Shown here: piece after piece, positions 1 through 64,000 of the stretch | Numbering within the stretch: the first letter of the stretch is position 1 | How the letters are laid out: each line of letters begins with the position of its first letter | Assembly (NCBI GenBank): GCA_029261295.1 | Contig: JAJDBP010000035.1 | Coordinates: 49,582 to 113,581 of the forward strand | Reading direction: 5' to 3' | Length of the DNA stretch: 64,000 nucleotides | Source: Nitrospirales bacterium | Lineage (GTDB): Bacteria; Nitrospirota; Nitrospiria; Nitrospirales; UBA8639 | The notes under the pieces: generated by a model | The model's input: only the letters and a program-made list of their open reading frames with translations | What the model was told of the DNA's origin: nothing | Database searches by the model: none | Translations under genes and position numbers: made by a program

Positions 1-537
1 TTTTCTCTGAAAAGTCTCGCCAATGCTAACCCCCTTCTACGGTACTATTCCGAAAATTTTGAAGCAAGACAGGAAAATAATCTCCCTCGGTATCAGCCCA
101 ATAGAGAAAATAATAAATGGGAAAATTTCACAATTCAAAAAGACAATATTTCTGGCTATCAGGAGCTTAAAGAAATTTTCCCCGATGCATACTTTTTGGG
201 TTTTAGCAACCCAATTAGTTCATGGGAACTGTTAGAAATAGAGAGAAAAGGGCAATTGACTCTCTATTTAAAAACTCTTTCTAGAGTTTCAAAAAACTTT
301 GATGGATTTTGGGATTTCAGCTTCCCATCTAAGCAAACCCAAAGGCTTGATAACACATTTGATGGAACACATTACAATCTCCCAACTTATGATCGAATTG
401 CGACTGTCCTGAATGGGGATCAAACAAATATGGGAATTAGTCTCATTGGGATGTCTGAAGCAGATTATATCACCCAGTTTAAAAGGGAATTGACAAAATT
501 CAAGTTAAAACTTGCAGCAAGTTCTCCGCCTAAATGA
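1..537 (+). CDS. SGNH-hydrolase-like protein, C-terminal part (5' end outside window)
   Basis: Frame 1 is open from the first base to the TGA at 535-537, giving about 178 residues of a protein that begins before the window. Near its end it carries FDGTHYN, which fits the Asp-x-x-His block of SGNH/GDSL hydrolases, where Asp and His complete the catalytic triad. The upstream Ser block is not in the window. The converging neighbour is an MBOAT acyltransferase, and MBOAT proteins of the AlgI type commonly work with SGNH-type partners (AlgJ/AlgX) to O-acetylate exported polysaccharides. I infer such a partner role. It could also be an unrelated esterase. A TTG at 196 could mimic a start, but the open frame upstream of it argues for a truncated longer gene. 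Confidence 0.6.
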   Translation, partial: FSLKSLANANPLLRYYSENFEARQENNLPRYQPNRENNKWENFTIQKDNISGYQELKEIFPDAYFLGFSNPISSWELLEIERKGQLTLYLKTLSRVSKNFDGFWDFSFPSKQTQRLDNTFDGTHYNLPTYDRIATVLNGDQTNMGISLIGMSEADYITQFKRELTKFKLKLAASSPPK

Positions 538-602
538 ATAAAGCTCAAATCCAAAAACGTTTCTTAAACATTTTTTTTTGTAGGTACAATTATTCAATCC
601 GA

Positions 603-2162
603 TTAAAATTGAAAATAGAGAAATTCCGAAGTCCGAGATAGACTGAGTAGGGCAACCGCCGCCAACAAACCAATATAGATCCCCCATAGAATCCCCGGGT
701 CCCAAGTCACTTGAAGCCCTTTCACTGGGAGATCCTTTAATGCTGAAGATCCTACATTATTAGAATCAAAAGCTGGCTTGTATTGCCTAAATAACTCTTG
801 CGTATTGGGCATAAACCACAAAAAACCTAGCCAAAAAATAAGCCACACGACTGAAAGGATATTATTTTCTGAGATCCACGGGCCTGTAAAAGAAAATCCT
901 ATACCCTCTAGTAAATAAGCCAAGGACTCATATTTCTCAGAAATAGTATATGGTAAATTCATCATTCCTTTGAAGATATGAGATGCTCCAGCAAAAGTCT
1001 CTGCCCGAAAGAAAACCCAACCTAATGCAATACAAAGGATTGTCACCATCCTCGAAAGCAGGATGGACCACCATGAGTTGATTTTCCTTCTCCAGATATT
1101 ATTCCATGCATGGTTCACTATTAAAAACCCCCCATGCAAAGCCCCCCAAAAAACAAAGGTCCAGCCTGCGCCATGCCAAAATCCGGCAATGGTCATTGTC
1201 AGAAATAAATTTAAAAATTTCCTCGTCCTTCCATTCTTACTTCCTCCTAAGGGGATATAAAGAAAGTCCTTCAGGAAACGTGAAAGCGTTATATGCCAAC
1301 ATCGCCAGAATTCAATAATATTGAATGCCTTATAAGGAGAATTAAAGTTTAGAGGAACTTTGATTCCAAAACATTTCCCCAACCCAATTGCCATATCTGC
1401 ATACCCAGAAAAATCAAAATATAGTTGAAACGTGTATCCAAAAGTTGCCCCCCATGCTGAGAAAAAATCCAATACCTCCCCTTGTTCTGCACGGGAGAAA
1501 ACTGGAGAAACCATTTCAGATAAACTGTCGGCAATCACAACTTTTTTAAATAAACCAATAACAAAAATACTCAGACCAACCAGGATATTTTCAGCCCACT
1601 CATGGGCCAAAATGGATTTCTTAATTTGAGGAATAATTTCCTCCGGCCTCACAATAGGACCAGCAATTAATTGGGGGAAAAATGAAACGAAGCAAGAATA
1701 AACGAGGAAATTGCCTTCAACAAATAAACCTCCATAGGCCTCGACTAAATAAACAATTTGTTGGAATGTAAAAAAAGATATTCCCAAGGGAATTTGAACG
1801 GAGTGAAGCTGAAACTGGTCATTGACGACCCCACTTAAAATACTTTTAAAGAATATCGCATACTTAAAATACCCTAACAAACCCAAGTTAATACTGATGC
1901 CCATAATTAACAGACCAAGGGAAATACTCCTCTGCTTCAGGCCAGAATTCTTATAGAGAATAATCCCCAGGCTATAATTAAAGATTATTGAAAATGCAAG
2001 AACAGGCAAAAAGTTGGGATTCCACCAAGAATAGAAAAATATCGATGTGCCGACCAACCACAGCAATTTATAATGAATCTTCTCTTTTCGGGCTAATAGA
2101 AAATAGATTCCAAGAGTAATAGGAAGAAAAATCCCGATGAATTCCCAAGAATTAAAAAGCAT
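603..2162 (-). CDS. MBOAT family O-acyltransferase (AlgI-like)
   Basis: A 519-residue polytopic membrane protein, the usual length for bacterial AlgI/DltB-type acyltransferases. Hydrophobic segments run from the N-terminus (LLARKEKIHY is the first clear cytoplasmic loop) to the C-terminus. Two family signatures are clear: WRCWHITLSRFLKDF near residue 290 and TIAGFWHGAGW near residue 330, the latter holding the conserved membrane-embedded His. The expected role is transfer of acetyl groups across the inner membrane to an exopolysaccharide. Four bases separate it from the small membrane ORF upstream, and it ends facing the SGNH-like gene. The acyl group and the acceptor sugar cannot be read from the sequence; an AlgD-like gene later in the window makes a uronate acceptor possible. 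Confidence 0.9.
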   Translation of the reverse strand: MLFNSWEFIGIFLPITLGIYFLLARKEKIHYKLLWLVGTSIFFYSWWNPNFLPVLAFSIIFNYSLGIILYKNSGLKQRSISLGLLIMGISINLGLLGYFKYAIFFKSILSGVVNDQFQLHSVQIPLGISFFTFQQIVYLVEAYGGLFVEGNFLVYSCFVSFFPQLIAGPIVRPEEIIPQIKKSILAHEWAENILVGLSIFVIGLFKKVVIADSLSEMVSPVFSRAEQGEVLDFFSAWGATFGYTFQLYFDFSGYADMAIGLGKCFGIKVPLNFNSPYKAFNIIEFWRCWHITLSRFLKDFLYIPLGGSKNGRTRKFLNLFLTMTIAGFWHGAGWTFVFWGALHGGFLIVNHAWNNIWRRKINSWWSILLSRMVTILCIALGWVFFRAETFAGASHIFKGMMNLPYTISEKYESLAYLLEGIGFSFTGPWISENNILSVVWLIFWLGFLWFMPNTQELFRQYKPAFDSNNVGSSALKDLPVKGLQVTWDPGILWGIYIGLLAAVALLSLSRTSEFLYFQF

Positions 2163-2165
2163 CGT

Positions 2166-2381
2166 TTATTGGATAATGGAGCAAAAAAAATTAAGTACAG
2201 GCAACATGATTACACCTATCTCTAGGCAATGAGACAGATAGATCATGATGAAAGGAAAGAAATCGATTGAAAATGAATCAAGAAATGATTGCAAGTCTTG
2301 ATAGAAAAGGATAAGAAAAAATGTTGGCCCTGAGAAAAACAACCAAATGCAGTAGCGAGTTAAGAATTTTTCACTTCTCAA
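2166..2381 (-). CDS. Small membrane protein, 71 residues, unknown
   Basis: The frame opens right after the stop of the upstream methyltransferase and ends 3 bases before the MBOAT start. The only usable start is a TTG at 2379-2381 without a clear ribosome binding site. The product is strongly hydrophobic, with one segment around residues 11-28 and a second long one around residues 42-71 that could form one or two helices. Small membrane proteins next to MBOAT genes are common in polysaccharide loci, so it may be an accessory subunit. I do not recognise a family, and chance remains possible because the start is weak. Confidence 0.4.
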   Translation of the reverse strand: MRSEKFLTRYCIWLFFSGPTFFLILFYQDLQSFLDSFSIDFFPFIMIYLSHCLEIGVIMLPVLNFFCSIIQ

Positions 2382-2399
2382 AATTTCGCAAAGAAATAT

Positions 2400-3191
2400 T
2401 TATTCCTTTCGAACGTAACGCTTAAAAACCCAATGTGTATTTTGAACTGGCAATAACTTTTCAGATAGAAGGTTGATAGCTCCACAAACTATCGTGGTCA
2501 GACTCCGGGGAGATGAGGGAAAAGATTCGTTTCCACACTCCGGGCAGGCCATACCGTTCACCCAATTCCATCGGTTTCCATACTGTTGATTGACTTTCAG
2601 CACTAGCTTGTTCATATATGGATGCCGAACCCCGAAATATTCCGTTTTTTCAATCTGGAAATTTGAAAACATTTCATCGAGAAATGAATTAGTAAACGAA
2701 CGCAAATGACCCCAGATATTAAAAACACATTCACAAGCTGGACATTTTGCATTTCCTCTATCAAGATCTTCCTTAAAAGGAACAGAAATTAATATGTACT
2801 GGCCTGCGACACGTTGAATTTCTTCCAAGGTTGACCAAAACATCGATTCAGGAAAATGCTCAAGAACTTCGCAACACATCACAAGATCGACTGAATGGTC
2901 ACCAAAGGGAAGATTCAAAGAACTTCCGCAAATTCCATGGGGACCAAAATTTTTTGCCGACAATTTTGAAAAATCTATTCCGAATGATTGATATTCACCT
3001 TCTAATGACTTGACGATTCTTCCATCACCACACCCTACATCAAGAACTGAGGTCACGTTTCCTGGGATTAAGGTTCCAACTTTAGTGATTCTCCCTTTTT
3101 CTCTTTCCGATATATCCGATAGACTCGATCCTTCATGAGAACCAAAAAAGTCGCCTTCCTTTCTTGGCACAGCTAATGATGAAGTTTGCAT
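2400..3191 (-). CDS. Class I SAM-dependent methyltransferase
   Basis: 263 residues with a Rossmann-type methyltransferase core. Motif I is VLDVGCGDGR at residues 49-58, followed by the acidic strand end GIDFS and by LVMCCEVLEHF, the typical 'EVLEH' motif of Methyltransf_11/25 proteins. Two Cys pairs (CPAC near the middle, CPEC near the C-terminus) could bind zinc. In this setting a sugar or lipid-linked glycan methylation is likely, but the substrate is not visible. It lies 79 bases downstream of the SDR gene on the same strand and is probably co-transcribed with it and the MBOAT gene. Confidence 0.82.
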   Translation of the reverse strand: MQTSSLAVPRKEGDFFGSHEGSSLSDISEREKGRITKVGTLIPGNVTSVLDVGCGDGRIVKSLEGEYQSFGIDFSKLSAKNFGPHGICGSSLNLPFGDHSVDLVMCCEVLEHFPESMFWSTLEEIQRVAGQYILISVPFKEDLDRGNAKCPACECVFNIWGHLRSFTNSFLDEMFSNFQIEKTEYFGVRHPYMNKLVLKVNQQYGNRWNWVNGMACPECGNESFPSSPRSLTTIVCGAINLLSEKLLPVQNTHWVFKRYVRKE

Positions 3192-3270
3192 TCGAAAATC
3201 AGCTAGAGAATTTAAAGGATCAGCTCAAGATTCTTATTAGGTGTTAATTCTTTCACAAAGAAAAACAATT

Positions 3271-4455
3271 TCAACTGACCTCTAACTCCTTTAAGAGGTT
3301 CCAAGGGACTTCATCATCACCATGCATATCGTGGTACCAGTTGCAAAAGTTCTTTACACTTAATTGAAAATCTATAATCGGAGTATATCCAATTTTTTCA
3401 GAGGCCAATTGATGAAGATGAAGAACTTTTCTCCGCTGCTGTGAAATTAATCGCACATTATATTTTTGCCCCAATGACACTTTGGGAACCTGGATTTTCC
3501 CACCAAGTTCATTTCGCAATTTATCTTCCAAAGCAGGCATCCTTTTTATAGCCTGTCGCACTCCTAGAATTAACCCCTCAAATCCCGGGTCCCCCAATAA
3601 GGCTCCCCTCACCTCATCCGAGAAAAGATGCTTAAAACTTTTCACTAAAGAACGCTTGGGGGGCCGGGTAGGAGAAAGCATCCCTGAAAATTCTTGCACA
3701 TCTAAATAGTGAAGATTAGATTGTACCTTGAACGCCTCATGAAAACTGTTCACGAAGTCATACCATGTCACTGCCTCTCCATCGGTGATAAAATACCGCC
3801 CACCGTCTACACGTTCAGCAGTTAATGCTAATTCCATGGCATGAACTAAATTGGCGACATCCACCAGATTGACGGGACTCCCCCCATTATCAAGTAAGGC
3901 GAAAGTTCCTTTCTGTATACCTTTCAGAATGTCCAAAGCAAAATAGGAATAGGGTCCGGTTATATTAGGAGGACATAAAATGATACTCGACAGGCCTTCT
4001 TTGTGGGCCTTTTGTACAATCTCGTCCTGCTGCAATTTAATCCATCCATAACTACCTATTTCTGGTTTAGTTTCAGCATGTTCATGTTCACTTTCCAGGG
4101 GAGGCGGATCCCCATATACAGCCACACTGCTAAGATGTACAAACCGTTTAATTTTCTTTTCTCGACATATTTTCAAAAGGTTTTTCAACCCATCTAACAT
4201 CAATTCCTCAGAGCCTCTAGTGCAATTAATCACATGGGTCGCACCCGAAATAGCCTCTCGTATCGAATCTAAAGAAAGAAGATCCGCACTCTTGAGTTCC
4301 ATCCCATACCGAGCCAATCTCCAAGCACTCCCACTGGAATGAACTATGGGTATAACTTCCATTTTAGTGGAAGGAGCCTTGCAACCCAATCCCATTACCT
4401 GCTCAACAAAGGCTGAACCAACCAGCCCGGACGCTCCAAATATGGCCACTTTCAT
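3271..4455 (-). CDS. NAD-dependent epimerase/dehydratase (extended SDR)
   Basis: 394 residues. The N-terminal NAD-binding motif is GASGLVG at residues 7-13, the SSVAVYG strand at 109-115 supplies the Ser, and Tyr136-x3-Lys140 in YGWIK gives the catalytic pair, so the SDR active site is complete. The C-terminal ~90 residues extend beyond a typical 310-residue epimerase and are not recognised. Only 2 bases separate its start from the stop of the Gfo/Idh/MocA oxidoreductase, so the two are surely translated as a unit. The pair probably makes or edits a nucleotide sugar for the EPS; the exact sugar is unknown. Confidence 0.85.
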   Translation of the reverse strand: MKVAIFGASGLVGSAFVEQVMGLGCKAPSTKMEVIPIVHSSGSAWRLARYGMELKSADLLSLDSIREAISGATHVINCTRGSEELMLDGLKNLLKICREKKIKRFVHLSSVAVYGDPPPLESEHEHAETKPEIGSYGWIKLQQDEIVQKAHKEGLSSIILCPPNITGPYSYFALDILKGIQKGTFALLDNGGSPVNLVDVANLVHAMELALTAERVDGGRYFITDGEAVTWYDFVNSFHEAFKVQSNLHYLDVQEFSGMLSPTRPPKRSLVKSFKHLFSDEVRGALLGDPGFEGLILGVRQAIKRMPALEDKLRNELGGKIQVPKVSLGQKYNVRLISQQRRKVLHLHQLASEKIGYTPIIDFQLSVKNFCNWYHDMHGDDEVPWNLLKELEVS

Positions 4456-4457
4456 GA

Positions 4458-5498
4458 TTAAAATACCTTATCCAGCATGGGTTGACCTACCATATCCATT
4501 GGCATTTTTTTTTGATACAGGGCTTGCATTAATTCCAAGGATTGGACTCCTTCTTCTGCGGATACCTTCGGTTTCGTTCCATTGCGGCAAGCATCGACAT
4601 AGTCCCTCAACTGCCGCTGAAAAACATTTAAATCCATACTCCCGGAATCATCGTTCTCATTTGAAAAAACTTGCAATTTGACCTGGGGCTGGTCTTTCGG
4701 AAAAAACATGAGAGGATCATCATCAGTTTCCTGTAAAATAAGTTTCCCCTTTGTCGTCTGGATAACCAATCCCCCCGGAAGTCGAACTGTTTTTGAAAAT
4801 CGAGCAGCCCCCTTCAAGGCATGCGTAAGGGAAGAAAAATTGGCTTCAAATTTTGCATTGGCTTCAGGTCCACCCTGAGAATCATCCCAATACGAAAAAC
4901 CTTGCGGGTATCCAAAAAAGTGCAGCATTCTATCAATAAAATGGGACCCAGAGACCATTAAGACTCCTCCCCCAGCTGAACCCGCATTTAGATGATAGCC
5001 GGAATATGAGGCCCAACCACCTGGGGTTCCAAACTGATAAGCAAACCCCGTAACTTTTCCAAAATATTCATTCTCAATGACACTTTTTGTCAAAATGACA
5101 TTCTCCCGAAACCTAGTACAATAGCCAACGGCTGCAACTAATCCATTGGCGTTAGCTACTTCAACAATTCTTTTTCCCTCTTCAACATTTACTGCAATAG
5201 GTTTTTCAATCAGCACATGAATTCCTTGTTGAAGGCAATAGGTAGCAATAGGGCAATGTGTATGATTTGGAGTAGCAATGATTACTCCATCAAGTTCAGC
5301 ACAAACGTCTTTAACGTCTGGGACTATTTTGGCTTCAATCCCAAACATGCTCAGATCTTGCCTTGCTCGTTCAACCGCAGGATCGATAAAGGCTACGACT
5401 TTGATATCTGGAAAACTTAGAGCGGCAGGAATATGGGATTGAAGGCTGATTAGACCGACTCCTACAATTCCAATCCGAAATTGGTTTATCTCTCCCAT
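4458..5498 (-). CDS. Gfo/Idh/MocA family oxidoreductase
   Basis: 346 residues, the usual family length. The NAD(P)-binding GIVGVGLIS lies near residue 10 and the family hallmark EKPIAV at residues 98-103 carries the Lys-Pro that positions nicotinamide and substrate. A His-containing helix near residue 190 (GSHFIDRM) fits the catalytic region. Members oxidise or reduce a sugar hydroxyl, often on UDP- or GDP-sugars. It is the first gene of the minus-strand block that runs down to the MBOAT gene, so a promoter probably lies in the ~600-base gap to its right. Substrate unknown. Confidence 0.87.
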   Translation of the reverse strand: MGEINQFRIGIVGVGLISLQSHIPAALSFPDIKVVAFIDPAVERARQDLSMFGIEAKIVPDVKDVCAELDGVIIATPNHTHCPIATYCLQQGIHVLIEKPIAVNVEEGKRIVEVANANGLVAAVGYCTRFRENVILTKSVIENEYFGKVTGFAYQFGTPGGWASYSGYHLNAGSAGGGVLMVSGSHFIDRMLHFFGYPQGFSYWDDSQGGPEANAKFEANFSSLTHALKGAARFSKTVRLPGGLVIQTTKGKLILQETDDDPLMFFPKDQPQVKLQVFSNENDDSGSMDLNVFQRQLRDYVDACRNGTKPKVSAEEGVQSLELMQALYQKKMPMDMVGQPMLDKVF

Positions 5499-6097
5499 TC
5501 TGAATCCCCTTGCATCAATGTATTCTGAAAAATTGCCAACCAGTCCTTCTCATAACATAAAAAACTAAAGAAATTTTCTGAAAGTTGAAATTGAAAATTT
5601 TCCGCTTTTACGCCGTCAAAGAAATGCAATTGGATCGAACTTTAGAAAAAGGCACCCGAATGTCCCCACAACCAAAATCACCAAATTATTCTGGTTACAG
5701 AATGTATCGGAATCTTTTCGCACAAAATAAAAGAAAGTTTCCTTGGTTTCGATTCAACATACTTTTACCAATCCATCTACACAACTTATATCTTTAGAAT
5801 CATTTTTCTCAAAATAACCCTAATAAGAAATACCGAAATTTTCAAGAATCTACGAGTTCTGGAATATTAACAGTTTTCAATGAACCAATATTCCTTTTCT
5901 CCCTTTCCTTTTAAATAGGACAGTCACGGATGAAAAAAATAATTTCACTTTCCACCGACATTCCAGATGGGCAGAATTTTCCGAGCATATTATTTAATTT
6001 AACCGAAACACATCTTTATGGTAATCTTTTTAGATCTAGGCGCACTTATTCAAAATCTCCTGAGGTTTATCCAACTAATATTAGGTATGAGGGGTAA
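5499..6097. other. Divergent intergenic region with a possible 55-codon leader ORF
   Basis: A 599-base AT-rich gap between two divergent genes, so it should hold promoters for both. I saw no confident promoter or repeat. On the + strand an ATG at 5930 opens a 55-codon frame (MKKIISLS...) whose TAA at 6095-6097 abuts the ATG of the beta-barrel gene; it could be a leader peptide that couples translation, or chance. A GAGGGG stretch just before 6095 serves as the ribosome binding site of the barrel gene. Confidence 0.4.
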
Positions 6098-7402
6098 ATG
6101 AAAAAGACTTTCGTGGCCACCATTGCAATGATAGTAAGTTTATCGATCGTGGAGAATGCATTAGCCATATTTACTGTAGAATCTGGGTTTTTTGTTACGG
6201 AAACCTATACGGATAACCTTTTCTTTTCTGATGAACAAAAAGAAGATGACTTCGGGACATATTTGGGTCCCATTTTAAACATGAAATTTGAAAACCCCGA
6301 TATAATCATCGGAGCAGAATATCGTGGCACCGTCCAATTATGGGTTAATAACTCACAAGCCAATACCTACTCCCAAAACTCCAATATTACTCTTGACCTT
6401 CCTTTTTTAGAAAAACGATATAGAGGGTTGTCAGTTCAAGTGATTGAAAATTTCAGTTTCACTCCCCAACTGGATGCATTTTCACTTTCGTTAGCTGATG
6501 AAAATAACACTGGGGCCATAGATACTCAAGCAAGTCAAAATAGTGATGATCCAGGTACGCAAGGGGCTTTTACAAGTCGCGCGAATGTCTTTCAAAATCT
6601 AGCAGGACTTCGTTTAGGCTATGATTGGACCGCTCGATTAACATCAACCCTATCTTATCAAAATCAATATACTCATTTCTTTTCGACTGGATTTCAAGAT
6701 TCTATGACACATACGGGATCGGGATCGGCAAATTACCAACTCACGAACGAAGCCAATGTCGGAGTGTCATATTCCTTCAGTCAAACCGATTATAAAAAAA
6801 ATACCCTGCGGACTCGAGGACAAATAGACCGCTCAAGAACGCATCGTGCTACTCTCAGTTTATTCTACCAATTTAGTCCTTCCCTAACAGGGAGTCTAAG
6901 TGGAGGACCAGCGATTACCACAATGAATGGAACGGCAGTAGTCTTTGAAGACCCAGACACTGGGGAAGTCACCATTGAGCGAGTAACCAATGAAAAACTG
7001 GTTACCGCACTCATTAATGCAGCCCTAACCAAAACCTACCAACAGGGTCAAGTCGGCCTTAGTTACGTTCAAAATATTGGAAATGGTGGTGGGTTACTGA
7101 ATCAACCATTAGAATCAAAAACCGTAACGTCAAGATGGTCACACTCTCTTTCTCGACGGCTAGGGAGTTTCATATCTTTTGCATGGGCCAAAAGCAAATC
7201 ACTATCGGGAGGTTCATTAAATACAACATCATATCGTATTCAAGCGGGACTTAATCAAAACTTTGCCTCATGGCTTACCGGAAATTTTAGCTACTCTTAC
7301 ATTAATCAGAATTCAGATGGAGCTGCTGCAAGAGATGCAATTGTCAATCAATTCTTTTTAGGTCTCACGGCTAATGCTCCTCCCTGGAGATTATGGGATT
7401 AA
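6098..7402 (+). CDS. Outer-membrane beta-barrel protein of the EPS/PEP-CTERM type
   Basis: 434 residues. A signal peptide is clear (MKKTFVATIAMIVSLSIVE then ALA, cleavage near residue 23). The mature part is a series of amphipathic strands rich in Tyr, Ser, Asn and Gln (for example GLRLGYDWTARLTSTLSYQN and NYQLTNEANVGVSYSFSQTD), as in outer-membrane barrels found beside exosortase EPS loci. The C-terminus is PPWRLWD, so the last residue is not the aromatic residue usual for Bam substrates. GAGGGG about 4-9 bases upstream supports the ATG. A strong terminator follows. It may help export or anchor the polysaccharide; a passive porin is the alternative. Confidence 0.75.
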   Translation: MKKTFVATIAMIVSLSIVENALAIFTVESGFFVTETYTDNLFFSDEQKEDDFGTYLGPILNMKFENPDIIIGAEYRGTVQLWVNNSQANTYSQNSNITLDLPFLEKRYRGLSVQVIENFSFTPQLDAFSLSLADENNTGAIDTQASQNSDDPGTQGAFTSRANVFQNLAGLRLGYDWTARLTSTLSYQNQYTHFFSTGFQDSMTHTGSGSANYQLTNEANVGVSYSFSQTDYKKNTLRTRGQIDRSRTHRATLSLFYQFSPSLTGSLSGGPAITTMNGTAVVFEDPDTGEVTIERVTNEKLVTALINAALTKTYQQGQVGLSYVQNIGNGGGLLNQPLESKTVTSRWSHSLSRRLGSFISFAWAKSKSLSGGSLNTTSYRIQAGLNQNFASWLTGNFSYSYINQNSDGAAARDAIVNQFFLGLTANAPPWRLWD

Positions 7403-7443
7403 TTCAATCAGACGTGTTTTGAATTCCCCATGAGAAGACGACC

Positions 7444-7473
7444 AAAGGCCCACCTCCAAAGGTGGGCCTTTTA
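7444..7473 (+). terminator. Intrinsic terminator, probably bidirectional
   Basis: A 12-base perfect stem (AAAGGCCCACCT at 7444-7455, loop CCAA, AGGTGGGCCTTT at 7460-7471) followed by a short T run. It sits 42 bases after the beta-barrel stop and 27 bases beyond the stop of the converging Kelch gene, so it can end transcription from both sides. Confidence 0.92.
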
Positions 7474-7499
7474 GTAATCCCAAGAAAAAGCCCTACCTC

Positions 7500-9962
7500 T
7501 TATTGTGTTACCTGCAAATTCTTGGGTGGAGCTGGTGGAAATTGGTCACTTGAAACTTGAGGATCCGCTATCTTTGCGCGAGAAATTATGAGGTCATCAT
7601 ACCAAGTAACCCCTGGAAGATGATTCTGCTCCACCCCTTTTGAGGTATGGTAGGGAAGCAGCCAAATTTTTCCATATTTCACATTGGCATCTGCGTAACA
7701 TGCCGTATCCCCGGGAGGACAATTCACCAAGTCATATTGTGTCTTTTCCATCACCTTAACTGATGGTTGTCCCTCAGACCCTACCCACAATTCCACCGTA
7801 CTATCTTGATGATAATTCTGGTCATTTCTATACCACGTTCCTATATGAACATGAACTTGAAATGTCATCCATTCGTTGGGCTTATACCCTACACACGGTC
7901 CATAAGGGGGAACAAACCGTTTATTCCACGGTTGCTCCGTATTAGACCACTTTAAGGTCCAATTGCATCCGGTAACATCTCCAGACTGCAAAGCCCAATC
8001 ACTCCCAATTGGTTGTAGGGGAATCTCCAAGCCTTGATACTGGCCATCTTTATGCCCACAGCTATGGTACATCTGAGGAAATCCTTGTTGACTAGAATTT
8101 TGCACAACGAGTTCCATAGACGTACAGGAACTTGTTATTTTCCCAGGGGAATCGCCCTCTCCAATAATGACCTGCTTCCAGCCACCAGCAATATTTTGAG
8201 CAGATGCTGGATCCATATAGTAAAGCGTATCAATAAATTCTGGCGAAAAACGTTGGCGCCATTGAATGTAAAAATCTTCTCCTTCTCCAAATTTCACTGA
8301 GTTATCATCCATAAAATTCAGCCAAAATAACCCGGAGGTATTTGCTGGACTATTTGAAGGAATATCAAATTTTAATGAGCCAGCTCCAGAAGACTTGACT
8401 ACAGTATCAATCGTACCAAGCTTCACCCCATTGGTGAAATTTGGTGCCCACACATGTGGATCGGTTTCAGATTGAGAATCAAAGCTGAAACAGCGCACAA
8501 CATTAAGATTACTGCATCGAGCGAGAAAATCAGATCCAGTTGTACTACCACCTTGGACTTCAATTGTGGCTTGAGAAGAAAGAGGCGACTTATTCCCTGC
8601 CGCATCAAAAGCTAAAACAGAAAATTGATAAAAACCAGGTCCAGGGATCGTACTATCAAAAAATGAATTCCCACCTGTTGAATTAATTTCAACACCATTT
8701 CGGAAAATAGTATATCCAGCGACCAATCGATCATCTGTGGAAGGTTGCCACTGAAGATAAATTTCTGATGGAGAAGTCGCATTCCCCTGCACAACAGAAG
8801 GAACCGTCGGCGGGGCCGTATCTGGGATTAAAGGAGTTCCAGAACCTTGCTTATGTTTATAGAGAAACACTTTCGTTTGATCAAAGTAATATTTCAAATA
8901 CATAACCACACCATAATTGCTGATCGGAGCACCAATCACATCGAACGCCCCAGGACCAAAGCTTGTGAGTAGGGGTTGGGAGTCTAATAACGTCCAAGTA
9001 TCATTAGCTACATCATATTCATAGAAACCATTGTTAGAAGCATCAGATTGAAGTACAAGAAAGTTGCCACTGGGGTCTGGGGTAAAAACTGTTGAACCCA
9101 CTCTGATGTTGAAAGGCGCATTATTCAATTGCACAATAGATCCGTTAGCATCAACTTTATATAATGACCTTTTATCGTTGGATCCCCCACCAAAAATCAC
9201 GACTTTATGCGTGGAGCTATATCCAGAGACATGACTATGCGGGCCAAGATCTAAAGTGGTGGATAAGGTACTCCATTGATTCGTGGAGGGGTTGTAAAAG
9301 AAAAGGGAAGCCGGAGAGAATCGTGCATCAGCAAACAACAACCCTCCCATTTCAGGAAAATATTGCACCATTCCAGCAACCTGAAATCCACCTTGTGGAG
9401 GAATTGGCAAATTCTCCCAGGTGTTTCCCACCACATTATATTTGAAGATTTTCCCAAAATTATATTGTCGATAATAATAGCTTCCGGACGCAGGATCCAT
9501 TGTACTATGATCATAGCCATGAGAAATACAGGCTGTGGAGGAAGTTTGTGGATCCTCTGCCATACAGGATTCTGGAAGGGGGCCCTCACGCCACGTATTG
9601 GTTATCGCGCTATATATCACAAATTTTCCTGGATTATAATGGGGCGAACCGACAAAAAAGAATTGTTCTGTATTAGGATCCCAAGCAGCCTTATGAGACC
9701 ACTGGGTCACAGCCTTTCCTGCTAAAACTGTTTCAAAAAAATGCCCTTGATTCATCCCCAAAGTTGGCAATTCTGCCCAAGTGCCAGGAGCCATTTGATT
9801 TGCTAAATCCCCTAAAACGGTAGCACTAGAGATTTGCGGTGATAGGGACATGACAAAAATAATGACCATAACTTTTACCCAAGGACGCCGACATTTCCTT
9901 GTAGGAACAAAAGACTGCATATTCCCTATTTTTTGATAATAATTAAATAAATTACCTTCCAT
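7500..9962 (-). CDS. Secreted Kelch-like / FN3 / jelly-roll multidomain protein
   Basis: 820 residues from the ATG at 9962, chosen because AAGGAGG (9968-9974) lies 5 bases upstream; a TTG five codons further out overlaps that site. A long N-region is followed by a hydrophobic core (VMVIIFVMSLSP) and an SSA cleavage site near residue 47. Residues ~60-380 have repeated blades with Trp and Gly-Gly (VVIFGGGSNDKRSLYK), like Kelch or galactose-oxidase propellers. Residues ~390-478 are an FN3 domain (LQWQPSTDD, FSVLAFDAAGNKSP). The last ~330 residues form a Cys-rich domain ending in VTWYDDLIISRAKI, which resembles lectin/lyase jelly-rolls. Binding or cleavage of the EPS is likely, but no catalytic residues can be named. 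A c-di-GMP riboswitch lies in its leader. Confidence 0.8.
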   Translation of the reverse strand: MEGNLFNYYQKIGNMQSFVPTRKCRRPWVKVMVIIFVMSLSPQISSATVLGDLANQMAPGTWAELPTLGMNQGHFFETVLAGKAVTQWSHKAAWDPNTEQFFFVGSPHYNPGKFVIYSAITNTWREGPLPESCMAEDPQTSSTACISHGYDHSTMDPASGSYYYRQYNFGKIFKYNVVGNTWENLPIPPQGGFQVAGMVQYFPEMGGLLFADARFSPASLFFYNPSTNQWSTLSTTLDLGPHSHVSGYSSTHKVVIFGGGSNDKRSLYKVDANGSIVQLNNAPFNIRVGSTVFTPDPSGNFLVLQSDASNNGFYEYDVANDTWTLLDSQPLLTSFGPGAFDVIGAPISNYGVVMYLKYYFDQTKVFLYKHKQGSGTPLIPDTAPPTVPSVVQGNATSPSEIYLQWQPSTDDRLVAGYTIFRNGVEINSTGGNSFFDSTIPGPGFYQFSVLAFDAAGNKSPLSSQATIEVQGGSTTGSDFLARCSNLNVVRCFSFDSQSETDPHVWAPNFTNGVKLGTIDTVVKSSGAGSLKFDIPSNSPANTSGLFWLNFMDDNSVKFGEGEDFYIQWRQRFSPEFIDTLYYMDPASAQNIAGGWKQVIIGEGDSPGKITSSCTSMELVVQNSSQQGFPQMYHSCGHKDGQYQGLEIPLQPIGSDWALQSGDVTGCNWTLKWSNTEQPWNKRFVPPYGPCVGYKPNEWMTFQVHVHIGTWYRNDQNYHQDSTVELWVGSEGQPSVKVMEKTQYDLVNCPPGDTACYADANVKYGKIWLLPYHTSKGVEQNHLPGVTWYDDLIISRAKIADPQVSSDQFPPAPPKNLQVTQ

Positions 9963-9979
9963 CTTATCCTCCTTCAAAG

Positions 9980-9995
9980 GGATTTCCTCAAATCC
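9980..9995 (-). promoter_or_regulatory. Small hairpin just upstream of the ribosome binding site
   Basis: GGATTT (read on the minus strand) pairs with AAATCC around a four-base GAGG loop, 5 bases before the AAGGAGG of the Kelch gene. It could influence translation initiation as part of the leader of the riboswitch-controlled transcript, but a 6-base AT-rich stem may be chance. Confidence 0.35.
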
Positions 9996-10007
9996 TGTAT
10001 GTTAGAT

Positions 10008-10289
10008 TTAAAATAATATCAGATCCACTTTACTTCTAATTAAATAGAATAGCTTCAATAAGCAAAGTGCTAAGCCTCTTCTTTTAAAAGAGAAAGAATT
10101 CTTAAAATACGTTGTAAATTGGGGGAGATAAAAAGAAAGCAACGACACTAACCGGGGGGAAGGCTTACATAATTTCAGTATATCAAAAGAAATACCTGGT
10201 GCAAATGCAAATCCTGTCTTTGGGCAATCAGAAAAGAACAGAATAGGAATGAAACGTTCCACTGCCTCTACATTTGTTAGGTATTTCAC
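10008..10289 (-). CDS. Possible small ORF directly after the riboswitch
   Basis: A 93-codon frame from a GTG at 10287-10289, preceded by AAAGGA 7 bases upstream, begins 13 bases after the riboswitch aptamer and ends 45 bases before the ATG of the Kelch gene. The product is hydrophobic and basic (LVSLLSFYLPQF, LCLLKLFYLIRSKVD) and matches no family I know. Its position makes it a candidate direct target or leader of the riboswitch. Its composition looks unlike a normal soluble protein, so it may be untranslated leader RNA. Confidence 0.25.
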   Translation of the reverse strand: MKYLTNVEAVERFIPILFFSDCPKTGFAFAPGISFDILKLCKPSPRLVSLLSFYLPQFTTYFKNSFSFKRRGLALCLLKLFYLIRSKVDLILF

Positions 10290-10301
10290 GAACAAATCCT
10301 T

Positions 10302-10402
10302 TCCCTGGCAACCAGGCTATCAGAACATTTTTGGTAGAAATGTCTGACCCTTGGCTTTGCGTCCCTACCTCACGGTAGGTTTGCTATTAACAAGAATGGA
10401 CC
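10302..10402 (-). promoter_or_regulatory. Cyclic-di-GMP-I (GEMM-I) riboswitch aptamer
   Basis: On the minus strand the RNA reads AGCAAACC, a TACC-GTGA-GGTA hairpin with a GNRA loop, then GGGACGCAAAGCC, a second hairpin (TCAGACATTT pairing with AAATGTTCTGA) and TAGCCTGGTTGCC. These are the GEMM-I conserved elements in the right order and spacing, with the first hairpin the same length as in the Vibrio Vc2 aptamer. It lies about 340 bases upstream of the Kelch gene and about 190 bases after the stop of the asparagine synthetase gene. The 3' part also forms CCTGG-TTG-CCAGG, a possible alternative hairpin just before an AAAGGA site, which could act as expression platform. Whether ligand turns expression on or off is not clear. 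Confidence 0.9.
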
Positions 10403-10592
10403 GAGTAATTCCTCTTCTTTAGTCCTTCTGCTAAGACCTCCCTCAGACACTGGGGTAAAAATTTCGCATCTCATTCATATCGGCTAGACTTTTAATTTTC
10501 TTTAGTTCACCTATCGGGCAATAAATTATTTTAAACCTCAGAAATAGTTCAATTTTTCAAAAATTCTGTATATTACACTAAAATCTTCCCAT

Positions 10593-12557
10593 TTATTTAA
10601 GGATAACCGCGTCAATGTCCCTTTCAAAATACGCCCGCAACCAAACCTCCGTGTTGAGCAATGGCCAAATTTGATGGGGCTCCCCCTTCCCCGATAGAAA
10701 ATTTATCACTCGAGCCCGAAGCTTGCCTGGATCAACAAACTGAGCTAGCTTTGGCTCTCCACTGGCCAAAAGGCCCTCAACAACTGAACGCAGTGGTCCG
10801 AGCAACCATGAAGAACTTGGACCAGAAAAAGGTATTTTTTGGGGGTCTCCACTAATAATAGATGGCAAGGTGTCAGTCATAGCTTTTCGAAGAACTATTT
10901 TCGTAAGACCATTTTGAATCTTTAAATGATTTGGAAGACCAAATCCATACTCAATAAGTCGATAATCCATAAAAGGTAGACGCGCTTCTAATGAATATGC
11001 CATAGAAATGCGGTCTTCAAATTGCAGCCAGGCAGGAAGCATTTTATGGAAAAAATCTAACCGTAAATGTTGATCAAGTCCAGAATGGCATTTGCCTAAA
11101 TTTGGGCGTAAGCTTGCATGCTTTTCAAGAAGGTCCCCATGAATTAAATTTTCTAATGACCATGTATCGCCTTTCCCTAAAAGATGTTTTATGGATCGAA
11201 GAATTCTGTATCGTAGCGTACTAAAAGCCAATTCCCAATTCAAACCATGCATTTGTTTCATGGCATGAAGTTCTCCCCAAGCCCTTGTCCATTGCAAGCG
11301 AACGAGGGCATCTATCACAACTTCAGGACAATAGTCATAGGGATATCCAGCATAAATCTCGTCCGAACCATGCCCATTCAAGAGCACTTTGACCTGCTCA
11401 GCTTGCGCGCGTCGCATGAGAAGGGCATGAACCAAAGGGACAGAATTATACCAAGGCATTTCCATTGAATAGGCAACACCTTTAAGTAAAAATTGAACAT
11501 CCAATTCTTCTAAGGGGAAAACGGTATGTTTCGTCAGAGGTAATTGCTGACAAAGGGCATCCACTTTGACCGTTTCATCTATTTTTTCACCTGGGAAGCC
11601 GGCAGTAAAAGAATGTAAGGATTCACCTGTAACAGCCAGAGTTCCCGAATCGGAAGACATAAAACCCGCAACAATGGAAATAACACTTGTTGAATCAAGT
11701 CCGCCGCTCAGCATTGTGCCAACTTTTACATCAGAGCGAAGACGAAGATGAACAGAATCATTTAAGAGAAATTTAAGTTGAGTCGCAGCTTCCTCCAAAT
11801 TATTGGTAATCGGCCATGGCTCAAGTGGCAACGTCCAATAACGTGTACTTTGAAAAGAGCCATCAGGGAAAAAAGTCAAACAGGTTCCCGGATCAACAGC
11901 CCAGATATCTTCAAAAAAACTGGCCCCATTGGTCGGGGCGGTCCGCCGGGCTAAATAGCCAACAACCGAATCAACATCGGGACGACGAACAACCAAGGGA
12001 CATTGGAGGATGGCCTTAATTTCCGATGCAAAAAGCACTGCACCGTTTATTCTATGGTAATAAAGCGGTTTGATTCCGAATCGATCTCGACAAGCAACCA
12101 ACTTACGCTCTTGATTATCCCAAATCAAAAGAGCCCACATACCATTAAAGCGTGAAAAACATTCTTGCCCCCATTGCATGAAAGCCGCCAAGACAACTTC
12201 CGTATCTGTGCCGGTTCTAAAATTATGACCAAGGCTTTTCAACTGTTCTTTCAGCTCAAGATAGTTAAAGATTTCACCATTATAGATCATCCAAAATCGA
12301 CCATCTGGGGAGACGAAAGGTTGTCGTCCAGCATCTGACAAATCAAGGATGCTCAATCGTCGGTGCCCCATTCCAACGCCTTTTTTACCTTTTGGCATTA
12401 AGGGGTTATCTCGCCATTCCAAACTATTCCCAGGGCCAACAAAACAAAAACCAAAGTTATCTGGGCCACGATGCTCCAGCGCATGGGTCATTTTCGCAAG
12501 GAGTTTCGGATCTAAGACTTGTCCTGAGTAATTGTAAATTGCCGCGATACCACACAT
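10593..12557 (-). CDS. asnB: Asparagine synthetase (glutamine-hydrolysing)
   Basis: 654 residues with both halves intact. The N-terminal class II glutaminase starts MCGIAAIYN, so Cys2 is exposed after Met removal, and has HRGPD, RRLSILDL, NGEIFNY and the DTEV loop for glutamine binding. The synthetase half has the PP-loop LSGGLDSTS near residue 284. The reaction uses ATP, aspartate and glutamine to make asparagine, or amidates a related carboxylate in a pathway-specific homologue. Four other homologues in the window suggest specialised roles. The stop lies at the edge of the ~630-base region that holds the riboswitch. No near neighbour shares an overlap, so it may have its own promoter in the 328-base gap upstream. 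Confidence 0.9.
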   Translation of the reverse strand: MCGIAAIYNYSGQVLDPKLLAKMTHALEHRGPDNFGFCFVGPGNSLEWRDNPLMPKGKKGVGMGHRRLSILDLSDAGRQPFVSPDGRFWMIYNGEIFNYLELKEQLKSLGHNFRTGTDTEVVLAAFMQWGQECFSRFNGMWALLIWDNQERKLVACRDRFGIKPLYYHRINGAVLFASEIKAILQCPLVVRRPDVDSVVGYLARRTAPTNGASFFEDIWAVDPGTCLTFFPDGSFQSTRYWTLPLEPWPITNNLEEAATQLKFLLNDSVHLRLRSDVKVGTMLSGGLDSTSVISIVAGFMSSDSGTLAVTGESLHSFTAGFPGEKIDETVKVDALCQQLPLTKHTVFPLEELDVQFLLKGVAYSMEMPWYNSVPLVHALLMRRAQAEQVKVLLNGHGSDEIYAGYPYDYCPEVVIDALVRLQWTRAWGELHAMKQMHGLNWELAFSTLRYRILRSIKHLLGKGDTWSLENLIHGDLLEKHASLRPNLGKCHSGLDQHLRLDFFHKMLPAWLQFEDRISMAYSLEARLPFMDYRLIEYGFGLPNHLKIQNGLTKIVLRKAMTDTLPSIISGDPQKIPFSGPSSSWLLGPLRSVVEGLLASGEPKLAQFVDPGKLRARVINFLSGKGEPHQIWPLLNTEVWLRAYFERDIDAVILK

Positions 12558-12885
12558 AATAAATTTATAGGAAATAAACCTTCCTTAAAACAAGAAAAAC
12601 TTTGATTTGAAAATAATTTCTAGAAGGTAGTGCTTTAGGGGGAAAATTCTAAATTCTGGAAATTTTCATTTCTCCCAGCCAACTAAGATCATCATTTCCA
12701 ATAAGGTGCAAAAGAAGAAATCCTCTGCAAAGTAACTATCTAATGATTTCCGTTTCTTTTAAAAGAAATCTTTACATTCTGCATCCCCGAAAAATCCTAT
12801 CTGGCCAAATTGAGAAAAAACCCATAATACTTTAAGGCCAGAACGAAAGTTAATAGTTTACGTTCAAACTAGAAAGCCTTGAAAA
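12558..12885. other. Intergenic region, 328 bases
   Basis: AT-rich non-coding stretch between a methyltransferase and the asparagine synthetase. It may hold the promoter of the asparagine synthetase gene. I see no repeat, terminator or RNA signature. Confidence 0.5.
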
Positions 12886-13707
12886 CTAAACTGCAAATGG
12901 GGCAGCAGACCTATTTAACTTGAAATCAGAAATAGCCCTCAGGTCATGTGCCACATACATCCTTGATAACCATAATCTATCATTGAAAACCGTTTCTCGT
13001 TGCACACCTCTCCATTTATCAATTTTGACATTTGCATGCTTCTCATTAAATTCGGTAATAGCTAATAATTCTCCAGCAAACTTATGATTAAAAAAGAAAT
13101 CCACATCGTCAAAATAAAGAATCACTCTATTAAGATTTTTTTGATTTTCTGAAAAAAGAACTTCCATGGCATCCACGGTTGAAGAATATAAATCCAAATC
13201 AAAAGAAACGAAGCCAATTGGTAAGTTATTCTTTGTTAAAAATTTCGGGACTGTTTCACGGACATTCCCAATGATCAACTCGGTTCTTTCACTTAGCCTT
13301 TTTTTCAAACTTTCCTCATCCATTGGATAATCGCATTGACGCCATTGGTCAGGATGATCACGAAAATCAGGGAGAAGAGTTGGGAGACCTGACCCAGAGT
13401 CAAAACCCTTAACCCATATTTTGACCCCAGTCTCTTTTTCAATTAACCCGGCATACTTATCTAAGCATACAAGACCATTCCCGGCGGCTACTCCAAACTC
13501 AATGGCAATAATCTCTTTAAGGCCCTGGGATTTCGCTTGGTCTGCAGCTTTCAATAAACCAGTGAGGTAATTGGGGCGATCAGCTGTTTCCCATTTGGCC
13601 TTTTGACGAAGTGAAGAGGAAAAATATTTGACAATTTTCTGAGCCAAAACTCGAAACGGAGGTTCTTCAGAAAACCTATTGAATAATTGAGAAATTCCAC
13701 CAGACAT
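12886..13707 (-). CDS. TylF-like class I SAM-dependent methyltransferase
   Basis: 273 residues. A glycine-rich SAM site IAIEFGVAAGNG lies near residues 67-78 and GFVSFDLDLYSST near residue 170, a pattern typical of macrocin O-methyltransferase (TylF/MycF) relatives, where the acidic DLDLY block binds the metal or cofactor. Such enzymes O-methylate sugars, often on natural products. It lies 233 bases downstream of the NRPS operon on the same strand, so it could modify a sugar of the EPS or a peptide-linked sugar. The substrate is not visible. Confidence 0.75.
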   Translation of the reverse strand: MSGGISQLFNRFSEEPPFRVLAQKIVKYFSSSLRQKAKWETADRPNYLTGLLKAADQAKSQGLKEIIAIEFGVAAGNGLVCLDKYAGLIEKETGVKIWVKGFDSGSGLPTLLPDFRDHPDQWRQCDYPMDEESLKKRLSERTELIIGNVRETVPKFLTKNNLPIGFVSFDLDLYSSTVDAMEVLFSENQKNLNRVILYFDDVDFFFNHKFAGELLAITEFNEKHANVKIDKWRGVQRETVFNDRLWLSRMYVAHDLRAISDFKLNRSAAPFAV

Positions 13708-13940
13708 ATAACACCTCTATCGTTAAGGTTGTTTGTAATTGCTTCTTTTTGAAAATTCCAAAATAGCCTAGATATTTTCTTTTGAAACCTTTGGCTCTCG
13801 AAATTGACAAATTTAATCTACCAGAATTTTCAACCAGATAAGAGTTCAATTCCTGAAAATAACAATCAACTCATCAAGACTTTTCTACTCAACTCCTTAA
13901 AGAAGAATTTATTAAGGAGAAAAAATTAATCGTTTTTTTA

Positions 13941-16900
13941 TTAGATATTAATAAATGTAATCGTTTTTTTTAAATTTTCACGTGCAGGCTTCAGCCGTGA
14001 TTCTAAGAAATTTCCAAAATCTTCAGTATAGTCCACCAACCAAGACTTATGGTTCCCCGAAAGTTGATGTACACTTACTCCTTTCGTTGAAAAATCCCCC
14101 CACCCCATAGCTAAATCGACATCCCATTCATGCCTATCCTCAATCGTTCGGGCTAGCACAATTTCCCCTTCAAATTTGCTTGTTGGCGCATAATTATCCA
14201 TGGCCCGAAAAATGCGGTATTCAATATATTCATGCTTCACAATTTCTATGAAGGTTCGAATATTCAAATCTGACATCCGCGCACGACTCAATAAAGCCTT
14301 CAGTTGGTTCAAAACTCTAAATGGGGCTGAACGACCAAAAACAGCTCCATTTGCATAATGTGGCGCTGGCGTAATCCATACAATGAGTTTAGCCACAGTT
14401 TCACCACGTCGCTGGAGCTCTGTCGCTATAGCAAATGCAATTAAGGCTCCTTCACATCCCCCTCCTAAGAAATAGGGCCCTTTGGGCTGTAATTTTTGGA
14501 TAGCCGCAACAAATTCTCCTGTCAAAGCCTCAACTGACCTGTATGCCTTTAACCCTTGAGCAACACGTCCGCTCTGAAGGGCATAGGCATCCAAACGATA
14601 AAAAGGTTGCTCAAGATGAATTCGTTTGGCCACATCTACGTAACGTGGGTGACTTCCAACCGAAAAAAAAGGTTCCATGGAACCAGTTGAGCGAATGGCT
14701 GAAATAGCTTGAGGGAACTTTGAGCTAGTGGCTTCAGATTCAGAGACAAGGTCTTCAATGGTTCGTCCCTGAAAAAGAGCAATAACCGGAATACGCCGAC
14801 CTAAGACCTTTTCCATTTTTGAAACGAGTCGCAACGCAAGAAGGGAATGTCCACCAAGATCAAAGAAATTATCCCGAATTCCTACTTTTGGAATACCAAG
14901 CACCTCAGCCCAAATATCTACGAGTTCTTTTTGGGCGACCGTTTGAGGAGCAAGATAACCCTCACCATAGTCAGACCTTATTTCAATTGGAGGCGGAAGG
15001 GCTTTTCTATTTACTTTTCCATTAGGGGTAAGAGGCAGTGAATCTAGTACAACAAATAGAGATGGCACCATATAGTCCGGAAGTGATAGCTTTAAATACT
15101 CTCGCAACTCCCTAATATTTAGTGAGTCCTCCTGAATGGATGCCATAAGATAATACGCCACAAGGCGTTTCCCTCCTGAACTATCCGTATCCGCAATTAC
15201 CACCGATTGACGAACCCCTGGATGCGTTTCTAGCACAGATTCTATTTCTCCCAACTCAATACGAAATCCTCGGATTTTAACCTGATGATCAAGTCGTCCT
15301 AATAATTCAATATCCCCATTAACCTGATATCGTCCTAAATCTCCCGTATGGTACAAAAGAACATCATCTTTAAAAGTATGGGAAACAAATTTTTCTTTCG
15401 TTAGTTTCTCACGGTTAAGATATCCCTTAGCCAAACCTACCCCCCCAATACACAGTTCTCCTGGAACACCAATAGGAACCAGTTGATAAAACGCATCAAG
15501 CAGGAATATTTTTGTATTGGCTATTGGTCGTCCAATGCAGATCGAACCATCTTCCTTGGAGAAAATTTGCTTAACTGTAGACCAGACTGTCGTCTCTGTA
15601 GGTCCATACACATTCCAAAGTTCCCCACATCGTTCAAGCAGTCCCTCGGAAAGTTCACGTGGCAGGGATTCTCCACCACACAAAAGTTTGATGTTAGGAT
15701 CTCCACTCCAATTTTCATCAAGCAACATTCGCCAAGTGGCAGGTGTAGCCTGCATAATAGTTGCACCACACGATTGAATCTTTTGACTAAGAAGTCGACC
15801 ATCCAAAGCCTCAGTTCGAGAGGCAATAACAACACAGGCCCCACAAATAAGGGGCAAATATAATTCAAGGCCAGCGATGTCAAAAGAAAGTGTTGTTATT
15901 GCTAACAACCGATCTGAAGACTGAATTCCAGGCTGATTTTTCATAGCACAAAGAAAATTCACCAGAGCCCGTTGTTGAATCATGACACCTTTAGGTTGGC
16001 CCGTAGAACCAGAGGTGTAAATCACATAAGCCATACTATCCGGTGTTGTTGAAGAGGAAAAATCTGATGATGAACTTTCAGCAATGGTCCCATTATCAAC
16101 ATCCATTAAAATGACTTTGGGAGTGTCCGATGGGAGTCTATCGAGCAAGGTTGATTCGGTAAGTAAAAATTTCACTTCCGCATCTTTGACCATATATGCC
16201 AGCCGATCAGAAGGAAACGCAGGATCCAGCGGCACATAAAAACCCCCAGCCTTCATCGTTCCAAGAAGAGCTACAAGCATATGAAACGAGCGTTCAATAA
16301 ATATACCGACCGGTGTCTGCGGGACAACTCCAATGGCTTGAAGATGTCGTGCGAATGAATTCGAACAGGCTTCTAATTGGCTATAACTGTACGTGATGCC
16401 TTCGAACTCAACGGCAATAGCTTCAGGGGTTCTTGTGGCTTGTTCTGTAATAAGCTGAGGGACGGTTGCCTGATTTGGGTAGTAAAAATCTGTATTATTC
16501 CAAGTCCCCAATAATTTCGTTTTCTCTTCCTCAGGCAATAAGTTCAACTTCCAAACAGACGTTGATGGACCGTCCACAATACTTTGTAATAAAATACGGA
16601 AGTGAATCATTAAATTTTCAATCGTGGGTTCCTCAAAAATATCAGTACTGTATTCAACTTTAACCAGATAACCATCGGGATTGGGATGAATATAAAAGCT
16701 GAGGTCAAACATGGCGGTATCCATTCCCACAAAATCTCGATCAATCTCAATTGATCCCATTGAGCTATCCAAAAATTCTTGATTTTGAAGCACCAATAAA
16801 ATTTGAAAAAATGGGGAGTGCGTAAGATCTCGATCAGGTTGAAGTTCTTCTATAAGTTTTTCAAAAGGAACATTTTGATGAGAGAATGCTCCCAGTGCAA

Positions 16901-17936
16901 CTTCACGAACGCGTCCAAGAAATTCAATGAACGATGGTTGGCCAGAAAGGTCATTCCGCAAGACAATTGTGTTAATAAAAACCCCTATTAGATTTTCAAG
17001 GTCTTTTCGTTTTCTTCCTGCTATTGGGCAACCTATAGAAATGTCAGATTGACCTGAATAGCGCGCCATTAGAATGTTAAGAGCCGCTAGAAGAACCATA
17101 AAAATAGTTGAACCCTGCCCCTTGGCGAGCTCTTCCAATGCGTGAATAAGCTCCGGAGGCAAAACGGTTCGCAATCGAGCACCACGGAAGCTTTTTCTTA
17201 CAGGCCTAGGGCGATCGGTGGGGAGGTCGATGGTTGAAGTAGCCCCCGACAGGACATTCCGCCAATACGTGACCTCTTCTTCAAAGGTAGATAGTTGATC
17301 TTGTTGCCAAATCGAAAAATCGGCAAACTGAAAAGGTAGTTCTGCTACTTGTTCAGGTTTGCCAGTATAAAAAAGGATAAGCTCGCGCTGGAACACGCTT
17401 AGAGACCAACCATCAGAAATGATGTGGTGCATAACCACTAACAGCCAATGTTCTTCTTCGTTCAGCTTTAGCAAAGAAAATCGTACCAGAGGCCCTGCTG
17501 AAAGATCGAAAGGCTCACGGGAAATTTCTCTAGCATGGCTTTCAGCATGGCCATTTGAAACATCTATGACCTTAAGCTCCACAGGCTGAGCTGGTTGAAT
17601 AAGTTGAGCAGGCTCACCTTCCTGCTCAATAAATATTGTGCGCAGTGCTTCGTGTCTGGAAACGATAGAAGAGAGTGAGACCTGAAGCTTTTCGAGTTCA
17701 AGATTACCCTTGAACTTTAGTATCAAGGGAATGTTATAGACACTATTTCCTGGATCTAAACGGTCAAGAAACCACAAACGCTGTTGGGAGGAAGAGAGCA
17801 CCGATGGGTTCTTGCTAGTGCGCTTGGGGATTTGAGCCGGAACGATTTCAGATTGACGATGAGATCGCAGTTTCTCGAGGAGGATTTTTCGTTTTTCCGG
17901 TGAAAGGTTCGCGATACGCTGGGAAATTTCATCCAT
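13941..17936 (-). CDS. Non-ribosomal peptide synthetase, C-A-T-TE
   Basis: 1331 residues. A condensation domain (about 45-470) has the active motif HHIISDG at 170-176. The adenylation domain (about 485-990) has YTSGSTGQPKG and ends with NGKVNRKAL carrying the A10 Lys. The carrier protein has DLGGHSLLAL with the phosphopantetheine Ser near residue 1028. The last ~250 residues are an alpha/beta-hydrolase thioesterase, but the nucleophile elbow reads LGGGCEGA, with Cys (near 1160) in place of Ser; a His is present in GNHKSWL. By alignment to GrsA by eye the specificity code is D-I-L-Q-L-G-V-V-W-K, close to a glycine code. It takes the chain from the upstream NRPS (27 bases away) and releases it. 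The product is unknown. Confidence 0.93.
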   Translation of the reverse strand: MDEISQRIANLSPEKRKILLEKLRSHRQSEIVPAQIPKRTSKNPSVLSSSQQRLWFLDRLDPGNSVYNIPLILKFKGNLELEKLQVSLSSIVSRHEALRTIFIEQEGEPAQLIQPAQPVELKVIDVSNGHAESHAREISREPFDLSAGPLVRFSLLKLNEEEHWLLVVMHHIISDGWSLSVFQRELILFYTGKPEQVAELPFQFADFSIWQQDQLSTFEEEVTYWRNVLSGATSTIDLPTDRPRPVRKSFRGARLRTVLPPELIHALEELAKGQGSTIFMVLLAALNILMARYSGQSDISIGCPIAGRKRKDLENLIGVFINTIVLRNDLSGQPSFIEFLGRVREVALGAFSHQNVPFEKLIEELQPDRDLTHSPFFQILLVLQNQEFLDSSMGSIEIDRDFVGMDTAMFDLSFYIHPNPDGYLVKVEYSTDIFEEPTIENLMIHFRILLQSIVDGPSTSVWKLNLLPEEEKTKLLGTWNNTDFYYPNQATVPQLITEQATRTPEAIAVEFEGITYSYSQLEACSNSFARHLQAIGVVPQTPVGIFIERSFHMLVALLGTMKAGGFYVPLDPAFPSDRLAYMVKDAEVKFLLTESTLLDRLPSDTPKVILMDVDNGTIAESSSSDFSSSTTPDSMAYVIYTSGSTGQPKGVMIQQRALVNFLCAMKNQPGIQSSDRLLAITTLSFDIAGLELYLPLICGACVVIASRTEALDGRLLSQKIQSCGATIMQATPATWRMLLDENWSGDPNIKLLCGGESLPRELSEGLLERCGELWNVYGPTETTVWSTVKQIFSKEDGSICIGRPIANTKIFLLDAFYQLVPIGVPGELCIGGVGLAKGYLNREKLTKEKFVSHTFKDDVLLYHTGDLGRYQVNGDIELLGRLDHQVKIRGFRIELGEIESVLETHPGVRQSVVIADTDSSGGKRLVAYYLMASIQEDSLNIRELREYLKLSLPDYMVPSLFVVLDSLPLTPNGKVNRKALPPPIEIRSDYGEGYLAPQTVAQKELVDIWAEVLGIPKVGIRDNFFDLGGHSLLALRLVSKMEKVLGRRIPVIALFQGRTIEDLVSESEATSSKFPQAISAIRSTGSMEPFFSVGSHPRYVDVAKRIHLEQPFYRLDAYALQSGRVAQGLKAYRSVEALTGEFVAAIQKLQPKGPYFLGGGCEGALIAFAIATELQRRGETVAKLIVWITPAPHYANGAVFGRSAPFRVLNQLKALLSRARMSDLNIRTFIEIVKHEYIEYRIFRAMDNYAPTSKFEGEIVLARTIEDRHEWDVDLAMGWGDFSTKGVSVHQLSGNHKSWLVDYTEDFGNFLESRLKPARENLKKTITFINI

Positions 17937-17963
17937 AGTAATCCCGTCACTTCAACCTAAAGA

Positions 17964-20900
17964 CTAATTGCTTTCTAATTCTTCTAACATTCGGCTTAGC
18001 TCAAGTTCATCAGTTTGAGAAATTTGAGATTTAATTATTTCTTGGCCAAATTCCACAATCGTAGGGTTTTGGAACAAGGACTGAACAGACATTTGCACTC
18101 CCATTTCCTCTTGGATTCGTGTTAGCACTCTAATCACCATTAGCGAATGTCCACCAAGATCGAAAAAATTTTCTTGAATGCCAACTCTCTCCAAACCTAG
18201 AACGTCAGCCCAAATTGAAGCAAGAATATCCTGGGTCGGATTTTCAGGTGGAATATAGGGTCTTTCGACATCAGACGTCACTTCACCCGGAGCCGGAAGG
18301 GCGTTCCGATCAATTTTCCCATTGGGTGTATAAGGGAATTCCTGAACTTCCATAAAAACAGAAGGAATCATATAATCCGGCAATGATTGCTTTAAAAGGG
18401 TTCTGAGATTGCCTAATTTAGTTTCACATGTCTCAGTCACATAATAGGCGACCAAACGCCCCTCACCAGATACATCTTCCCGAATAATGGCTACTGCTTG
18501 TCGAATACCTTCAATTTGAGTCAACAAGGTCTCAATTTCACCAAGTTCAATGCGGAAGCCTCTCAATTTTATCTGATGATCTAGACGACCTAGGCATTCC
18601 AGGGTCCCATCAGACCGATAGCGTGCAAGGTCACCTGTCCTATAAATGGTTAATTTCCCATTCCCAACAACAGGGTTAATGACAAATTTTTCTGCAGTAA
18701 GCTCAGGACGATTGAGATAGCCTAAGGCGACCCCTGCTCCCCCAATACATAGTTCCCCTCTTACGCCAACAGGAACAGGGTTATCATACCTATCCAATAC
18801 ATAGACCTGAGTATTCTGAATCGGTCGGCCAATGGGCACAGTTCCTTCTCTAGATTCTAATTGATGGATTGTTGACCAAATAGTCGTTTCAGTTGGACCA
18901 TACATATTCCAGACGGCTTTAACGCACGGAAATAAACGTTCCGCCAATGGGCTGGGAAAAGCCTCGCCACCGCAAAGAACAGTGAGTTGCGAATTACCTT
19001 TCCAACCAGAGTCGAGAAGCATCTGCCAGGTAGTTGGTGTAGCCTGCATAATTGTCGCCCCAGTCACTTGAAGCTGTTTTGCCAATTCCTCTCCATTGGT
19101 CGCAACGGCCCGACTACTGACAATGACACAAGCTCCGGTAATAAGAGGCAAATATATCTCTAATCCAGCAATATCGAAGGAAAGAGTAGTCACCGCAAAC
19201 AATCGATCTCCTGATTCTATGCCAGGACGTTGTTGCATACTTTGCAAAAAATTCACCACAGCACGATGAGGGATTTGAACCCCTTTCGGTCGACCCGTTG
19301 ATCCCGATGTATAAATAACATACGCTAGATTCTCGGAAGTCATTTTGGGAATTTCTGTCAACTCCTCAGCCTCTGATTTAATGGCATCCCTATCGGCATC
19401 AAGACGAACAATAGTTTTGCCATCTACCGGCAATTGTTGTTCTAATGACTTCTCTGTTACCAAAATTGAAATGTTGGCATCCTCCAACATGAAGGCCTGA
19501 CGAACTGCGGGAAACGATGGATCAATGGGGACATAGGCCCCTCCGGCTTTAAGAATTCCTAACAGCCCAACAATCATTTCTGCTGACCGTTCCACACAAA
19601 TACCCACCAGAACATTGGGGCCAACCCCACGCCCCATTAAAAAATTAGCAAGCTGATTTCCACGTCGATTGAGTTCCCCATAGGTCATACTCTGGGACTC
19701 AAACACAATGGCGGTCGCATTTGGAGTTTTTGTGGCCTGGGACTCAATGAGTTGGTGCAAACACATGGCCGAAGAGCCATTCGACTTTGTCGCATTCCAT
19801 TCCTCAAGCAATTTCCGACTTTCAGCTTCGGGAACCATGGCTAGATCCGAAATATGTGTATCAGGATTTGCCACAAGCGATGCCAATAGAGACTTAAAAT
19901 GTTCAATCATTCTGGCAATCGTAGACGTTTCGAATAAATCTGTGTTGTGCTCCCAAATCATAGTGAGCCCATCGTTTTCCGATCCTTGGGGCAAACCCAG
20001 ATACTGTGAGGAATGGGGGATACCTATGACCACTAAGTCAAATTTGGCGGACCCATTGCTCAACACCGGCGTAAGCTTCACTTCAAGTCCAGGCATCTTT
20101 TCTTCGGGCATAGGCTCGTCATGAAAACTAAAGACATGATGGAAAAGGGGGTTCATACTGATATCCCGTTTGGGATGGACTGCCTCAACCACACGATCAA
20201 AAGGAACATCTTGATAGATGGCTCCTTCTAACACGACATCCCTCACATGCTTCATCAGCTGCCGCCCTGTTGGATTCGTATCCAAGGCCGCACGAATCAC
20301 CACGTTATTCAAAATCATGCCTATGAGCCCTTCGGACTCAACCGCACGCCGGTTGGCAAAAAAGGTGCCGACCGCAACGTCTGTCTCACCTGTATACCGA
20401 TGGAGCATGGCAATGAACACTGCCAGCATCGTCATAAAAAGAGTACTTCCCTCCTGACGACTTAATGCTCGCAATTGATTACATAATTCAACAGGTATTT
20501 CAGGACGCAAAGATGTGCCCCGGAATGTTTGCTGAGACGGTCGTGCTCCTTTTATCGGCAACTCCAGAACAGGTGGAAGAGTTTGAAATTTCTTCTTCCA
20601 ATAGGCTAATTGACGATCAGACACCTCGCCCTGCATCCATTGATGTTGCCAAGTGGCAAACTCGGCAAATTGTACGGGAAGCTCTTGAAGCGGAGAAGCT
20701 TGGCCAACGGAGTATGCCCGATAGAGAGCCACAAGTTCTATGAGGAACACATTAAATGCCCATCCATCATGTACCAAATGATGCTCCATATGAATCAACA
20801 CATTTTTTTCATCGCTATACCGAAGTAATGTCCAACAGACCAATGGCAATTTTGCTAAATTAAACCGACGTTGAAAATCCTTGTCACACCAGCCTTTAGC

Positions 20901-23069
20901 AGCGCTTTCACGTTCTTCCTCCGGTTTGTCGCTGAGGTCCACGATAGGAAGAGAGTATGGAGTGTGGGGATGAATAATTTGAACAGGCCGACCATCAACA
21001 GTGGGAAAAGACGTTCTGTAACTCTCATGCCGTCGCAATATTTCATCTAGAGAACGTTCGAGAGCCTTGACATCAAGCCTTCCTCGAAAATCAATACTGG
21101 ATGCAAAGTTATACGCTAAATTTTCGGGATTGAATTGATGAAGAAACCAGACTCGCTCTTGCGAAAAGGAAAGAGGAATGTGTGTGCCACGTGTCACGTC
21201 CATAATAGACAGTTCGTCCGTCACATCTTGCCGAGGATCTGCAGCTAAAATAACCGGAAGAATCTCGGCGACAGTAGGAAACTCAAACATAGAACGGAGA
21301 AACATATCGACGTTAAACGCTTCACGAATTCGAGTCGCCACTTGGGCGACTTTAAGCGAATCGCCGCCTAGTTCAAAAAAGTTGTCATGGACTCCAACCT
21401 TTTCGACTCGAAGTACTTCGGCCCAAATTTTTGCAAGCTTCGACTCATCTTCCGTGCGAGGGGCAAGATAATCCACCGCTAACACGGGACGTTGAAAATC
21501 TGGCGCAGGTAGGGCTTTACGATCAACCTTCCCATTAGGAGTTAGGGGAAAGGTCGTTAATGAAACATATAATCCAGGAATCATATAATCTGGAAGTTTG
21601 GCAGCCAAAACTTCACGTAACTCTCGACTCGATAGAGATTGAGAATTAGTAGGAACAAAATAGGCCACCAATCGCTTTTCACCAGGAACATCTTCACGAG
21701 CCATTACCACGGCTTGATTGACCCCTGCATGTTGATCTAAAACCGCTTCAATTTCACCTAACTCAATACGAAACCCTCTAACTTTTACCTGAAAATCCAT
21801 CCGACCCATATGTTCAAGTGAACCGTCTGGAAGACATTTAGCCAGATCCCCTGTGCGGTATAATCGCTTCCCGGTATTGGAGTCTAAGGGATGTTGAATA
21901 AATCGTTCTTTAGTAAGATCTGGCCGTTTAAAATACCCTCGAGCCAAACCTTCTCCACCGATAAACAATTCACCTGGAGTGCCTACGGAAACAGGTTGAT
22001 GATTTTCGTCGAGAACCTGAATTTCGGTATTGGCTATCGGATTTCCTATAGGAACGGATCCAGAACCACTCGCGACTTGGTGGACCGTCGACCAAATGGT
22101 CGTTTCCGTAGGCCCATACATATTCCAAAGCTCCTGACACCTTGGCAATAAGCGTTCAGCCAGTTCACGGGTGAGAGTTTCACCCCCACAAAAAATTCGT
22201 AATGCAGGATTCCCCTTCCAATCGGCTTCTAATAACAACCGCCATGTCGCAGGTGTGGCTTGCATAACCGTTATTCCGAATGACTCTATGGCTTTCGCCA
22301 GTTGGCCTCCATCAGATGCGACATTCCTTGAGGCAATAATAACTTGCCCTCCTACAACCAGAGGGAGATACAGCTCCAACCCAGCAATATCAAACGATAG
22401 GGTTGTCACCGCCAATAAACGATCGTGAGGCTCAAGTCCAGGCTTTTCCTTCATACTCTTTAAAAAATTGACTACAGCACGATGAGGAATTTCAACTCCT
22501 TTAGGGCGACCTGTCGAGCCTGACGTGTAGATGATATAAGCGAGATCTTCTGCCTGCGCGAGCGGTGAAAGCGGGGAATTGGTCTCGTTGGCCATTAATG
22601 GCCAATCAGTATCCAAACACAAAATTTTTGCTGTGGATTCAGGCAATCCACTTTTCAAGGTACTCTGAGTCAGGACAAACTTTGAGTCTGAATCAGTCAA
22701 CATATAGGCAATGCGATCGGCTGGATAGGCCGGGTCAAGTGGGATATAGGCACCCCCTGCTTTGAGAATTCCCAGCAACCCAACCATCATTTCTAAAGAA
22801 CGTTCGACGCAAAGACCTACTAATTCTCCAGGTTTTACTCCAAGTGTACGTAAATGATTGGCAAGTTGATTTGAGCGAGACTCTAATTCTTGATATGTGA
22901 GTTTTTGATCTTCGAAAACCACGGCAATTTCATCAAGAACATTGGCAGCAGTTTCCGCAATTAGTTGGTGTACAGTCTCCGTGGAAATCGGCGCAAGTTC
23001 ACCTGTTTTCATATGACCAACTTCACGTTGGCTGTCAGATTCTTTTGATCGTCTGCTACCATGATTCAT
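17964..23069 (-). CDS. Non-ribosomal peptide synthetase, A-T-C-A-T
   Basis: 1701 residues: A1 (about 30-545), carrier 1 with ELGGDSLKV (Ser near 570), condensation domain with HHLVHDG (near 761), A2 (about 1090-1600) and carrier 2 with DLGGHSLMV (Ser near 1640). Lack of an N-terminal condensation domain marks it as the initiating enzyme. Both A domains contain YTSGSTGRPKG and an A10 Lys. Codes read by eye against GrsA are D-I-L-Q-F-G-M-I-W-K and D-I-L-Q-L-G-M-I-W-K, both near a glycine code. AAGGAGG lies 8 bases before the ATG. With the next gene it forms a three-module line, predicted to make a tripeptide. No epimerisation, methylation or MbtH protein and no phosphopantetheinyl transferase is present in the window. 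Confidence 0.94.
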   Translation of the reverse strand: MNHGSRRSKESDSQREVGHMKTGELAPISTETVHQLIAETAANVLDEIAVVFEDQKLTYQELESRSNQLANHLRTLGVKPGELVGLCVERSLEMMVGLLGILKAGGAYIPLDPAYPADRIAYMLTDSDSKFVLTQSTLKSGLPESTAKILCLDTDWPLMANETNSPLSPLAQAEDLAYIIYTSGSTGRPKGVEIPHRAVVNFLKSMKEKPGLEPHDRLLAVTTLSFDIAGLELYLPLVVGGQVIIASRNVASDGGQLAKAIESFGITVMQATPATWRLLLEADWKGNPALRIFCGGETLTRELAERLLPRCQELWNMYGPTETTIWSTVHQVASGSGSVPIGNPIANTEIQVLDENHQPVSVGTPGELFIGGEGLARGYFKRPDLTKERFIQHPLDSNTGKRLYRTGDLAKCLPDGSLEHMGRMDFQVKVRGFRIELGEIEAVLDQHAGVNQAVVMAREDVPGEKRLVAYFVPTNSQSLSSRELREVLAAKLPDYMIPGLYVSLTTFPLTPNGKVDRKALPAPDFQRPVLAVDYLAPRTEDESKLAKIWAEVLRVEKVGVHDNFFELGGDSLKVAQVATRIREAFNVDMFLRSMFEFPTVAEILPVILAADPRQDVTDELSIMDVTRGTHIPLSFSQERVWFLHQFNPENLAYNFASSIDFRGRLDVKALERSLDEILRRHESYRTSFPTVDGRPVQIIHPHTPYSLPIVDLSDKPEEERESAAKGWCDKDFQRRFNLAKLPLVCWTLLRYSDEKNVLIHMEHHLVHDGWAFNVFLIELVALYRAYSVGQASPLQELPVQFAEFATWQHQWMQGEVSDRQLAYWKKKFQTLPPVLELPIKGARPSQQTFRGTSLRPEIPVELCNQLRALSRQEGSTLFMTMLAVFIAMLHRYTGETDVAVGTFFANRRAVESEGLIGMILNNVVIRAALDTNPTGRQLMKHVRDVVLEGAIYQDVPFDRVVEAVHPKRDISMNPLFHHVFSFHDEPMPEEKMPGLEVKLTPVLSNGSAKFDLVVIGIPHSSQYLGLPQGSENDGLTMIWEHNTDLFETSTIARMIEHFKSLLASLVANPDTHISDLAMVPEAESRKLLEEWNATKSNGSSAMCLHQLIESQATKTPNATAIVFESQSMTYGELNRRGNQLANFLMGRGVGPNVLVGICVERSAEMIVGLLGILKAGGAYVPIDPSFPAVRQAFMLEDANISILVTEKSLEQQLPVDGKTIVRLDADRDAIKSEAEELTEIPKMTSENLAYVIYTSGSTGRPKGVQIPHRAVVNFLQSMQQRPGIESGDRLFAVTTLSFDIAGLEIYLPLITGACVIVSSRAVATNGEELAKQLQVTGATIMQATPTTWQMLLDSGWKGNSQLTVLCGGEAFPSPLAERLFPCVKAVWNMYGPTETTIWSTIHQLESREGTVPIGRPIQNTQVYVLDRYDNPVPVGVRGELCIGGAGVALGYLNRPELTAEKFVINPVVGNGKLTIYRTGDLARYRSDGTLECLGRLDHQIKLRGFRIELGEIETLLTQIEGIRQAVAIIREDVSGEGRLVAYYVTETCETKLGNLRTLLKQSLPDYMIPSVFMEVQEFPYTPNGKIDRNALPAPGEVTSDVERPYIPPENPTQDILASIWADVLGLERVGIQENFFDLGGHSLMVIRVLTRIQEEMGVQMSVQSLFQNPTIVEFGQEIIKSQISQTDELELSRMLEELESN

Positions 23070-23212
23070 TGCCTAATCCTCCTTCCAAATCAGAGACCCT
23101 ATTAATTCTACCCTGTTGGTGTCACCCAGATTGATAAACATATAGTCCCATCTTTAAGCCATTAGTTCTCTCGACCGTTTTGGCCAATTTCTTTAAACCT
23201 GGAAAGTATGGG

Positions 23213-24391
23213 TTACCCATTTAGCGTCTCAACCAATACCTGATCAAGAATTTCCATTGACTGTTTCCATGTGTAATGATTTTGAATATGCTTTCGCCCA
23301 TTCTCAGAAAGCGCACGCCGTAATCCTGCTTCCTTAAAAACTCTGACAACTTGTTTCGCAAAGTCCTCAGGGGTTTTTCCGATTAATAAGCATTGTTGCT
23401 CGGAGGCATGAATTCCACGCGCGGCTTCTTCTGTTGCTACAATGGGGGTTCCAATCGCCATCGCTTCTAATATTTTATTTTGTACTCCCCGCGCAATGTG
23501 CAAAGGGGCAATAGCCAGTGTAGCTTCGCGCAAAAATGGACGAACATCGGGTACATGTCCGGTGACTCTAATTCCAGGAACTTCGGCCAAGCGTTGAACA
23601 TCAGTACTGGGATTTGACCCGACAATTGTCAGAGAAACCTTGGGAAGGACCTTTTGAAGGATCGGCAACACATTTCGCACAAACCATTGAATGCCCTGTT
23701 CATTGGGAAAATAATCTAACCTCCCGACAAAAACCAAAGATTCAGACTGATATGTTACATCATCCATCCATTCAAAATAGTTGGTATTGACGCCATTGGG
23801 AATAACTTTCCGAGGTGTGACGTCATTAAATTTTCCAAATTCATCAAGTTCATAAGGGGTCGTAAATGTACAGAATTTTGCTTTATTAGAAATCCATGAT
23901 TCATACGCTCGCAATTTGCGAGCTTCATAACCATAAGCCCAAGACAATGGAAAAGCCCTGAATTTTTCATATTCAAACAACTTCCCTGAATCCAAATCCC
24001 CAAAATCCATGATAAGTGGTGCATTATTCATGGTTAATGCATACGGCGCCACAAAGGCACAATGAACCATTACAGCATCGAACTCGCCTAATTGGTGTAT
24101 TCTCTTCATTAATTTGGCAGATTGAAAATAACGAAGAGAAGAAGGACTTGAAGTCGGCAATCCGGCAAAAGCTTTGACCCACCTCACAGGAGAAGACATC
24201 TTTTCCACAATCACTTCATGACAATATTTTCTGAGATCATGCCCGTTATCAACTTCTTCTTGCGTTTCCGCTAAACTCACGACCGTAACCTGATGGGACT
24301 GATGAAGATGCTTAATAAAATAAAAAGGTCGTATTTTCCCTCCTCGATCAGGGGGGAAAGGTAACCTATGACAAATGAATAATATATTCAT
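23213..24391 (-). CDS. Glycosyltransferase family 4, PEP-CTERM/EpsH1-associated sugar transferase type
   Basis: 392 residues from the ATG at 24389-24391 (MNILFICHRLPFPPDRGGK), which matches the conserved N-terminus of stp1-like sugar transferases of exosortase loci. A longer frame upstream would overlap the asparagine synthetase by 56 bases and has no family support. The C-terminal GT-B half has FVGRLDYFPNEQG and an NKILEAMAIGTPIVATEEAARG stretch that binds the nucleotide sugar. It should add a sugar to a lipid-linked EPS unit at the cytoplasmic face. It follows the amidotransferase gene by 19 bases. Donor sugar unknown. Confidence 0.88.
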   Translation of the reverse strand: MNILFICHRLPFPPDRGGKIRPFYFIKHLHQSHQVTVVSLAETQEEVDNGHDLRKYCHEVIVEKMSSPVRWVKAFAGLPTSSPSSLRYFQSAKLMKRIHQLGEFDAVMVHCAFVAPYALTMNNAPLIMDFGDLDSGKLFEYEKFRAFPLSWAYGYEARKLRAYESWISNKAKFCTFTTPYELDEFGKFNDVTPRKVIPNGVNTNYFEWMDDVTYQSESLVFVGRLDYFPNEQGIQWFVRNVLPILQKVLPKVSLTIVGSNPSTDVQRLAEVPGIRVTGHVPDVRPFLREATLAIAPLHIARGVQNKILEAMAIGTPIVATEEAARGIHASEQQCLLIGKTPEDFAKQVVRVFKEAGLRRALSENGRKHIQNHYTWKQSMEILDQVLVETLNG

Positions 24392-24410
24392 TTTTACAAA
24401 CGTCCCAACG

Positions 24411-26345
24411 TTACAACGATCGGCTAGGATCCGATGAATCAATAAATGTTTGGCACCAAATTTCAAAATTCAAAAGAGATAATATTCCATCTGTATGATC
24501 TCTTACACGATTTTGATGTTGCTCAAGGATCTGCTTCACTATCTTCCACTCAAAAATACCTCGTTTTTTTATCTGACTTTCAGATAAAAACTCTGCCACT
24601 AACGTTTGAAGATCTTTTCGTAACCACGATCCAATCGGAGCTCCAAACCCACGTTTTGAACGATTAATAATGTCTTTTGGAACCCATGGTTGCACAACTT
24701 CCTTCAATAAACTTTTCAATTTCAAGCCTTCCATTTTGAACTTGGGAGGAATAGTTCCAGCTAAAGAGACTAGTCGATGATCTAAAAATGGAGCACGACA
24801 TTCTAAAGAACAAGCCATCGTCATTTTATCGGTGAGCAAAAGTAAATCGTCAGGCAATGAAGTCTTGAGATCGATCATCATGGCCTGATTTAAAGGATCT
24901 AACTTTTCTACCTGTCGAAATAATTCTCCCAAGGAAGAGGAAGAAAGTTCGCCAGATTGTCTTTCTTTATGTCCGTTATTCCTCCTTAATAACACTTCAG
25001 AAAATTCAGGAGTAAAGATATTGAGATAAGAACCATACCGTTCCGCAAACGGTTGATTGACAGTTTCCATAAACCCATTACCTAAACGAAACAAATTGCT
25101 CCAATAAGAATGACGATCTTTAGGTAGTTTTTTCAATAAAGCGGGAAGTAATTGTTGCCGAACCGGTCGAGGTAAATATCTCACCCAACGACCAATTTCT
25201 TCACCAAGATAACGACGATACCCTGCAAATATTTCATCCCCTCCCACACCAGACAGAATTACTTTCACGCTTTGACTAGCTAATTCTGCAACAAGATAGG
25301 TGGTAATTTGAGCAGAATCGGCCATGGGTTCGTCCATATGCCAAATAAGTTTAGGGAGTAATTCCGCAACCTTCGGTTTCACAATTATTTCATGATGTTC
25401 AGTTTGAAAGGCATCTGCTACGATTTTGGCATATTTCAACTCATTATAAAATTCGTCCTTTCCCTCAAATCCAATAGAATACGTTTTCACCTTTTGCCCA
25501 GAAATTCTGGCCATGAGAGACACAATGGCACTAGAATCTATTCCACCGCTTAAAAAAGCTCCTAAAGGCACATCACTCACTAAACGGACGCGAACCGCAT
25601 CCTCTAGGGATTCACGAACTTGCTCGATCCATTCGGCTTTTGAGACTTGTTCATTAGGGGAAACCGCCACATCCCAAAAACGATGCTGTTCAATTTTCCC
25701 ATTTCCAATACACACGTAATGTCCTGGAAGAATTTTCTCAATTCCTTCAAATAGGGTATGAGGACCTGGGACAAATCCCAGGGCTACATATTCACTCATA
25801 ACCGAATGATTTATGTTTCGTGAAACATCCTGGTCCCTTAACAAAGACTTTATTTCTGAACCAAACACGACACGCTTGACATCCTTCCACATATATAAAG
25901 GCTTCTTGCCTAATCGGTCTCTTACCAAAATACACTGTTTCCGTTGCTCATCCCATAAAGCAGCCCCAAACATTCCGTTTAAATATTGAAACGCTTGAAG
26001 ACCATATTCCTCATAAAGGTGAACTAATACTTCAGTATCACTTTTAGTTTTGAACCGATGCCCTTTGTGTATAAGAGATTCTCGCAACTCTCGAAAATTA
26101 TAGATTTCTCCATTACAGACCGCCCATATAGTTTCATCCTCATTGGAAATTGGTTGGTGCCCACCTTCCAGGTCAATAATACTTAAACGTCGCATGCCTA
26201 ACCCAATTCCCAAACCAACGTACTCTCCATCATCATCAGGACCTCGATGAGAAATAACTTGACCCATTTCATGCAGCCGTCCACGGACTTCTTCGAAAGA
26301 ATTCGAATCAGGTTGCAACGATATTATTCCGTAAATTCCACACAT
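24411..26345 (-). CDS. asnB: Asparagine synthetase-type amidotransferase, exosortase A system-associated
   Basis: 644 residues with an intact glutaminase (MCGIYGI with Cys2, HRGPDDDGEY, RRLSIIDLEGGHQP, NGEIYNFRELR, SDTEV) and an intact synthetase PP-loop LSGGIDSSA near residue 268. The pattern GRLHEMG...SHRGPDD and GGHQPISNED is that of the amidotransferase found in many exosortase A EPS clusters. It probably amidates a carboxylate, such as a uronic acid or an amino-acid substituent, rather than supplying bulk asparagine (inference from context). It stands in line with the sugar transferase downstream and the FemAB-like gene upstream. Confidence 0.9.
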   Translation of the reverse strand: MCGIYGIISLQPDSNSFEEVRGRLHEMGQVISHRGPDDDGEYVGLGIGLGMRRLSIIDLEGGHQPISNEDETIWAVCNGEIYNFRELRESLIHKGHRFKTKSDTEVLVHLYEEYGLQAFQYLNGMFGAALWDEQRKQCILVRDRLGKKPLYMWKDVKRVVFGSEIKSLLRDQDVSRNINHSVMSEYVALGFVPGPHTLFEGIEKILPGHYVCIGNGKIEQHRFWDVAVSPNEQVSKAEWIEQVRESLEDAVRVRLVSDVPLGAFLSGGIDSSAIVSLMARISGQKVKTYSIGFEGKDEFYNELKYAKIVADAFQTEHHEIIVKPKVAELLPKLIWHMDEPMADSAQITTYLVAELASQSVKVILSGVGGDEIFAGYRRYLGEEIGRWVRYLPRPVRQQLLPALLKKLPKDRHSYWSNLFRLGNGFMETVNQPFAERYGSYLNIFTPEFSEVLLRRNNGHKERQSGELSSSSLGELFRQVEKLDPLNQAMMIDLKTSLPDDLLLLTDKMTMACSLECRAPFLDHRLVSLAGTIPPKFKMEGLKLKSLLKEVVQPWVPKDIINRSKRGFGAPIGSWLRKDLQTLVAEFLSESQIKKRGIFEWKIVKQILEQHQNRVRDHTDGILSLLNFEIWCQTFIDSSDPSRSL

Positions 26346-26450
26346 ATGTTATTTAACCCAAGAAACTCCAGCAATCGTGGCTTTTCATTAACAGTTGAAT
26401 TCCCTAATAAAAGTTTGCAAATAATCAGGGATACGTCTATAAGCTCTGTC

Positions 26451-27488
26451 TTATCCGCGTATCCGTTCCATTCCAGACTTGATTATCCATTTCCCCTTTG
26501 AAACCCATTTGCTTCGATAACTTGTCAAATGAAACATTTGCCGGAACTCATCACTGAAATTTCGATGCCAGTCAAGAACTTTTCCGTAGAATTCAATAGT
26601 GGTTATTTCTTGCTCTTTGAAAACCATTTTCAGTAATTCTTTGTGCAAAAAAAGCCCAGGGGAATACGCTTTCTTTTCATCAGAATAGGCTGTTTTAAGT
26701 ATAATTAATGTTCCATTTCTTTTGACACAAAGGTTACTGGCCACGACTTCATCATTAAGAAGCCATTTATATACAGCCCCCTCCCCTCTCGAGCATAATT
26801 CCTCTAAAGCAGCCACATAAAATTTTCCTTGCGCATTGTCCACCTTAACTGCGGTTCCGGCTTTGCCTTTCCAGCCCGCAGCCTCAAGATCGCCAAACTC
26901 TTTAACGCACTGCCTCATTTCTTCCGAAGTATCCTGACACACCATTCGAGATTCTAATCCTTCTCGATCCATACGACGTTGCCTTTTATCCAAATTCTTC
27001 ACAATCTCTTTGGGCCTAGCACCCCAATATTCCTCAAAGCTTCCCTTCACGGTGATCCTCGCCGTTTGAATATACTCCAGACGTTCTGAAAGGCAGCTAT
27101 CCTGGGGAATCGGGAAAGGTAAAAACTCTGGATCGAGTTGCGAACATGAAAATCCGAGAGCATAGCCAGGAAGTCCCTCTAGCAATTGACTCAAAAAAAT
27201 CGAGGAGTGGATACCCGGTCTTACTATGATGAATCCCAAAGGAGCTTGTGCTGGTTGAAAGGTCTGCCAAAAGCCAAATTTGTTAAAAACTATTAAAGCG
27301 AATCCTAAAATCTCCTGTTCTTCTTCATACACACCAAGCAAAGGGTTGGTATCCCCAAAATTTTCCAATAGAGGAGCCACTATTGATGAATCCAGAAGAA
27401 TATGGTTATGGGTTAATTTATTAACCTGATCCCAGCAATCCCTATACGCCTGGAATTTCTGTTTGGCCGCAAAAAATTTCCATGTCAT
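26451..27488 (-). CDS. GNAT / CelD-BcsL-like acyl- or aminoacyltransferase
   Basis: 345 residues with two GNAT-like halves typical of the CelD/BcsL family. The linker helix VKNLDKRQRRMDREG is the basic R/K-rich family signature, and DLEAAGWKGKAG followed by a strand-helix GNAT core (LNDEVVASNLCVKRNGTLIILKTAYSD) fits. Such proteins transfer an acyl group or aminoacyl group to sugars or peptides. Here it sits between the amidotransferase and a methyltransferase in the exosortase-type block. The acyl donor and acceptor are unknown. Two more family members and one FemAB homologue occur in the window. Confidence 0.8.
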   Translation of the reverse strand: MTWKFFAAKQKFQAYRDCWDQVNKLTHNHILLDSSIVAPLLENFGDTNPLLGVYEEEQEILGFALIVFNKFGFWQTFQPAQAPLGFIIVRPGIHSSIFLSQLLEGLPGYALGFSCSQLDPEFLPFPIPQDSCLSERLEYIQTARITVKGSFEEYWGARPKEIVKNLDKRQRRMDREGLESRMVCQDTSEEMRQCVKEFGDLEAAGWKGKAGTAVKVDNAQGKFYVAALEELCSRGEGAVYKWLLNDEVVASNLCVKRNGTLIILKTAYSDEKKAYSPGLFLHKELLKMVFKEQEITTIEFYGKVLDWHRNFSDEFRQMFHLTSYRSKWVSKGKWIIKSGMERIRG

Positions 27489-27557
27489 TGGATAATATTC
27501 TTTATTTCAACTCACAAAAAATGTCTGTTAGCATCCTTGGCTCACTCAATATTACGC

Positions 27558-28328
27558 TCACGGTTTTTTTAGGACACAAATAATAATACTTCGAAACTTC
27601 CTCAATACAGACCACTCACAGACCTTTGTTAGCACCAATTCAATAATGACCAGAGGGCCAAGCATAATGGTTTCAGCAGAAGTCTTAGTCAGAACAAGTT
27701 CATGGACTTTTAGTTTTTGTCTTTCTGCGTACTTCTTTACCAATCGAGGAGTATTCAATCTATAAAATGCCGGGAAAATATCATATTCTTCTCTTCCTTC
27801 AAGAAGTCGAATTAGTTGTAATTTGAGACGGTTCGGCAGTAATGAAGCAATGATGGTCATGTAGTTAAGGAAATTTGGTGTATGAAATATGAAAATACCA
27901 CCAGGTTTTAGCACCCTCGAGATCTCTCCTAATACTTGATCAGGAAATTCAATATGCTCAACAACCATATTGGCAGTAATGAGATGAAATGAGTCTGACT
28001 TAAATGGTAAAAACCCTCCATCCCCAACTAAACGACGGTCAATATAATGATTGTTTTTAACCGAAGGCACATCGCAATCAACACCGACGACTTGCCCACA
28101 GCTTTCGACCAGGGAACTACCTAATTCAGGACCATTCGTCATCCATCCTGGGAAAAATTCATGTCCGCATCCTAGATCAAGCCATCGTGTCTCCTGATTG
28201 ATATATTTAGGCAATAAATCTCTATATTCATATTGCGAATTATTCAATCCTGGAACAATGGCATTTTTCAGCTTGGCATAAAGGCTATAGCAAAACTTTT
28301 TATATTTTTTATCCCAAGTCATTTTCAT
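27558..28328 (-). CDS. Class I SAM-dependent methyltransferase
   Basis: 256 residues with WLDLGCGHEFFPG (motif I), GVDCDVPSV, and the strand LITANMVVEHIEFPDQV followed by LKPGGIFIFHTPN, all typical of Methyltransf_11/25. The C-terminal ~60 residues are hydrophobic (LGPLVIIELVLTKV), suggesting membrane contact or a lipid-linked substrate. It lies 60 bases downstream of the O-ligase gene on the same strand. It probably methylates a glycan or a glycolipid; the acceptor is not visible. Confidence 0.8.
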   Translation of the reverse strand: MKMTWDKKYKKFCYSLYAKLKNAIVPGLNNSQYEYRDLLPKYINQETRWLDLGCGHEFFPGWMTNGPELGSSLVESCGQVVGVDCDVPSVKNNHYIDRRLVGDGGFLPFKSDSFHLITANMVVEHIEFPDQVLGEISRVLKPGGIFIFHTPNFLNYMTIIASLLPNRLKLQLIRLLEGREEYDIFPAFYRLNTPRLVKKYAERQKLKVHELVLTKTSAETIMLGPLVIIELVLTKVCEWSVLRKFRSIIICVLKKP

Positions 28329-28388
28329 TTCCTATCCACTTTTTAACTTGCAATAATTCAGATTTTCCGTTTCAGAACTGTGTATACT

Positions 28389-29729
28389 TCAAGCCAATTT
28401 AGGCTCTACTATTACAGTAGGATTATTCGTATTTAGGGCCATCTCCTTACTATGTGTTTTCTGGGCAGACTTAACTATCCCTTTTAAACAAACTATGGCC
28501 GCTACCATTTGAAAAAACAATTCAAAATAGGCCACATCTAAAAATGTACCTACCACCATATACACCAAAAAAACCCCAACAAACATACGAGAAAATAAAT
28601 GCAAAACCGGATCTCTCAGATGCAGGGCATTTCTACCAGCCTTCCTTAAGCCCAAGAAACAACTGCCGAGCAACGACACCCATAACCCAGAACCAATAAA
28701 TCCCTGTTCTCCTAAAATGGTAAACCACATACTATGGCATGACCAATAGGTTTTGCTTCCAGTGTATTTTGTCAAAAATTCAGGATAATACCGCTGATAC
28801 ATTTCCCTGGAATAATAATTAAACCCAGCTCCGGTTAAAGGATTACCAAACCCTACTCTTCGACAAAATTCCCAACTCCATAATCGACTTTGCGCAGAAC
28901 TTTCTTCCTCATAATTCACGAGTTGATCAAATCGCTTTCCGATTTTTTCAGGAACAAGATTAAAAGTAATCATAGAAAAAGCCAAAATGGCTGCTGACAT
29001 ACCTCCCAGAATTAGCCAAAAAAACCTGTAGCGGGTATACCAAAGGATTAAAAAAGTGGCCACACATGCTCCCATCCAGGCTCCCCTTGAGAAGGTACAA
29101 ATAATTGCAGGATAGGAGAAAATAAACATAATTAAAAATATATATTTCAACCAGCTTCGAGATTCTACTCTAAACAAATAAAACAAAATCGGAAGATTCA
29201 TTCCCAAAGCTAACCCTATGGAATTATTGGAATACAAGAAACTTTCCTCTGGCCCAAAAACTAATTCTTGTCCTCCGGACAGAATTGACCAGATCCCGCC
29301 TTTTAGTCCAAAAAACCCCAAACACAGTGCAATCACTCGAAGCAATCCCCATAAGCGTTCTTTGGTATTGATGAGGAAAATGACAATGAAAACCATAAGG
29401 AAAATTTTTGAAACTTCAAGTAATTTAGTAGTGGCATTTTCAGGGTTAATGGCAAAGACTGTGCTCACGCAAAACATGAGAAATAACGCAATAAGAATTT
29501 TCACTTCTCGTTCTTTGGGAAAAACAATTTGCTGTCTAAAAAGAACCATTCCTAAAAAAGTTGAAACCACTACTAATTGAGCCATGGGAATTGTTCTCGC
29601 AAATCCCCATGCAAAACTGTGTGGATTTAAGAGACCCAACCCTACATATGATAATATTCCCCAGTAAGGCTTTCGGATCGCCATAAGACAACAGCCAATA
29701 AACATACCGAGAATAACTACATCCCTCAC
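28389..29729 (-). CDS. O-antigen polymerase/ligase-like protein, exosortase A-associated O-glycosylation ligase type
   Basis: 446 residues with about ten hydrophobic segments and a periplasmic loop between segments. The start MRDVVILGMFIGCCLMAIRK and LLNPHSFAWGFA match the N-terminal pattern of the 'putative O-glycosylation ligase, exosortase A-associated' family (Wzy/WaaL fold). The loop GFGNPLTGAGFNYYSREMYQ and CHSMWFTILGEQGFIG, with the family His, are typical. It should polymerise or transfer undecaprenyl-linked glycan at the periplasmic face, possibly to proteins. It sits between a glycosyltransferase and a methyltransferase with 28- and 60-base spacers. Confidence 0.88.
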   Translation of the reverse strand: MRDVVILGMFIGCCLMAIRKPYWGILSYVGLGLLNPHSFAWGFARTIPMAQLVVVSTFLGMVLFRQQIVFPKEREVKILIALFLMFCVSTVFAINPENATTKLLEVSKIFLMVFIVIFLINTKERLWGLLRVIALCLGFFGLKGGIWSILSGGQELVFGPEESFLYSNNSIGLALGMNLPILFYLFRVESRSWLKYIFLIMFIFSYPAIICTFSRGAWMGACVATFLILWYTRYRFFWLILGGMSAAILAFSMITFNLVPEKIGKRFDQLVNYEEESSAQSRLWSWEFCRRVGFGNPLTGAGFNYYSREMYQRYYPEFLTKYTGSKTYWSCHSMWFTILGEQGFIGSGLWVSLLGSCFLGLRKAGRNALHLRDPVLHLFSRMFVGVFLVYMVVGTFLDVAYFELFFQMVAAIVCLKGIVKSAQKTHSKEMALNTNNPTVIVEPKLA

Positions 29730-29757
29730 TTTAATGCTCTCCCGCCCTGATGAAGAT

Positions 29758-31002
29758 TTAGAGACATTCGAATAGTTGGGTTAGAACCTGTGCTTGTTTT
29801 TTTCGGGAAAACTTCGTGACGTATTCTGAACTGGGGACTGGGTGAATTCCTTGTCGAACTTCATCAAGAAACTTTGGGATTGCAGCTACCAATTCTTTCT
29901 CATTTTCCATATCAATAAGAGTGACACCGCCACATTCCTTCAATAAACCAGCTGTTTCACCTCTGGGATCTGTCAAGGCCAAAATAGGCTTCCCAAGCCG
30001 TAAATATTCATAGGCCTTAGCCGGAATTTGATGATTACAGTTGCTTCCTTGAAACAACAATAAAGAATCCGCCCTTCCTCCTTCTTCTAATGACTTTAGA
30101 AAAGGTAAAGAAGGCAGGAGTTCCACCACATCCGCAATATCTAGCTGATTAATATATTTCTGATACTCTTCTTCGGTTCCACTACCTCGTAAATCAATCT
30201 TCAAAACTTCTGAATTGACAATTTTCATTTTTTTCAAGGTTGAAATTGCCTGGAAAAATGGGATGGGGTTCCTTTCTTCTGGATAAATCACACCCGAATG
30301 AATGAGTCGAACTTTCCCTTCTTGCCCGTTTGTATTTGGAGAAAGGTCATGGGTAAGACTCTTGAAATCTTCCTCGTCATAGCCATTTGAAATAACGGTA
30401 CTTTTGTCAGATATATTCCATAAGGGATACCGTTTTACATACATTTCTTTGGTAAGTTCTGCTGTAAATATTAATTTTGATGCATGTTTCATCACCTTTT
30501 TTTCAATCCAAACGTAAGCTTTTCGCAATGCAGGAGATCGAGGATAACCTTCCTCGGTCATTGAATCACGAAAATCGGCAACCCAAGGGATGCCTGTTAA
30601 ACGATTCACAATAAACCCAATCAGATGAGCTGTCGCAATAGGGTACGTAGTCCAAAGAACCTGGGGTTTGTATTTTCTGATCAACAACAAGCATCGAGGA
30701 ATGGCTCCAAGGCACCAGCTTACCCAGGGATCTGGAAGAGCAAGAATTCTTGGGAAGGAGCCCCAAAGGGATAAATGCTTGGCAGTATTGAGGGCAAAAG
30801 TTCGATAAACCTCCACGGCTGGGGGAATATCTTGCATCTGTTCTGACCCTGTCTGGGGAAACGCTCTCGGATGAGCTGAAACAACTAAAGGTTTCCATTG
30901 AAAATCCAGAAAATACTTTGAAAATTTTAAAGCCCTATGGACCCCACTCCCCCCCCGAAAAGGGGGATAATGAAAGGCAATCATTAAAACAGTTCGTGGC
31001 AT
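29758..31002 (-). CDS. Glycosyltransferase family 4
   Basis: 414 residues of GT-B type. The N-terminus MPRTVLMIAFHYPPFRGGS is the usual acceptor-side strand and glycine loop. The donor-binding half contains IHSGVIYPEERNP and PAKAYEYLRLGKPILALTD, with the conserved Glu. It transfers a sugar from a nucleotide donor to a growing lipid-linked oligosaccharide. It follows the aminotransferase gene by 95 bases and precedes the O-ligase by 28 bases, so it belongs to the same transcription block. Confidence 0.88.
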   Translation of the reverse strand: MPRTVLMIAFHYPPFRGGSGVHRALKFSKYFLDFQWKPLVVSAHPRAFPQTGSEQMQDIPPAVEVYRTFALNTAKHLSLWGSFPRILALPDPWVSWCLGAIPRCLLLIRKYKPQVLWTTYPIATAHLIGFIVNRLTGIPWVADFRDSMTEEGYPRSPALRKAYVWIEKKVMKHASKLIFTAELTKEMYVKRYPLWNISDKSTVISNGYDEEDFKSLTHDLSPNTNGQEGKVRLIHSGVIYPEERNPIPFFQAISTLKKMKIVNSEVLKIDLRGSGTEEEYQKYINQLDIADVVELLPSLPFLKSLEEGGRADSLLLFQGSNCNHQIPAKAYEYLRLGKPILALTDPRGETAGLLKECGGVTLIDMENEKELVAAIPKFLDEVRQGIHPVPSSEYVTKFSRKKQAQVLTQLFECL

Positions 31003-31097
31003 AGCCCAATTCCTAAATTGATGTTATTTCTTTCAACCTCAATGGAAAACAAAGATTGAAAATGGTTTATTATGGTTAGCAGTCTGCACCAATACAC

Positions 31098-32231
31098 TTA
31101 TTGTTTTTTTACCAATGTCCTAACCGTTTCAGCCATATATTCCAAAGCAAGAGGACTAAGATCCTGATGTATAGGCAAGAGCACAAGGTTAGAGTACAGT
31201 AATTCAGCATCCGGGAACTTTTGTAAATTTAGTTTTTGATGAATGACTCCTCCCCATGTAAAAGCCGGAATCCCCCTTTTTCGCAATTCAACATGAAAAT
31301 TATCATAGCCAGTCATTAACAAAGGGAAGGCCCAAGAGACCGCATCTTGCCAAATGTTCCCCCAAGAGCTGGGATAGATAGACAAATCAGCCAAAGAATT
31401 CGCCATTGATTTCCAATGGGCTTTCCGCACACTGCTCACCTTTTCTAAAGAACAGTTTTGTAAATAGTTCTGAGAAAACCAGCTTTCCTCTCGGGAAGAA
31501 ACTTGTTCATCGAAATCCCCATGAGGATCTGAATATTTTAAGCCTGGAACACTTTCCCATTGCTTAGGTTGTTGCCGCCATAATTCCAGACATTGAGAAA
31601 TTCCCCATCGAACATCTCTCAGATCTTGAAAAAAAGAACTAGGCTGTAGTTGAATCGTTCTTCCCTGATACTTCGCATTGGGAACCACTAACATACCACC
31701 ATTGGGAATTTTAAAAAATTTCCTCCAACTGAAAATACTGATATCCCCAAACGTTCCCAAATCCTTTCCATCGGATTGCCCCTTGAGAATATGAGCGCAA
31801 TCTTCGATGAGCCGTAGACCTTTTTCCAGACATATTTTTTGAATGGACTTCATTGGCTGAAAAACTCCAAAAAAATGAACTAGTAGGACACCTCTTGTTT
31901 GATTATCGATCTTTTTTTCTAGGTCGTCTAAATCAGCGATAAGGCTTGGTTTCACATTATAAAAAACAACATCGGCACCAGCTCGCAATACCCCTTCGAT
32001 CAAGGTAGAGCAATGAAAGGCTGGAACTAAAATTTTATCCCCTGGATGAATTCCTAACAGGCGAATTCCATGAAATAAGGCATACCTAGCTTGGTAAAAG
32101 TGGAACGCCTCACCATTTTTGATAGGAAGAGGAGTTGCTTTTGAGGAAGAGACCAGAGGAAACTCTGTCCACCCCAATCGTGGTTCTTTGGGAACGAACA
32201 GGGTGGAAACGGTAGATAGCTTAGTCACCAA
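31098..32231 (-). CDS. DegT/DnrJ/EryC1/StrS-family PLP aminotransferase
   Basis: 377 residues, near family length. LIEDCAHILKG gives the Asp of the PLP pyridine contact and IFSWRKFFKIPNGG places the PLP Lys at residue 171, matching the S-x-H-x-x-K...GEGG pattern of the family. The start is a GTG at 32229-32231 with a weak ribosome binding site. Members aminate keto-sugars. Here it stands directly after the decarboxylase gene (8-base gap), linking it to the AMP-ligase/ACP/decarboxylase module. It may make an amino sugar or act on an amino-acid-derived substrate. Confidence 0.83.
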   Translation of the reverse strand: MVTKLSTVSTLFVPKEPRLGWTEFPLVSSSKATPLPIKNGEAFHFYQARYALFHGIRLLGIHPGDKILVPAFHCSTLIEGVLRAGADVVFYNVKPSLIADLDDLEKKIDNQTRGVLLVHFFGVFQPMKSIQKICLEKGLRLIEDCAHILKGQSDGKDLGTFGDISIFSWRKFFKIPNGGMLVVPNAKYQGRTIQLQPSSFFQDLRDVRWGISQCLELWRQQPKQWESVPGLKYSDPHGDFDEQVSSREESWFSQNYLQNCSLEKVSSVRKAHWKSMANSLADLSIYPSSWGNIWQDAVSWAFPLLMTGYDNFHVELRKRGIPAFTWGGVIHQKLNLQKFPDAELLYSNLVLLPIHQDLSPLALEYMAETVRTLVKKQ

Positions 32232-32239
32232 AATAAGAA

Positions 32240-33562
32240 TTAACGCAGGTCATGAACCAAATCCTCAAAAGTCCCTCTTCGCCGAATCAATTCACTTTTT
32301 CCTTTCCACACGACAACTTCTGGGGGTGTGAGATGGCTGAGAAAACCCAAAGGACTCGCGGTTCGGGCATAGGCACCGGACTGTAAAATCCCCAAGAAGT
32401 CTCCAATTTTTGGCATGGGCAATCGTACGTTGCGCCCCAACGTATCTAAAGGAGTACATAGTGGTCCAACTACTTCAAATTCCTTATCGCCCTCTTCAGA
32501 GATTTGATTGAAATTGACTATGGGAAAGTTCTTCTTTATCACTTGGCCCAAGTTACCTGAGGCAGCCAAATGATGATTCATCCCTCCATCCACCAACACA
32601 TATGTCTTCCCGCGAGATTGTTTAATATCAAGTACTTGAACAATATAGGTCCCAGCGGGGCCTACTAAAAACCTACCAGGCTCCACCACAAAACGAGTCT
32701 GAAAAAATGCAGGATCATTTTCAATTTCTAGAAATAATTTGGATAGGTGCTCTTCCAGCCTTGGCAAATTCAAGTTGGCCTCTCCAGAAAAATAGGGAAT
32801 ACCTAACCCACCCCCAAAATCCACAGTGTGTAAGGGCATCCCCGTCTTCAGAAATACCCTTTTCCCAATTTTCATAGCTTTTTTATACTGATTCATCAAA
32901 ATTCCATCATCAAGTATTTGCGTTCCAGAAAAAAGATGAATGCCCTGAAACTCAATAGAGGGCTGTGATTGAATGAGATCTATAGCTTCATCCATTTGCT
33001 CTTCATCCACACCAAATTGAGAAGGCTTCCCTCCCATTCGCATCGCTCCACCTTGTGCCTCTTCGTTTGGGTTAACCCGGAGAGCTACCTTGGCTTGAGT
33101 ATTCAATCTTGCGGCAATGCTGGAAATACGTCTAATTTCATTGAGGGATTCAGCATGAATTTCTCCTATGCCCTTGGAAAGCACAAATTCCAACTCAATA
33201 TCGGTCTTTCCAGGTCCAGCAAAAAGTATGTGTTGTGCTTGACACCCACTTTGCAAAACTTGAGCAAACTCACCACCTGAAGCGATTTCCAATCCACATC
33301 CTTTGGAGAGGAAAAATTCCAAAAACCGTCGATTGGGATTCGCTTTGACGGAATAATAAATATTGACCTTCAAGGGAAAGGTCTTCCTTAAGCTTTGGTA
33401 CTGGGTTTCCATGATATTTAAATTATAAACGAATAGTGGAGTTCCATACTTCTGAGCAAGAGTGTTGACTGAAATATCACCAACACAACATTCATGGTTT
33501 TTGAATGAAAAATTATCAACAATTAGAGTTTGAGCTAAAGTACTTTTCAATGGAACACTCAC
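32240..33562 (-). CDS. PLP-dependent decarboxylase (LysA/ornithine type), exosortase A system-associated
   Basis: 440 residues with a fold-type III barrel: IYYSVKANPN puts the PLP Lys at residue 73, DFGGGLGIPYF supplies the phosphate-binding glycines, EPGRFLVGPAG and VVGPLCTPLDT (Cys near 367) are the D-amino-acid binding elements of the diaminopimelate/ornithine decarboxylase family. Its start overlaps the stop of the AMP-ligase gene by 4 bases. The pairing of ligase, ACP and decarboxylase is a known marker set of exosortase A loci; a decarboxylated amino acid could be the EPS substituent. The substrate is unknown. Confidence 0.88.
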   Translation of the reverse strand: MSVPLKSTLAQTLIVDNFSFKNHECCVGDISVNTLAQKYGTPLFVYNLNIMETQYQSLRKTFPLKVNIYYSVKANPNRRFLEFFLSKGCGLEIASGGEFAQVLQSGCQAQHILFAGPGKTDIELEFVLSKGIGEIHAESLNEIRRISSIAARLNTQAKVALRVNPNEEAQGGAMRMGGKPSQFGVDEEQMDEAIDLIQSQPSIEFQGIHLFSGTQILDDGILMNQYKKAMKIGKRVFLKTGMPLHTVDFGGGLGIPYFSGEANLNLPRLEEHLSKLFLEIENDPAFFQTRFVVEPGRFLVGPAGTYIVQVLDIKQSRGKTYVLVDGGMNHHLAASGNLGQVIKKNFPIVNFNQISEEGDKEFEVVGPLCTPLDTLGRNVRLPMPKIGDFLGILQSGAYARTASPLGFLSHLTPPEVVVWKGKSELIRRRGTFEDLVHDLR

Positions 33563-35118
33563 TTTTCTAGAGCGGGATAATCAATCTTCCCATTAGGAGT
33601 CTTCGGAAGAGCCTCCACAAGTTCAATAGATTTTGGAACCATGTAACGAGGAAGATGCTTTGCGCAATGCATCAAAAGATCTGGGATACTTGCTGAATTT
33701 TCATCTTGAATCACGAGAACAGCTTTTATTGATTGCCCAAGAACAACATCGGGAACTCCAATAACTGCAGCCTCTTTTACCTGGCCTTGCTGATAGAAAA
33801 CTTCCTCAATTTCGGTCCGACTCACTCGATAACCAGAAGTCTTAATCATCGAATCCCGTCGACCAACAAAATAACAATACCCTTCTTTGTCCATTTTCAC
33901 TAAATCGCCAGAATAACAAACCCTTTCCCCTCCTCCGATTTCTGAAGAAGTGAGGGGATTTGGTCTTAATACCTTTTCAGTCAATTCAGGTTTCCCCCAA
34001 TATCCCAAAGAAACGGTCGGACCTCGATGAACTAATTCTCCAACTTCACCTGGTTCACATAGCTCACCATCAGAATTAAGAACAAAGATTTCCGTATTGG
34101 GAATAGCTTTCCCCATGGATGTGGGACGTCGATCTAATTCTTCAGGGGGTAGGTAGGTTGAACGAAAAGCTTCTGTGAGGCCATACATTAAAAATATTTT
34201 TGTATTGGGGAGAGTGTTGCGCAGCATGTGTAATACAGGTTGAGGCATCACTCCACCGGTATTTGTCAGATAGCGAAAGGAAGGGAGGACCGCTTTGGAC
34301 AAACCGGATTTATCCTGAGCTAACAAATTCCAGAGGGTAGGAACCCCCGCCAATCCAGTAATTTCCTCTCTCACTAAAACTTTTACGATATCTTTGGCAA
34401 AAACAAAAGAGAGGATAACCAAGGTGGCCCCTTGTTCAAAGGCCGTCATTAATTGATTTAGCCCCGCGTCGAAATTAAAAGGCAGGACTGCCAAGATCTT
34501 ATCTTTTTCTGTTATTTCTAAATATTGTGAAACAATTGAACTGCCTGACATTAATTGGGCATGGCTTACCATCACCCCTTTTGGCTTTCCAGTAGAGCCA
34601 GAAGTATAGAGGATACCAGCCAAATCTAACCCAATACCCCAATCTTCCCAAGTATCAAAGGACTCGGCGTCATAAATGTCAGAAAGAAAAAGGTAAGAAT
34701 TTTCTAAATTTTTCTCAGCCCCTTTGCTATCAAGTACGAGAAAATGAAATGAATCGAATATTTTTTCTGGTCCATTGAGGTAGGAGAATTTTTCCCCTGT
34801 TGTGATAAACCCCACCATTTGGCAATCTTGGATTATATGCTTAACCTGTTCTCTCATCAGGGTACTATTAATAGGGACAAAAACCCCGCCGGCAGCCAAA
34901 ACACCAAAAATAGCAATCGCTTGATCGATACCAGGTTCAAGATAAATTCCAACTCGATCGCACTGTTGCAAGCCACCTTGGCGAAGACCCTGAGCTAATT
35001 TAAGAACTAGCTCATAGGTGTTTGAATACGTCAATCGATCCTTGCCATAAATCAACGCTTCCTTATGAGGAAATTTTCTTGCAGCGACTTTTAAAAAATG
35101 ATGAACTAAAAAATCCAC
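33559..35118 (-). CDS. AMP-forming acyl/aminoacyl-CoA ligase, exosortase A system-associated
   Basis: 519 residues, a complete ANL-family enzyme. YTSGSTGKPKG near residue 172 binds ATP, LMYGLTEAFRSTYLPPEEL is the A5 region, YSGDLVKMD is A7, and the C-terminus has PKTPNGKIDYPAL with the A10 Lys. It activates an acid with ATP and probably loads it on the adjacent acyl carrier protein. It lies 78 bases downstream of that carrier gene and overlaps the decarboxylase by 4 bases. The N-terminus (MDFLVHHFLKVAARKFPHKEA) is normal for the family. The activated acid cannot be named. Confidence 0.88.
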   Translation of the reverse strand: MDFLVHHFLKVAARKFPHKEALIYGKDRLTYSNTYELVLKLAQGLRQGGLQQCDRVGIYLEPGIDQAIAIFGVLAAGGVFVPINSTLMREQVKHIIQDCQMVGFITTGEKFSYLNGPEKIFDSFHFLVLDSKGAEKNLENSYLFLSDIYDAESFDTWEDWGIGLDLAGILYTSGSTGKPKGVMVSHAQLMSGSSIVSQYLEITEKDKILAVLPFNFDAGLNQLMTAFEQGATLVILSFVFAKDIVKVLVREEITGLAGVPTLWNLLAQDKSGLSKAVLPSFRYLTNTGGVMPQPVLHMLRNTLPNTKIFLMYGLTEAFRSTYLPPEELDRRPTSMGKAIPNTEIFVLNSDGELCEPGEVGELVHRGPTVSLGYWGKPELTEKVLRPNPLTSSEIGGGERVCYSGDLVKMDKEGYCYFVGRRDSMIKTSGYRVSRTEIEEVFYQQGQVKEAAVIGVPDVVLGQSIKAVLVIQDENSASIPDLLMHCAKHLPRYMVPKSIELVEALPKTPNGKIDYPALEK

Positions 35119-35196
35119 GAATACTCAGCCTTCAATTTTAGATTAGTTTTACCCGAGGCAGGATTTTTCACAGCTAGACCAAAAATCATTCTTTGT

Positions 35197-35460
35197 TCAG
35201 CTCTCACCGATATTTTTTTTATTTTCAAGAAACTGTGCCATCCCCTGGATAGTTTCAAAATTCTCAGGGGTCAACTCATCATCAGATACAACAATCTGAA
35301 ACTCATTTTCTAAAAATGTCACCAAATCTAAAATACCTAAAGAATCAACAACACCGGCAGAAAATAGATTGTCGGTAACCGATACCTGAAGATTTCGAGA
35401 AAGAGGAAACTGTTCATAAATAAAGGCTTGAATACGTGCTTGGCTTGATAAATGCTCCAT
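35197..35460 (-). CDS. Acyl carrier protein
   Basis: 87 residues. The phosphopantetheine attachment site is GVVDSLGILDLV with Ser40, followed by the acidic recognition helix EFQIVVSDDELTPENF, both as in ACPs. It is encoded between the GNAT-like protein (16 bases) and the AMP-ligase (78 bases) on the same strand. It probably carries the acid activated by that ligase for transfer to sugar. It has no condensation partner here, so it does not look like a polyketide component. A free carrier of this kind is a usual member of exosortase A clusters. Confidence 0.9.
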   Translation of the reverse strand: MEHLSSQARIQAFIYEQFPLSRNLQVSVTDNLFSAGVVDSLGILDLVTFLENEFQIVVSDDELTPENFETIQGMAQFLENKKNIGES

Positions 35461-35476
35461 AGACCTCTCCAGGCGC

Positions 35477-36514
35477 TTAACTATCTCTATCTCCAGATGT
35501 TAACCACCACAAATAATCTTGAGTTTTATTAATTTGAGCAATCCACTCTTGCTTGCCACAGACGACAACCGGATTTCCTTCTCTCTCAATAAAGTGTAAT
35601 TCTTTGAGTATCTTTATAAAGGGATGGGAGGCTGGAAAACAGCAATCAAGTGACTGCACCCCTTCTTGCCGGTAATAACGACTAATCACCAAAAAAAGTC
35701 GTTTTAAAATCTCATCACTCCGCTCTGAAAGAAAATCGACAATCTGCACTCCTTCGTCCTTTTGAAGGGCCACTACGTACCCTTTCAGTACCCCTTCTCG
35801 ACGATAGGTCCACACATCATAATTTTCAAGTGGATTACTGATATACCGCCAATTTAAATAATCCGAGGTACGTACGAGGCAAATGGGGTAAAATGATCTC
35901 GCCCTTTCAAATAAAATAGAAAATTCATCACCACAGACACCTTCATGACGAGTTACGTCATCTTGTGAACCGCGGAAGCTCCACTCACCAAATTGCAAGG
36001 CCAAATTCCCAATTTTGGCTAAACCTGTCGCCGCACTTTTCCATCTGACCGTCTGCTTAATTTTATGATCAATTCTCAACGGCTTAACAAATCGAACATG
36101 TGTATCACAAGATGATATACCTATTCGTTTATAAATCGCCATCATACGGCTACTAGGAAAATCGTAAACAAAAGAGCGTTCTTCAGTTTCTAGATCATTC
36201 AGACACGCTTTTTGGAGAAGTAAAGCAGGACCTAAGCTCCTACAGGATGGGTGAATACAAAAATCCCCCAAGACCCAGCAAATGTGTCCATTTCCAGAAA
36301 TAGAAACTAATCGTGGGAATGCTGCCGAAATCCCCACCATTTCCCTCGTAAGGTCATCATAGGCTATCCAAGTTTTTGCTACCCCAAACGGATTCTCTAA
36401 ATAAAGCCAATTAAAACGGATTAGAGAAGCTTCGGAAGTCAAAAATTCCTTAGAAAAATTAACAATGGCCTCACGATCAATATTTAAATCCGCAATTCGA
36501 ATGCTGATTTTCAT
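35477..36514 (-). CDS. GNAT-family acyltransferase-like protein
   Basis: About 345 residues from the ATG at 36512-36514; a GTG ten codons upstream (36544) is an alternative. Features are RFNWLYLENPFG near the start, DFCIHPSCRSLGPALLLQKACL (the GNAT acetyl-CoA loop Q/R-x-x-G/S) and a second block LNWRYISNPLENYDVWTYR, a pattern seen in double-GNAT proteins of polysaccharide loci. It lies directly upstream of the ACP gene, so it may use the acyl-ACP as donor (inference). Substrate unknown. Confidence 0.72.
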   Translation of the reverse strand: MKISIRIADLNIDREAIVNFSKEFLTSEASLIRFNWLYLENPFGVAKTWIAYDDLTREMVGISAAFPRLVSISGNGHICWVLGDFCIHPSCRSLGPALLLQKACLNDLETEERSFVYDFPSSRMMAIYKRIGISSCDTHVRFVKPLRIDHKIKQTVRWKSAATGLAKIGNLALQFGEWSFRGSQDDVTRHEGVCGDEFSILFERARSFYPICLVRTSDYLNWRYISNPLENYDVWTYRREGVLKGYVVALQKDEGVQIVDFLSERSDEILKRLFLVISRYYRQEGVQSLDCCFPASHPFIKILKELHFIEREGNPVVVCGKQEWIAQINKTQDYLWWLTSGDRDS

Positions 36515-36794
36515 CTCACTCTCATAGCCCAACGTGATAGACACGGGCGAAGAAAATAGCTAGGCATTTCAATCCCTATTTACTTCGTAAAGTATCGGAA
36601 AATAAAAGAAATTCTTTAGATAGTTGGCGCAAACTTTCCCCACAGCCCATAAAAGTCTTACTCCCCCAAAAAAATTATTTTTGAATAAGGAACGTGGATA
36701 AACGAAGACAAACTAAATGAAGGGGGATAAGATATTAATAAAATTTATTAGCCTATACTAAAACCTACCTAAAAAGACTGAAATATATGGGAAA

Positions 36795-37856
36795 TCAGAT
36801 TTTAGCCAAAAGTAATTCTTTTGAAAAATAGGGAATATCCCAATCTCCAACGGGAATTCTCCGAAGTTCAAAGGGATCCGCCCCAAATTCGTTCACTCCA
36901 TTAATCATTGAAAAGGCACCTACAAATCCTTCCTCTTTGACCAACCGTTTGACTTCTTCATTGAAATCAACTCGTCTACCGCTAGGATAGGCAAAGGTTT
37001 CAACTTGCACATGTAATTGTGTTTCAATCTCTGATTTTGAACAATGAATTTCTTGCTTCGCATGAACTAGCGAGGTTTGGGACAAAATTGGATGGGTCAC
37101 AGTATGGGCGCCAAGAGAAATTCCGCCATCTCGCAACTTTTGCAATTCCGCCACATTCAACATGAGGCGTTCACCATGAGAATTTTCCCTATCTTCCAAA
37201 AACCCGAGTCGTTCCCGAACAACAGTTTTCCAAACAATTCGTTCTTCATTTTGGACTTCTCTTAAGCTCCATAAGACCGCATAAAGCGCAGAATTCTTCT
37301 CTATAGGATTAGCTAAATTATATGTTTCACCATTGAAATCCTGTAAATTCAAAGTGGCCGTGGATGTTTTGTTAAACGCCGAACAAATTTGATCGTGCCA
37401 CAAAATATCCTTTTCATTCATACATCCTGTAGCCAGGTAAATCGTGGCGGGAATACCATATTTTTTTAATATGGGAAATGCATAGGTATAATTATCGCGA
37501 TACCCATCATCAAGTGTTACGACGACACAATGAGGAGGCACCTCATTTCTAGCTAAACGCTCGACACTCTCTGCAGCAGAAATAACCTCGAATTTCTCAC
37601 TTAGAAATTCCATTTGTCTATCAAAATATTGAGTGGATATAGGGCTAAAATAACAATCTTTTTGATCGGAAACCCTGTGATACGCCAAAACTTGAATACT
37701 TTGATTCTTTCTCATTTTTAGGTGAAAAAGACCTAACCCCCTATTCTGTTCTGTTGCAGTAGGCACCTGGATATAAGAAATTAGTTTAGCCAAACCTCTA
37801 AACACACCAAAATAAAATAAGACCTTAATCAAGACCTCTTTAAATTTCGTCCTCAC
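36795..37856 (-). CDS. Polysaccharide deacetylase (NodB/CE4 family)
   Basis: 353 residues. The CE4 motifs are visible: VVTLDDGYRDN with the metal-binding Asp pair near residues 116-117, SLGAHTVTHPIL with the H-x3-H metal ligands, and AYPSGRR near the C-terminus. The N-terminus (VLFYFGVFRGLAKLISYI) is moderately hydrophobic and may be an anchor rather than a cleaved signal. It would remove N-acetyl groups from hexosamine residues of the EPS. It stands 52 bases downstream of a CelD-like gene on the same strand. Confidence 0.88.
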   Translation of the reverse strand: MRTKFKEVLIKVLFYFGVFRGLAKLISYIQVPTATEQNRGLGLFHLKMRKNQSIQVLAYHRVSDQKDCYFSPISTQYFDRQMEFLSEKFEVISAAESVERLARNEVPPHCVVVTLDDGYRDNYTYAFPILKKYGIPATIYLATGCMNEKDILWHDQICSAFNKTSTATLNLQDFNGETYNLANPIEKNSALYAVLWSLREVQNEERIVWKTVVRERLGFLEDRENSHGERLMLNVAELQKLRDGGISLGAHTVTHPILSQTSLVHAKQEIHCSKSEIETQLHVQVETFAYPSGRRVDFNEEVKRLVKEEGFVGAFSMINGVNEFGADPFELRRIPVGDWDIPYFSKELLLAKI

Positions 37857-37908
37857 GAGAAAATTACCTTGCTAAATTTCATGAGCATTTCTTGATTCAT
37901 TTGCAGGT

Positions 37909-39081
37909 TCAAAGACAGAAAAGGACTCTTAAATGGAGGGGGGAAACAATTTTTTTGATTTGGGTTTTAAGCCTTTTGAGTTTTTCTTGAAATTGGAACC
38001 GAATAAACCCTTTCAACCCCGGCCAACGGCTAGGACGAAACGCCACGATTCCCATGCGCTCTCGTCTCTGAGATACCCATAGCTTTTTATACACATTATC
38101 ATCCCTTCCAAAATCTATTTCCTCGACAAGCTCTACATCCAAAAGGTACTCAATCATACGCATCATTACCAAGGCACCAACAGAATAGTCTTTCCACTGA
38201 TTATCGTACGCAGTTTTAACCATTGTAACACCCGTTTGAGTTAATAGACCGACTTCAGCCGCAATCGGTTTGTCCTTTAAATAAAGAATGCCCATTCGTA
38301 ATACCCCATGAGAAGACCCTGATTGAAAGAATCCTGAGGTAAAATTTGGATAAAAATCAGGCTCTTTCCAGCTATTCTTGCAAATACTTTCATAATCCTG
38401 AATGCCTTGTTCTATTTCCTCAAATTCCGAAAAGATTTTGAATCGTACCTCCCCTAACTTTTCAAGTTTCCTTCCTTTTCTTGCATAATTTTTAAAAGTT
38501 TTCTTAATAGATGGAGATCGAGAATTGACATAATCCTGAAATGACCATCCAGAAGTTTTTTCATACCAATTCCCAAAATGTGAGTAGGGAACAACAAACA
38601 TATTCCCTTTCTGAAAACCTTGAATAAATCCTTCTAACCAATTCGCTTTGGAATCAAGAGCATTAAAGTCAAGGATGTCCCAATGAGGCTCTTCTTGACA
38701 GAGAGCCAAGGCCAACTTTTCCATTACTATAGGCTCTTCACCGCTCGGACATTTCAATAAAGGAGAAAATTGACAAGTTTGAAAATTAGAGAATCCTGAC
38801 AATGTGTTTCCCCTTAGATGGTCCTTATCAAAGATAGATCCATTTTGGCTTGCTGGAGTTTTTGTAACCAATATAGCCTGAGTTCCACTAGAAATTCGGC
38901 CGATCCGATATATTCGTAGCCCCCCCGCTTGCTCTAGAGTTGTAGCCTCTAAATTTCGAAACCAAGAAAGTGAGTAGAAAAAATTTTCCTTCTCAAGGTG
39001 TTGAAACTCCCTCAGGAAAGTTTCCGGAAGGCCTGCGAGGGAAGGATAGACATCAAACAATCGAGACTCCACAAAATCCAT
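37909..39081 (-). CDS. GNAT / CelD-BcsL-like acyl- or aminoacyltransferase
   Basis: 390 residues with the CelD/BcsL pattern: SIKKTFKNYARKGRKLEKLG is the basic linker and GILYLKDKPIAAEVGLLTQTGVTMVKTAYDNQW the GNAT core, followed by EEIDFGRDDNVYKKLWV, the typical 'D-x-G-x-G-D-x-x-K' end motif of the family. It is transcribed with the deacetylase downstream. Probably acylates or aminoacylates a sugar of the EPS. The donor is unknown; a second homologue lies at 26451-27488. Confidence 0.82.
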   Translation of the reverse strand: MDFVESRLFDVYPSLAGLPETFLREFQHLEKENFFYSLSWFRNLEATTLEQAGGLRIYRIGRISSGTQAILVTKTPASQNGSIFDKDHLRGNTLSGFSNFQTCQFSPLLKCPSGEEPIVMEKLALALCQEEPHWDILDFNALDSKANWLEGFIQGFQKGNMFVVPYSHFGNWYEKTSGWSFQDYVNSRSPSIKKTFKNYARKGRKLEKLGEVRFKIFSEFEEIEQGIQDYESICKNSWKEPDFYPNFTSGFFQSGSSHGVLRMGILYLKDKPIAAEVGLLTQTGVTMVKTAYDNQWKDYSVGALVMMRMIEYLLDVELVEEIDFGRDDNVYKKLWVSQRRERMGIVAFRPSRWPGLKGFIRFQFQEKLKRLKTQIKKIVSPLHLRVLFCL

Positions 39082-39243
39082 TTCGTTTATTACGCAAATC
39101 TCTTACTCCAATATTTTTTTAGGCATTTCAAAATATCAGCAATTTCTCCAAGATGTATCCTTGGTTATTGAACACCAATGACATTTTTTTGAAATTTACC
39201 GTCTCCTCAAGTTCATCGCTGGCTCTCTTCAGGAATTCAAAAC

Positions 39244-40023
39244 TTAAATCAGTTGTAGTTGAAACAACAGCGGCCATTGCTTACCTGTCACAAAAATGGT
39301 TTGGCTCTTTGGATCGCACGCTATTCCATTTAAAACGGCCTGTTGATCGGTAGGACTGGCAGCATTTACAAGAGGGGAACAATCTAAGATGCCAGTAACC
39401 ACTCCGGAATCAGGGTCCACCTCTAAAATTTCATCACGATACCAAACGTTTACATAGAGCTTTCCATTTAAGGCATCCAAATCATTAAGGTTTTTTTGAG
39501 AAACTCCATTTTTGGTAACATTAATTTTTTTTAAAATTTCCAAAGATCCATCTCGAAAAGTAATTGAGGAGCCCCCATTGGTCATAACCAGAGAATCAGA
39601 CCATGTTCCCAATCCCCAACCTTCCTCCTCAATCGGAATGTCCCCTTGATATATTAGTTCGGGGAAAGAATACCGAAAAGCCTTGTGAGACTTCCAAGTA
39701 AGTTGGATAACCTGTTCATTTATTAAAGCAACTCCTTCAGCCCATTCTTTTTGAATGGCTATTTTCTTAATAATGCGCCCACTTTCTGGCTCAACACATC
39801 GAAGACTTGATTCCCCGATCAACCCGGTACTTTCATACAATAAACCAGACGAAAAAAATAATCCTTGTGTAAATGCTTTTGAATCATGAGGAAAAACATT
39901 CAGAATTTTATAAGGAATCCGTTGAATTCCAAAATTCTCTATTTTCCGTATTTGTTTCTTGATTAATTGCTTAAGTGAAAAAAGGCCAGACACCTGAACC
40001 ATTTGTTGTACCCATGGGCCCAA
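39244..40023 (-). CDS. Glutaminyl-peptide cyclotransferase-like protein (plant/bacterial beta-propeller type)
   Basis: 259 residues of a five-bladed propeller family (glutamine cyclotransferase). Hallmarks are FPHDSKAFTQGLFF near residue 48, the EGWGLGTWSD blade, KNLNDLDALNGKLYVNVWYRDEI and the final QQAVLNGIACDPKSQTIFVTGKQWPLLFQ. The family makes N-terminal pyroglutamate from Gln. I see no export signal at the N-terminus (a basic helix LKQLIKKQIRKIENFG), so it looks cytoplasmic or its start is misplaced. Its place in an EPS locus that also has an NRPS and asparagine synthetases is unusual and hints at peptide or amide chemistry on the polymer. Confidence 0.85.
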   Translation of the reverse strand: MGPWVQQMVQVSGLFSLKQLIKKQIRKIENFGIQRIPYKILNVFPHDSKAFTQGLFFSSGLLYESTGLIGESSLRCVEPESGRIIKKIAIQKEWAEGVALINEQVIQLTWKSHKAFRYSFPELIYQGDIPIEEEGWGLGTWSDSLVMTNGGSSITFRDGSLEILKKINVTKNGVSQKNLNDLDALNGKLYVNVWYRDEILEVDPDSGVVTGILDCSPLVNAASPTDQQAVLNGIACDPKSQTIFVTGKQWPLLFQLQLI

Positions 40024-40150
40024 ATATTTGAAATGAGGAAAAACTAAAATAAAAGGAGTACTTCAAGGTTCATTTGCTAAAAAAATTACTTTACCCAACC
40101 AAATTCCTCATCAGCACTTTGGTGTTTCTTTTTTTTCAAAATACTCCCTA

Positions 40151-41191
40151 TTACTTCAGAGAGGAATTCCTACCACAGAGCCACCGTAAGATTTCAGCAA
40201 AACCTGAAACTTCTGCTTCAAATTCTAGTTGAGAAATATTCTCTCCATCCAAAAACCTCTTCAAACTTAACGGATTTGTATGGACGGAATTCAAGCCAAC
40301 CTCACAAGTAGTTGCAGTCTGAATGCCCAAGGCAGCCAACCATGGCCTTTGCTGAACAGCCCAAACACCGCTGGGATAACAAAAATGATTGAGGGGCATC
40401 TTCATCATAGGCTCTAAGACCTGACGATTTTCTTGAATCTCCTTTTGTGCTATGGTTTGATCATCTTCAGGGAAATTATGCCGATGCGTATGAAGTTGGA
40501 TATCAAAGCCATCTTTCTTTAATTGGATCAGTTCTGAAACATTCAATAAAGAAAGAAGCCGAGATGTCTTAATCATCGAATACTCTATCTGCAGAACTCC
40601 CGCTAGCTTTTGACACAATGCTTGTCGCTCTAACTCAGTACATTGCGTTTCACCATATTTAATAATTGCCCATTCTGACTGCGACTTTTCCTTCACATCT
40701 TTCAGGTTTATCTCTGGCACTCCAGATTGTATAGACTCACAAACTTCTACTGGCCCCATCTCGGTACGCCAGAATAGGTATTGGACAGCCAATCTAAAAA
40801 TTGGCGATTCCTTCTGCGAATAATAGGTCGTGACATAGATCGTACAAGGAAATCCAAATGCTCTTAGATTTGGAGCAGCGCAAGAAGACACACTTTTGAA
40901 GCCATCATCTATGGTAATAACAATCGCATTGGAGGGCAACGAACCATCCTGCAGCTTGGCGATACCTTCTTCCAAACCGACCACCGGGTATTTGTGCCGG
41001 GAAAGAAAAGAAAGTCGGCGACGAAAAGTACCTTCTTTAATAAAAAGCTTCGGGCGAAATGAGGTTTCGTCTTCAATTTCAAACCCGTGATAGCATAATA
41101 TTCGCAAATACCCCTTCGTAAACCTCCGTGCTATCGCAAACCCTCCCACCCATTTCCCAATAAAAAACACAATGCCCTTAAGGAATTTCAT
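40151..41191 (-). CDS. Polysaccharide deacetylase (NodB/CE4 family)
   Basis: 346 residues. Motif 1 is IVITIDDGFKSV (residues about 91-101) with the Asp pair, motif 2 is QLHTHRHNFP with H-x3-H, and FCYPSGVW near residue 270 is motif 3. An N-terminal hydrophobic stretch (LKGIVFFIGKWVGGFAI) may anchor it in the inner membrane. It is a second CE4 enzyme of the locus and would deacetylate amino sugars of the EPS, perhaps at a different residue than the other. It lies 127 bases upstream of the glutaminyl cyclase gene. Confidence 0.87.
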   Translation of the reverse strand: MKFLKGIVFFIGKWVGGFAIARRFTKGYLRILCYHGFEIEDETSFRPKLFIKEGTFRRRLSFLSRHKYPVVGLEEGIAKLQDGSLPSNAIVITIDDGFKSVSSCAAPNLRAFGFPCTIYVTTYYSQKESPIFRLAVQYLFWRTEMGPVEVCESIQSGVPEINLKDVKEKSQSEWAIIKYGETQCTELERQALCQKLAGVLQIEYSMIKTSRLLSLLNVSELIQLKKDGFDIQLHTHRHNFPEDDQTIAQKEIQENRQVLEPMMKMPLNHFCYPSGVWAVQQRPWLAALGIQTATTCEVGLNSVHTNPLSLKRFLDGENISQLEFEAEVSGFAEILRWLCGRNSSLK

Positions 41192-41551
41192 GTGTTTTTT
41201 ACTGTATCTTTGAATAAGTGGATAGAAAAAATTAGGGTTTCAGCACGAATGATGGAGAAGAAGACATTCCGAAATGGCAGTCAACTTATTGCATAAATCT
41301 TCATTTTTTTACCAAGCTAATTCAGTATTTTTTCCGGGAAAATGACTGAAATACCTAACACATCAATTTATTAAGAAATGCAAAGCACCCAAAGTCGATC
41401 GCAGGCAAAAAGTTCAGTCAAAAAAGGCAATTTTCTTGGTTAATTTATCAAACAAAAGCCTTCATTAGTCATAGAAACTCCCTCATCAGTCTTTAACTCT
41501 TCAATTACTTGGTTTCGAGTGAATTTCAACTGAAAACAGGCTACAGGCAAT
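41192..41551. other. Intergenic region, 360 bases
   Basis: AT-rich gap between the FkbM methyltransferase and a deacetylase, both on the minus strand. A promoter for the deacetylase/cyclase run could lie here. No repeat, hairpin or RNA signature was found. Confidence 0.5.
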
Positions 41552-42328
41552 TCATGCGTTAGCGGCTACTTCTCCGAATGCCCTTTCCCAATATTTGGAG
41601 GCAGGATGTAGGAAAAAATAGTTGGAGAATTGCCCATCCTGAAAACCTACAGTCGGGACAAGTTCCTCTCGATAAACAAAGCTTTCATAGCCATGGGACT
41701 GAAGAAACGCGAAGACTTCAGCACTGATATCTCGACTCACCTCTATTAGCCAGCACGGGTAGCATTGCGCAATAAGGGAAGTAGAACCTTTCAAGACCTG
41801 CATCTCTGCTCCCTCCACATCACATTTAATAAAATCGATGCGAGGTAATGCCCCATTGGCATACAAATCATCTAAGGAAAAAACCGGAACAGTCTCTCGT
41901 GCTCCTTTATCCCCTTCTTTGGCAAACCGCGCTAAATAATAGCCTTCAAATGTACCAGTTTCAGGAACAAAAACTTCAGCTTTTCCTGGCTCTGAAGAGA
42001 CAGCTCCATGAAAGAGATGGACATTCACCAATTGAAGTTTTTTTATCACAGCCTTTAGAACCGCAAGGTTGTGAGAGATGGGTTCAAAAGAAAAGACTTT
42101 TCCACGAGAACCCGTCAATTTCGAGAGATGTTTAGTATACAGTCCAATGTTGGCTCCAACATCTACCACGCAATCTCCAGCCTTAACTATTTCCTTCAAA
42201 TATTGAACATCGACTTCATGACCTTTTTCGTCTTCAATAACTTTCTTTGTCAAATATACACAACGTAGAAATTGTATAATGTTCTCGAAGGGAAGTTTGG
42301 CCATAATGGTCTTTATTGTTCTATTCAT
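41552..42328 (-). CDS. FkbM-family methyltransferase
   Basis: 258 residues. CVVDVGANIGLYT at residues 53-65 is the FkbM SAM motif, then VFSFEPISHNLAVL, and RIDFIKCDVEGAEMQVLKG is the diagnostic 'DVEGAE' motif. The family O-methylates sugars and other hydroxyls, and is common in EPS and natural-product loci. It stands alone on the minus strand with large gaps on both sides, so it probably has its own promoter in the region to its right. Acceptor unknown. Confidence 0.88.
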   Translation of the reverse strand: MNRTIKTIMAKLPFENIIQFLRCVYLTKKVIEDEKGHEVDVQYLKEIVKAGDCVVDVGANIGLYTKHLSKLTGSRGKVFSFEPISHNLAVLKAVIKKLQLVNVHLFHGAVSSEPGKAEVFVPETGTFEGYYLARFAKEGDKGARETVPVFSLDDLYANGALPRIDFIKCDVEGAEMQVLKGSTSLIAQCYPCWLIEVSRDISAEVFAFLQSHGYESFVYREELVPTVGFQDGQFSNYFFLHPASKYWERAFGEVAANA

Positions 42329-43023
42329 TTATTCCACTTTCCTCTCTCGATTTGGCCGAATCCAACGAAAATTGCTCGCGCGTAGATAAAATGGGAATCT
42401 CGCATTCTCATTCCTTTTCTATTCTAGTCCTATTTCTTGCCACCCTCATCAAATAAGCGATCCAAGAATCCTATCGGCAAAAATCTAAGAAAAGAAATTC
42501 CCTAGCAAAAACAAAGAATAATTATGGGAAAGTATCCTACTCTTTCTCTCCGGATTTTCCCGATTTTTCATTAATAGTATACAATGAAATCTCTTCTTGA
42601 CCATTACACTAATTCAATGACACATTTTTATACCTCGATTTTATTATCTCCCACCGTCATAGCTCTGTACTAATCATGGCTTTTTCATTTCAATCACCAC
42701 TTGAAGGTCTTAAAAAATCCCCTTTCCCCCATAGTTCAAATTTAATTTTTCGAACCTTCACTTCCGTATTTTGGTCCCGATAAGAAATTTCTAAATCCAA
42801 AAGAAACGACAAAAAGGACCTCTTTCAACTTCTCTTATTTTAAATTTTTGTGGATAAACAGATAACGAAATCAACCAAATAGCTTTACTGATTGCATCAT
42901 TTTTGGACCTATGCATTGAACCCCTTTCATTAAGAAAACGACTACAGTATGATAAATGTAATTGGCTTTCCTTTGAATATAGACAATTTATTGCCTTTAA
43001 AACGGGTTCAATTGAGGATTATT
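42329..43023. other. Divergent intergenic region, ~695 bases
   Basis: AT-rich non-coding stretch separating the FkbM gene (-) from the TPR gene (+). It should carry promoters for both directions. I searched for sigma-54 boxes with the GG-N10-GC spacing on both strands and for GEMM motifs and found none. A few short AT-rich tracts only. Confidence 0.5.
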
Positions 43024-43758
43024 ATGAACGTCAATTATTGTAAAATTTTCACTTTTCTATTTATCATTTTCCTCAGTCAGGCATTCCAGCAAGCTCTCGC
43101 TACACCCCTTGTTCACCATTTTCACATTTTTCAGTCCGAATCAGACCAACCCCACTCACTTTTCTCGAAAAATTCTACAAGTGCTGTGGCTATCAGCCAA
43201 ACGTCTCCAAACATTTTCCCCGTAGCCTATGGGTACAATGAAGAGGGAACAACCGAAGGGTTTGAAGGACAGGCTTGGGACTATTTTACAATGTCTCAAA
43301 CACCCATGGGAGCTGCCTTTCTCACGGCCGCTAACAATGCCCACCTTCGACGGTTGCATTTATGGATAACCCAAGGCAGCAGAAAAGATTCCTTGAGTGA
43401 AATTCGATATATCCTAATTCGAATTCCTAATCATCCTCGAGCATTAGTCATGGCCGAATTAATTGAAAAATTATTCAAAAAAGAAAAGTTTGCCTTAACT
43501 GCCTATAAAAAAGCTCTCAATATTTACCCTCAATATGCGTTAACTCATGCTCAATATGGCAGATATTTAACTAAGATAGGAAAAAGATCGGAAGGAATTA
43601 AAAGCCTTCAGCAAGCTATTCAAATGGACCCTAAACTGGCAGTGGGGCATGCCTGGTTAGCTATGGCCTACCAAAGGGACGGACAAAAGGATTTAGCCAA
43701 ATCATCCGGCCAAATAGCAAAAAAACTTGGATATAAAGGGAAAATATCCGGGTTATAA
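43024..43758 (+). CDS. Secreted TPR-repeat protein
   Basis: 244 residues from the ATG at 43024, chosen because GAGGA lies just 6-10 bases upstream and the N-terminus then forms a signal peptide (KIFTFLFIIFLSQAFQQ then ALA). A longer frame from 42949 would put 25 extra residues before the signal. The C-terminal half has at least two TPR units (FALTAYKKALNIYPQYALTH and SLQQAIQMDPKLAVGHAWLA). Such a small exported TPR protein may act as a scaffold for EPS assembly or export. It precedes the asparagine-synthetase-like gene on the same strand by 260 bases. Confidence 0.75.
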   Translation: MNVNYCKIFTFLFIIFLSQAFQQALATPLVHHFHIFQSESDQPHSLFSKNSTSAVAISQTSPNIFPVAYGYNEEGTTEGFEGQAWDYFTMSQTPMGAAFLTAANNAHLRRLHLWITQGSRKDSLSEIRYILIRIPNHPRALVMAELIEKLFKKEKFALTAYKKALNIYPQYALTHAQYGRYLTKIGKRSEGIKSLQQAIQMDPKLAVGHAWLAMAYQRDGQKDLAKSSGQIAKKLGYKGKISGL

Positions 43759-44018
43759 GGAAAAAAGCTGTACCTTTCCAAGCAGAAAAAATTTCCCTCC
43801 CCTCTGAAGCCAACCTCGAAGAATCATCTTCTTTATTTAGTTGTTTCCTCAATAGTTATTGTAAAATTCTTCAATTCAACCACATGGCTAAGTATTTTTT
43901 AGGTTCATTACTTAGACTATTAGTCCGATGAAGGCTACAAACACAGTTTTTAAAGACTAACAAAGGTTATATCTGGTACATCTCCTTCCCTCCATTAATC
44001 ATTAGGCAAAGGACATCT

Positions 44019-45902
44019 ATGGGTGGTATTTGTGGAAAACTTGGATTCGACCATCTTACGTTTCAACCATCTTTCATTGAAGATTTTTTTCGGCATTTTC
44101 CAGGATCTGGGCATTTCCCAATACACCAAACATCTTTGGGATCCGCAATAATTGGAGCTCAAGCCTCTTCAGGTTACATTTCAGGAATCTCCCAAAAAAC
44201 ACATTACAATCACACATTTCTCTTAGGGTTTTATGGGACAATTTATAACCCTCAAGCAACCCTTCCAGGTGAAAAGCCAAATCAGAATATTATTGACCGT
44301 TTATTGAATGCATTAGAACAAAATGGCATGCCTTTTCTGAACCGATTAAAAGGAGACTTCGTTCTAACATTTTGGGATGGTCGCGAACAGTCGCTCTTTC
44401 TTGCCGTTGATCATACGAGAATCCATCCGCTTTATTACCAGGCTTCTTCTACAGGCCTTGCCTTTAGTTCTTTCCTCCCCGCCTTACTCAAACAATCCTT
44501 AGACACATCCTACCCAATTAACCCTCAAGCGGTTATGGCAATGGTCAGCTTATCGGTCATCCCGACACCGGAAACAATATTCCAGAACATTGCCAAACTT
44601 CCACCTGCCCACTTTTTGGCCTATAAAAATGGCAAAGCTATAGTCGCACCCTATTGGAATATGGAATTCAGCCCTTCGCATTCAGCCTCTTCAAGAACCC
44701 TCCAACACGAAACTCGTGAATTATTTTCTTTGGCTATTTCTTCTCGCTTACAGACCAGCAGTCAAGCAAACCATATTGGAGCTTTTTTAAGTGGAGGCAT
44801 TGATAGCAGTACGATTGTAGGAACCATGGCTCAACAACTTTCCCCCATTCCAGTGAAATCCTTCTCTATGGGCTTTGATGTTGAAGGTTTCAATGAACTC
44901 ACATATGCACGAATTACTGCGAAGGCATATCAAGCAGAACATTTCGAATATTATGTTACATCAGATGACGTATTTACCGCCCTCCCTTACCTGATCAAAA
45001 ATTACGATGAACCATTCGGCAACGCCTCAGCCATCCCTACATACTTCTGCGCCAAGTTAGCTAAAGAGCATGGCGTTGACGTTCTTTTTGCGGGTGATGG
45101 AGGAGATGAATTATTCGCAGGAAATGACCGTTATGCGACTCAAAGAATATTTGATTATTATTTTTTACTACCTAAATTTGCCCGAAAAACTTTCTTAGAG
45201 GGCCTCTTTTGTTCTTCAGCCAAAAATATACAATTTAATCTTTTTCAAAAAATTATCAAATATATTCGTCGTGCCAATATTCCCTACCCTGACCGTTTAC
45301 TCTCCTGGGGTGTGAAAGATTATACCGACAAACATGAATTTTGGAATCCTCTTTTTATTGAAAAAGTTGGAGAAACCTTCTCAATCCTTGATTATTTTCG
45401 CAGTCATTATGAGGAAGCCAGGACAACATCCGAACTAAACAGACAACTCTACATTGACATAAAAACGACACTTTCAGACAATGATATTCCCAAGGTCGTG
45501 AGTATGACAAAGGCGGCAAACATAGCGGTCCGGTTTCCTTTCCTGGACCCTTCTTTGATGGAGTTTGCAGCCAAAATCCCGGCTAACCTTAAGATGAAAC
45601 GGCTTCAACTACGATCATTCTTTAAGGATACGTACCGCGACTTCCTCCCTCCTGAAGTACTCAAAAAAACAAAGCATGGGTTCGGACTTCCCATTACCTT
45701 TTGGCTCCGAGAAAATAAGAATTTACATGACCTGATGAATGATGTTCTAGGCAGCCAGCGTTTTCAGCAAAGAGGGCTCATTACTCCCAAAGGTCTGAAA
45801 AATGTTTTAGAAAATCATAAAACAGATAACACTTCCCTTTATGGAACCATTATTTGGAATCTGCTTATTTTAGAGATGTGGCTTGAATTGCACGACCAAT
45901 AA
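44019..45902 (+). CDS. Asparagine synthetase-like protein with degenerate glutaminase domain
   Basis: 627 residues. The start is MGGICGKLG, so the nucleophile Cys2 is replaced by Gly; Cys5 is not in the catalytic position. The glutamine-binding signatures are also gone: no HRGPD, YGTIYNP instead of NGEIYNF, and no DTE loop. The synthetase half is intact, with LSGGIDSST near residue 257, FAGDGGDELFAGNDRY and the C-terminal HGFGLP loop. It can probably activate a carboxylate with ATP and use ammonia or an amine, as in lasso-peptide cyclases or beta-lactam synthetases (family knowledge). The product is unknown. It converges with another such gene. Confidence 0.85.
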   Translation: MGGICGKLGFDHLTFQPSFIEDFFRHFPGSGHFPIHQTSLGSAIIGAQASSGYISGISQKTHYNHTFLLGFYGTIYNPQATLPGEKPNQNIIDRLLNALEQNGMPFLNRLKGDFVLTFWDGREQSLFLAVDHTRIHPLYYQASSTGLAFSSFLPALLKQSLDTSYPINPQAVMAMVSLSVIPTPETIFQNIAKLPPAHFLAYKNGKAIVAPYWNMEFSPSHSASSRTLQHETRELFSLAISSRLQTSSQANHIGAFLSGGIDSSTIVGTMAQQLSPIPVKSFSMGFDVEGFNELTYARITAKAYQAEHFEYYVTSDDVFTALPYLIKNYDEPFGNASAIPTYFCAKLAKEHGVDVLFAGDGGDELFAGNDRYATQRIFDYYFLLPKFARKTFLEGLFCSSAKNIQFNLFQKIIKYIRRANIPYPDRLLSWGVKDYTDKHEFWNPLFIEKVGETFSILDYFRSHYEEARTTSELNRQLYIDIKTTLSDNDIPKVVSMTKAANIAVRFPFLDPSLMEFAAKIPANLKMKRLQLRSFFKDTYRDFLPPEVLKKTKHGFGLPITFWLRENKNLHDLMNDVLGSQRFQQRGLITPKGLKNVLENHKTDNTSLYGTIIWNLLILEMWLELHDQ

Positions 45903-46032
45903 TAAAATCTTCATGTACATCCTCTGCTAGATCCAACCTATTTTTTTAAAAACATTTTGTTGTTGAAAGTCGAGTTTTTCTGCCAAATTCCTTGACAAAA
46001 TTTCCTTTGGGATATTCTTCGCTCGAGAAGAA

Positions 46033-47913
46033 TCAAAGAATTTGAGGTGGGGATTCGCCTTGTCCATAGAGAAAAAACTCAAAAGCGATCCCGATTGAAA
46101 TAAGAAGAAAGATAGGATCGGAATGATCGTTTTTCCCTTCATAGTGTTCATGGACTATGGCTTTTATTTCTTCATTATTAAAAATGGTTTCCGGGAAAAT
46201 TCCAGAGGGAATAAATGAACCAAGAAGTAATTCTTTCAACCGTAACTCTTTGCGCAATTCCTCTGCGGGATTCCGAAACTCTCGGCCTAACCCTGGGGAA
46301 CTCCCTCTTAGACGGTGAAAAGGCGAGGAGACTCTTCTACCAAGAAACTGCGAAACCATGACCAGATACTCTCGAAAAAAATTGGGATTAATAGGTTTAC
46401 CACTATTCGTACATGGCACATCACGAATCTCAGGATATCCAAATGCAATCATTTTTTTATACACACGTTGTTCTAACCGAGCAAAGGGAGGAATCGTTAG
46501 AAGAAACTGAACCAACTCCGTATCCATATGCGGGCCCCTCACCTCGAATAAATGGCGATCAACACTGGGAGCCTGAAAGGTATTCCGATGTTGACAGAAA
46601 TGGTACTGCCAGGAATCAGCAATATTAAGCGGATGCTCATTTGGGATAGATTCAAAACTTTCCACAAACTCGGTCTTTAAATTCACAAAAATAGTCTTAT
46701 AAAATTGAGCTTGAAAAATTCTCTGCAAAATCGAAGGAGAGCTTCGACACAAACGGGAAAAAATCGATTCAATCGCAGCATCCCTTTTTCGGGCGAGCAA
46801 TAATCCAGGCCAAGTATGAGACCCACTGAATTCACCAAGTATTCCTAATAATAAAATATCGGCATGTTCTTTAATTTTGGAATGATACCGCATAGAAGTT
46901 TGATTATAGAACGAGACCATTCCTTCTGAACGCCAAATAATTTTCCGACAATAATCAAATAAAAATGGCGATTCATCATAAAGGTAGTAATGACGACAAC
47001 CTAATCGATTAGATAATTGTTGGGCATATTGCACATCTCGAGACTGCTCGTACCCAAACGTAAAGGTGGGCAGTGGCAAATGGTGTTTCTGAATGGCTGC
47101 AGCGACGGTTCGACTGTCATATCCTCCACTCAAAAATAGGCCAATACGAGACGACCCCCTCATACAACGGTCAACAGCCCGGTCCAACAACATACGAAAT
47201 CCCGTGAAATATGTAGACTGATCCAACGTAGGCCCAGCTTCGTCATACTGGTAAATCCAATATTTTTCTACCTGAATGCCCTGTGAATTTACGGTCAATT
47301 TTGACGCTGGCGGCAACTTGGTATACCCCTTCAACCAAGTCCGGTTCATAATATGAGATCCAAAACTAAATAGCCCCAATAATCCAATTTCATCAATCTC
47401 CCGTCTATCAGGATCAACGGCAGTAATACCTTTTAGCTCTGATGCACAGAAAAATGTGTCTCCTCGAACTAAATAAAATAAAGGACGAAACGCATATCGA
47501 TCTGAAAAAATTTTCAAGGTTCCGCTTTCTCGATCAAATAATAGGATGCAAAAGAGTCCATTCAATTCGGTGACGATTCGATCTCCAATACTCATAAAAA
47601 GCTGGAGACATTCTCTTGGGGAAGAGTGCAAATCATTGGAGATGTCTATTTGATGTGTCTTTAAGAGCTCTTTCAGGTTATAAATTTCTCCATCCAACAA
47701 TAAAACCCATCGTCCATCCGACGAGATTACGGGTTGTTCACCATTGCCGAGTATCCCGTGATCAAGAAAACCCATTCCGATCTTCGGGAAATTTTTGAAA
47801 TACCGATGGTAAAAAATACCGGGCACATCAATGGCTTCCATTTGACGAAACAAGATTTCTCTTGTGTCGTTGGCACTAAGCGTTGAATTCAAAACGGCCA
47901 CTACATTAGGCAC
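46033..47913 (-). CDS. Asparagine synthetase-like protein lacking the glutaminase cysteine
   Basis: 626 residues. It starts MPNVVAVLNST, with no Cys near the N-terminus, so the glutaminase half cannot use glutamine by the normal route, although LDGEIYNLKEL and FSDRYAFRPLFY keep the fold. The PP-loop is present as LSGGYDSRT near residue 258, a variant seen in many non-canonical asparagine synthetase relatives. The rest is divergent from the canonical copies in the window. It may form amide or lactam bonds by adenylating a carboxylate. It faces the 44019 gene with 130 bases between stops. Confidence 0.8.
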   Translation of the reverse strand: MPNVVAVLNSTLSANDTREILFRQMEAIDVPGIFYHRYFKNFPKIGMGFLDHGILGNGEQPVISSDGRWVLLLDGEIYNLKELLKTHQIDISNDLHSSPRECLQLFMSIGDRIVTELNGLFCILLFDRESGTLKIFSDRYAFRPLFYLVRGDTFFCASELKGITAVDPDRREIDEIGLLGLFSFGSHIMNRTWLKGYTKLPPASKLTVNSQGIQVEKYWIYQYDEAGPTLDQSTYFTGFRMLLDRAVDRCMRGSSRIGLFLSGGYDSRTVAAAIQKHHLPLPTFTFGYEQSRDVQYAQQLSNRLGCRHYYLYDESPFLFDYCRKIIWRSEGMVSFYNQTSMRYHSKIKEHADILLLGILGEFSGSHTWPGLLLARKRDAAIESIFSRLCRSSPSILQRIFQAQFYKTIFVNLKTEFVESFESIPNEHPLNIADSWQYHFCQHRNTFQAPSVDRHLFEVRGPHMDTELVQFLLTIPPFARLEQRVYKKMIAFGYPEIRDVPCTNSGKPINPNFFREYLVMVSQFLGRRVSSPFHRLRGSSPGLGREFRNPAEELRKELRLKELLLGSFIPSGIFPETIFNNEEIKAIVHEHYEGKNDHSDPIFLLISIGIAFEFFLYGQGESPPQIL

Positions 47914-48284
47914 AAAGACTCCTTAACGAATCATCCAACAAGTAACCTGAGGATGCTCTTCCAATCGGAATGACAGAGAAGGTTATTGGACAATTCATGA
48001 TACTACCTTAAAAAAATTTCATTTGATAAAATGGGGAGAATACCTTGAAGACTTCAAACGTTAATTACTAAAGGAAGGGTGGACGATCAACACTTACCCT
48101 CAAACCTCAAACATTTCATTTCAATGCTATCAAAGAAGATAATCAAGGAAAACGCGAAAGACATGGGATACATGAAGGGTGCACATTTCACATCTCTATG
48201 CCTTTGTGTAACAAGTCAATGTAACAGCAAGACTATGAAGTCAATAAGGTGCTCTTTCAGAATTGCGCGAGATTCAATGTATTG
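47914..48284. other. Intergenic region, ~370 bases
   Basis: Between two minus-strand genes. It carries a 136-codon + strand frame that overlaps the next gene, with no ribosome binding site and no protein-like composition, which I treat as chance. It may hold the promoter for the asparagine-synthetase-like gene. Nothing else recognised. Confidence 0.45.
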
Positions 48285-49505
48285 TCAGCCCTGGTTACCA
48301 CTCCCTTTCTCCAAAAAAGTCTCACAAATATTCCCAAAGACCTCCCCAGCCTTTTTCCAACCGCCTTCTTGTTCAACAAAAGACCTCGCGGCCTTCCCCA
48401 ATTTTTCTCGCATAAGATCATTCTTCAATAATTCAACAATCGATTGGGAGAAGCTTTCTGGGGAATCAGCCAACAACACATTCTTTTGATGAGTAACCGG
48501 CAACCCTTCCATTCCAATAGAGGTCGAAACCACAGCTTTGCCCATTGCCATTGCTTCATAGGCTTTAATTCGAGTTCCCCCTCCAATTCGTAATGGAATG
48601 ACATATACCTTATGGGAGGAAACATAAGGACGAATATCAGGGACACGCCCAACAACCTGAATTTCAGGGTAGGCTTGTGTCTGCTCTAAAAGAGTCGGCG
48701 AAGGATTTCGCCCAACAATGGTGAAAACAAACGATGAAATTTCTTTTTTAATCAGTGGGAGAATTTCATTGGCAAAATAGAGAATGGCATCTTCATTAGG
48801 CAACCAATCCAGAGATCCTGTAAAAACTAATTCATTGGTTTCCTTGATATCAGAATGAGGCGAAAAATAAGTTAAGTCCACCCCAGTCGGAATAGGATAT
48901 ATTTGAAGATTTTGAGAACGGTCAATCAAAAGTTTTCGGTCATGGTTGGAAACGGTAATAACCCCTGAAAACCAATTACACGCTTGACATTCAAATTTCT
49001 CCATTTTTTTCCACTGATTTTTCCAAAACCAGCGTAACCACCAAGGCGCATGAAGAAAATGTCTATAAGGTATTTCGGCCTCAACATTATGTTGAAATAA
49101 GATAGTCGGAATCTCCACTCTACCCATGACATTGAGACTAGGCTGAAGAAAATCACAGATTAAGAGATCAAAAGATTGCTGATGAAGAAGGCTTTGGATA
49201 GTAGCCTGAAGTTCGGGATCGAAATCGTTTAATACTGTGATAGGGTGTGGAGAAAAAAGCCCCTTCACACATCGCAAATAAAATCGAGGGGAAAATTTCG
49301 GGACTTCCTTCCAGGGAATGGGAAGGAACGTATGGCAGATTTGTTTAGCTTCACTGAGAAACGGTTCGTCTTGCGGTGTCTCAACATGACAAACCAACGT
49401 TATGTCATTGGACTTGTGGAGTTCTTCTAAAATTTTCCCTGTCCGAATTTTCCCTCCCGTATCCATCGGAAAAGGAAATCGTTTGGAAAAAAACAAAATA
49501 TTCAT
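48285..49505 (-). CDS. Glycosyltransferase family 4, PEP-CTERM/EpsH1-associated type
   Basis: 406 residues. MNILFFSKRFPFPMDTGGKI is very close to the N-terminus of the sugar transferase at 23213-24391 and of the stp1 family. The donor half has FTGSLDWLPNEDAILYFANEI, GGGTRIKAYEAMAMGKAVV and STSIGMEGLPV. It probably transfers a sugar to the EPS repeat on the cytoplasmic side. It follows the AlgD-like gene by 3 bases, so the two are one transcription unit. Sugar unknown. Confidence 0.88.
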   Translation of the reverse strand: MNILFFSKRFPFPMDTGGKIRTGKILEELHKSNDITLVCHVETPQDEPFLSEAKQICHTFLPIPWKEVPKFSPRFYLRCVKGLFSPHPITVLNDFDPELQATIQSLLHQQSFDLLICDFLQPSLNVMGRVEIPTILFQHNVEAEIPYRHFLHAPWWLRWFWKNQWKKMEKFECQACNWFSGVITVSNHDRKLLIDRSQNLQIYPIPTGVDLTYFSPHSDIKETNELVFTGSLDWLPNEDAILYFANEILPLIKKEISSFVFTIVGRNPSPTLLEQTQAYPEIQVVGRVPDIRPYVSSHKVYVIPLRIGGGTRIKAYEAMAMGKAVVSTSIGMEGLPVTHQKNVLLADSPESFSQSIVELLKNDLMREKLGKAARSFVEQEGGWKKAGEVFGNICETFLEKGSGNQG

Positions 49506-49508
49506 GAA

Positions 49509-50822
49509 TTACCAACACAACCCCTCATAGTTTTTGGGAAACGGTGGCTTGGGAAATACTCGAACGAGGTCGATAACCGGCTTCTCTCCTCCCAGACCGA
49601 TAATGGCTTCCTTAAACCCTGATTCCCTCTTGCCCACGACCACGACCTCTGATTCTTGAACCACTTGATCAATCGTTTGGCTCATTAGAGAAGAAATATG
49701 GGGAATTTCTTTTTCAATGTATTGTTTATTCGCACCAAATAATTTTGCCAACATCACATCTTGATCAAAAATGCTGACTTGGCAGCCTTTCCCAATCAAG
49801 GCCTCGACTACCTCAACCATGGGACTTTCTCTGAGATCGTCAGTGCCTTCTTTGAAACTCAATCCCAAGACCCCCACCTTTTTTTTACCCTTACTTAAAA
49901 CCAACTGGATCGCCCGCTCAATATGCATTCTATTCGTTTCGAAAGTAGAGTTGAGGAGGGGGATCTTCACATCTGCCTTTTTTGCAGCATAATTGAGGGC
50001 GCGAATGTCTTTAGGCAAACAACTTCCGCCGAAGGCAAAACCTGGCTTCAAGTAGGCCTTAGAAACATTCAATTTTTCGTCCATGACAAATAAATCCATG
50101 ACCGCATGACTATCGATCCCAAAAGATTTACAGACCACTCCAATTTCATTGGCAAACGCAACTTTGACCGCATGAAAATTATTGCAACTATACTTGACCA
50201 TTTCAGCCGCCTCAAAAGATGTTCGTTTAATAGGGGCATCGAGAAATTCATATAACTCTTCCATAGCTGTGGCGTTCTGCTCATCTAATTGGCCAATCAC
50301 GGTAAACGGAGGATTATAAAAATCCCAAATTGAAGTTCCTTCCCGAAGAAACTCTGGATTAAAGCAGACTTCAAAGTCTACGCCCGCAGTCTTACCGGAA
50401 GCCTCATTCAAGGTCGGAATCACCAATTCTCGAGTGGTACGGGGCAATACGGTGCTTCTGATGACCACACAATGTTTTTCTTTTTTCTCCTTGAGAACTT
50501 GCCCAATTTGTTGGCAAACTTGAGCGACAGCAGTTAAATCAAGGCTGCCATTTTCATGGCTGGGCGTCCCGACACACACAATACTGATTTCTGAATTCAT
50601 GACCCCTTCGTGGGTATCAAGAATTCCCCTCAATCGGCCATCCTTCACACCCTGAGCTATAAGCTCCTCAAGTCCTGATTCAACAATAGGGCTTTTCCCA
50701 TCATTGATAATTCGAATCTTTTCCTTATGGACATCGACGCCTAAAACGGTGTGGCCGGCTTTAGATAAACACGCAGCCGTCACGCAGCCAACATATCCCA
50801 TACCTAAGACACTTATTCTCAT
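49509..50822 (-). CDS. algD: GDP-mannose 6-dehydrogenase (AlgD-like)
   Basis: 437 residues. The NAD-binding start MRISVLGMGYVGCVTAACLS, the signature KSPIVESGLEELI, NPEFLREGTSI, EMVKYSCNNFHAVKVAFANE, FGGSCLPKDIRAL with the catalytic Cys near residue 263, and the ending EGLCW follow Pseudomonas AlgD almost block by block. The reaction oxidises GDP-mannose twice to GDP-mannuronate, the monomer of alginate-type polymers; a UDP-glucose 6-dehydrogenase is the alternative, but the C-terminal pattern favours AlgD. With MBOAT/SGNH genes at the left edge it hints at an acetylated uronate in the polymer. It is co-directional with the sugar transferase downstream. Confidence 0.85.
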   Translation of the reverse strand: MRISVLGMGYVGCVTAACLSKAGHTVLGVDVHKEKIRIINDGKSPIVESGLEELIAQGVKDGRLRGILDTHEGVMNSEISIVCVGTPSHENGSLDLTAVAQVCQQIGQVLKEKKEKHCVVIRSTVLPRTTRELVIPTLNEASGKTAGVDFEVCFNPEFLREGTSIWDFYNPPFTVIGQLDEQNATAMEELYEFLDAPIKRTSFEAAEMVKYSCNNFHAVKVAFANEIGVVCKSFGIDSHAVMDLFVMDEKLNVSKAYLKPGFAFGGSCLPKDIRALNYAAKKADVKIPLLNSTFETNRMHIERAIQLVLSKGKKKVGVLGLSFKEGTDDLRESPMVEVVEALIGKGCQVSIFDQDVMLAKLFGANKQYIEKEIPHISSLMSQTIDQVVQESEVVVVGKRESGFKEAIIGLGGEKPVIDLVRVFPKPPFPKNYEGLCW

Positions 50823-50889
50823 GAGAACCTCCTCCTCATTGCAATCTCACAATACGATACCCACTCGTCAATAGTTTTCTCGCAAGACA

Positions 50890-52182
50890 CTAAACCACCC
50901 TCAAAAGAACATTCACAATGCGTTTTCCCGCCCGCCCATCCCACAAAGATGGCCTCCGACAAGCCTTGCTTGATTTGAGCTGTCGAATCGATGTTTTTTT
51001 TATACAGATTGGATCCGTTCCCGCTAAGACATTGGACCCTTCAGTTACCGTAATGGGCCGCTCAGTATTATGTCGAAGGGTCACACAAGGAACACCTAAA
51101 GCGGTCGTTTCTTCCTGAAGACCGCCGGAATCAGTCAGCACCACCTTGGCGTTCGAAATCAACCAAAGGCAATCCAAATAACCTAGAGGGGGAAGGAGAA
51201 TCAGTTGTTGGTCAGGGTGTATGAGTCCTGAATTTGAAAAATACTCAAAAGAGACTAATTTGTCAAAACCAAAAACTTTTAATTGAGTAAGAGTTCTTGG
51301 ATGAATAGGAAACAACAGGGGAAGCCCCTTAGCTACCTGCCGAAGCGCTTTGATAATTCCGGCAAAAGTGGCTTGATGGTCGACATTACTGGGTCGATGC
51401 AATGTCACGACCCCATAATTCAGTCCAGGCTTCATCCCTAATCTTTTCCTTGCACTACCTTCGGCCAGTGTCTGCTCTTGAAAGAGTCTCATTCGAGAAA
51501 CTAATGGAGCCTCTTGAGCTCTAACCCGATGCTTCAATAAGGTATCTACCATCGTGTTTCCCACAAAAAAGATCCGTTGCGAAGGAATCCCCTCTTGGCG
51601 CAAATTTCGCTTAGCACTATTTTCGGTCACAAATAAGAAATCTGAAAGCGCATCAGTGAGAATTCTATTAATTTCTTCTGGCATTGAACGATCCCCACTT
51701 CGCAACCCTGCCTCCACATGCACTAACAAGGGTCGGATACGACCTGAGCCACGATTTCCTTTCCCAGACTTGGGATAGGAAATTTTTGCCCCAACCAAGG
51801 TACACGCAATAGTGGAATTCACATCTCCAACTACCAGCAAGACATCAGGTTGATGCTTTAGCAGAACAGGCTCAAAACGTTTCATGATTTCAGCGGTTTG
51901 ACTGGCATGAGTTCCTGATCCGACTTCTAATTGAATATGAGGAGCAGGAAGATGTAAATCGCGGAAAAAGGTGTCTGACATATTGGCATCATAATGTTGC
52001 CCGGTGTGAACGATCGTATAATCAATCTGATCATGCCCTTCTTCATTCGAGGCATGAATCGCATCAATAATGGAAGCCAGTTTCATAAAATTAGGACGAG
52101 CCCCCGCCACCACCATAAGATGCAAGTGCTTTCGTCTGGTCTTAGAAGATTTTCGAGCGAGAGGTTGAGAATATTTAGGCAT
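50890..52182 (-). CDS. wecB: UDP-N-acetylglucosamine 2-epimerase (non-hydrolysing)
   Basis: 430 residues from the ATG at 52180-52182, preferred because AGGAGA lies 7 bases upstream; an upstream ATG would add nine residues. Blocks are VVAGARPNFMKLASII, YTIVHTGQHYDANMS, LLVVGDVNSTIAC, VHVEAGLRSGDRSMPEEINR and VVTLHRPSNVD, the standard WecB/MnaA pattern with the active-site Asp, Glu and His. It makes UDP-ManNAc from UDP-GlcNAc. The start overlaps the glycosyltransferase stop by 8 bases, so they are coupled. UDP-ManNAc could be a sugar of the EPS. Confidence 0.9.
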   Translation of the reverse strand: MPKYSQPLARKSSKTRRKHLHLMVVAGARPNFMKLASIIDAIHASNEEGHDQIDYTIVHTGQHYDANMSDTFFRDLHLPAPHIQLEVGSGTHASQTAEIMKRFEPVLLKHQPDVLLVVGDVNSTIACTLVGAKISYPKSGKGNRGSGRIRPLLVHVEAGLRSGDRSMPEEINRILTDALSDFLFVTENSAKRNLRQEGIPSQRIFFVGNTMVDTLLKHRVRAQEAPLVSRMRLFQEQTLAEGSARKRLGMKPGLNYGVVTLHRPSNVDHQATFAGIIKALRQVAKGLPLLFPIHPRTLTQLKVFGFDKLVSFEYFSNSGLIHPDQQLILLPPLGYLDCLWLISNAKVVLTDSGGLQEETTALGVPCVTLRHNTERPITVTEGSNVLAGTDPICIKKTSIRQLKSSKACRRPSLWDGRAGKRIVNVLLRVV

Positions 52183-53368
52183 GCGACGGTCTCCTGACAA
52201 TCGATTCAAACACGTCCCTTAGCCGATCAGAGACATGGTCCCAGGAATGCGATTCCGCATATTGACGAATGACCTGAGGATCCCATGCCGTCGACAAAAC
52301 AGATTGTATCCCTTCAACAATGGATTCATGGTTTCGATCGACCAATAATCCAAACTGAGAAGATTGAACAATCTCTGGAATGCCCCCTGCCCGAGTCGCG
52401 AGTACAGGAGTCTCACATGCCAAAGATTCAAGAATAACATTAGGCCATCCTTCTCGCTCACTGAAAAGACAAGACACATCAGCAGCCGAATACCAAACCG
52501 ACAAATCCGCATGATCAACTTTACCCACCAAAGAAACCTGATCCTCAAGAGACAATTCGGAAATTAATTGTTTCAACCCCTCCTCCTGAGGACCACTTCC
52601 AACAATCAACAATTTGATATCAGAAAATCCAGGAAGTTCCAACACGGCACGAACAGCTCGAATCAATAAATCCATTCCCTTATTAACTGTAAGATTTCCA
52701 ACTGAAAGAAGAACTTTTTGATGAGGAGGAACACCTAACTTCTTCCTAGCTTCAACCTTCGCAAGAGGAGAAAATTTCTTGGCATCAACCCCATTAGGAA
52801 TCACCTTAATACGATCGAGAGGCACCCCAAGCTCGGCAACCACTCCCTGCAACGCTTGAGAAACCACGATTACCGTTGCAGCTCGACGCAAGGCAAACCG
52901 AAGCCACCACCGGATCAATGGTAAATGTTGAAAGACATTAATATCACTTCCACGAGCCGTGATGACGACGGGCTTTTTAAAAACAAATCCCAGCAACACT
53001 CCAGCAACCCCTTCGGGATAGGCATAATGGGCATCAATACAATCAAATCCGACGGTATCCCGCAAACGCCGAACAATGTTCCACATAGAAACAAACAACA
53101 AAAAACCTTGCAGAAACATCCCAATCTTCGGAATCATAAAAAATGAGGGGTGATGTACTTCAAGCCCATCAACGGTTTCAAATTTCTTAACGGATCGATA
53201 CTGTCGCCGCCAACCAAACGGAATGGGCGGATAATATGGAACGGGGGCAAGCACGGTCACCATCCAATGATTATGCGCTGCAGCATGAGCCATTCGTTCT
53301 CGGACAAACACTCCATGGGTCGGAGCGATATTATTAGGAAAAAGAGAAGAAAAGGTTAAAATCTTCAC
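52175..53368 (-). CDS. Glycosyltransferase family 4
   Basis: 397 residues from the GTG at 53366-53368, which gives the usual N-terminus KILTFSSLFPNNIAPTHG; another GTG four codons upstream (53380) is possible. The acceptor-side motif ARGSDINVFQHLPLIR and the donor side VGNLTVNKGMDLLIRAV, GSGPQEEGL, and SEREGWPNVILESLACETPVLATRAGGIPE identify a GT-B, GT4-family enzyme. The stop overlaps the epimerase start. It probably adds mannose or a related sugar to the repeat unit; the donor is not certain. Confidence 0.88.
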   Translation of the reverse strand: MKILTFSSLFPNNIAPTHGVFVRERMAHAAAHNHWMVTVLAPVPYYPPIPFGWRRQYRSVKKFETVDGLEVHHPSFFMIPKIGMFLQGFLLFVSMWNIVRRLRDTVGFDCIDAHYAYPEGVAGVLLGFVFKKPVVITARGSDINVFQHLPLIRWWLRFALRRAATVIVVSQALQGVVAELGVPLDRIKVIPNGVDAKKFSPLAKVEARKKLGVPPHQKVLLSVGNLTVNKGMDLLIRAVRAVLELPGFSDIKLLIVGSGPQEEGLKQLISELSLEDQVSLVGKVDHADLSVWYSAADVSCLFSEREGWPNVILESLACETPVLATRAGGIPEIVQSSQFGLLVDRNHESIVEGIQSVLSTAWDPQVIRQYAESHSWDHVSDRLRDVFESIVRRPSHA

Positions 53369-53386
53369 AAAAAAACACACCCTCGC

Positions 53387-55294
53387 TTATACATGAGAGG
53401 AAAAAAGAGAAGCACCTTGTTCAAAAAATACTTTCTCCCAAACTCGAAACATCAACACAGTCCAGAGTTCAGTTGATCGATCACGATAGCCACCCTGGTG
53501 CTGATCCCATATTTTCCGGACAGTCTTTGGATTCAATACCTGACTGGAAGCCCCCCCAAACAGACTCTCATGCGCCATCTCTTTTAGATCTGTCCGAAAC
53601 CATCGAGCCAAAGGAATAGCAAACCCCATTTTGGGACGATAAAGAATGTCTTTGGGCAAAGTGGGTTCAAACGCTTTTTTAAGGATATACTTCCCATTTG
53701 TCCCCCGAAGTTTCATCGACTTGGGTAGACCAGCAACCAATTCCATCAACACATGATCTAACATCGGTGCACGCACTTCGAGAGAATGAGCCATGCTGGC
53801 TCGATCCACTTTCACCAAAATATCATCTGGCAAATACGTTTTCATGTCGACATATTGAATGCGAGAGAGAGGATCTACCGCCCCCGCCTTATCATAATAA
53901 TCTCGAAAGAGATCCACTGTTTCATACCCATTGAGATCGTGTAATAAATCAGGGTGCAATAAGGCCTTCTTCAATTCTGGACGGACAGCGGATATCGACC
54001 GAAAATATCCCTCAATATGGGAGACAGCCAAACTTTCAAAGGTGGCTTTTCCTCGAAAGACTCGAGGCGCCCAGTCAGCTTTAGGATACAAGGAAGCCAA
54101 GGTCCCAAATCCAAGGCGACGAAGAGGCGCAGGGAAGAAATTTCGCAATCGGTTTTCCCGCTCATCAAACAAGTAGCGGCGATAGCCCCCAAAAAGTTCA
54201 TCGCCTCCATCTCCCGAAAGGGCGACGGTCACGTGCCGCCGAGCTACCTGGGAAACATAATAAGTGGGGACCGCAGAAGAATCGGCAAACGGTTCGTCAT
54301 AATGCCAAGCCAATTTTTCAATAATCCCCGCCGCATCAGGGGTCACAATTTCTTCATAGTGTTGGGCCCCAAATTGTTGAGCAACGGTTTGAGCATATTC
54401 CAGCTCATTGAATTCCTTCTCCTCAAACCCAATGGAAGACGTCACGACCGGCTCAGCCAACATCTGACTCATCAGCGCCACCACAGAAGAAGAATCCACT
54501 CCTCCAGATAAAAAAGCCCCCAAGGGGACTTCACTAATCAAACGCAAGCTCACCGCTTCTTGAAAGGTTTTGATAATACGATCGCACCACTCGTCCTCTG
54601 AAAAGGACTGGACCTGAGAAAAATCAATATCCCAATATTGATGTTCAGAAATCCCATCCGGCGACACCACGACATACCAACCAGGACGAACTTTGGAAAT
54701 GTGCTGAAAAACGGATTTTGGCGCGGGAATATAGAGTAGCGAAAAATAATCAGAAATCGCTTGCCGATTCAATTCACGCTGCACTCCTGGTACCGTTAAG
54801 ATGGCCTTTAATTCCGAACCAAAAATACATTGTTTGCCATCATGGTAATAAAAGAGTGGTTTTTTCCCAATGCGATCTCTAGCCAGGATGAGAGATTTCG
54901 TTTGCGTATCCCATATCGCAATGGCAAACATTCCTCGCAAAAACTCAAAACATCGGAATCCATATTCTTCATATAGATGAACAATAACTTCGGTATCGGA
55001 ACGAGTGGAAAAGCTATGGCCTTTTTCAATTAAAGACTCACGAAGCTCTTTGAAATTATAGATTTCTCCATTAAACACCGTCCAAACCGTTCCGGTTTCA
55101 TTGGCAATTGGTTGATGCCCACCATCGAGATCAATAATAGAAAGTCGGCGATGCCCCAACCCGATTGGCCCTTGAACAAAGACCCCTTGATCATCTGGGC
55201 CTCGGTGGGTAAGCGTATCGTTCATACGTTTCACCAAGGCAGGGGCAATCGGGCCTCCACCGTGAATGTCATAAATTCCACAAATTCCACACAT
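53387..55294 (-). CDS. asnB: Asparagine synthetase-type amidotransferase
   Basis: 635 residues, all glutaminase elements present (MCGICGIY with Cys2, HRGPDDQG, RRLSIIDLDGGHQP, NGEIYNFKELR, SDTEV) and the PP-loop LSGGVDSSS near residue 261 followed by LSGDGGDELFGGYRRY. It resembles the exosortase A-associated amidotransferase at 24411-26345 and probably has the same kind of role, amidating a uronate or amino-acid carboxyl in the glycan. It lies 7 bases before the start region of the downstream glycosyltransferase and 30 bases after the stop of the upstream one. Confidence 0.9.
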   Translation of the reverse strand: MCGICGIYDIHGGGPIAPALVKRMNDTLTHRGPDDQGVFVQGPIGLGHRRLSIIDLDGGHQPIANETGTVWTVFNGEIYNFKELRESLIEKGHSFSTRSDTEVIVHLYEEYGFRCFEFLRGMFAIAIWDTQTKSLILARDRIGKKPLFYYHDGKQCIFGSELKAILTVPGVQRELNRQAISDYFSLLYIPAPKSVFQHISKVRPGWYVVVSPDGISEHQYWDIDFSQVQSFSEDEWCDRIIKTFQEAVSLRLISEVPLGAFLSGGVDSSSVVALMSQMLAEPVVTSSIGFEEKEFNELEYAQTVAQQFGAQHYEEIVTPDAAGIIEKLAWHYDEPFADSSAVPTYYVSQVARRHVTVALSGDGGDELFGGYRRYLFDERENRLRNFFPAPLRRLGFGTLASLYPKADWAPRVFRGKATFESLAVSHIEGYFRSISAVRPELKKALLHPDLLHDLNGYETVDLFRDYYDKAGAVDPLSRIQYVDMKTYLPDDILVKVDRASMAHSLEVRAPMLDHVLMELVAGLPKSMKLRGTNGKYILKKAFEPTLPKDILYRPKMGFAIPLARWFRTDLKEMAHESLFGGASSQVLNPKTVRKIWDQHQGGYRDRSTELWTVLMFRVWEKVFFEQGASLFSSHV

Positions 55295-55324
55295 AATCGT
55301 TCGTCTGCCTAACCAACCGTTTGT

Positions 55325-56494
55325 TTATGCCACAGAAGCGGTCACGGGAAACCCCTCTCTCACCGAATCATAGACCGTCATATAACCCTGAACCATCGCA
55401 TCAAGACTAAAGAATCGTTCGACCCGAGCCCGACTAGCCTGGCCATGAACAGATCGACGTTCAGAAGTGGAAAGATAGGTACCAATAGCGGAAGCCATTT
55501 CTGAAGGTTGCGAGGCAGATACCAATGTGCCTGTTTGTCCATCTACCACAAGCTCACTATTCCCACCAACCTGTGTCGCAATGACGGGAAGACCAGTCGC
55601 CATAGCTTCTAAAATAGTATTGGAGATACCTTCTGCAATGGATGGCAACACGAAGACATCCATCCCTCGTAACAATTCCGGAATATCCTCTCGTTCTCCC
55701 GAAAACCACGTGAGATCTTCAACATGAGCTTGACAAAGAAGCTTCATGGCTTCTTCACGAAGTGGACCATCACCAACCACGACTAAACGCAATAATTTTC
55801 GCCACTCAACATTTTGAGAAACAAGCAAGATAAACGCGCGAACCAAGGTTAATTGATCCTTAACCGGAAGCATCCGCCCAACCGTCCCAATGACCACGGA
55901 CTCCGGCCTAATAAAACCAGAAGGCCCAATAGATTCACGCCCTCCTATACCAGGATGAAATTTGTCGATATCCACTCCATTGTATATCTGACGTATGCGA
56001 GACGATTGAATGCCAACCACCTCAGACAACCAATGGGCCAAATCTTGGCTCACAGTCGTGTATCCAGAGACCAAGGGGTTCAGAAGACGGCGCAAGGTCA
56101 GGTATTTCCAATTCGTCCCATCCAAATCATAGGTATCGCGTCCATGCTCACCATGCACTCTCCCAGAAACCCCAGCACAAGCGGCAGGGACTAAATATTC
56201 CAAGCCAGCCAAATTTCTCGTATGCACCAAGCATGGCTTCAGTCGCTTCATGGTTTGAAAAAAATCTCGAAACGAGCCCCAATCGGTCCCAGGTGATTTC
56301 CGCAAACAGACAATTTCCACATCAGGTTTTTGCAACCGCTGCGCAAAGGCGGTGGCGTCAGTTAAACAGATAATGGCATGCCGATATCGATCAGAAGGCA
56401 TATGGTTAATAAGGTTGACCAACCCATTCTCCAGCCCACCAACATCCAGCCGAAAAATGACATGGGCAATCAAAGGAGGGACAGGGACTGACAC
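55325..56494 (-). CDS. Glycosyltransferase family 4, PEP-CTERM/EpsH1-associated (stp2-like)
   Basis: 389 residues. AHVIFRLDVGGLENGLVNLI, CLVHTRNLAGLEYL and HGEHGRDTYDLDG are close to the conserved blocks of the second sugar transferase type linked to exosortase A systems. The donor half has IGTVGRMLPVKDQLTLVRA, VVVGDGPLREEAM and EGISNTILEAMATGLPVIAT. It lies in the minus-strand block directly upstream of the amidotransferase and 91 bases downstream of the FemAB gene. It adds a sugar on the cytoplasmic side; donor unknown. Confidence 0.9.
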   Translation of the reverse strand: MSVPVPPLIAHVIFRLDVGGLENGLVNLINHMPSDRYRHAIICLTDATAFAQRLQKPDVEIVCLRKSPGTDWGSFRDFFQTMKRLKPCLVHTRNLAGLEYLVPAACAGVSGRVHGEHGRDTYDLDGTNWKYLTLRRLLNPLVSGYTTVSQDLAHWLSEVVGIQSSRIRQIYNGVDIDKFHPGIGGRESIGPSGFIRPESVVIGTVGRMLPVKDQLTLVRAFILLVSQNVEWRKLLRLVVVGDGPLREEAMKLLCQAHVEDLTWFSGEREDIPELLRGMDVFVLPSIAEGISNTILEAMATGLPVIATQVGGNSELVVDGQTGTLVSASQPSEMASAIGTYLSTSERRSVHGQASRARVERFFSLDAMVQGYMTVYDSVREGFPVTASVA

Positions 56495-56585
56495 CAGTCA
56501 GCAACTCACCTTTCCAAGAACACACGAACAAACCAAAGCCCATTCATACACATACCGCCCCTCTGAATATTCTGACATCACAGGC

Positions 56586-57614
56586 TTAAGGAACATATCG
56601 AACCAGAAAAGGTCCAATCATACGCGTCAGTTGAAGGGGCATTTTTTTCCAAATCTCTATGGCCCATTTCAACTTGGGATTGCTTGGGTTCACATTCGGT
56701 ATAGCGCCACCCCGAGGAAGATAAAATTGATAGGGAAGCGGTTCAGGTTCGAATCCCCAATGGCGTTTAAAATCAAAGGCCCCTGTTCCCTCTTTACTTC
56801 TCCCAAAATCAAAAATTTTGTACCCAGCCTCCACGGAATAGCGCATCAATTCCCAATACATGAAATCATACACCGCATATTTCAAAGAATCCCCAAAGGC
56901 CCCACCATAATAGGGTAAGACCTGATCTTTGAAAAAAAATGTCATGACAGCAGACACCATTCGACCGTCCTTCCACACTCCTAAAATTCGACAGGCCTTT
57001 CCGAACTCACTTAACAAATGATGAAAATAGGAAAGAGGAAAGGCAGGCGTCCCTAAATTTTTCAGGCTATGAGTATAAATGGCATAAAAGTCATTGAGCG
57101 ATTCCAAGCCTCCAAACTCCGCAGTCAGGCCATGCTTCTCCCCCTGACGAATCATCCGACGTTGCTTGCGAGGAATCGCCTGTAAGTTTTCTTCAACCGT
57201 AGGCAAGAGTGTTCGACGGAAGGTGTAATACAAATCTTTAGAAGGAAAATTTTCCGAACAGAGCCGTTCATGGCGAAATTCTACATTCTGCACGCCACGA
57301 TCTATGGCTAATTCTTTGGCCGCATTCAGTAAGACACGTTCAGCCTCGATATTGTTGACACAGACACCCCCATACACACCAAAGGGCACAGACAAAAGAG
57401 AACGGGAACCCAACAACGACTTCACCTCAAAAAGGGGGAGAATTCCCTGAACCTGACCGTCTTCCTCCGCATAGAGGTACTCGGCTTGATAGGAAAAGGA
57501 TTGCTCAAGCACCCGTTTCCAGCCTAGAGAATGGAAAAATGTCGAGGAAGAATTAATGGTGGCAAAATCATCCCATCGTTTTTCATCTGAGGAATTAAGA
57601 GAGCAAACGTTCAT
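56586..57614 (-). CDS. FemAB-family protein, XrtA/PEP-CTERM system-associated
   Basis: 342 residues. The pattern STFFHSLGWKRVLEQSFSYQ at the start, VPFGVYGGVCVNN, NVEFRHE, and the late VMTFFFKDQVLPYYGG and DFGRSKEGTGAFDFKRHWGFEP fits the FemAB/GNAT proteins that accompany exosortase A clusters. FemAB proteins use aminoacyl donors to extend peptides; here an amino-acyl substituent on the glycan is possible (inference). The basic IPRKQRRMIRQGEKHG helix is the usual linker. It is alone between a methyltransferase and the stp2-like transferase on the same strand. Confidence 0.88.
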   Translation of the reverse strand: MNVCSLNSSDEKRWDDFATINSSSTFFHSLGWKRVLEQSFSYQAEYLYAEEDGQVQGILPLFEVKSLLGSRSLLSVPFGVYGGVCVNNIEAERVLLNAAKELAIDRGVQNVEFRHERLCSENFPSKDLYYTFRRTLLPTVEENLQAIPRKQRRMIRQGEKHGLTAEFGGLESLNDFYAIYTHSLKNLGTPAFPLSYFHHLLSEFGKACRILGVWKDGRMVSAVMTFFFKDQVLPYYGGAFGDSLKYAVYDFMYWELMRYSVEAGYKIFDFGRSKEGTGAFDFKRHWGFEPEPLPYQFYLPRGGAIPNVNPSNPKLKWAIEIWKKMPLQLTRMIGPFLVRYVP

Positions 57615-57798
57615 GGAATCAAGCCAATGAATGGGAAAGTTAACCCTAACAGGAAATACCAGAGGCCCATGCAGAAGATGGGAGATCTGACCTCGACAAT
57701 CAATTCATCTGGGGAAAAATCCGTTGTGATGTATCTGCCCATCAAAACCATCTCATATGGGCTGAGTTATGTATGAACAAACCTAATCTGGCAGATGG

Positions 57799-58815
57799 TT
57801 AGGCCTTCACCACGCGAGTGACAAAATGGAGCGCTAAGGAATTGAGCAAAGGCTTGCCAATGGCATCAGCAATTTCAAAAAATTTGACAGTAGGTTTCAC
57901 TAAAAACGTAGGAAGAAATTTAAAATGCCAAGGATGGGGAATGATGGCATTATATTCAAAATCGAGAATTTTCAACCCGGAAGTCTCAATGGTTTGTTTA
58001 AAATCTTTAGGGTACCAGGGCACGTCATACCCACCCAATGTGGCATTAGGGTCGGGTTTGTAACCCTTAAGAGTTTTAACTATGGCTGCGAAGGGGCTCA
58101 AAATGGCACTCCAGGTCTTTTGGGCTTGCATCGAGGGGGTACTCAAAAGAAGCGTCCCCGAGGGCTTAAGCACTCGCCGCATTTCAGCAAGAGCCCGTCC
58201 TGGATTTCGGACATGCTCAATCACCTCACTACACGTAATCAGATCAAAAGAATTATCGGCATAGGGCAAATATTCCCCATTTCCATGCGTAGCCACCGCA
58301 TCAAGAATACCTTCTTTCTCCATGCGCTGAGTCATATAAGACACCTGGTACATTGAAATATCCGTTCCGGCCAGTTTGGGACGGAATCCCATAGACTGGT
58401 ATTTATCCCAGATCAACATCAGGAAATAGCCAGCTCCGCATCCCACATCCAAAATGCGATGGCCTTCCCCTGGCTCAACCATCTCGACTAACCGGTCTTT
58501 CACCCGTTTATAGAGAAAGTCACTCACTTCACTCGGGAACCCCAAGCAATGATCAAACTGGGCACCGCTTTCATGATACCCGGTAAACTTATAGCCTTCT
58601 TCGAATTCATCCATATTCCATTTTTGATCAGGGTCTCGTCCAACATCCTCAGGATTCTCATCGATGTAGAGACCATAAATAGGTACAGCCCCTGCCCGTG
58701 TGGGAAATTGAAGGGTGCAGACACTGCAAGATAAAACAGCCTCCCCAATTTCTTGCAACGGCCCCTTACATTTGGGACAAGTTAAAATTTCTGGAATGTC
58801 TTGCGTCTTTGTCAT
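57799..58815 (-). CDS. SAM-dependent methyltransferase with N-terminal zinc ribbon
   Basis: 338 residues. The N-terminal ~30 residues contain CPKCKGPLQ and CSVCTLQFP, a Trm112-like zinc ribbon. The methyltransferase core is ILDVGCGAGYFLMLI, AGTDISMYQV and LITCSEVIEHVRNPGRAL followed by RRVLKPSGTLLLSTPS. The combination is common in EPS and sugar methylation loci. The C-terminus is hydrophobic, possibly for a lipid-linked acceptor. It starts the block of minus-strand genes that runs to 48 kb, and its promoter should lie in the ~1.1-kb gap to its right. Confidence 0.85.
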   Translation of the reverse strand: MTKTQDIPEILTCPKCKGPLQEIGEAVLSCSVCTLQFPTRAGAVPIYGLYIDENPEDVGRDPDQKWNMDEFEEGYKFTGYHESGAQFDHCLGFPSEVSDFLYKRVKDRLVEMVEPGEGHRILDVGCGAGYFLMLIWDKYQSMGFRPKLAGTDISMYQVSYMTQRMEKEGILDAVATHGNGEYLPYADNSFDLITCSEVIEHVRNPGRALAEMRRVLKPSGTLLLSTPSMQAQKTWSAILSPFAAIVKTLKGYKPDPNATLGGYDVPWYPKDFKQTIETSGLKILDFEYNAIIPHPWHFKFLPTFLVKPTVKFFEIADAIGKPLLNSLALHFVTRVVKA

Positions 58816-59460
58816 ACTGATCCTCCTGATGGCCTATCACCTTACCCCAACGCGTAAAGAAGAATTAATAAAGAAAACAGAAAAAAGTATCACAGTTACC
58901 GAGCGAAGAAGACGATTCATCCTAATATACCTATGTTTCTTTTGAAACACAGCCTTCAAAACTCACAAGTTCAAAATGTATCATGCCCCTCTGCCAATGC
59001 ATAGGGATTGAATCTTTTGGCAGCTCAATAGGGACACCCCGGATAGCGAGCATGAAATCCAGCAAAATCTAGCCCCGAAGGGTCTGCGACTCATGCCCGT
59101 TTAGCCGACGAAAAGAAAGAATACAGCCTTGACTGAGAGACCTCAGCGAAAAAATTTCACCACCCTAAACTTTCATCGGTTGATATTCAGCTCATGTTGA
59201 GGAAGAACGGAAAGAAATACACCATTTAAACTTTTCAAAAAAAAATGGAAAGTCAAATGGAAAGAAATCTATATCCAAAGAATCCTCACAAGGAAATCAA
59301 GCAAGGGAACTCTTCCATCGTTTAATTAATTATGAATACCCCACAAATCGAACAAATTGGCAGAAAGTACAAACAAATAAAGAATTAATCCAAATAATAC
59401 CCCCACATCCCTATTACTCGATTACCAGTCTTCGCTAACCTCAAAAATGAGGCCAATTCC

Positions 59461-59481
59461 TATCATAACTCGTTGTTTTTA
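59461..59481 (+). repeat. Direct repeat copy 1, possible enhancer site
   Basis: One of two near-identical 21-base elements sharing the core TAACNCGTTGTTTTTA; 19 of 21 bases match the second copy. The centre AAC-NN-GTT is palindromic, as for a protein-binding half-site pair. It lies about 400 bases upstream of a sigma-54 promoter, in the range of enhancer sites for sigma-54 activators. Confidence 0.65.
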
Positions 59482-59600
59482 CGTTATTTTCATAAATAGT
59501 AAACATAACCGACACAAAAAGATAATAACGTAGCTATTGGGTGAGGGATTAGAATGGAAGTTTTCATAGAGAAAACTGGTGTGAATGATAAAAGAATACG

Positions 59601-59621
59601 TATCTTAACACGTTGTTTTTA
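59601..59621 (+). repeat. Direct repeat copy 2, possible enhancer site
   Basis: Second copy of the 21-base element, exactly 140 bases after the first, differing at two positions. It lies about 255 bases upstream of the sigma-54 promoter. Two copies on the same strand at this distance fit binding sites of a sigma-54 activator such as PrsR of the exosortase system, which is an inference from known systems. Confidence 0.65.
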
Positions 59622-59875
59622 AATATTTTTTTAACAAAAAATTGGCGGTAGCAAAAAAAAGGAAATCCTTGTATGAATCGAAGGAAAAAGAAACAAACAT
59701 CAAAAATCCGAATACCACATCTATTAACCCCCACAATTCCGTCGTGTATTTTTACAATATCAATAATTTCATTTGTAATTTTTTAGGAAGTATTTTATGG
59801 CAGATAATGCATAAGCAATTGTTTTGTTTAATATTTTAATATTAAAAATGAATCAAAAACAAAAAAACAAGCTAG

Positions 59876-59890
59876 TGGCATATCATTTGC
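59876..59890 (+). promoter_or_regulatory. Sigma-54 (RpoN) promoter
   Basis: TGGCATATCATTTGC has the -24 GG and -12 GC exactly ten bases apart and fits the TGGCAC-N5-TTGC consensus with one change. Transcription would start about 12 bases further on, giving a ~70-base leader to the PEP-CTERM gene, which has AAGGAGG at 59961-59967. PEP-CTERM genes in Zoogloea-type bacteria are known to need RpoN and PrsK/PrsR. Confidence 0.8.
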
Positions 59891-59973
59891 TTTATCTCAC
59901 TATTGAAGTTAATTTTGGTCGTAAAAAGGAATATTACACAGTAATTATTCAGCATTATTAAAGGAGGTTTTTT

Positions 59974-60705
59974 ATGAAATTCAATCTTAAAACATTGCTA
60001 AGTGGGACAGCTGCTCTCGTCCTAGCTCTTGGCATGTCAGTACCAGAGGCTGATGCAGCTTTTAAAATTCGAGTAACAGATACTGGAAACGCTCAAACAG
60101 TCGAAGACAATCAGGCAGGCGATACCAGTCCTATTGCAGGATCCATTAATGCGACATTTAACACCGCTAATTTCCAAATCGTCACCACAATCGGAACCTC
60201 AAAGCCTTTAGGTGGAAATGGCAACAACTTAGCGCGGGTAGATCTTTTAAATGTAAATGTCACAGCCTTAAACGGTGGTGGAACATTAACAATTGAAATT
60301 ACGGATACTGATTTCCAACTTGGTGGCCCTGGTCCAGGCGGCATGACCGGAAGCATTGGTGGGACCCTGGGTAACTCTGTGAATAACACCATCCAAGTGA
60401 ACTATGTGTATGATTCTGGGAATGCAGAGTTTGGGGCAGGAACGACCCTTAGCACAGGAACATTCACAGGACCAGGAGGATTTTCCGGCGACTTTGGTCC
60501 CACACAAGTTAACGGTGTGAACAATCCCTTCTCCATGACCCAAATTGTGACCATCACCATGGTTGGGAATGACACAATTTCGTATGATTCTGACCACATG
60601 GTGAATGCTGTTCCAGAACCAACTTCATTATTACTGTTTGGTTCGGGTTTAGTAGGTCTCGGCTACCTAGCCCGAAGGAAGAACCAAAAGGCCTCAGCCA
60701 AATAA
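59974..60705 (+). CDS. PEP-CTERM sorting-domain protein
   Basis: 243 residues. The signal peptide is MKFNLKTLLSGTAALVLALG...ADA, cleaved near residue 29. The C-terminus has VPEPTS, a hydrophobic stretch LLLFGSGLVGLGYL and the basic tail ARRKNQKASAK, the full exosortase A sorting signal (cut at the PEP motif by XrtA, which is not in the window). The middle is Gly-, Thr- and Asn-rich with beta-type segments, typical of secreted matrix proteins. AAGGAGG lies 6 bases before the ATG. A sigma-54 promoter drives it and a strong terminator ends it, so it is a single-gene unit. It should become part of the extracellular matrix with the EPS. Confidence 0.93.
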   Translation: MKFNLKTLLSGTAALVLALGMSVPEADAAFKIRVTDTGNAQTVEDNQAGDTSPIAGSINATFNTANFQIVTTIGTSKPLGGNGNNLARVDLLNVNVTALNGGGTLTIEITDTDFQLGGPGPGGMTGSIGGTLGNSVNNTIQVNYVYDSGNAEFGAGTTLSTGTFTGPGGFSGDFGPTQVNGVNNPFSMTQIVTITMVGNDTISYDSDHMVNAVPEPTSLLLFGSGLVGLGYLARRKNQKASAK

Positions 60706-60743
60706 GTTTCTGCCATACTCAGCTAGATTTTCTAGTTGACAGA

Positions 60744-60776
60744 AAAGGGTGAGGAGCAATCCTCACCCTTTTTTTG
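60744..60776 (+). terminator. Intrinsic terminator of the PEP-CTERM gene
   Basis: AAAGGGTGAGGA (60744-60755), loop GCAA, TCCTCACCCTTT, then a run of T. A perfect 12-base stem, 38 bases after the stop codon. Confidence 0.93.
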
Positions 60777-60960
60777 TTTCTGCACTCCTCGTCAATCTTA
60801 GCTTTTCATCTGAAACCGTAAAGTTTTATTCTAGATTACCCTAGTTTTAATAAAAAAAGTCTGAGAAGATATCATGGCGGGTTTATGGACGTTCCGCATG
60901 ATGGCTGATGATACAGATTCCCAAAGGATTGGGACCAATACACAGGGAGGAAAAGGAGAC

Positions 60961-63261
60961 ATGGTACGTTCCAAGATTTCTTCATTAATCGTGGCCTTTG
61001 CCATGCCGTTTATTCTGGTCAGCTTCAGTAATTGCACTCAAACCTCTCCTGAAGAAAAAAAAGGCCAACATTTCGAGCGAGGGATGAGTTTCTTTGAAGA
61101 AGGAAAATACCAAGAGGCCGTGCTTGAATTCAAAAATGTCATTCAAATTGATCCCAAACATGCCAAAGCTTATCACCAATTGGCCCTAACTCACTTGAAA
61201 TTAGGGGGCATGCCAGATTTGCAATCCGCCTTTTGGGAACTCTCAAAAGCCGTAGAAATTGATCCCACAATTGAAGATGCTCATTTAAAACTAGGAGATT
61301 TTTATCTGGCTTCAAATAAACCCTTAGAAGCGAAAAAACATGCTGAAATTGTCCTAACCTCCTCACCACAAGATCCGAAGGGTCATCTGTTGCGCGGTCG
61401 CAGTCTCATTGTCGAAAAAGAATTTGAAGAAGGGATTGCAGAACTCAAAAGATCATTGGAATTAGATCCTTCTAATGAACAGGTCTATATTGATTTGGCT
61501 CGTGCGTATTTTGCGTTAAAGAAACCAGACGAAGCCCATCTGGTCTTGGATAAAGCCCTACAAGAAAAAAACAATTCATCGAGATTAATCCTGGCCAAAG
61601 GTGATCTCTATGTGGCCCAAAAAGATCTCGCCAACGCTCAAACCCAGTACCAGCGTGCATTAGACCTTGAACCAGATAATGAAGCCCTGTATGTCAAATT
61701 AGCAGGCTTCTTCGAAAAAACTGAAAAATGGAAATCGGCTGAAAAGATCTATCAACAGTTAGCCGAACGGAAGGTTGGCGAGGAAAATCCTCATGTGTAT
61801 TTGGGGAACTACTACACATTTCTCGGTATGGGGGCAAAAGCACTGCCGCATTTTCAGGAAGCGGTAAAGATCAATCCAGAATCAGAATCAGCTCACAATG
61901 CGCTCATTAACTTTTACCTTGATAATCGGCAATGGGATGAAGCAGAAAAACTTCTACAACCGGACAAAAAGTCGAATCTGATGGAAAGAGTATTTCAGGC
62001 TCGTGTGTTACTAGGCAAAGGGAAAGCCAACGAGGCCATCCCCTTATTTCAAAAAATTATCAAGGATGAACCAGGCTTGGCCATGGCCCATCAATACCTC
62101 GGCGTAGCCTATGCTGCTCAGAACGATTTAAATCAATCCATTCATGAACTGAATGAAGCCGTAAAATTAGCTCCCCAGGATCGCGGCATTCGAAAAGCCT
62201 TGGGCCTGACCAGACTAGCCGAAGGTTCCTATAAGATGGCTCTAGAAGAAGCGAATATCGCGCTAAAGATGAATCCACGCGACCCCCAAGCTGCACATAT
62301 TATGGGCGAAGCCTATCTAGGAATGAAAGAAATTTCTCAAGCCAAAAACGTGTATCAGGCCATTCTCGGACAAATTCCCAAGGATGTAGTGGCGCATTTC
62401 AAGCTTGGCCTCATTGCTCAACATGACAAACAACTTAAGGAAGCCATCGCCCATTATGACAAGGCGTTAGAACACAATCCCAATTTTCTCCAAGCCCTAG
62501 CACAAATAGCCAATCTTCATGTATCGAGAGGAGAAGGCAAGCAGGCAAGAGCCAGAGTTCAAAAACAAATTGAAACTTCACCAGAAAATCCTCACCTCTA
62601 TAATCTGTTAGGACAATTGTGGTTACAAGCGAAACAGGCGAATGAAGCCGAAAAGGCCTTTAAGAAATCCTTGTCGTTAAACGACCAAATACAAGCGACC
62701 TATATGCATCTGGCCCAAGTCTATCAACAAACCAACCGCGTAGATGAAGCGATTAGGGAATATGAACAACTGCTAGAAAAAAACCCCAAAGCGATGACCG
62801 CCCACATGCTTCTCGGAGTGATCGCCCAGCAAAATCAAGATTCTAAAAAATCAGAAAACCATTTTCGAGAGGCCTTTAAGATTGATCCGACTAATGCCTC
62901 TGCTGGAAATAATTTGGCTTGGTTGATCCTGGAAAACGGGGGAAGTATTGATGAAGCCCTTTCTATCGCCGAAAAAGCGCGAACACACCACCCTAGGGAT
63001 GTCGATATTGCTGATACTCTCGGATGGATCTATTACCAGAAAAATGCTTATTTAAAAGCTGTATCATTTTTGAAAGAAGCAGCGGAAAAACGTCCAGAAG
63101 ATCCGGTTGTACAATATCATTTAGGTATGGCCCAGTTCAAAAAAGGAAGTACGGAAAAGGCTCAAAAAAGTTTAGAGACAGCCTTACGGTTGAGCCCGAA
63201 CTTCGATGGCGCAAAGGAAGCTCAAACGACAATTCAAAGTATCAAAGAAGAAAAAAAATAA
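60961..63261 (+). CDS. prsT: PrsT-like TPR-repeat protein, PEP-CTERM system
   Basis: 766 residues from the ATG at 60961, where a hydrophobic segment (SSLIVAFAMPFILVSF) follows directly; a longer frame from 60874 would add 29 hydrophilic residues before it. About 20 tandem 34-residue TPR units run to the end (for example EAVLEFKNVIQIDPKHAKAY, HYDKALEHNPNFLQALAQIA), as in the PEP-CTERM system TPR lipoprotein. A Cys follows the hydrophobic part in SFSNC, but Asn at -1 makes a poor lipobox, so lipidation is uncertain. It may be a periplasmic scaffold for EPS assembly or export. Upstream lies a strong terminator, so it has its own promoter. Confidence 0.82.
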   Translation: MVRSKISSLIVAFAMPFILVSFSNCTQTSPEEKKGQHFERGMSFFEEGKYQEAVLEFKNVIQIDPKHAKAYHQLALTHLKLGGMPDLQSAFWELSKAVEIDPTIEDAHLKLGDFYLASNKPLEAKKHAEIVLTSSPQDPKGHLLRGRSLIVEKEFEEGIAELKRSLELDPSNEQVYIDLARAYFALKKPDEAHLVLDKALQEKNNSSRLILAKGDLYVAQKDLANAQTQYQRALDLEPDNEALYVKLAGFFEKTEKWKSAEKIYQQLAERKVGEENPHVYLGNYYTFLGMGAKALPHFQEAVKINPESESAHNALINFYLDNRQWDEAEKLLQPDKKSNLMERVFQARVLLGKGKANEAIPLFQKIIKDEPGLAMAHQYLGVAYAAQNDLNQSIHELNEAVKLAPQDRGIRKALGLTRLAEGSYKMALEEANIALKMNPRDPQAAHIMGEAYLGMKEISQAKNVYQAILGQIPKDVVAHFKLGLIAQHDKQLKEAIAHYDKALEHNPNFLQALAQIANLHVSRGEGKQARARVQKQIETSPENPHLYNLLGQLWLQAKQANEAEKAFKKSLSLNDQIQATYMHLAQVYQQTNRVDEAIREYEQLLEKNPKAMTAHMLLGVIAQQNQDSKKSENHFREAFKIDPTNASAGNNLAWLILENGGSIDEALSIAEKARTHHPRDVDIADTLGWIYYQKNAYLKAVSFLKEAAEKRPEDPVVQYHLGMAQFKKGSTEKAQKSLETALRLSPNFDGAKEAQTTIQSIKEEKK

Positions 63262-63809
63262 CGAACACTCCCAAGATGATTTCCATTAATTGCTTGGAAA
63301 TATTTTATGGAGGGAAAGCCCGTTGGCATACCAGATAAAGTTCCAAGAGTATTTTCTAGAGTAGTTGGACGAAAACCCCATCTTAGGGCACTAAACTTTT
63401 ATAAAAATTTACTCTACTACCCGCCACTTTATAATCAAAACATTGAAACCCTACAAACAAGATCATGAATTCAAAGGCTGCATATGATAGCGAGGCTATT
63501 AGGGCTAGATAATTGTGAGGGACAGGATCGGGAGGGAAATAAACCGGAAAATTTGTACTGGGGAACGTTCCCCATCTATTAGCACAAAATCAGAAAAAAC
63601 CGTGCTATTCAAGGATACAGAAAACACAAGCATGCCCATTTGATACTATTGAATTAATAGGGTTATTGAGCTTGAATGTTCAAACCTTTTATTTTTTTAG
63701 CCATAAAACTTATTCAAAAAAACTCTCAATTCCCCTCATTGAACTTTTACAACATAAAATCTAAAAGGGTAATAGTGTATTTCGACTAACTCACTCTTAG
63801 ATTTCCAAA
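63262..63809. other. Intergenic region, ~550 bases
   Basis: AT-rich stretch between the PrsT-like gene and the GC-rich end of a minus-strand gene. A weak AT-rich hairpin (ATTTCCA/TGGAAAT, 63279-63301) follows the PrsT stop and may end its transcript. No gene or repeat recognised. Confidence 0.4.
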
Positions 63810-64000
63810 CTAATTACCAACGGGCGTCACCGTCAGGTAGTTCAGGGCATTGATCCCCGCCGTGCCGCCCAGGCTCACCGTGAGCTGCCCATCCCCGACC
63901 GTCACCGGTTGATTTGTTATCACTACATATTCATTCGCGTTGGTACTGACATCATTGACCAGCACCTGCCCTTCCACCAACACCCGGTGCGGGCCCTGCC
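63810..64000 (-). CDS. C-terminal part of a GC-rich gene for a secreted, beta-rich protein (5' end outside window)
   Basis: On the minus strand a frame is open from the window edge to the TAG at 63810-63812, 62 residues. It reads in blocks such as HRVLVEGQVLVND, NEYVVITNQPVTVGDGQL and GTAGINALNYLTVTP, alternating hydrophobic and polar residues as in beta-sandwich or malectin-like domains. The base composition turns sharply GC-rich here, unlike the rest of the window, which suggests a gene of different origin or strong codon bias. The full protein is not visible, so its function is open. Confidence 0.6.
   Translation of the reverse strand, partial: QGPHRVLVEGQVLVNDVSTNANEYVVITNQPVTVGDGQLTVSLGGTAGINALNYLTVTPVGN

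Follow-up and report, generated by a model that had tools for sequence, protein, structure and literature searches.

A GEMM-I riboswitch aptamer with an adenine at pocket position 20 ahead of a Kelch/FN3 gene in a Nitrospirales bacterium

Adenine at position 20 of the ligand pocket (A20) is often taken to indicate that a riboswitch senses cGAMP. Which ligand is sensed, and which gene is controlled, when A20 is found together with a lower P2 helix of the c-di-GMP type in genomes without a recognised cGAMP synthase? Such an aptamer is encoded in a 64,000-nucleotide stretch of DNA from a Nitrospirales bacterium (the whole stretch is called the window below), upstream of a putative gene for a protein with Kelch and FN3 domains. 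The evidence points to a c-di-GMP-I (GEMM-I) riboswitch with A20 that likely senses c-di-GMP and likely controls the Kelch/FN3 gene; its discrimination against 3',3'-cGAMP is predicted to be weaker.

The aptamer and its surroundings

A complete GEMM-I aptamer (c-di-GMP-I clan) was located by Infernal on the minus strand at 10394-10303. In a genome-wide search it matched RF01051 (c-di-GMP-I) with 68.3 bits against a gathering cut-off of 35 (E 4.5e-13 for the genome), and with cmscan the same positions matched RF03167 (c-di-GMP-I-GGC) with 63.1 bits against a cut-off of 59 (E 1.6e-12 for the window). Seven RF01051 matches in the genome, this one included, are over the cut-off; the two further matches reach only 14.7 and 14 bits, so a chance origin of the window match is unlikely. 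The element is a true GEMM-I riboswitch aptamer. The class had been assigned in a sequence-only reading of this DNA, whose quoted sequence elements are all present here on the minus strand, and the covariance-model search proposed there returned scores above the thresholds of both families.

From the covariance-model alignment and the sequence, the P1 helix is formed by 10396-10391 and 10307-10302, P2 with its GTGA loop by 10384-10359 and P3 by about 10356-10310, all on the minus strand. The lower part of P2 consists of G21-C46 and C22-G45, and two of the six P1 pairs are G-U. By alignment, the C at 10308 is kept; we take it to be position 92 of the Vc2 riboswitch, which pairs with the second base of the ligand. 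Directly before GCAAACC, at 10385, comes what is presumably Vc2 position 20, which contacts one ligand base and bears on selectivity. It is an A in the window and a G in the genome's six other aptamers, a difference that the sequence-only reading had overlooked. The A at Vc2 position 47 (10358, minus strand, from the RF03167 match alignment) is kept, as it is in 134 of 135 family aptamers. A47 is described as stacking between both ligand bases and as conserved across all class I members, the G at position 20 being less conserved (PMC9049102). G20 was therefore taken as usual for RF01051 and not as a defining feature.

The putative target begins at an ATG at 9962, 341 bases past the aptamer end, and is preceded by AAGGAGG at 9974-9968; a Kelch/FN3 gene had indeed been placed some 340 bases downstream in the earlier reading. 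The gene (7500..9962, minus strand) encodes 820 amino acids with a signal-peptide-like N-terminus (judged by eye), a Kelch beta-propeller at residues about 52-350 (8913..9809), an FN3 domain at residues 379-473 (8544..8828; sequence match to PDB 8pn5 and 1k85) and a C-terminal jelly roll resembling polyuronate lyases at residues about 475-802 (7557..8540), whose fold is that of PL14/PL20-type polyuronate lyases. Four close orthologs of the protein (P0002-P0005) are 64-73% identical to it. Export of the protein is predicted, as is binding or cleavage of a uronic-acid polysaccharide of the matrix made by the exosortase-type locus. The aptamer would then tie a predicted matrix-cutting protein to a c-di-GMP signal.

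That the surroundings form an exosortase-type EPS locus, as had been proposed, is borne out by a PEP-CTERM protein and by marker genes over their cut-offs: the exosortase-A-associated acyl-CoA ligase TIGR03098 (33559..35118, minus strand; 629.7 bits against 592.35), the XrtA/PEP-CTERM amidotransferase TIGR03108 (53387..55294, minus strand; 825.8 against 816.9), PrsT (352.5 against 312.2) and likewise TIGR03088, TIGR03019 and TIGR03097. A scan of a subset of the window's ORFs did not find the exosortase gene itself. An asparagine-synthase-like gene lies upstream of the aptamer on the same strand (10593..12557), and two nonribosomal peptide synthetase genes, with C-A-T-TE and A-T-C-A-T modules, lie inside the locus at 13941-23069.

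The association with FN3 and Kelch genes extends across the family, in which GEMM-I is present in 32 of 48 genomes. With a profile that started from the FN3 domain of the window and was refined in rounds on the very set it was applied to, and which may therefore drift, an FN3-like domain was found in the first ORF after the aptamer for 45 of 135 family aptamers (for 5 of which the DNA examined lacks a 100-codon ORF), compared to 0 of 184 control ORFs, these being stop-to-stop stretches of at least 100 codons in the six frames of 37 GGDEF loci, not all of them genes. When six of the proteins were checked with Pfam fn3, four were over the cut-off, one was just below it and in one the domain was absent. 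Relatives of the Kelch region are encoded by the second ORF after an aptamer, 1.8-2.4 kb downstream, in G021, G022, G023 and G025. Other Kelch relatives in the family have no aptamer match on the contig (G036:C36, G023:C12, G023:C4 and G023:C6) or nearby (G021:C2:460627). For those in another family (L331-L335) none was found within about 1.5 kb; the same scan also missed the known aptamers of L172, L174, L175 and L177, which lie some 2 kb upstream, beyond the end of the stretches scanned. No paper on the FN3 link of GEMM-I aptamers was found in a literature search. The family-wide link of FN3, Kelch and lyase-like proteins to GEMM-I would put matrix proteins under direct cyclic-dinucleotide control at the RNA level.

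The six other GEMM-I aptamers of the genome are at G000:C35:39930-41261, C35:64397-64482, C22:109901-109991, C33:32491-32567 and C2:467858-467939. To judge by eye, they lie ahead of Tad-pilus-like genes, of genes for a subtilisin-like protease, a sigma factor and an FN3 protein, and of a gene whose product has a HELGHNIGWHH motif like that of zinc proteases.

Position 20 and the choice of ligand

A pocket change of the A20 kind is described as common in variants that sense c-AMP-GMP (cGAMP), and a natural aptamer of Desulfobacca acetoxidans with such a change is reported to bind cGAMP markedly better while still binding c-di-GMP, with an affinity that is perhaps slightly weaker (PMC9481103). 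Single changes in lower P2 are also reported to alter both affinity and selectivity (PMC9262584). The selectivity of the window aptamer is probably relaxed. The c-di-GMP ligand of the sequence-only reading thus stands as likely but not settled, since the pocket base A20 went with better cGAMP binding in that one tested natural aptamer.

Position 20 was read in 135 of the 137 family GEMM-I matches and is G in 119, A in 12 and C in 4; one A20 and one C20 case are degenerate aptamers. Three genera of the family have A20 aptamers, and an exact A20 pattern is found in 7 of the 235 genomes of the order. Furthermore, the base differs between aptamers that precede the same kind of gene. Ahead of a 224-aa FN3 protein it is G in G022:C62 and A in G024:C268, and ahead of a 133-135-aa FN3 protein it is G in, for example, G035, G038 and G047 and A in G029 and G030; ahead of response-regulator-like targets (assigned by eye) it may be G, A or C (L046, L047, L049, L052, G021:C2:3685272 and G023:C25:9023). 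Such variation is more suggestive of tuning than of a complete switch to another ligand. These aptamers also provide a clean natural set for establishing the extent to which position 20 by itself determines the ligand.

The opposite view, that this is a 3',3'-cGAMP riboswitch acting like the GEMM-Ib riboswitches of Geobacter and served by a cyclase of the lineage that is not yet recognised, appears unlikely. It was our first reading, from A20 alone. To its credit are the 12 A20 aptamers among the 135, the better cGAMP binding of a natural A20 aptamer relative to its G20 relatives (PMC9481103), and the combination of A20 with AAUA at the J1/2 end; in the solved Geobacter riboswitch, this AAUA is described as supplying the contacts A11, A12, U13 and A14 (PMC7288161). 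The reading was weakened by the lower P2 and by the cyclases, and the G20 or C20 carried by aptamers of sister species ahead of the same kind of gene also speaks against it.

The lower P2 of the window is of the c-di-GMP type. Named A20 aptamers were collected with a pattern requiring AATA and allowing several lower P2 sequences, which gave at least 118 stretches containing 138 aptamers, assigned to taxon groups by eye. Among the matches listed, 104 of 108 Geobacter-type deltaproteobacterial A20 aptamers have C21-G46/U22-G45, the other four being three with G21-C46/C22-G45 and one with A21-C46, and G21-C46/C22-G45, the pairs of the window, is seen in all 30 aptamers from Firmicutes and other groups. 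CTAAAC at lower P2 was found in 0 of the 135 family aptamers. With G21-C46/C22-G45, the window therefore holds an A20 aptamer without the GEMM-Ib lower P2.

The Hypr GGDEF enzymes that make cGAMP are described as having Ser in place of the canonical Asp (PMC6456294, PMC7288161). All seven GGDEF matches of the genome itself have Asp (domain search; L016 was read by eye). Eight A20-bearing relatives have 53 GGDEF matches, and 50 loci covering 52 of these were examined; 44 of the 50 were readable (two by eye; 6 unreadable) and 44 of 44 have Asp. In the positive control, Geobacter sp. AOG1, itself an A20 carrier, 14 loci were readable from 21 GGDEF matches, and Ser was seen in one (L367) and Asp in the rest, two of the loci being halves of one gene. 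For the Firmicutes A20 genomes (Geosporobacter ferrireducens and Litchfieldia), 30 loci were examined out of 42 matches; 22 of the 30 could be read, giving 19 Asp, 3 Asn and no Ser. The SMODS cyclase domain was found in 0 of 9 genomes, compared to 4 of 14 control genomes with matches. With only Asp in the GGDEF domains read and no SMODS domain, a source of cGAMP was not found in this genome or its eight relatives, though an unrecognised one may exist.

Taken together, the c-di-GMP-type lower P2, the retained A47 and C92, the Asp GGDEF domains, the lack of SMODS matches and the variation of position 20 among same-target aptamers favour c-di-GMP, which would be the ligand in the cell. A bolder idea, that the selectivity base has switched back and forth in the family and that the A20 aptamer is a true dual sensor of c-di-GMP and cGAMP in bacteria without a recognised Hypr GGDEF or SMODS cyclase, is decidedly doubtful; if true, an unknown source of cGAMP would control a secreted matrix lyase.

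The leader and the switching step

The leader from the aptamer to the start codon is 340 nt (9963..10302, minus strand) and is longer than most; in 107 of the 130 family aptamers with an ORF, the ORF is closer. Between 9850 and 10700 the only terminator-like site is on the opposite strand, and a terminator read-out was rejected on that ground. A masked Kelch ribosome site, by predicted pairing with 10134-10119, was also dropped: forcing the aptamer fold did not change the predicted access to the site, ribosome-sized masks did not open it, and shuffling the leader gave a site at least as closed in 249 of 300 cases. The idea that the leader is the remnant of a first FN3 gene was set aside too, as no protein similarity was found, the one match being of 13 residues at E 1.

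In the folding models, P2 is predicted to form at all 19 transcript lengths tried, with a probability of 0.75-0.93, while P1 has a probability of 0.00-0.45 over the same lengths and hardly forms at all once the leader is complete. With P1 weak and P2 stable in these models, ligand-stabilised P1 is the likely switching step. Ligand binding would stabilise P1, which in the models otherwise loses out to pairs formed with leader sequence further downstream, and this stabilisation would change leader folding and the expression of the Kelch/FN3 gene. The earlier claim that the aptamer controls this gene is supported by adjacency and by the association of GEMM-I aptamers with FN3 and Kelch genes across the family, but no expression platform was found.

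That missing platform, the long leader, and a P1 with two G-U pairs that the folding models leave open in the complete leader would also be expected if the aptamer were real but its pocket had been decaying since A20 arose, so that switching had been lost from the leader and the Kelch gene were expressed constitutively. Against such decay, the helices and the remaining pocket bases are preserved in a match of 68.3 bits and A20 recurs in three genera; we consider it improbable. It is most improbable that the aptamer first controls a possible 95-codon leader ORF (10008..10295, minus strand) and reaches the Kelch gene indirectly, by coupling: this unproven ORF begins a few bases after P1, its SD-like GGGAAAGGA overlaps the P1 3' strand and so long an ORF arises in only 5 of 4000 shuffles, but a homology search found no homolog, its codon-position GC is flat (0.35/0.34/0.32 against 0.49/0.44/0.35 for the Kelch gene), and the ribosome-sized masks leave the Kelch ribosome site closed in the model.

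Comparison with known riboswitches

A c-di-GMP riboswitch controlling the Kelch/FN3 gene remains the preferred reading, and the aptamer can be set beside four known systems. The first is RF03167, whose cut-off it passes, yet the window has A at position 47 where that model conserves G (GCAAA against the consensus GCGAA). RF03167 was rejected as a ligand label because of this A, shared by 134 of the 135 family aptamers, and judging from the alignment the match is probably a scoring overlap. For six of the seven aptamers of the genome (L001-L005 and L007), cmscan ranks RF03167 above RF01051 though G47 is absent; GGC-variant names in annotations may mislead, as RF03167 is preferred for aptamers without G47.

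The GEMM-Ib cGAMP riboswitches of Geobacter (pilM, pgcA) share A20 and the AAUA at the J1/2 end with the window aptamer, which differs from them in lacking the swapped lower P2 (C21-G46/U22-G45) and in belonging to a genome in which none of the seven GGDEF domains found is of the Hypr kind. With the c-di-GMP-I riboswitches of RF01051 (GEMM-I, Vc2 type) it shares P1, P2 and P3 with a GNRA loop, A47, C92, G21-C46 and C22-G45, and differs in having A20 where the consensus is G, and a 340-nt leader without a recognisable platform. The cluster 3 aptamer of Desulfobacca acetoxidans is described as making a logic gate with a cobalamin riboswitch and its binding was measured, whereas the window aptamer is known from its sequence; in both, a natural pocket change is found in an otherwise c-di-GMP-I aptamer (PMC9481103).
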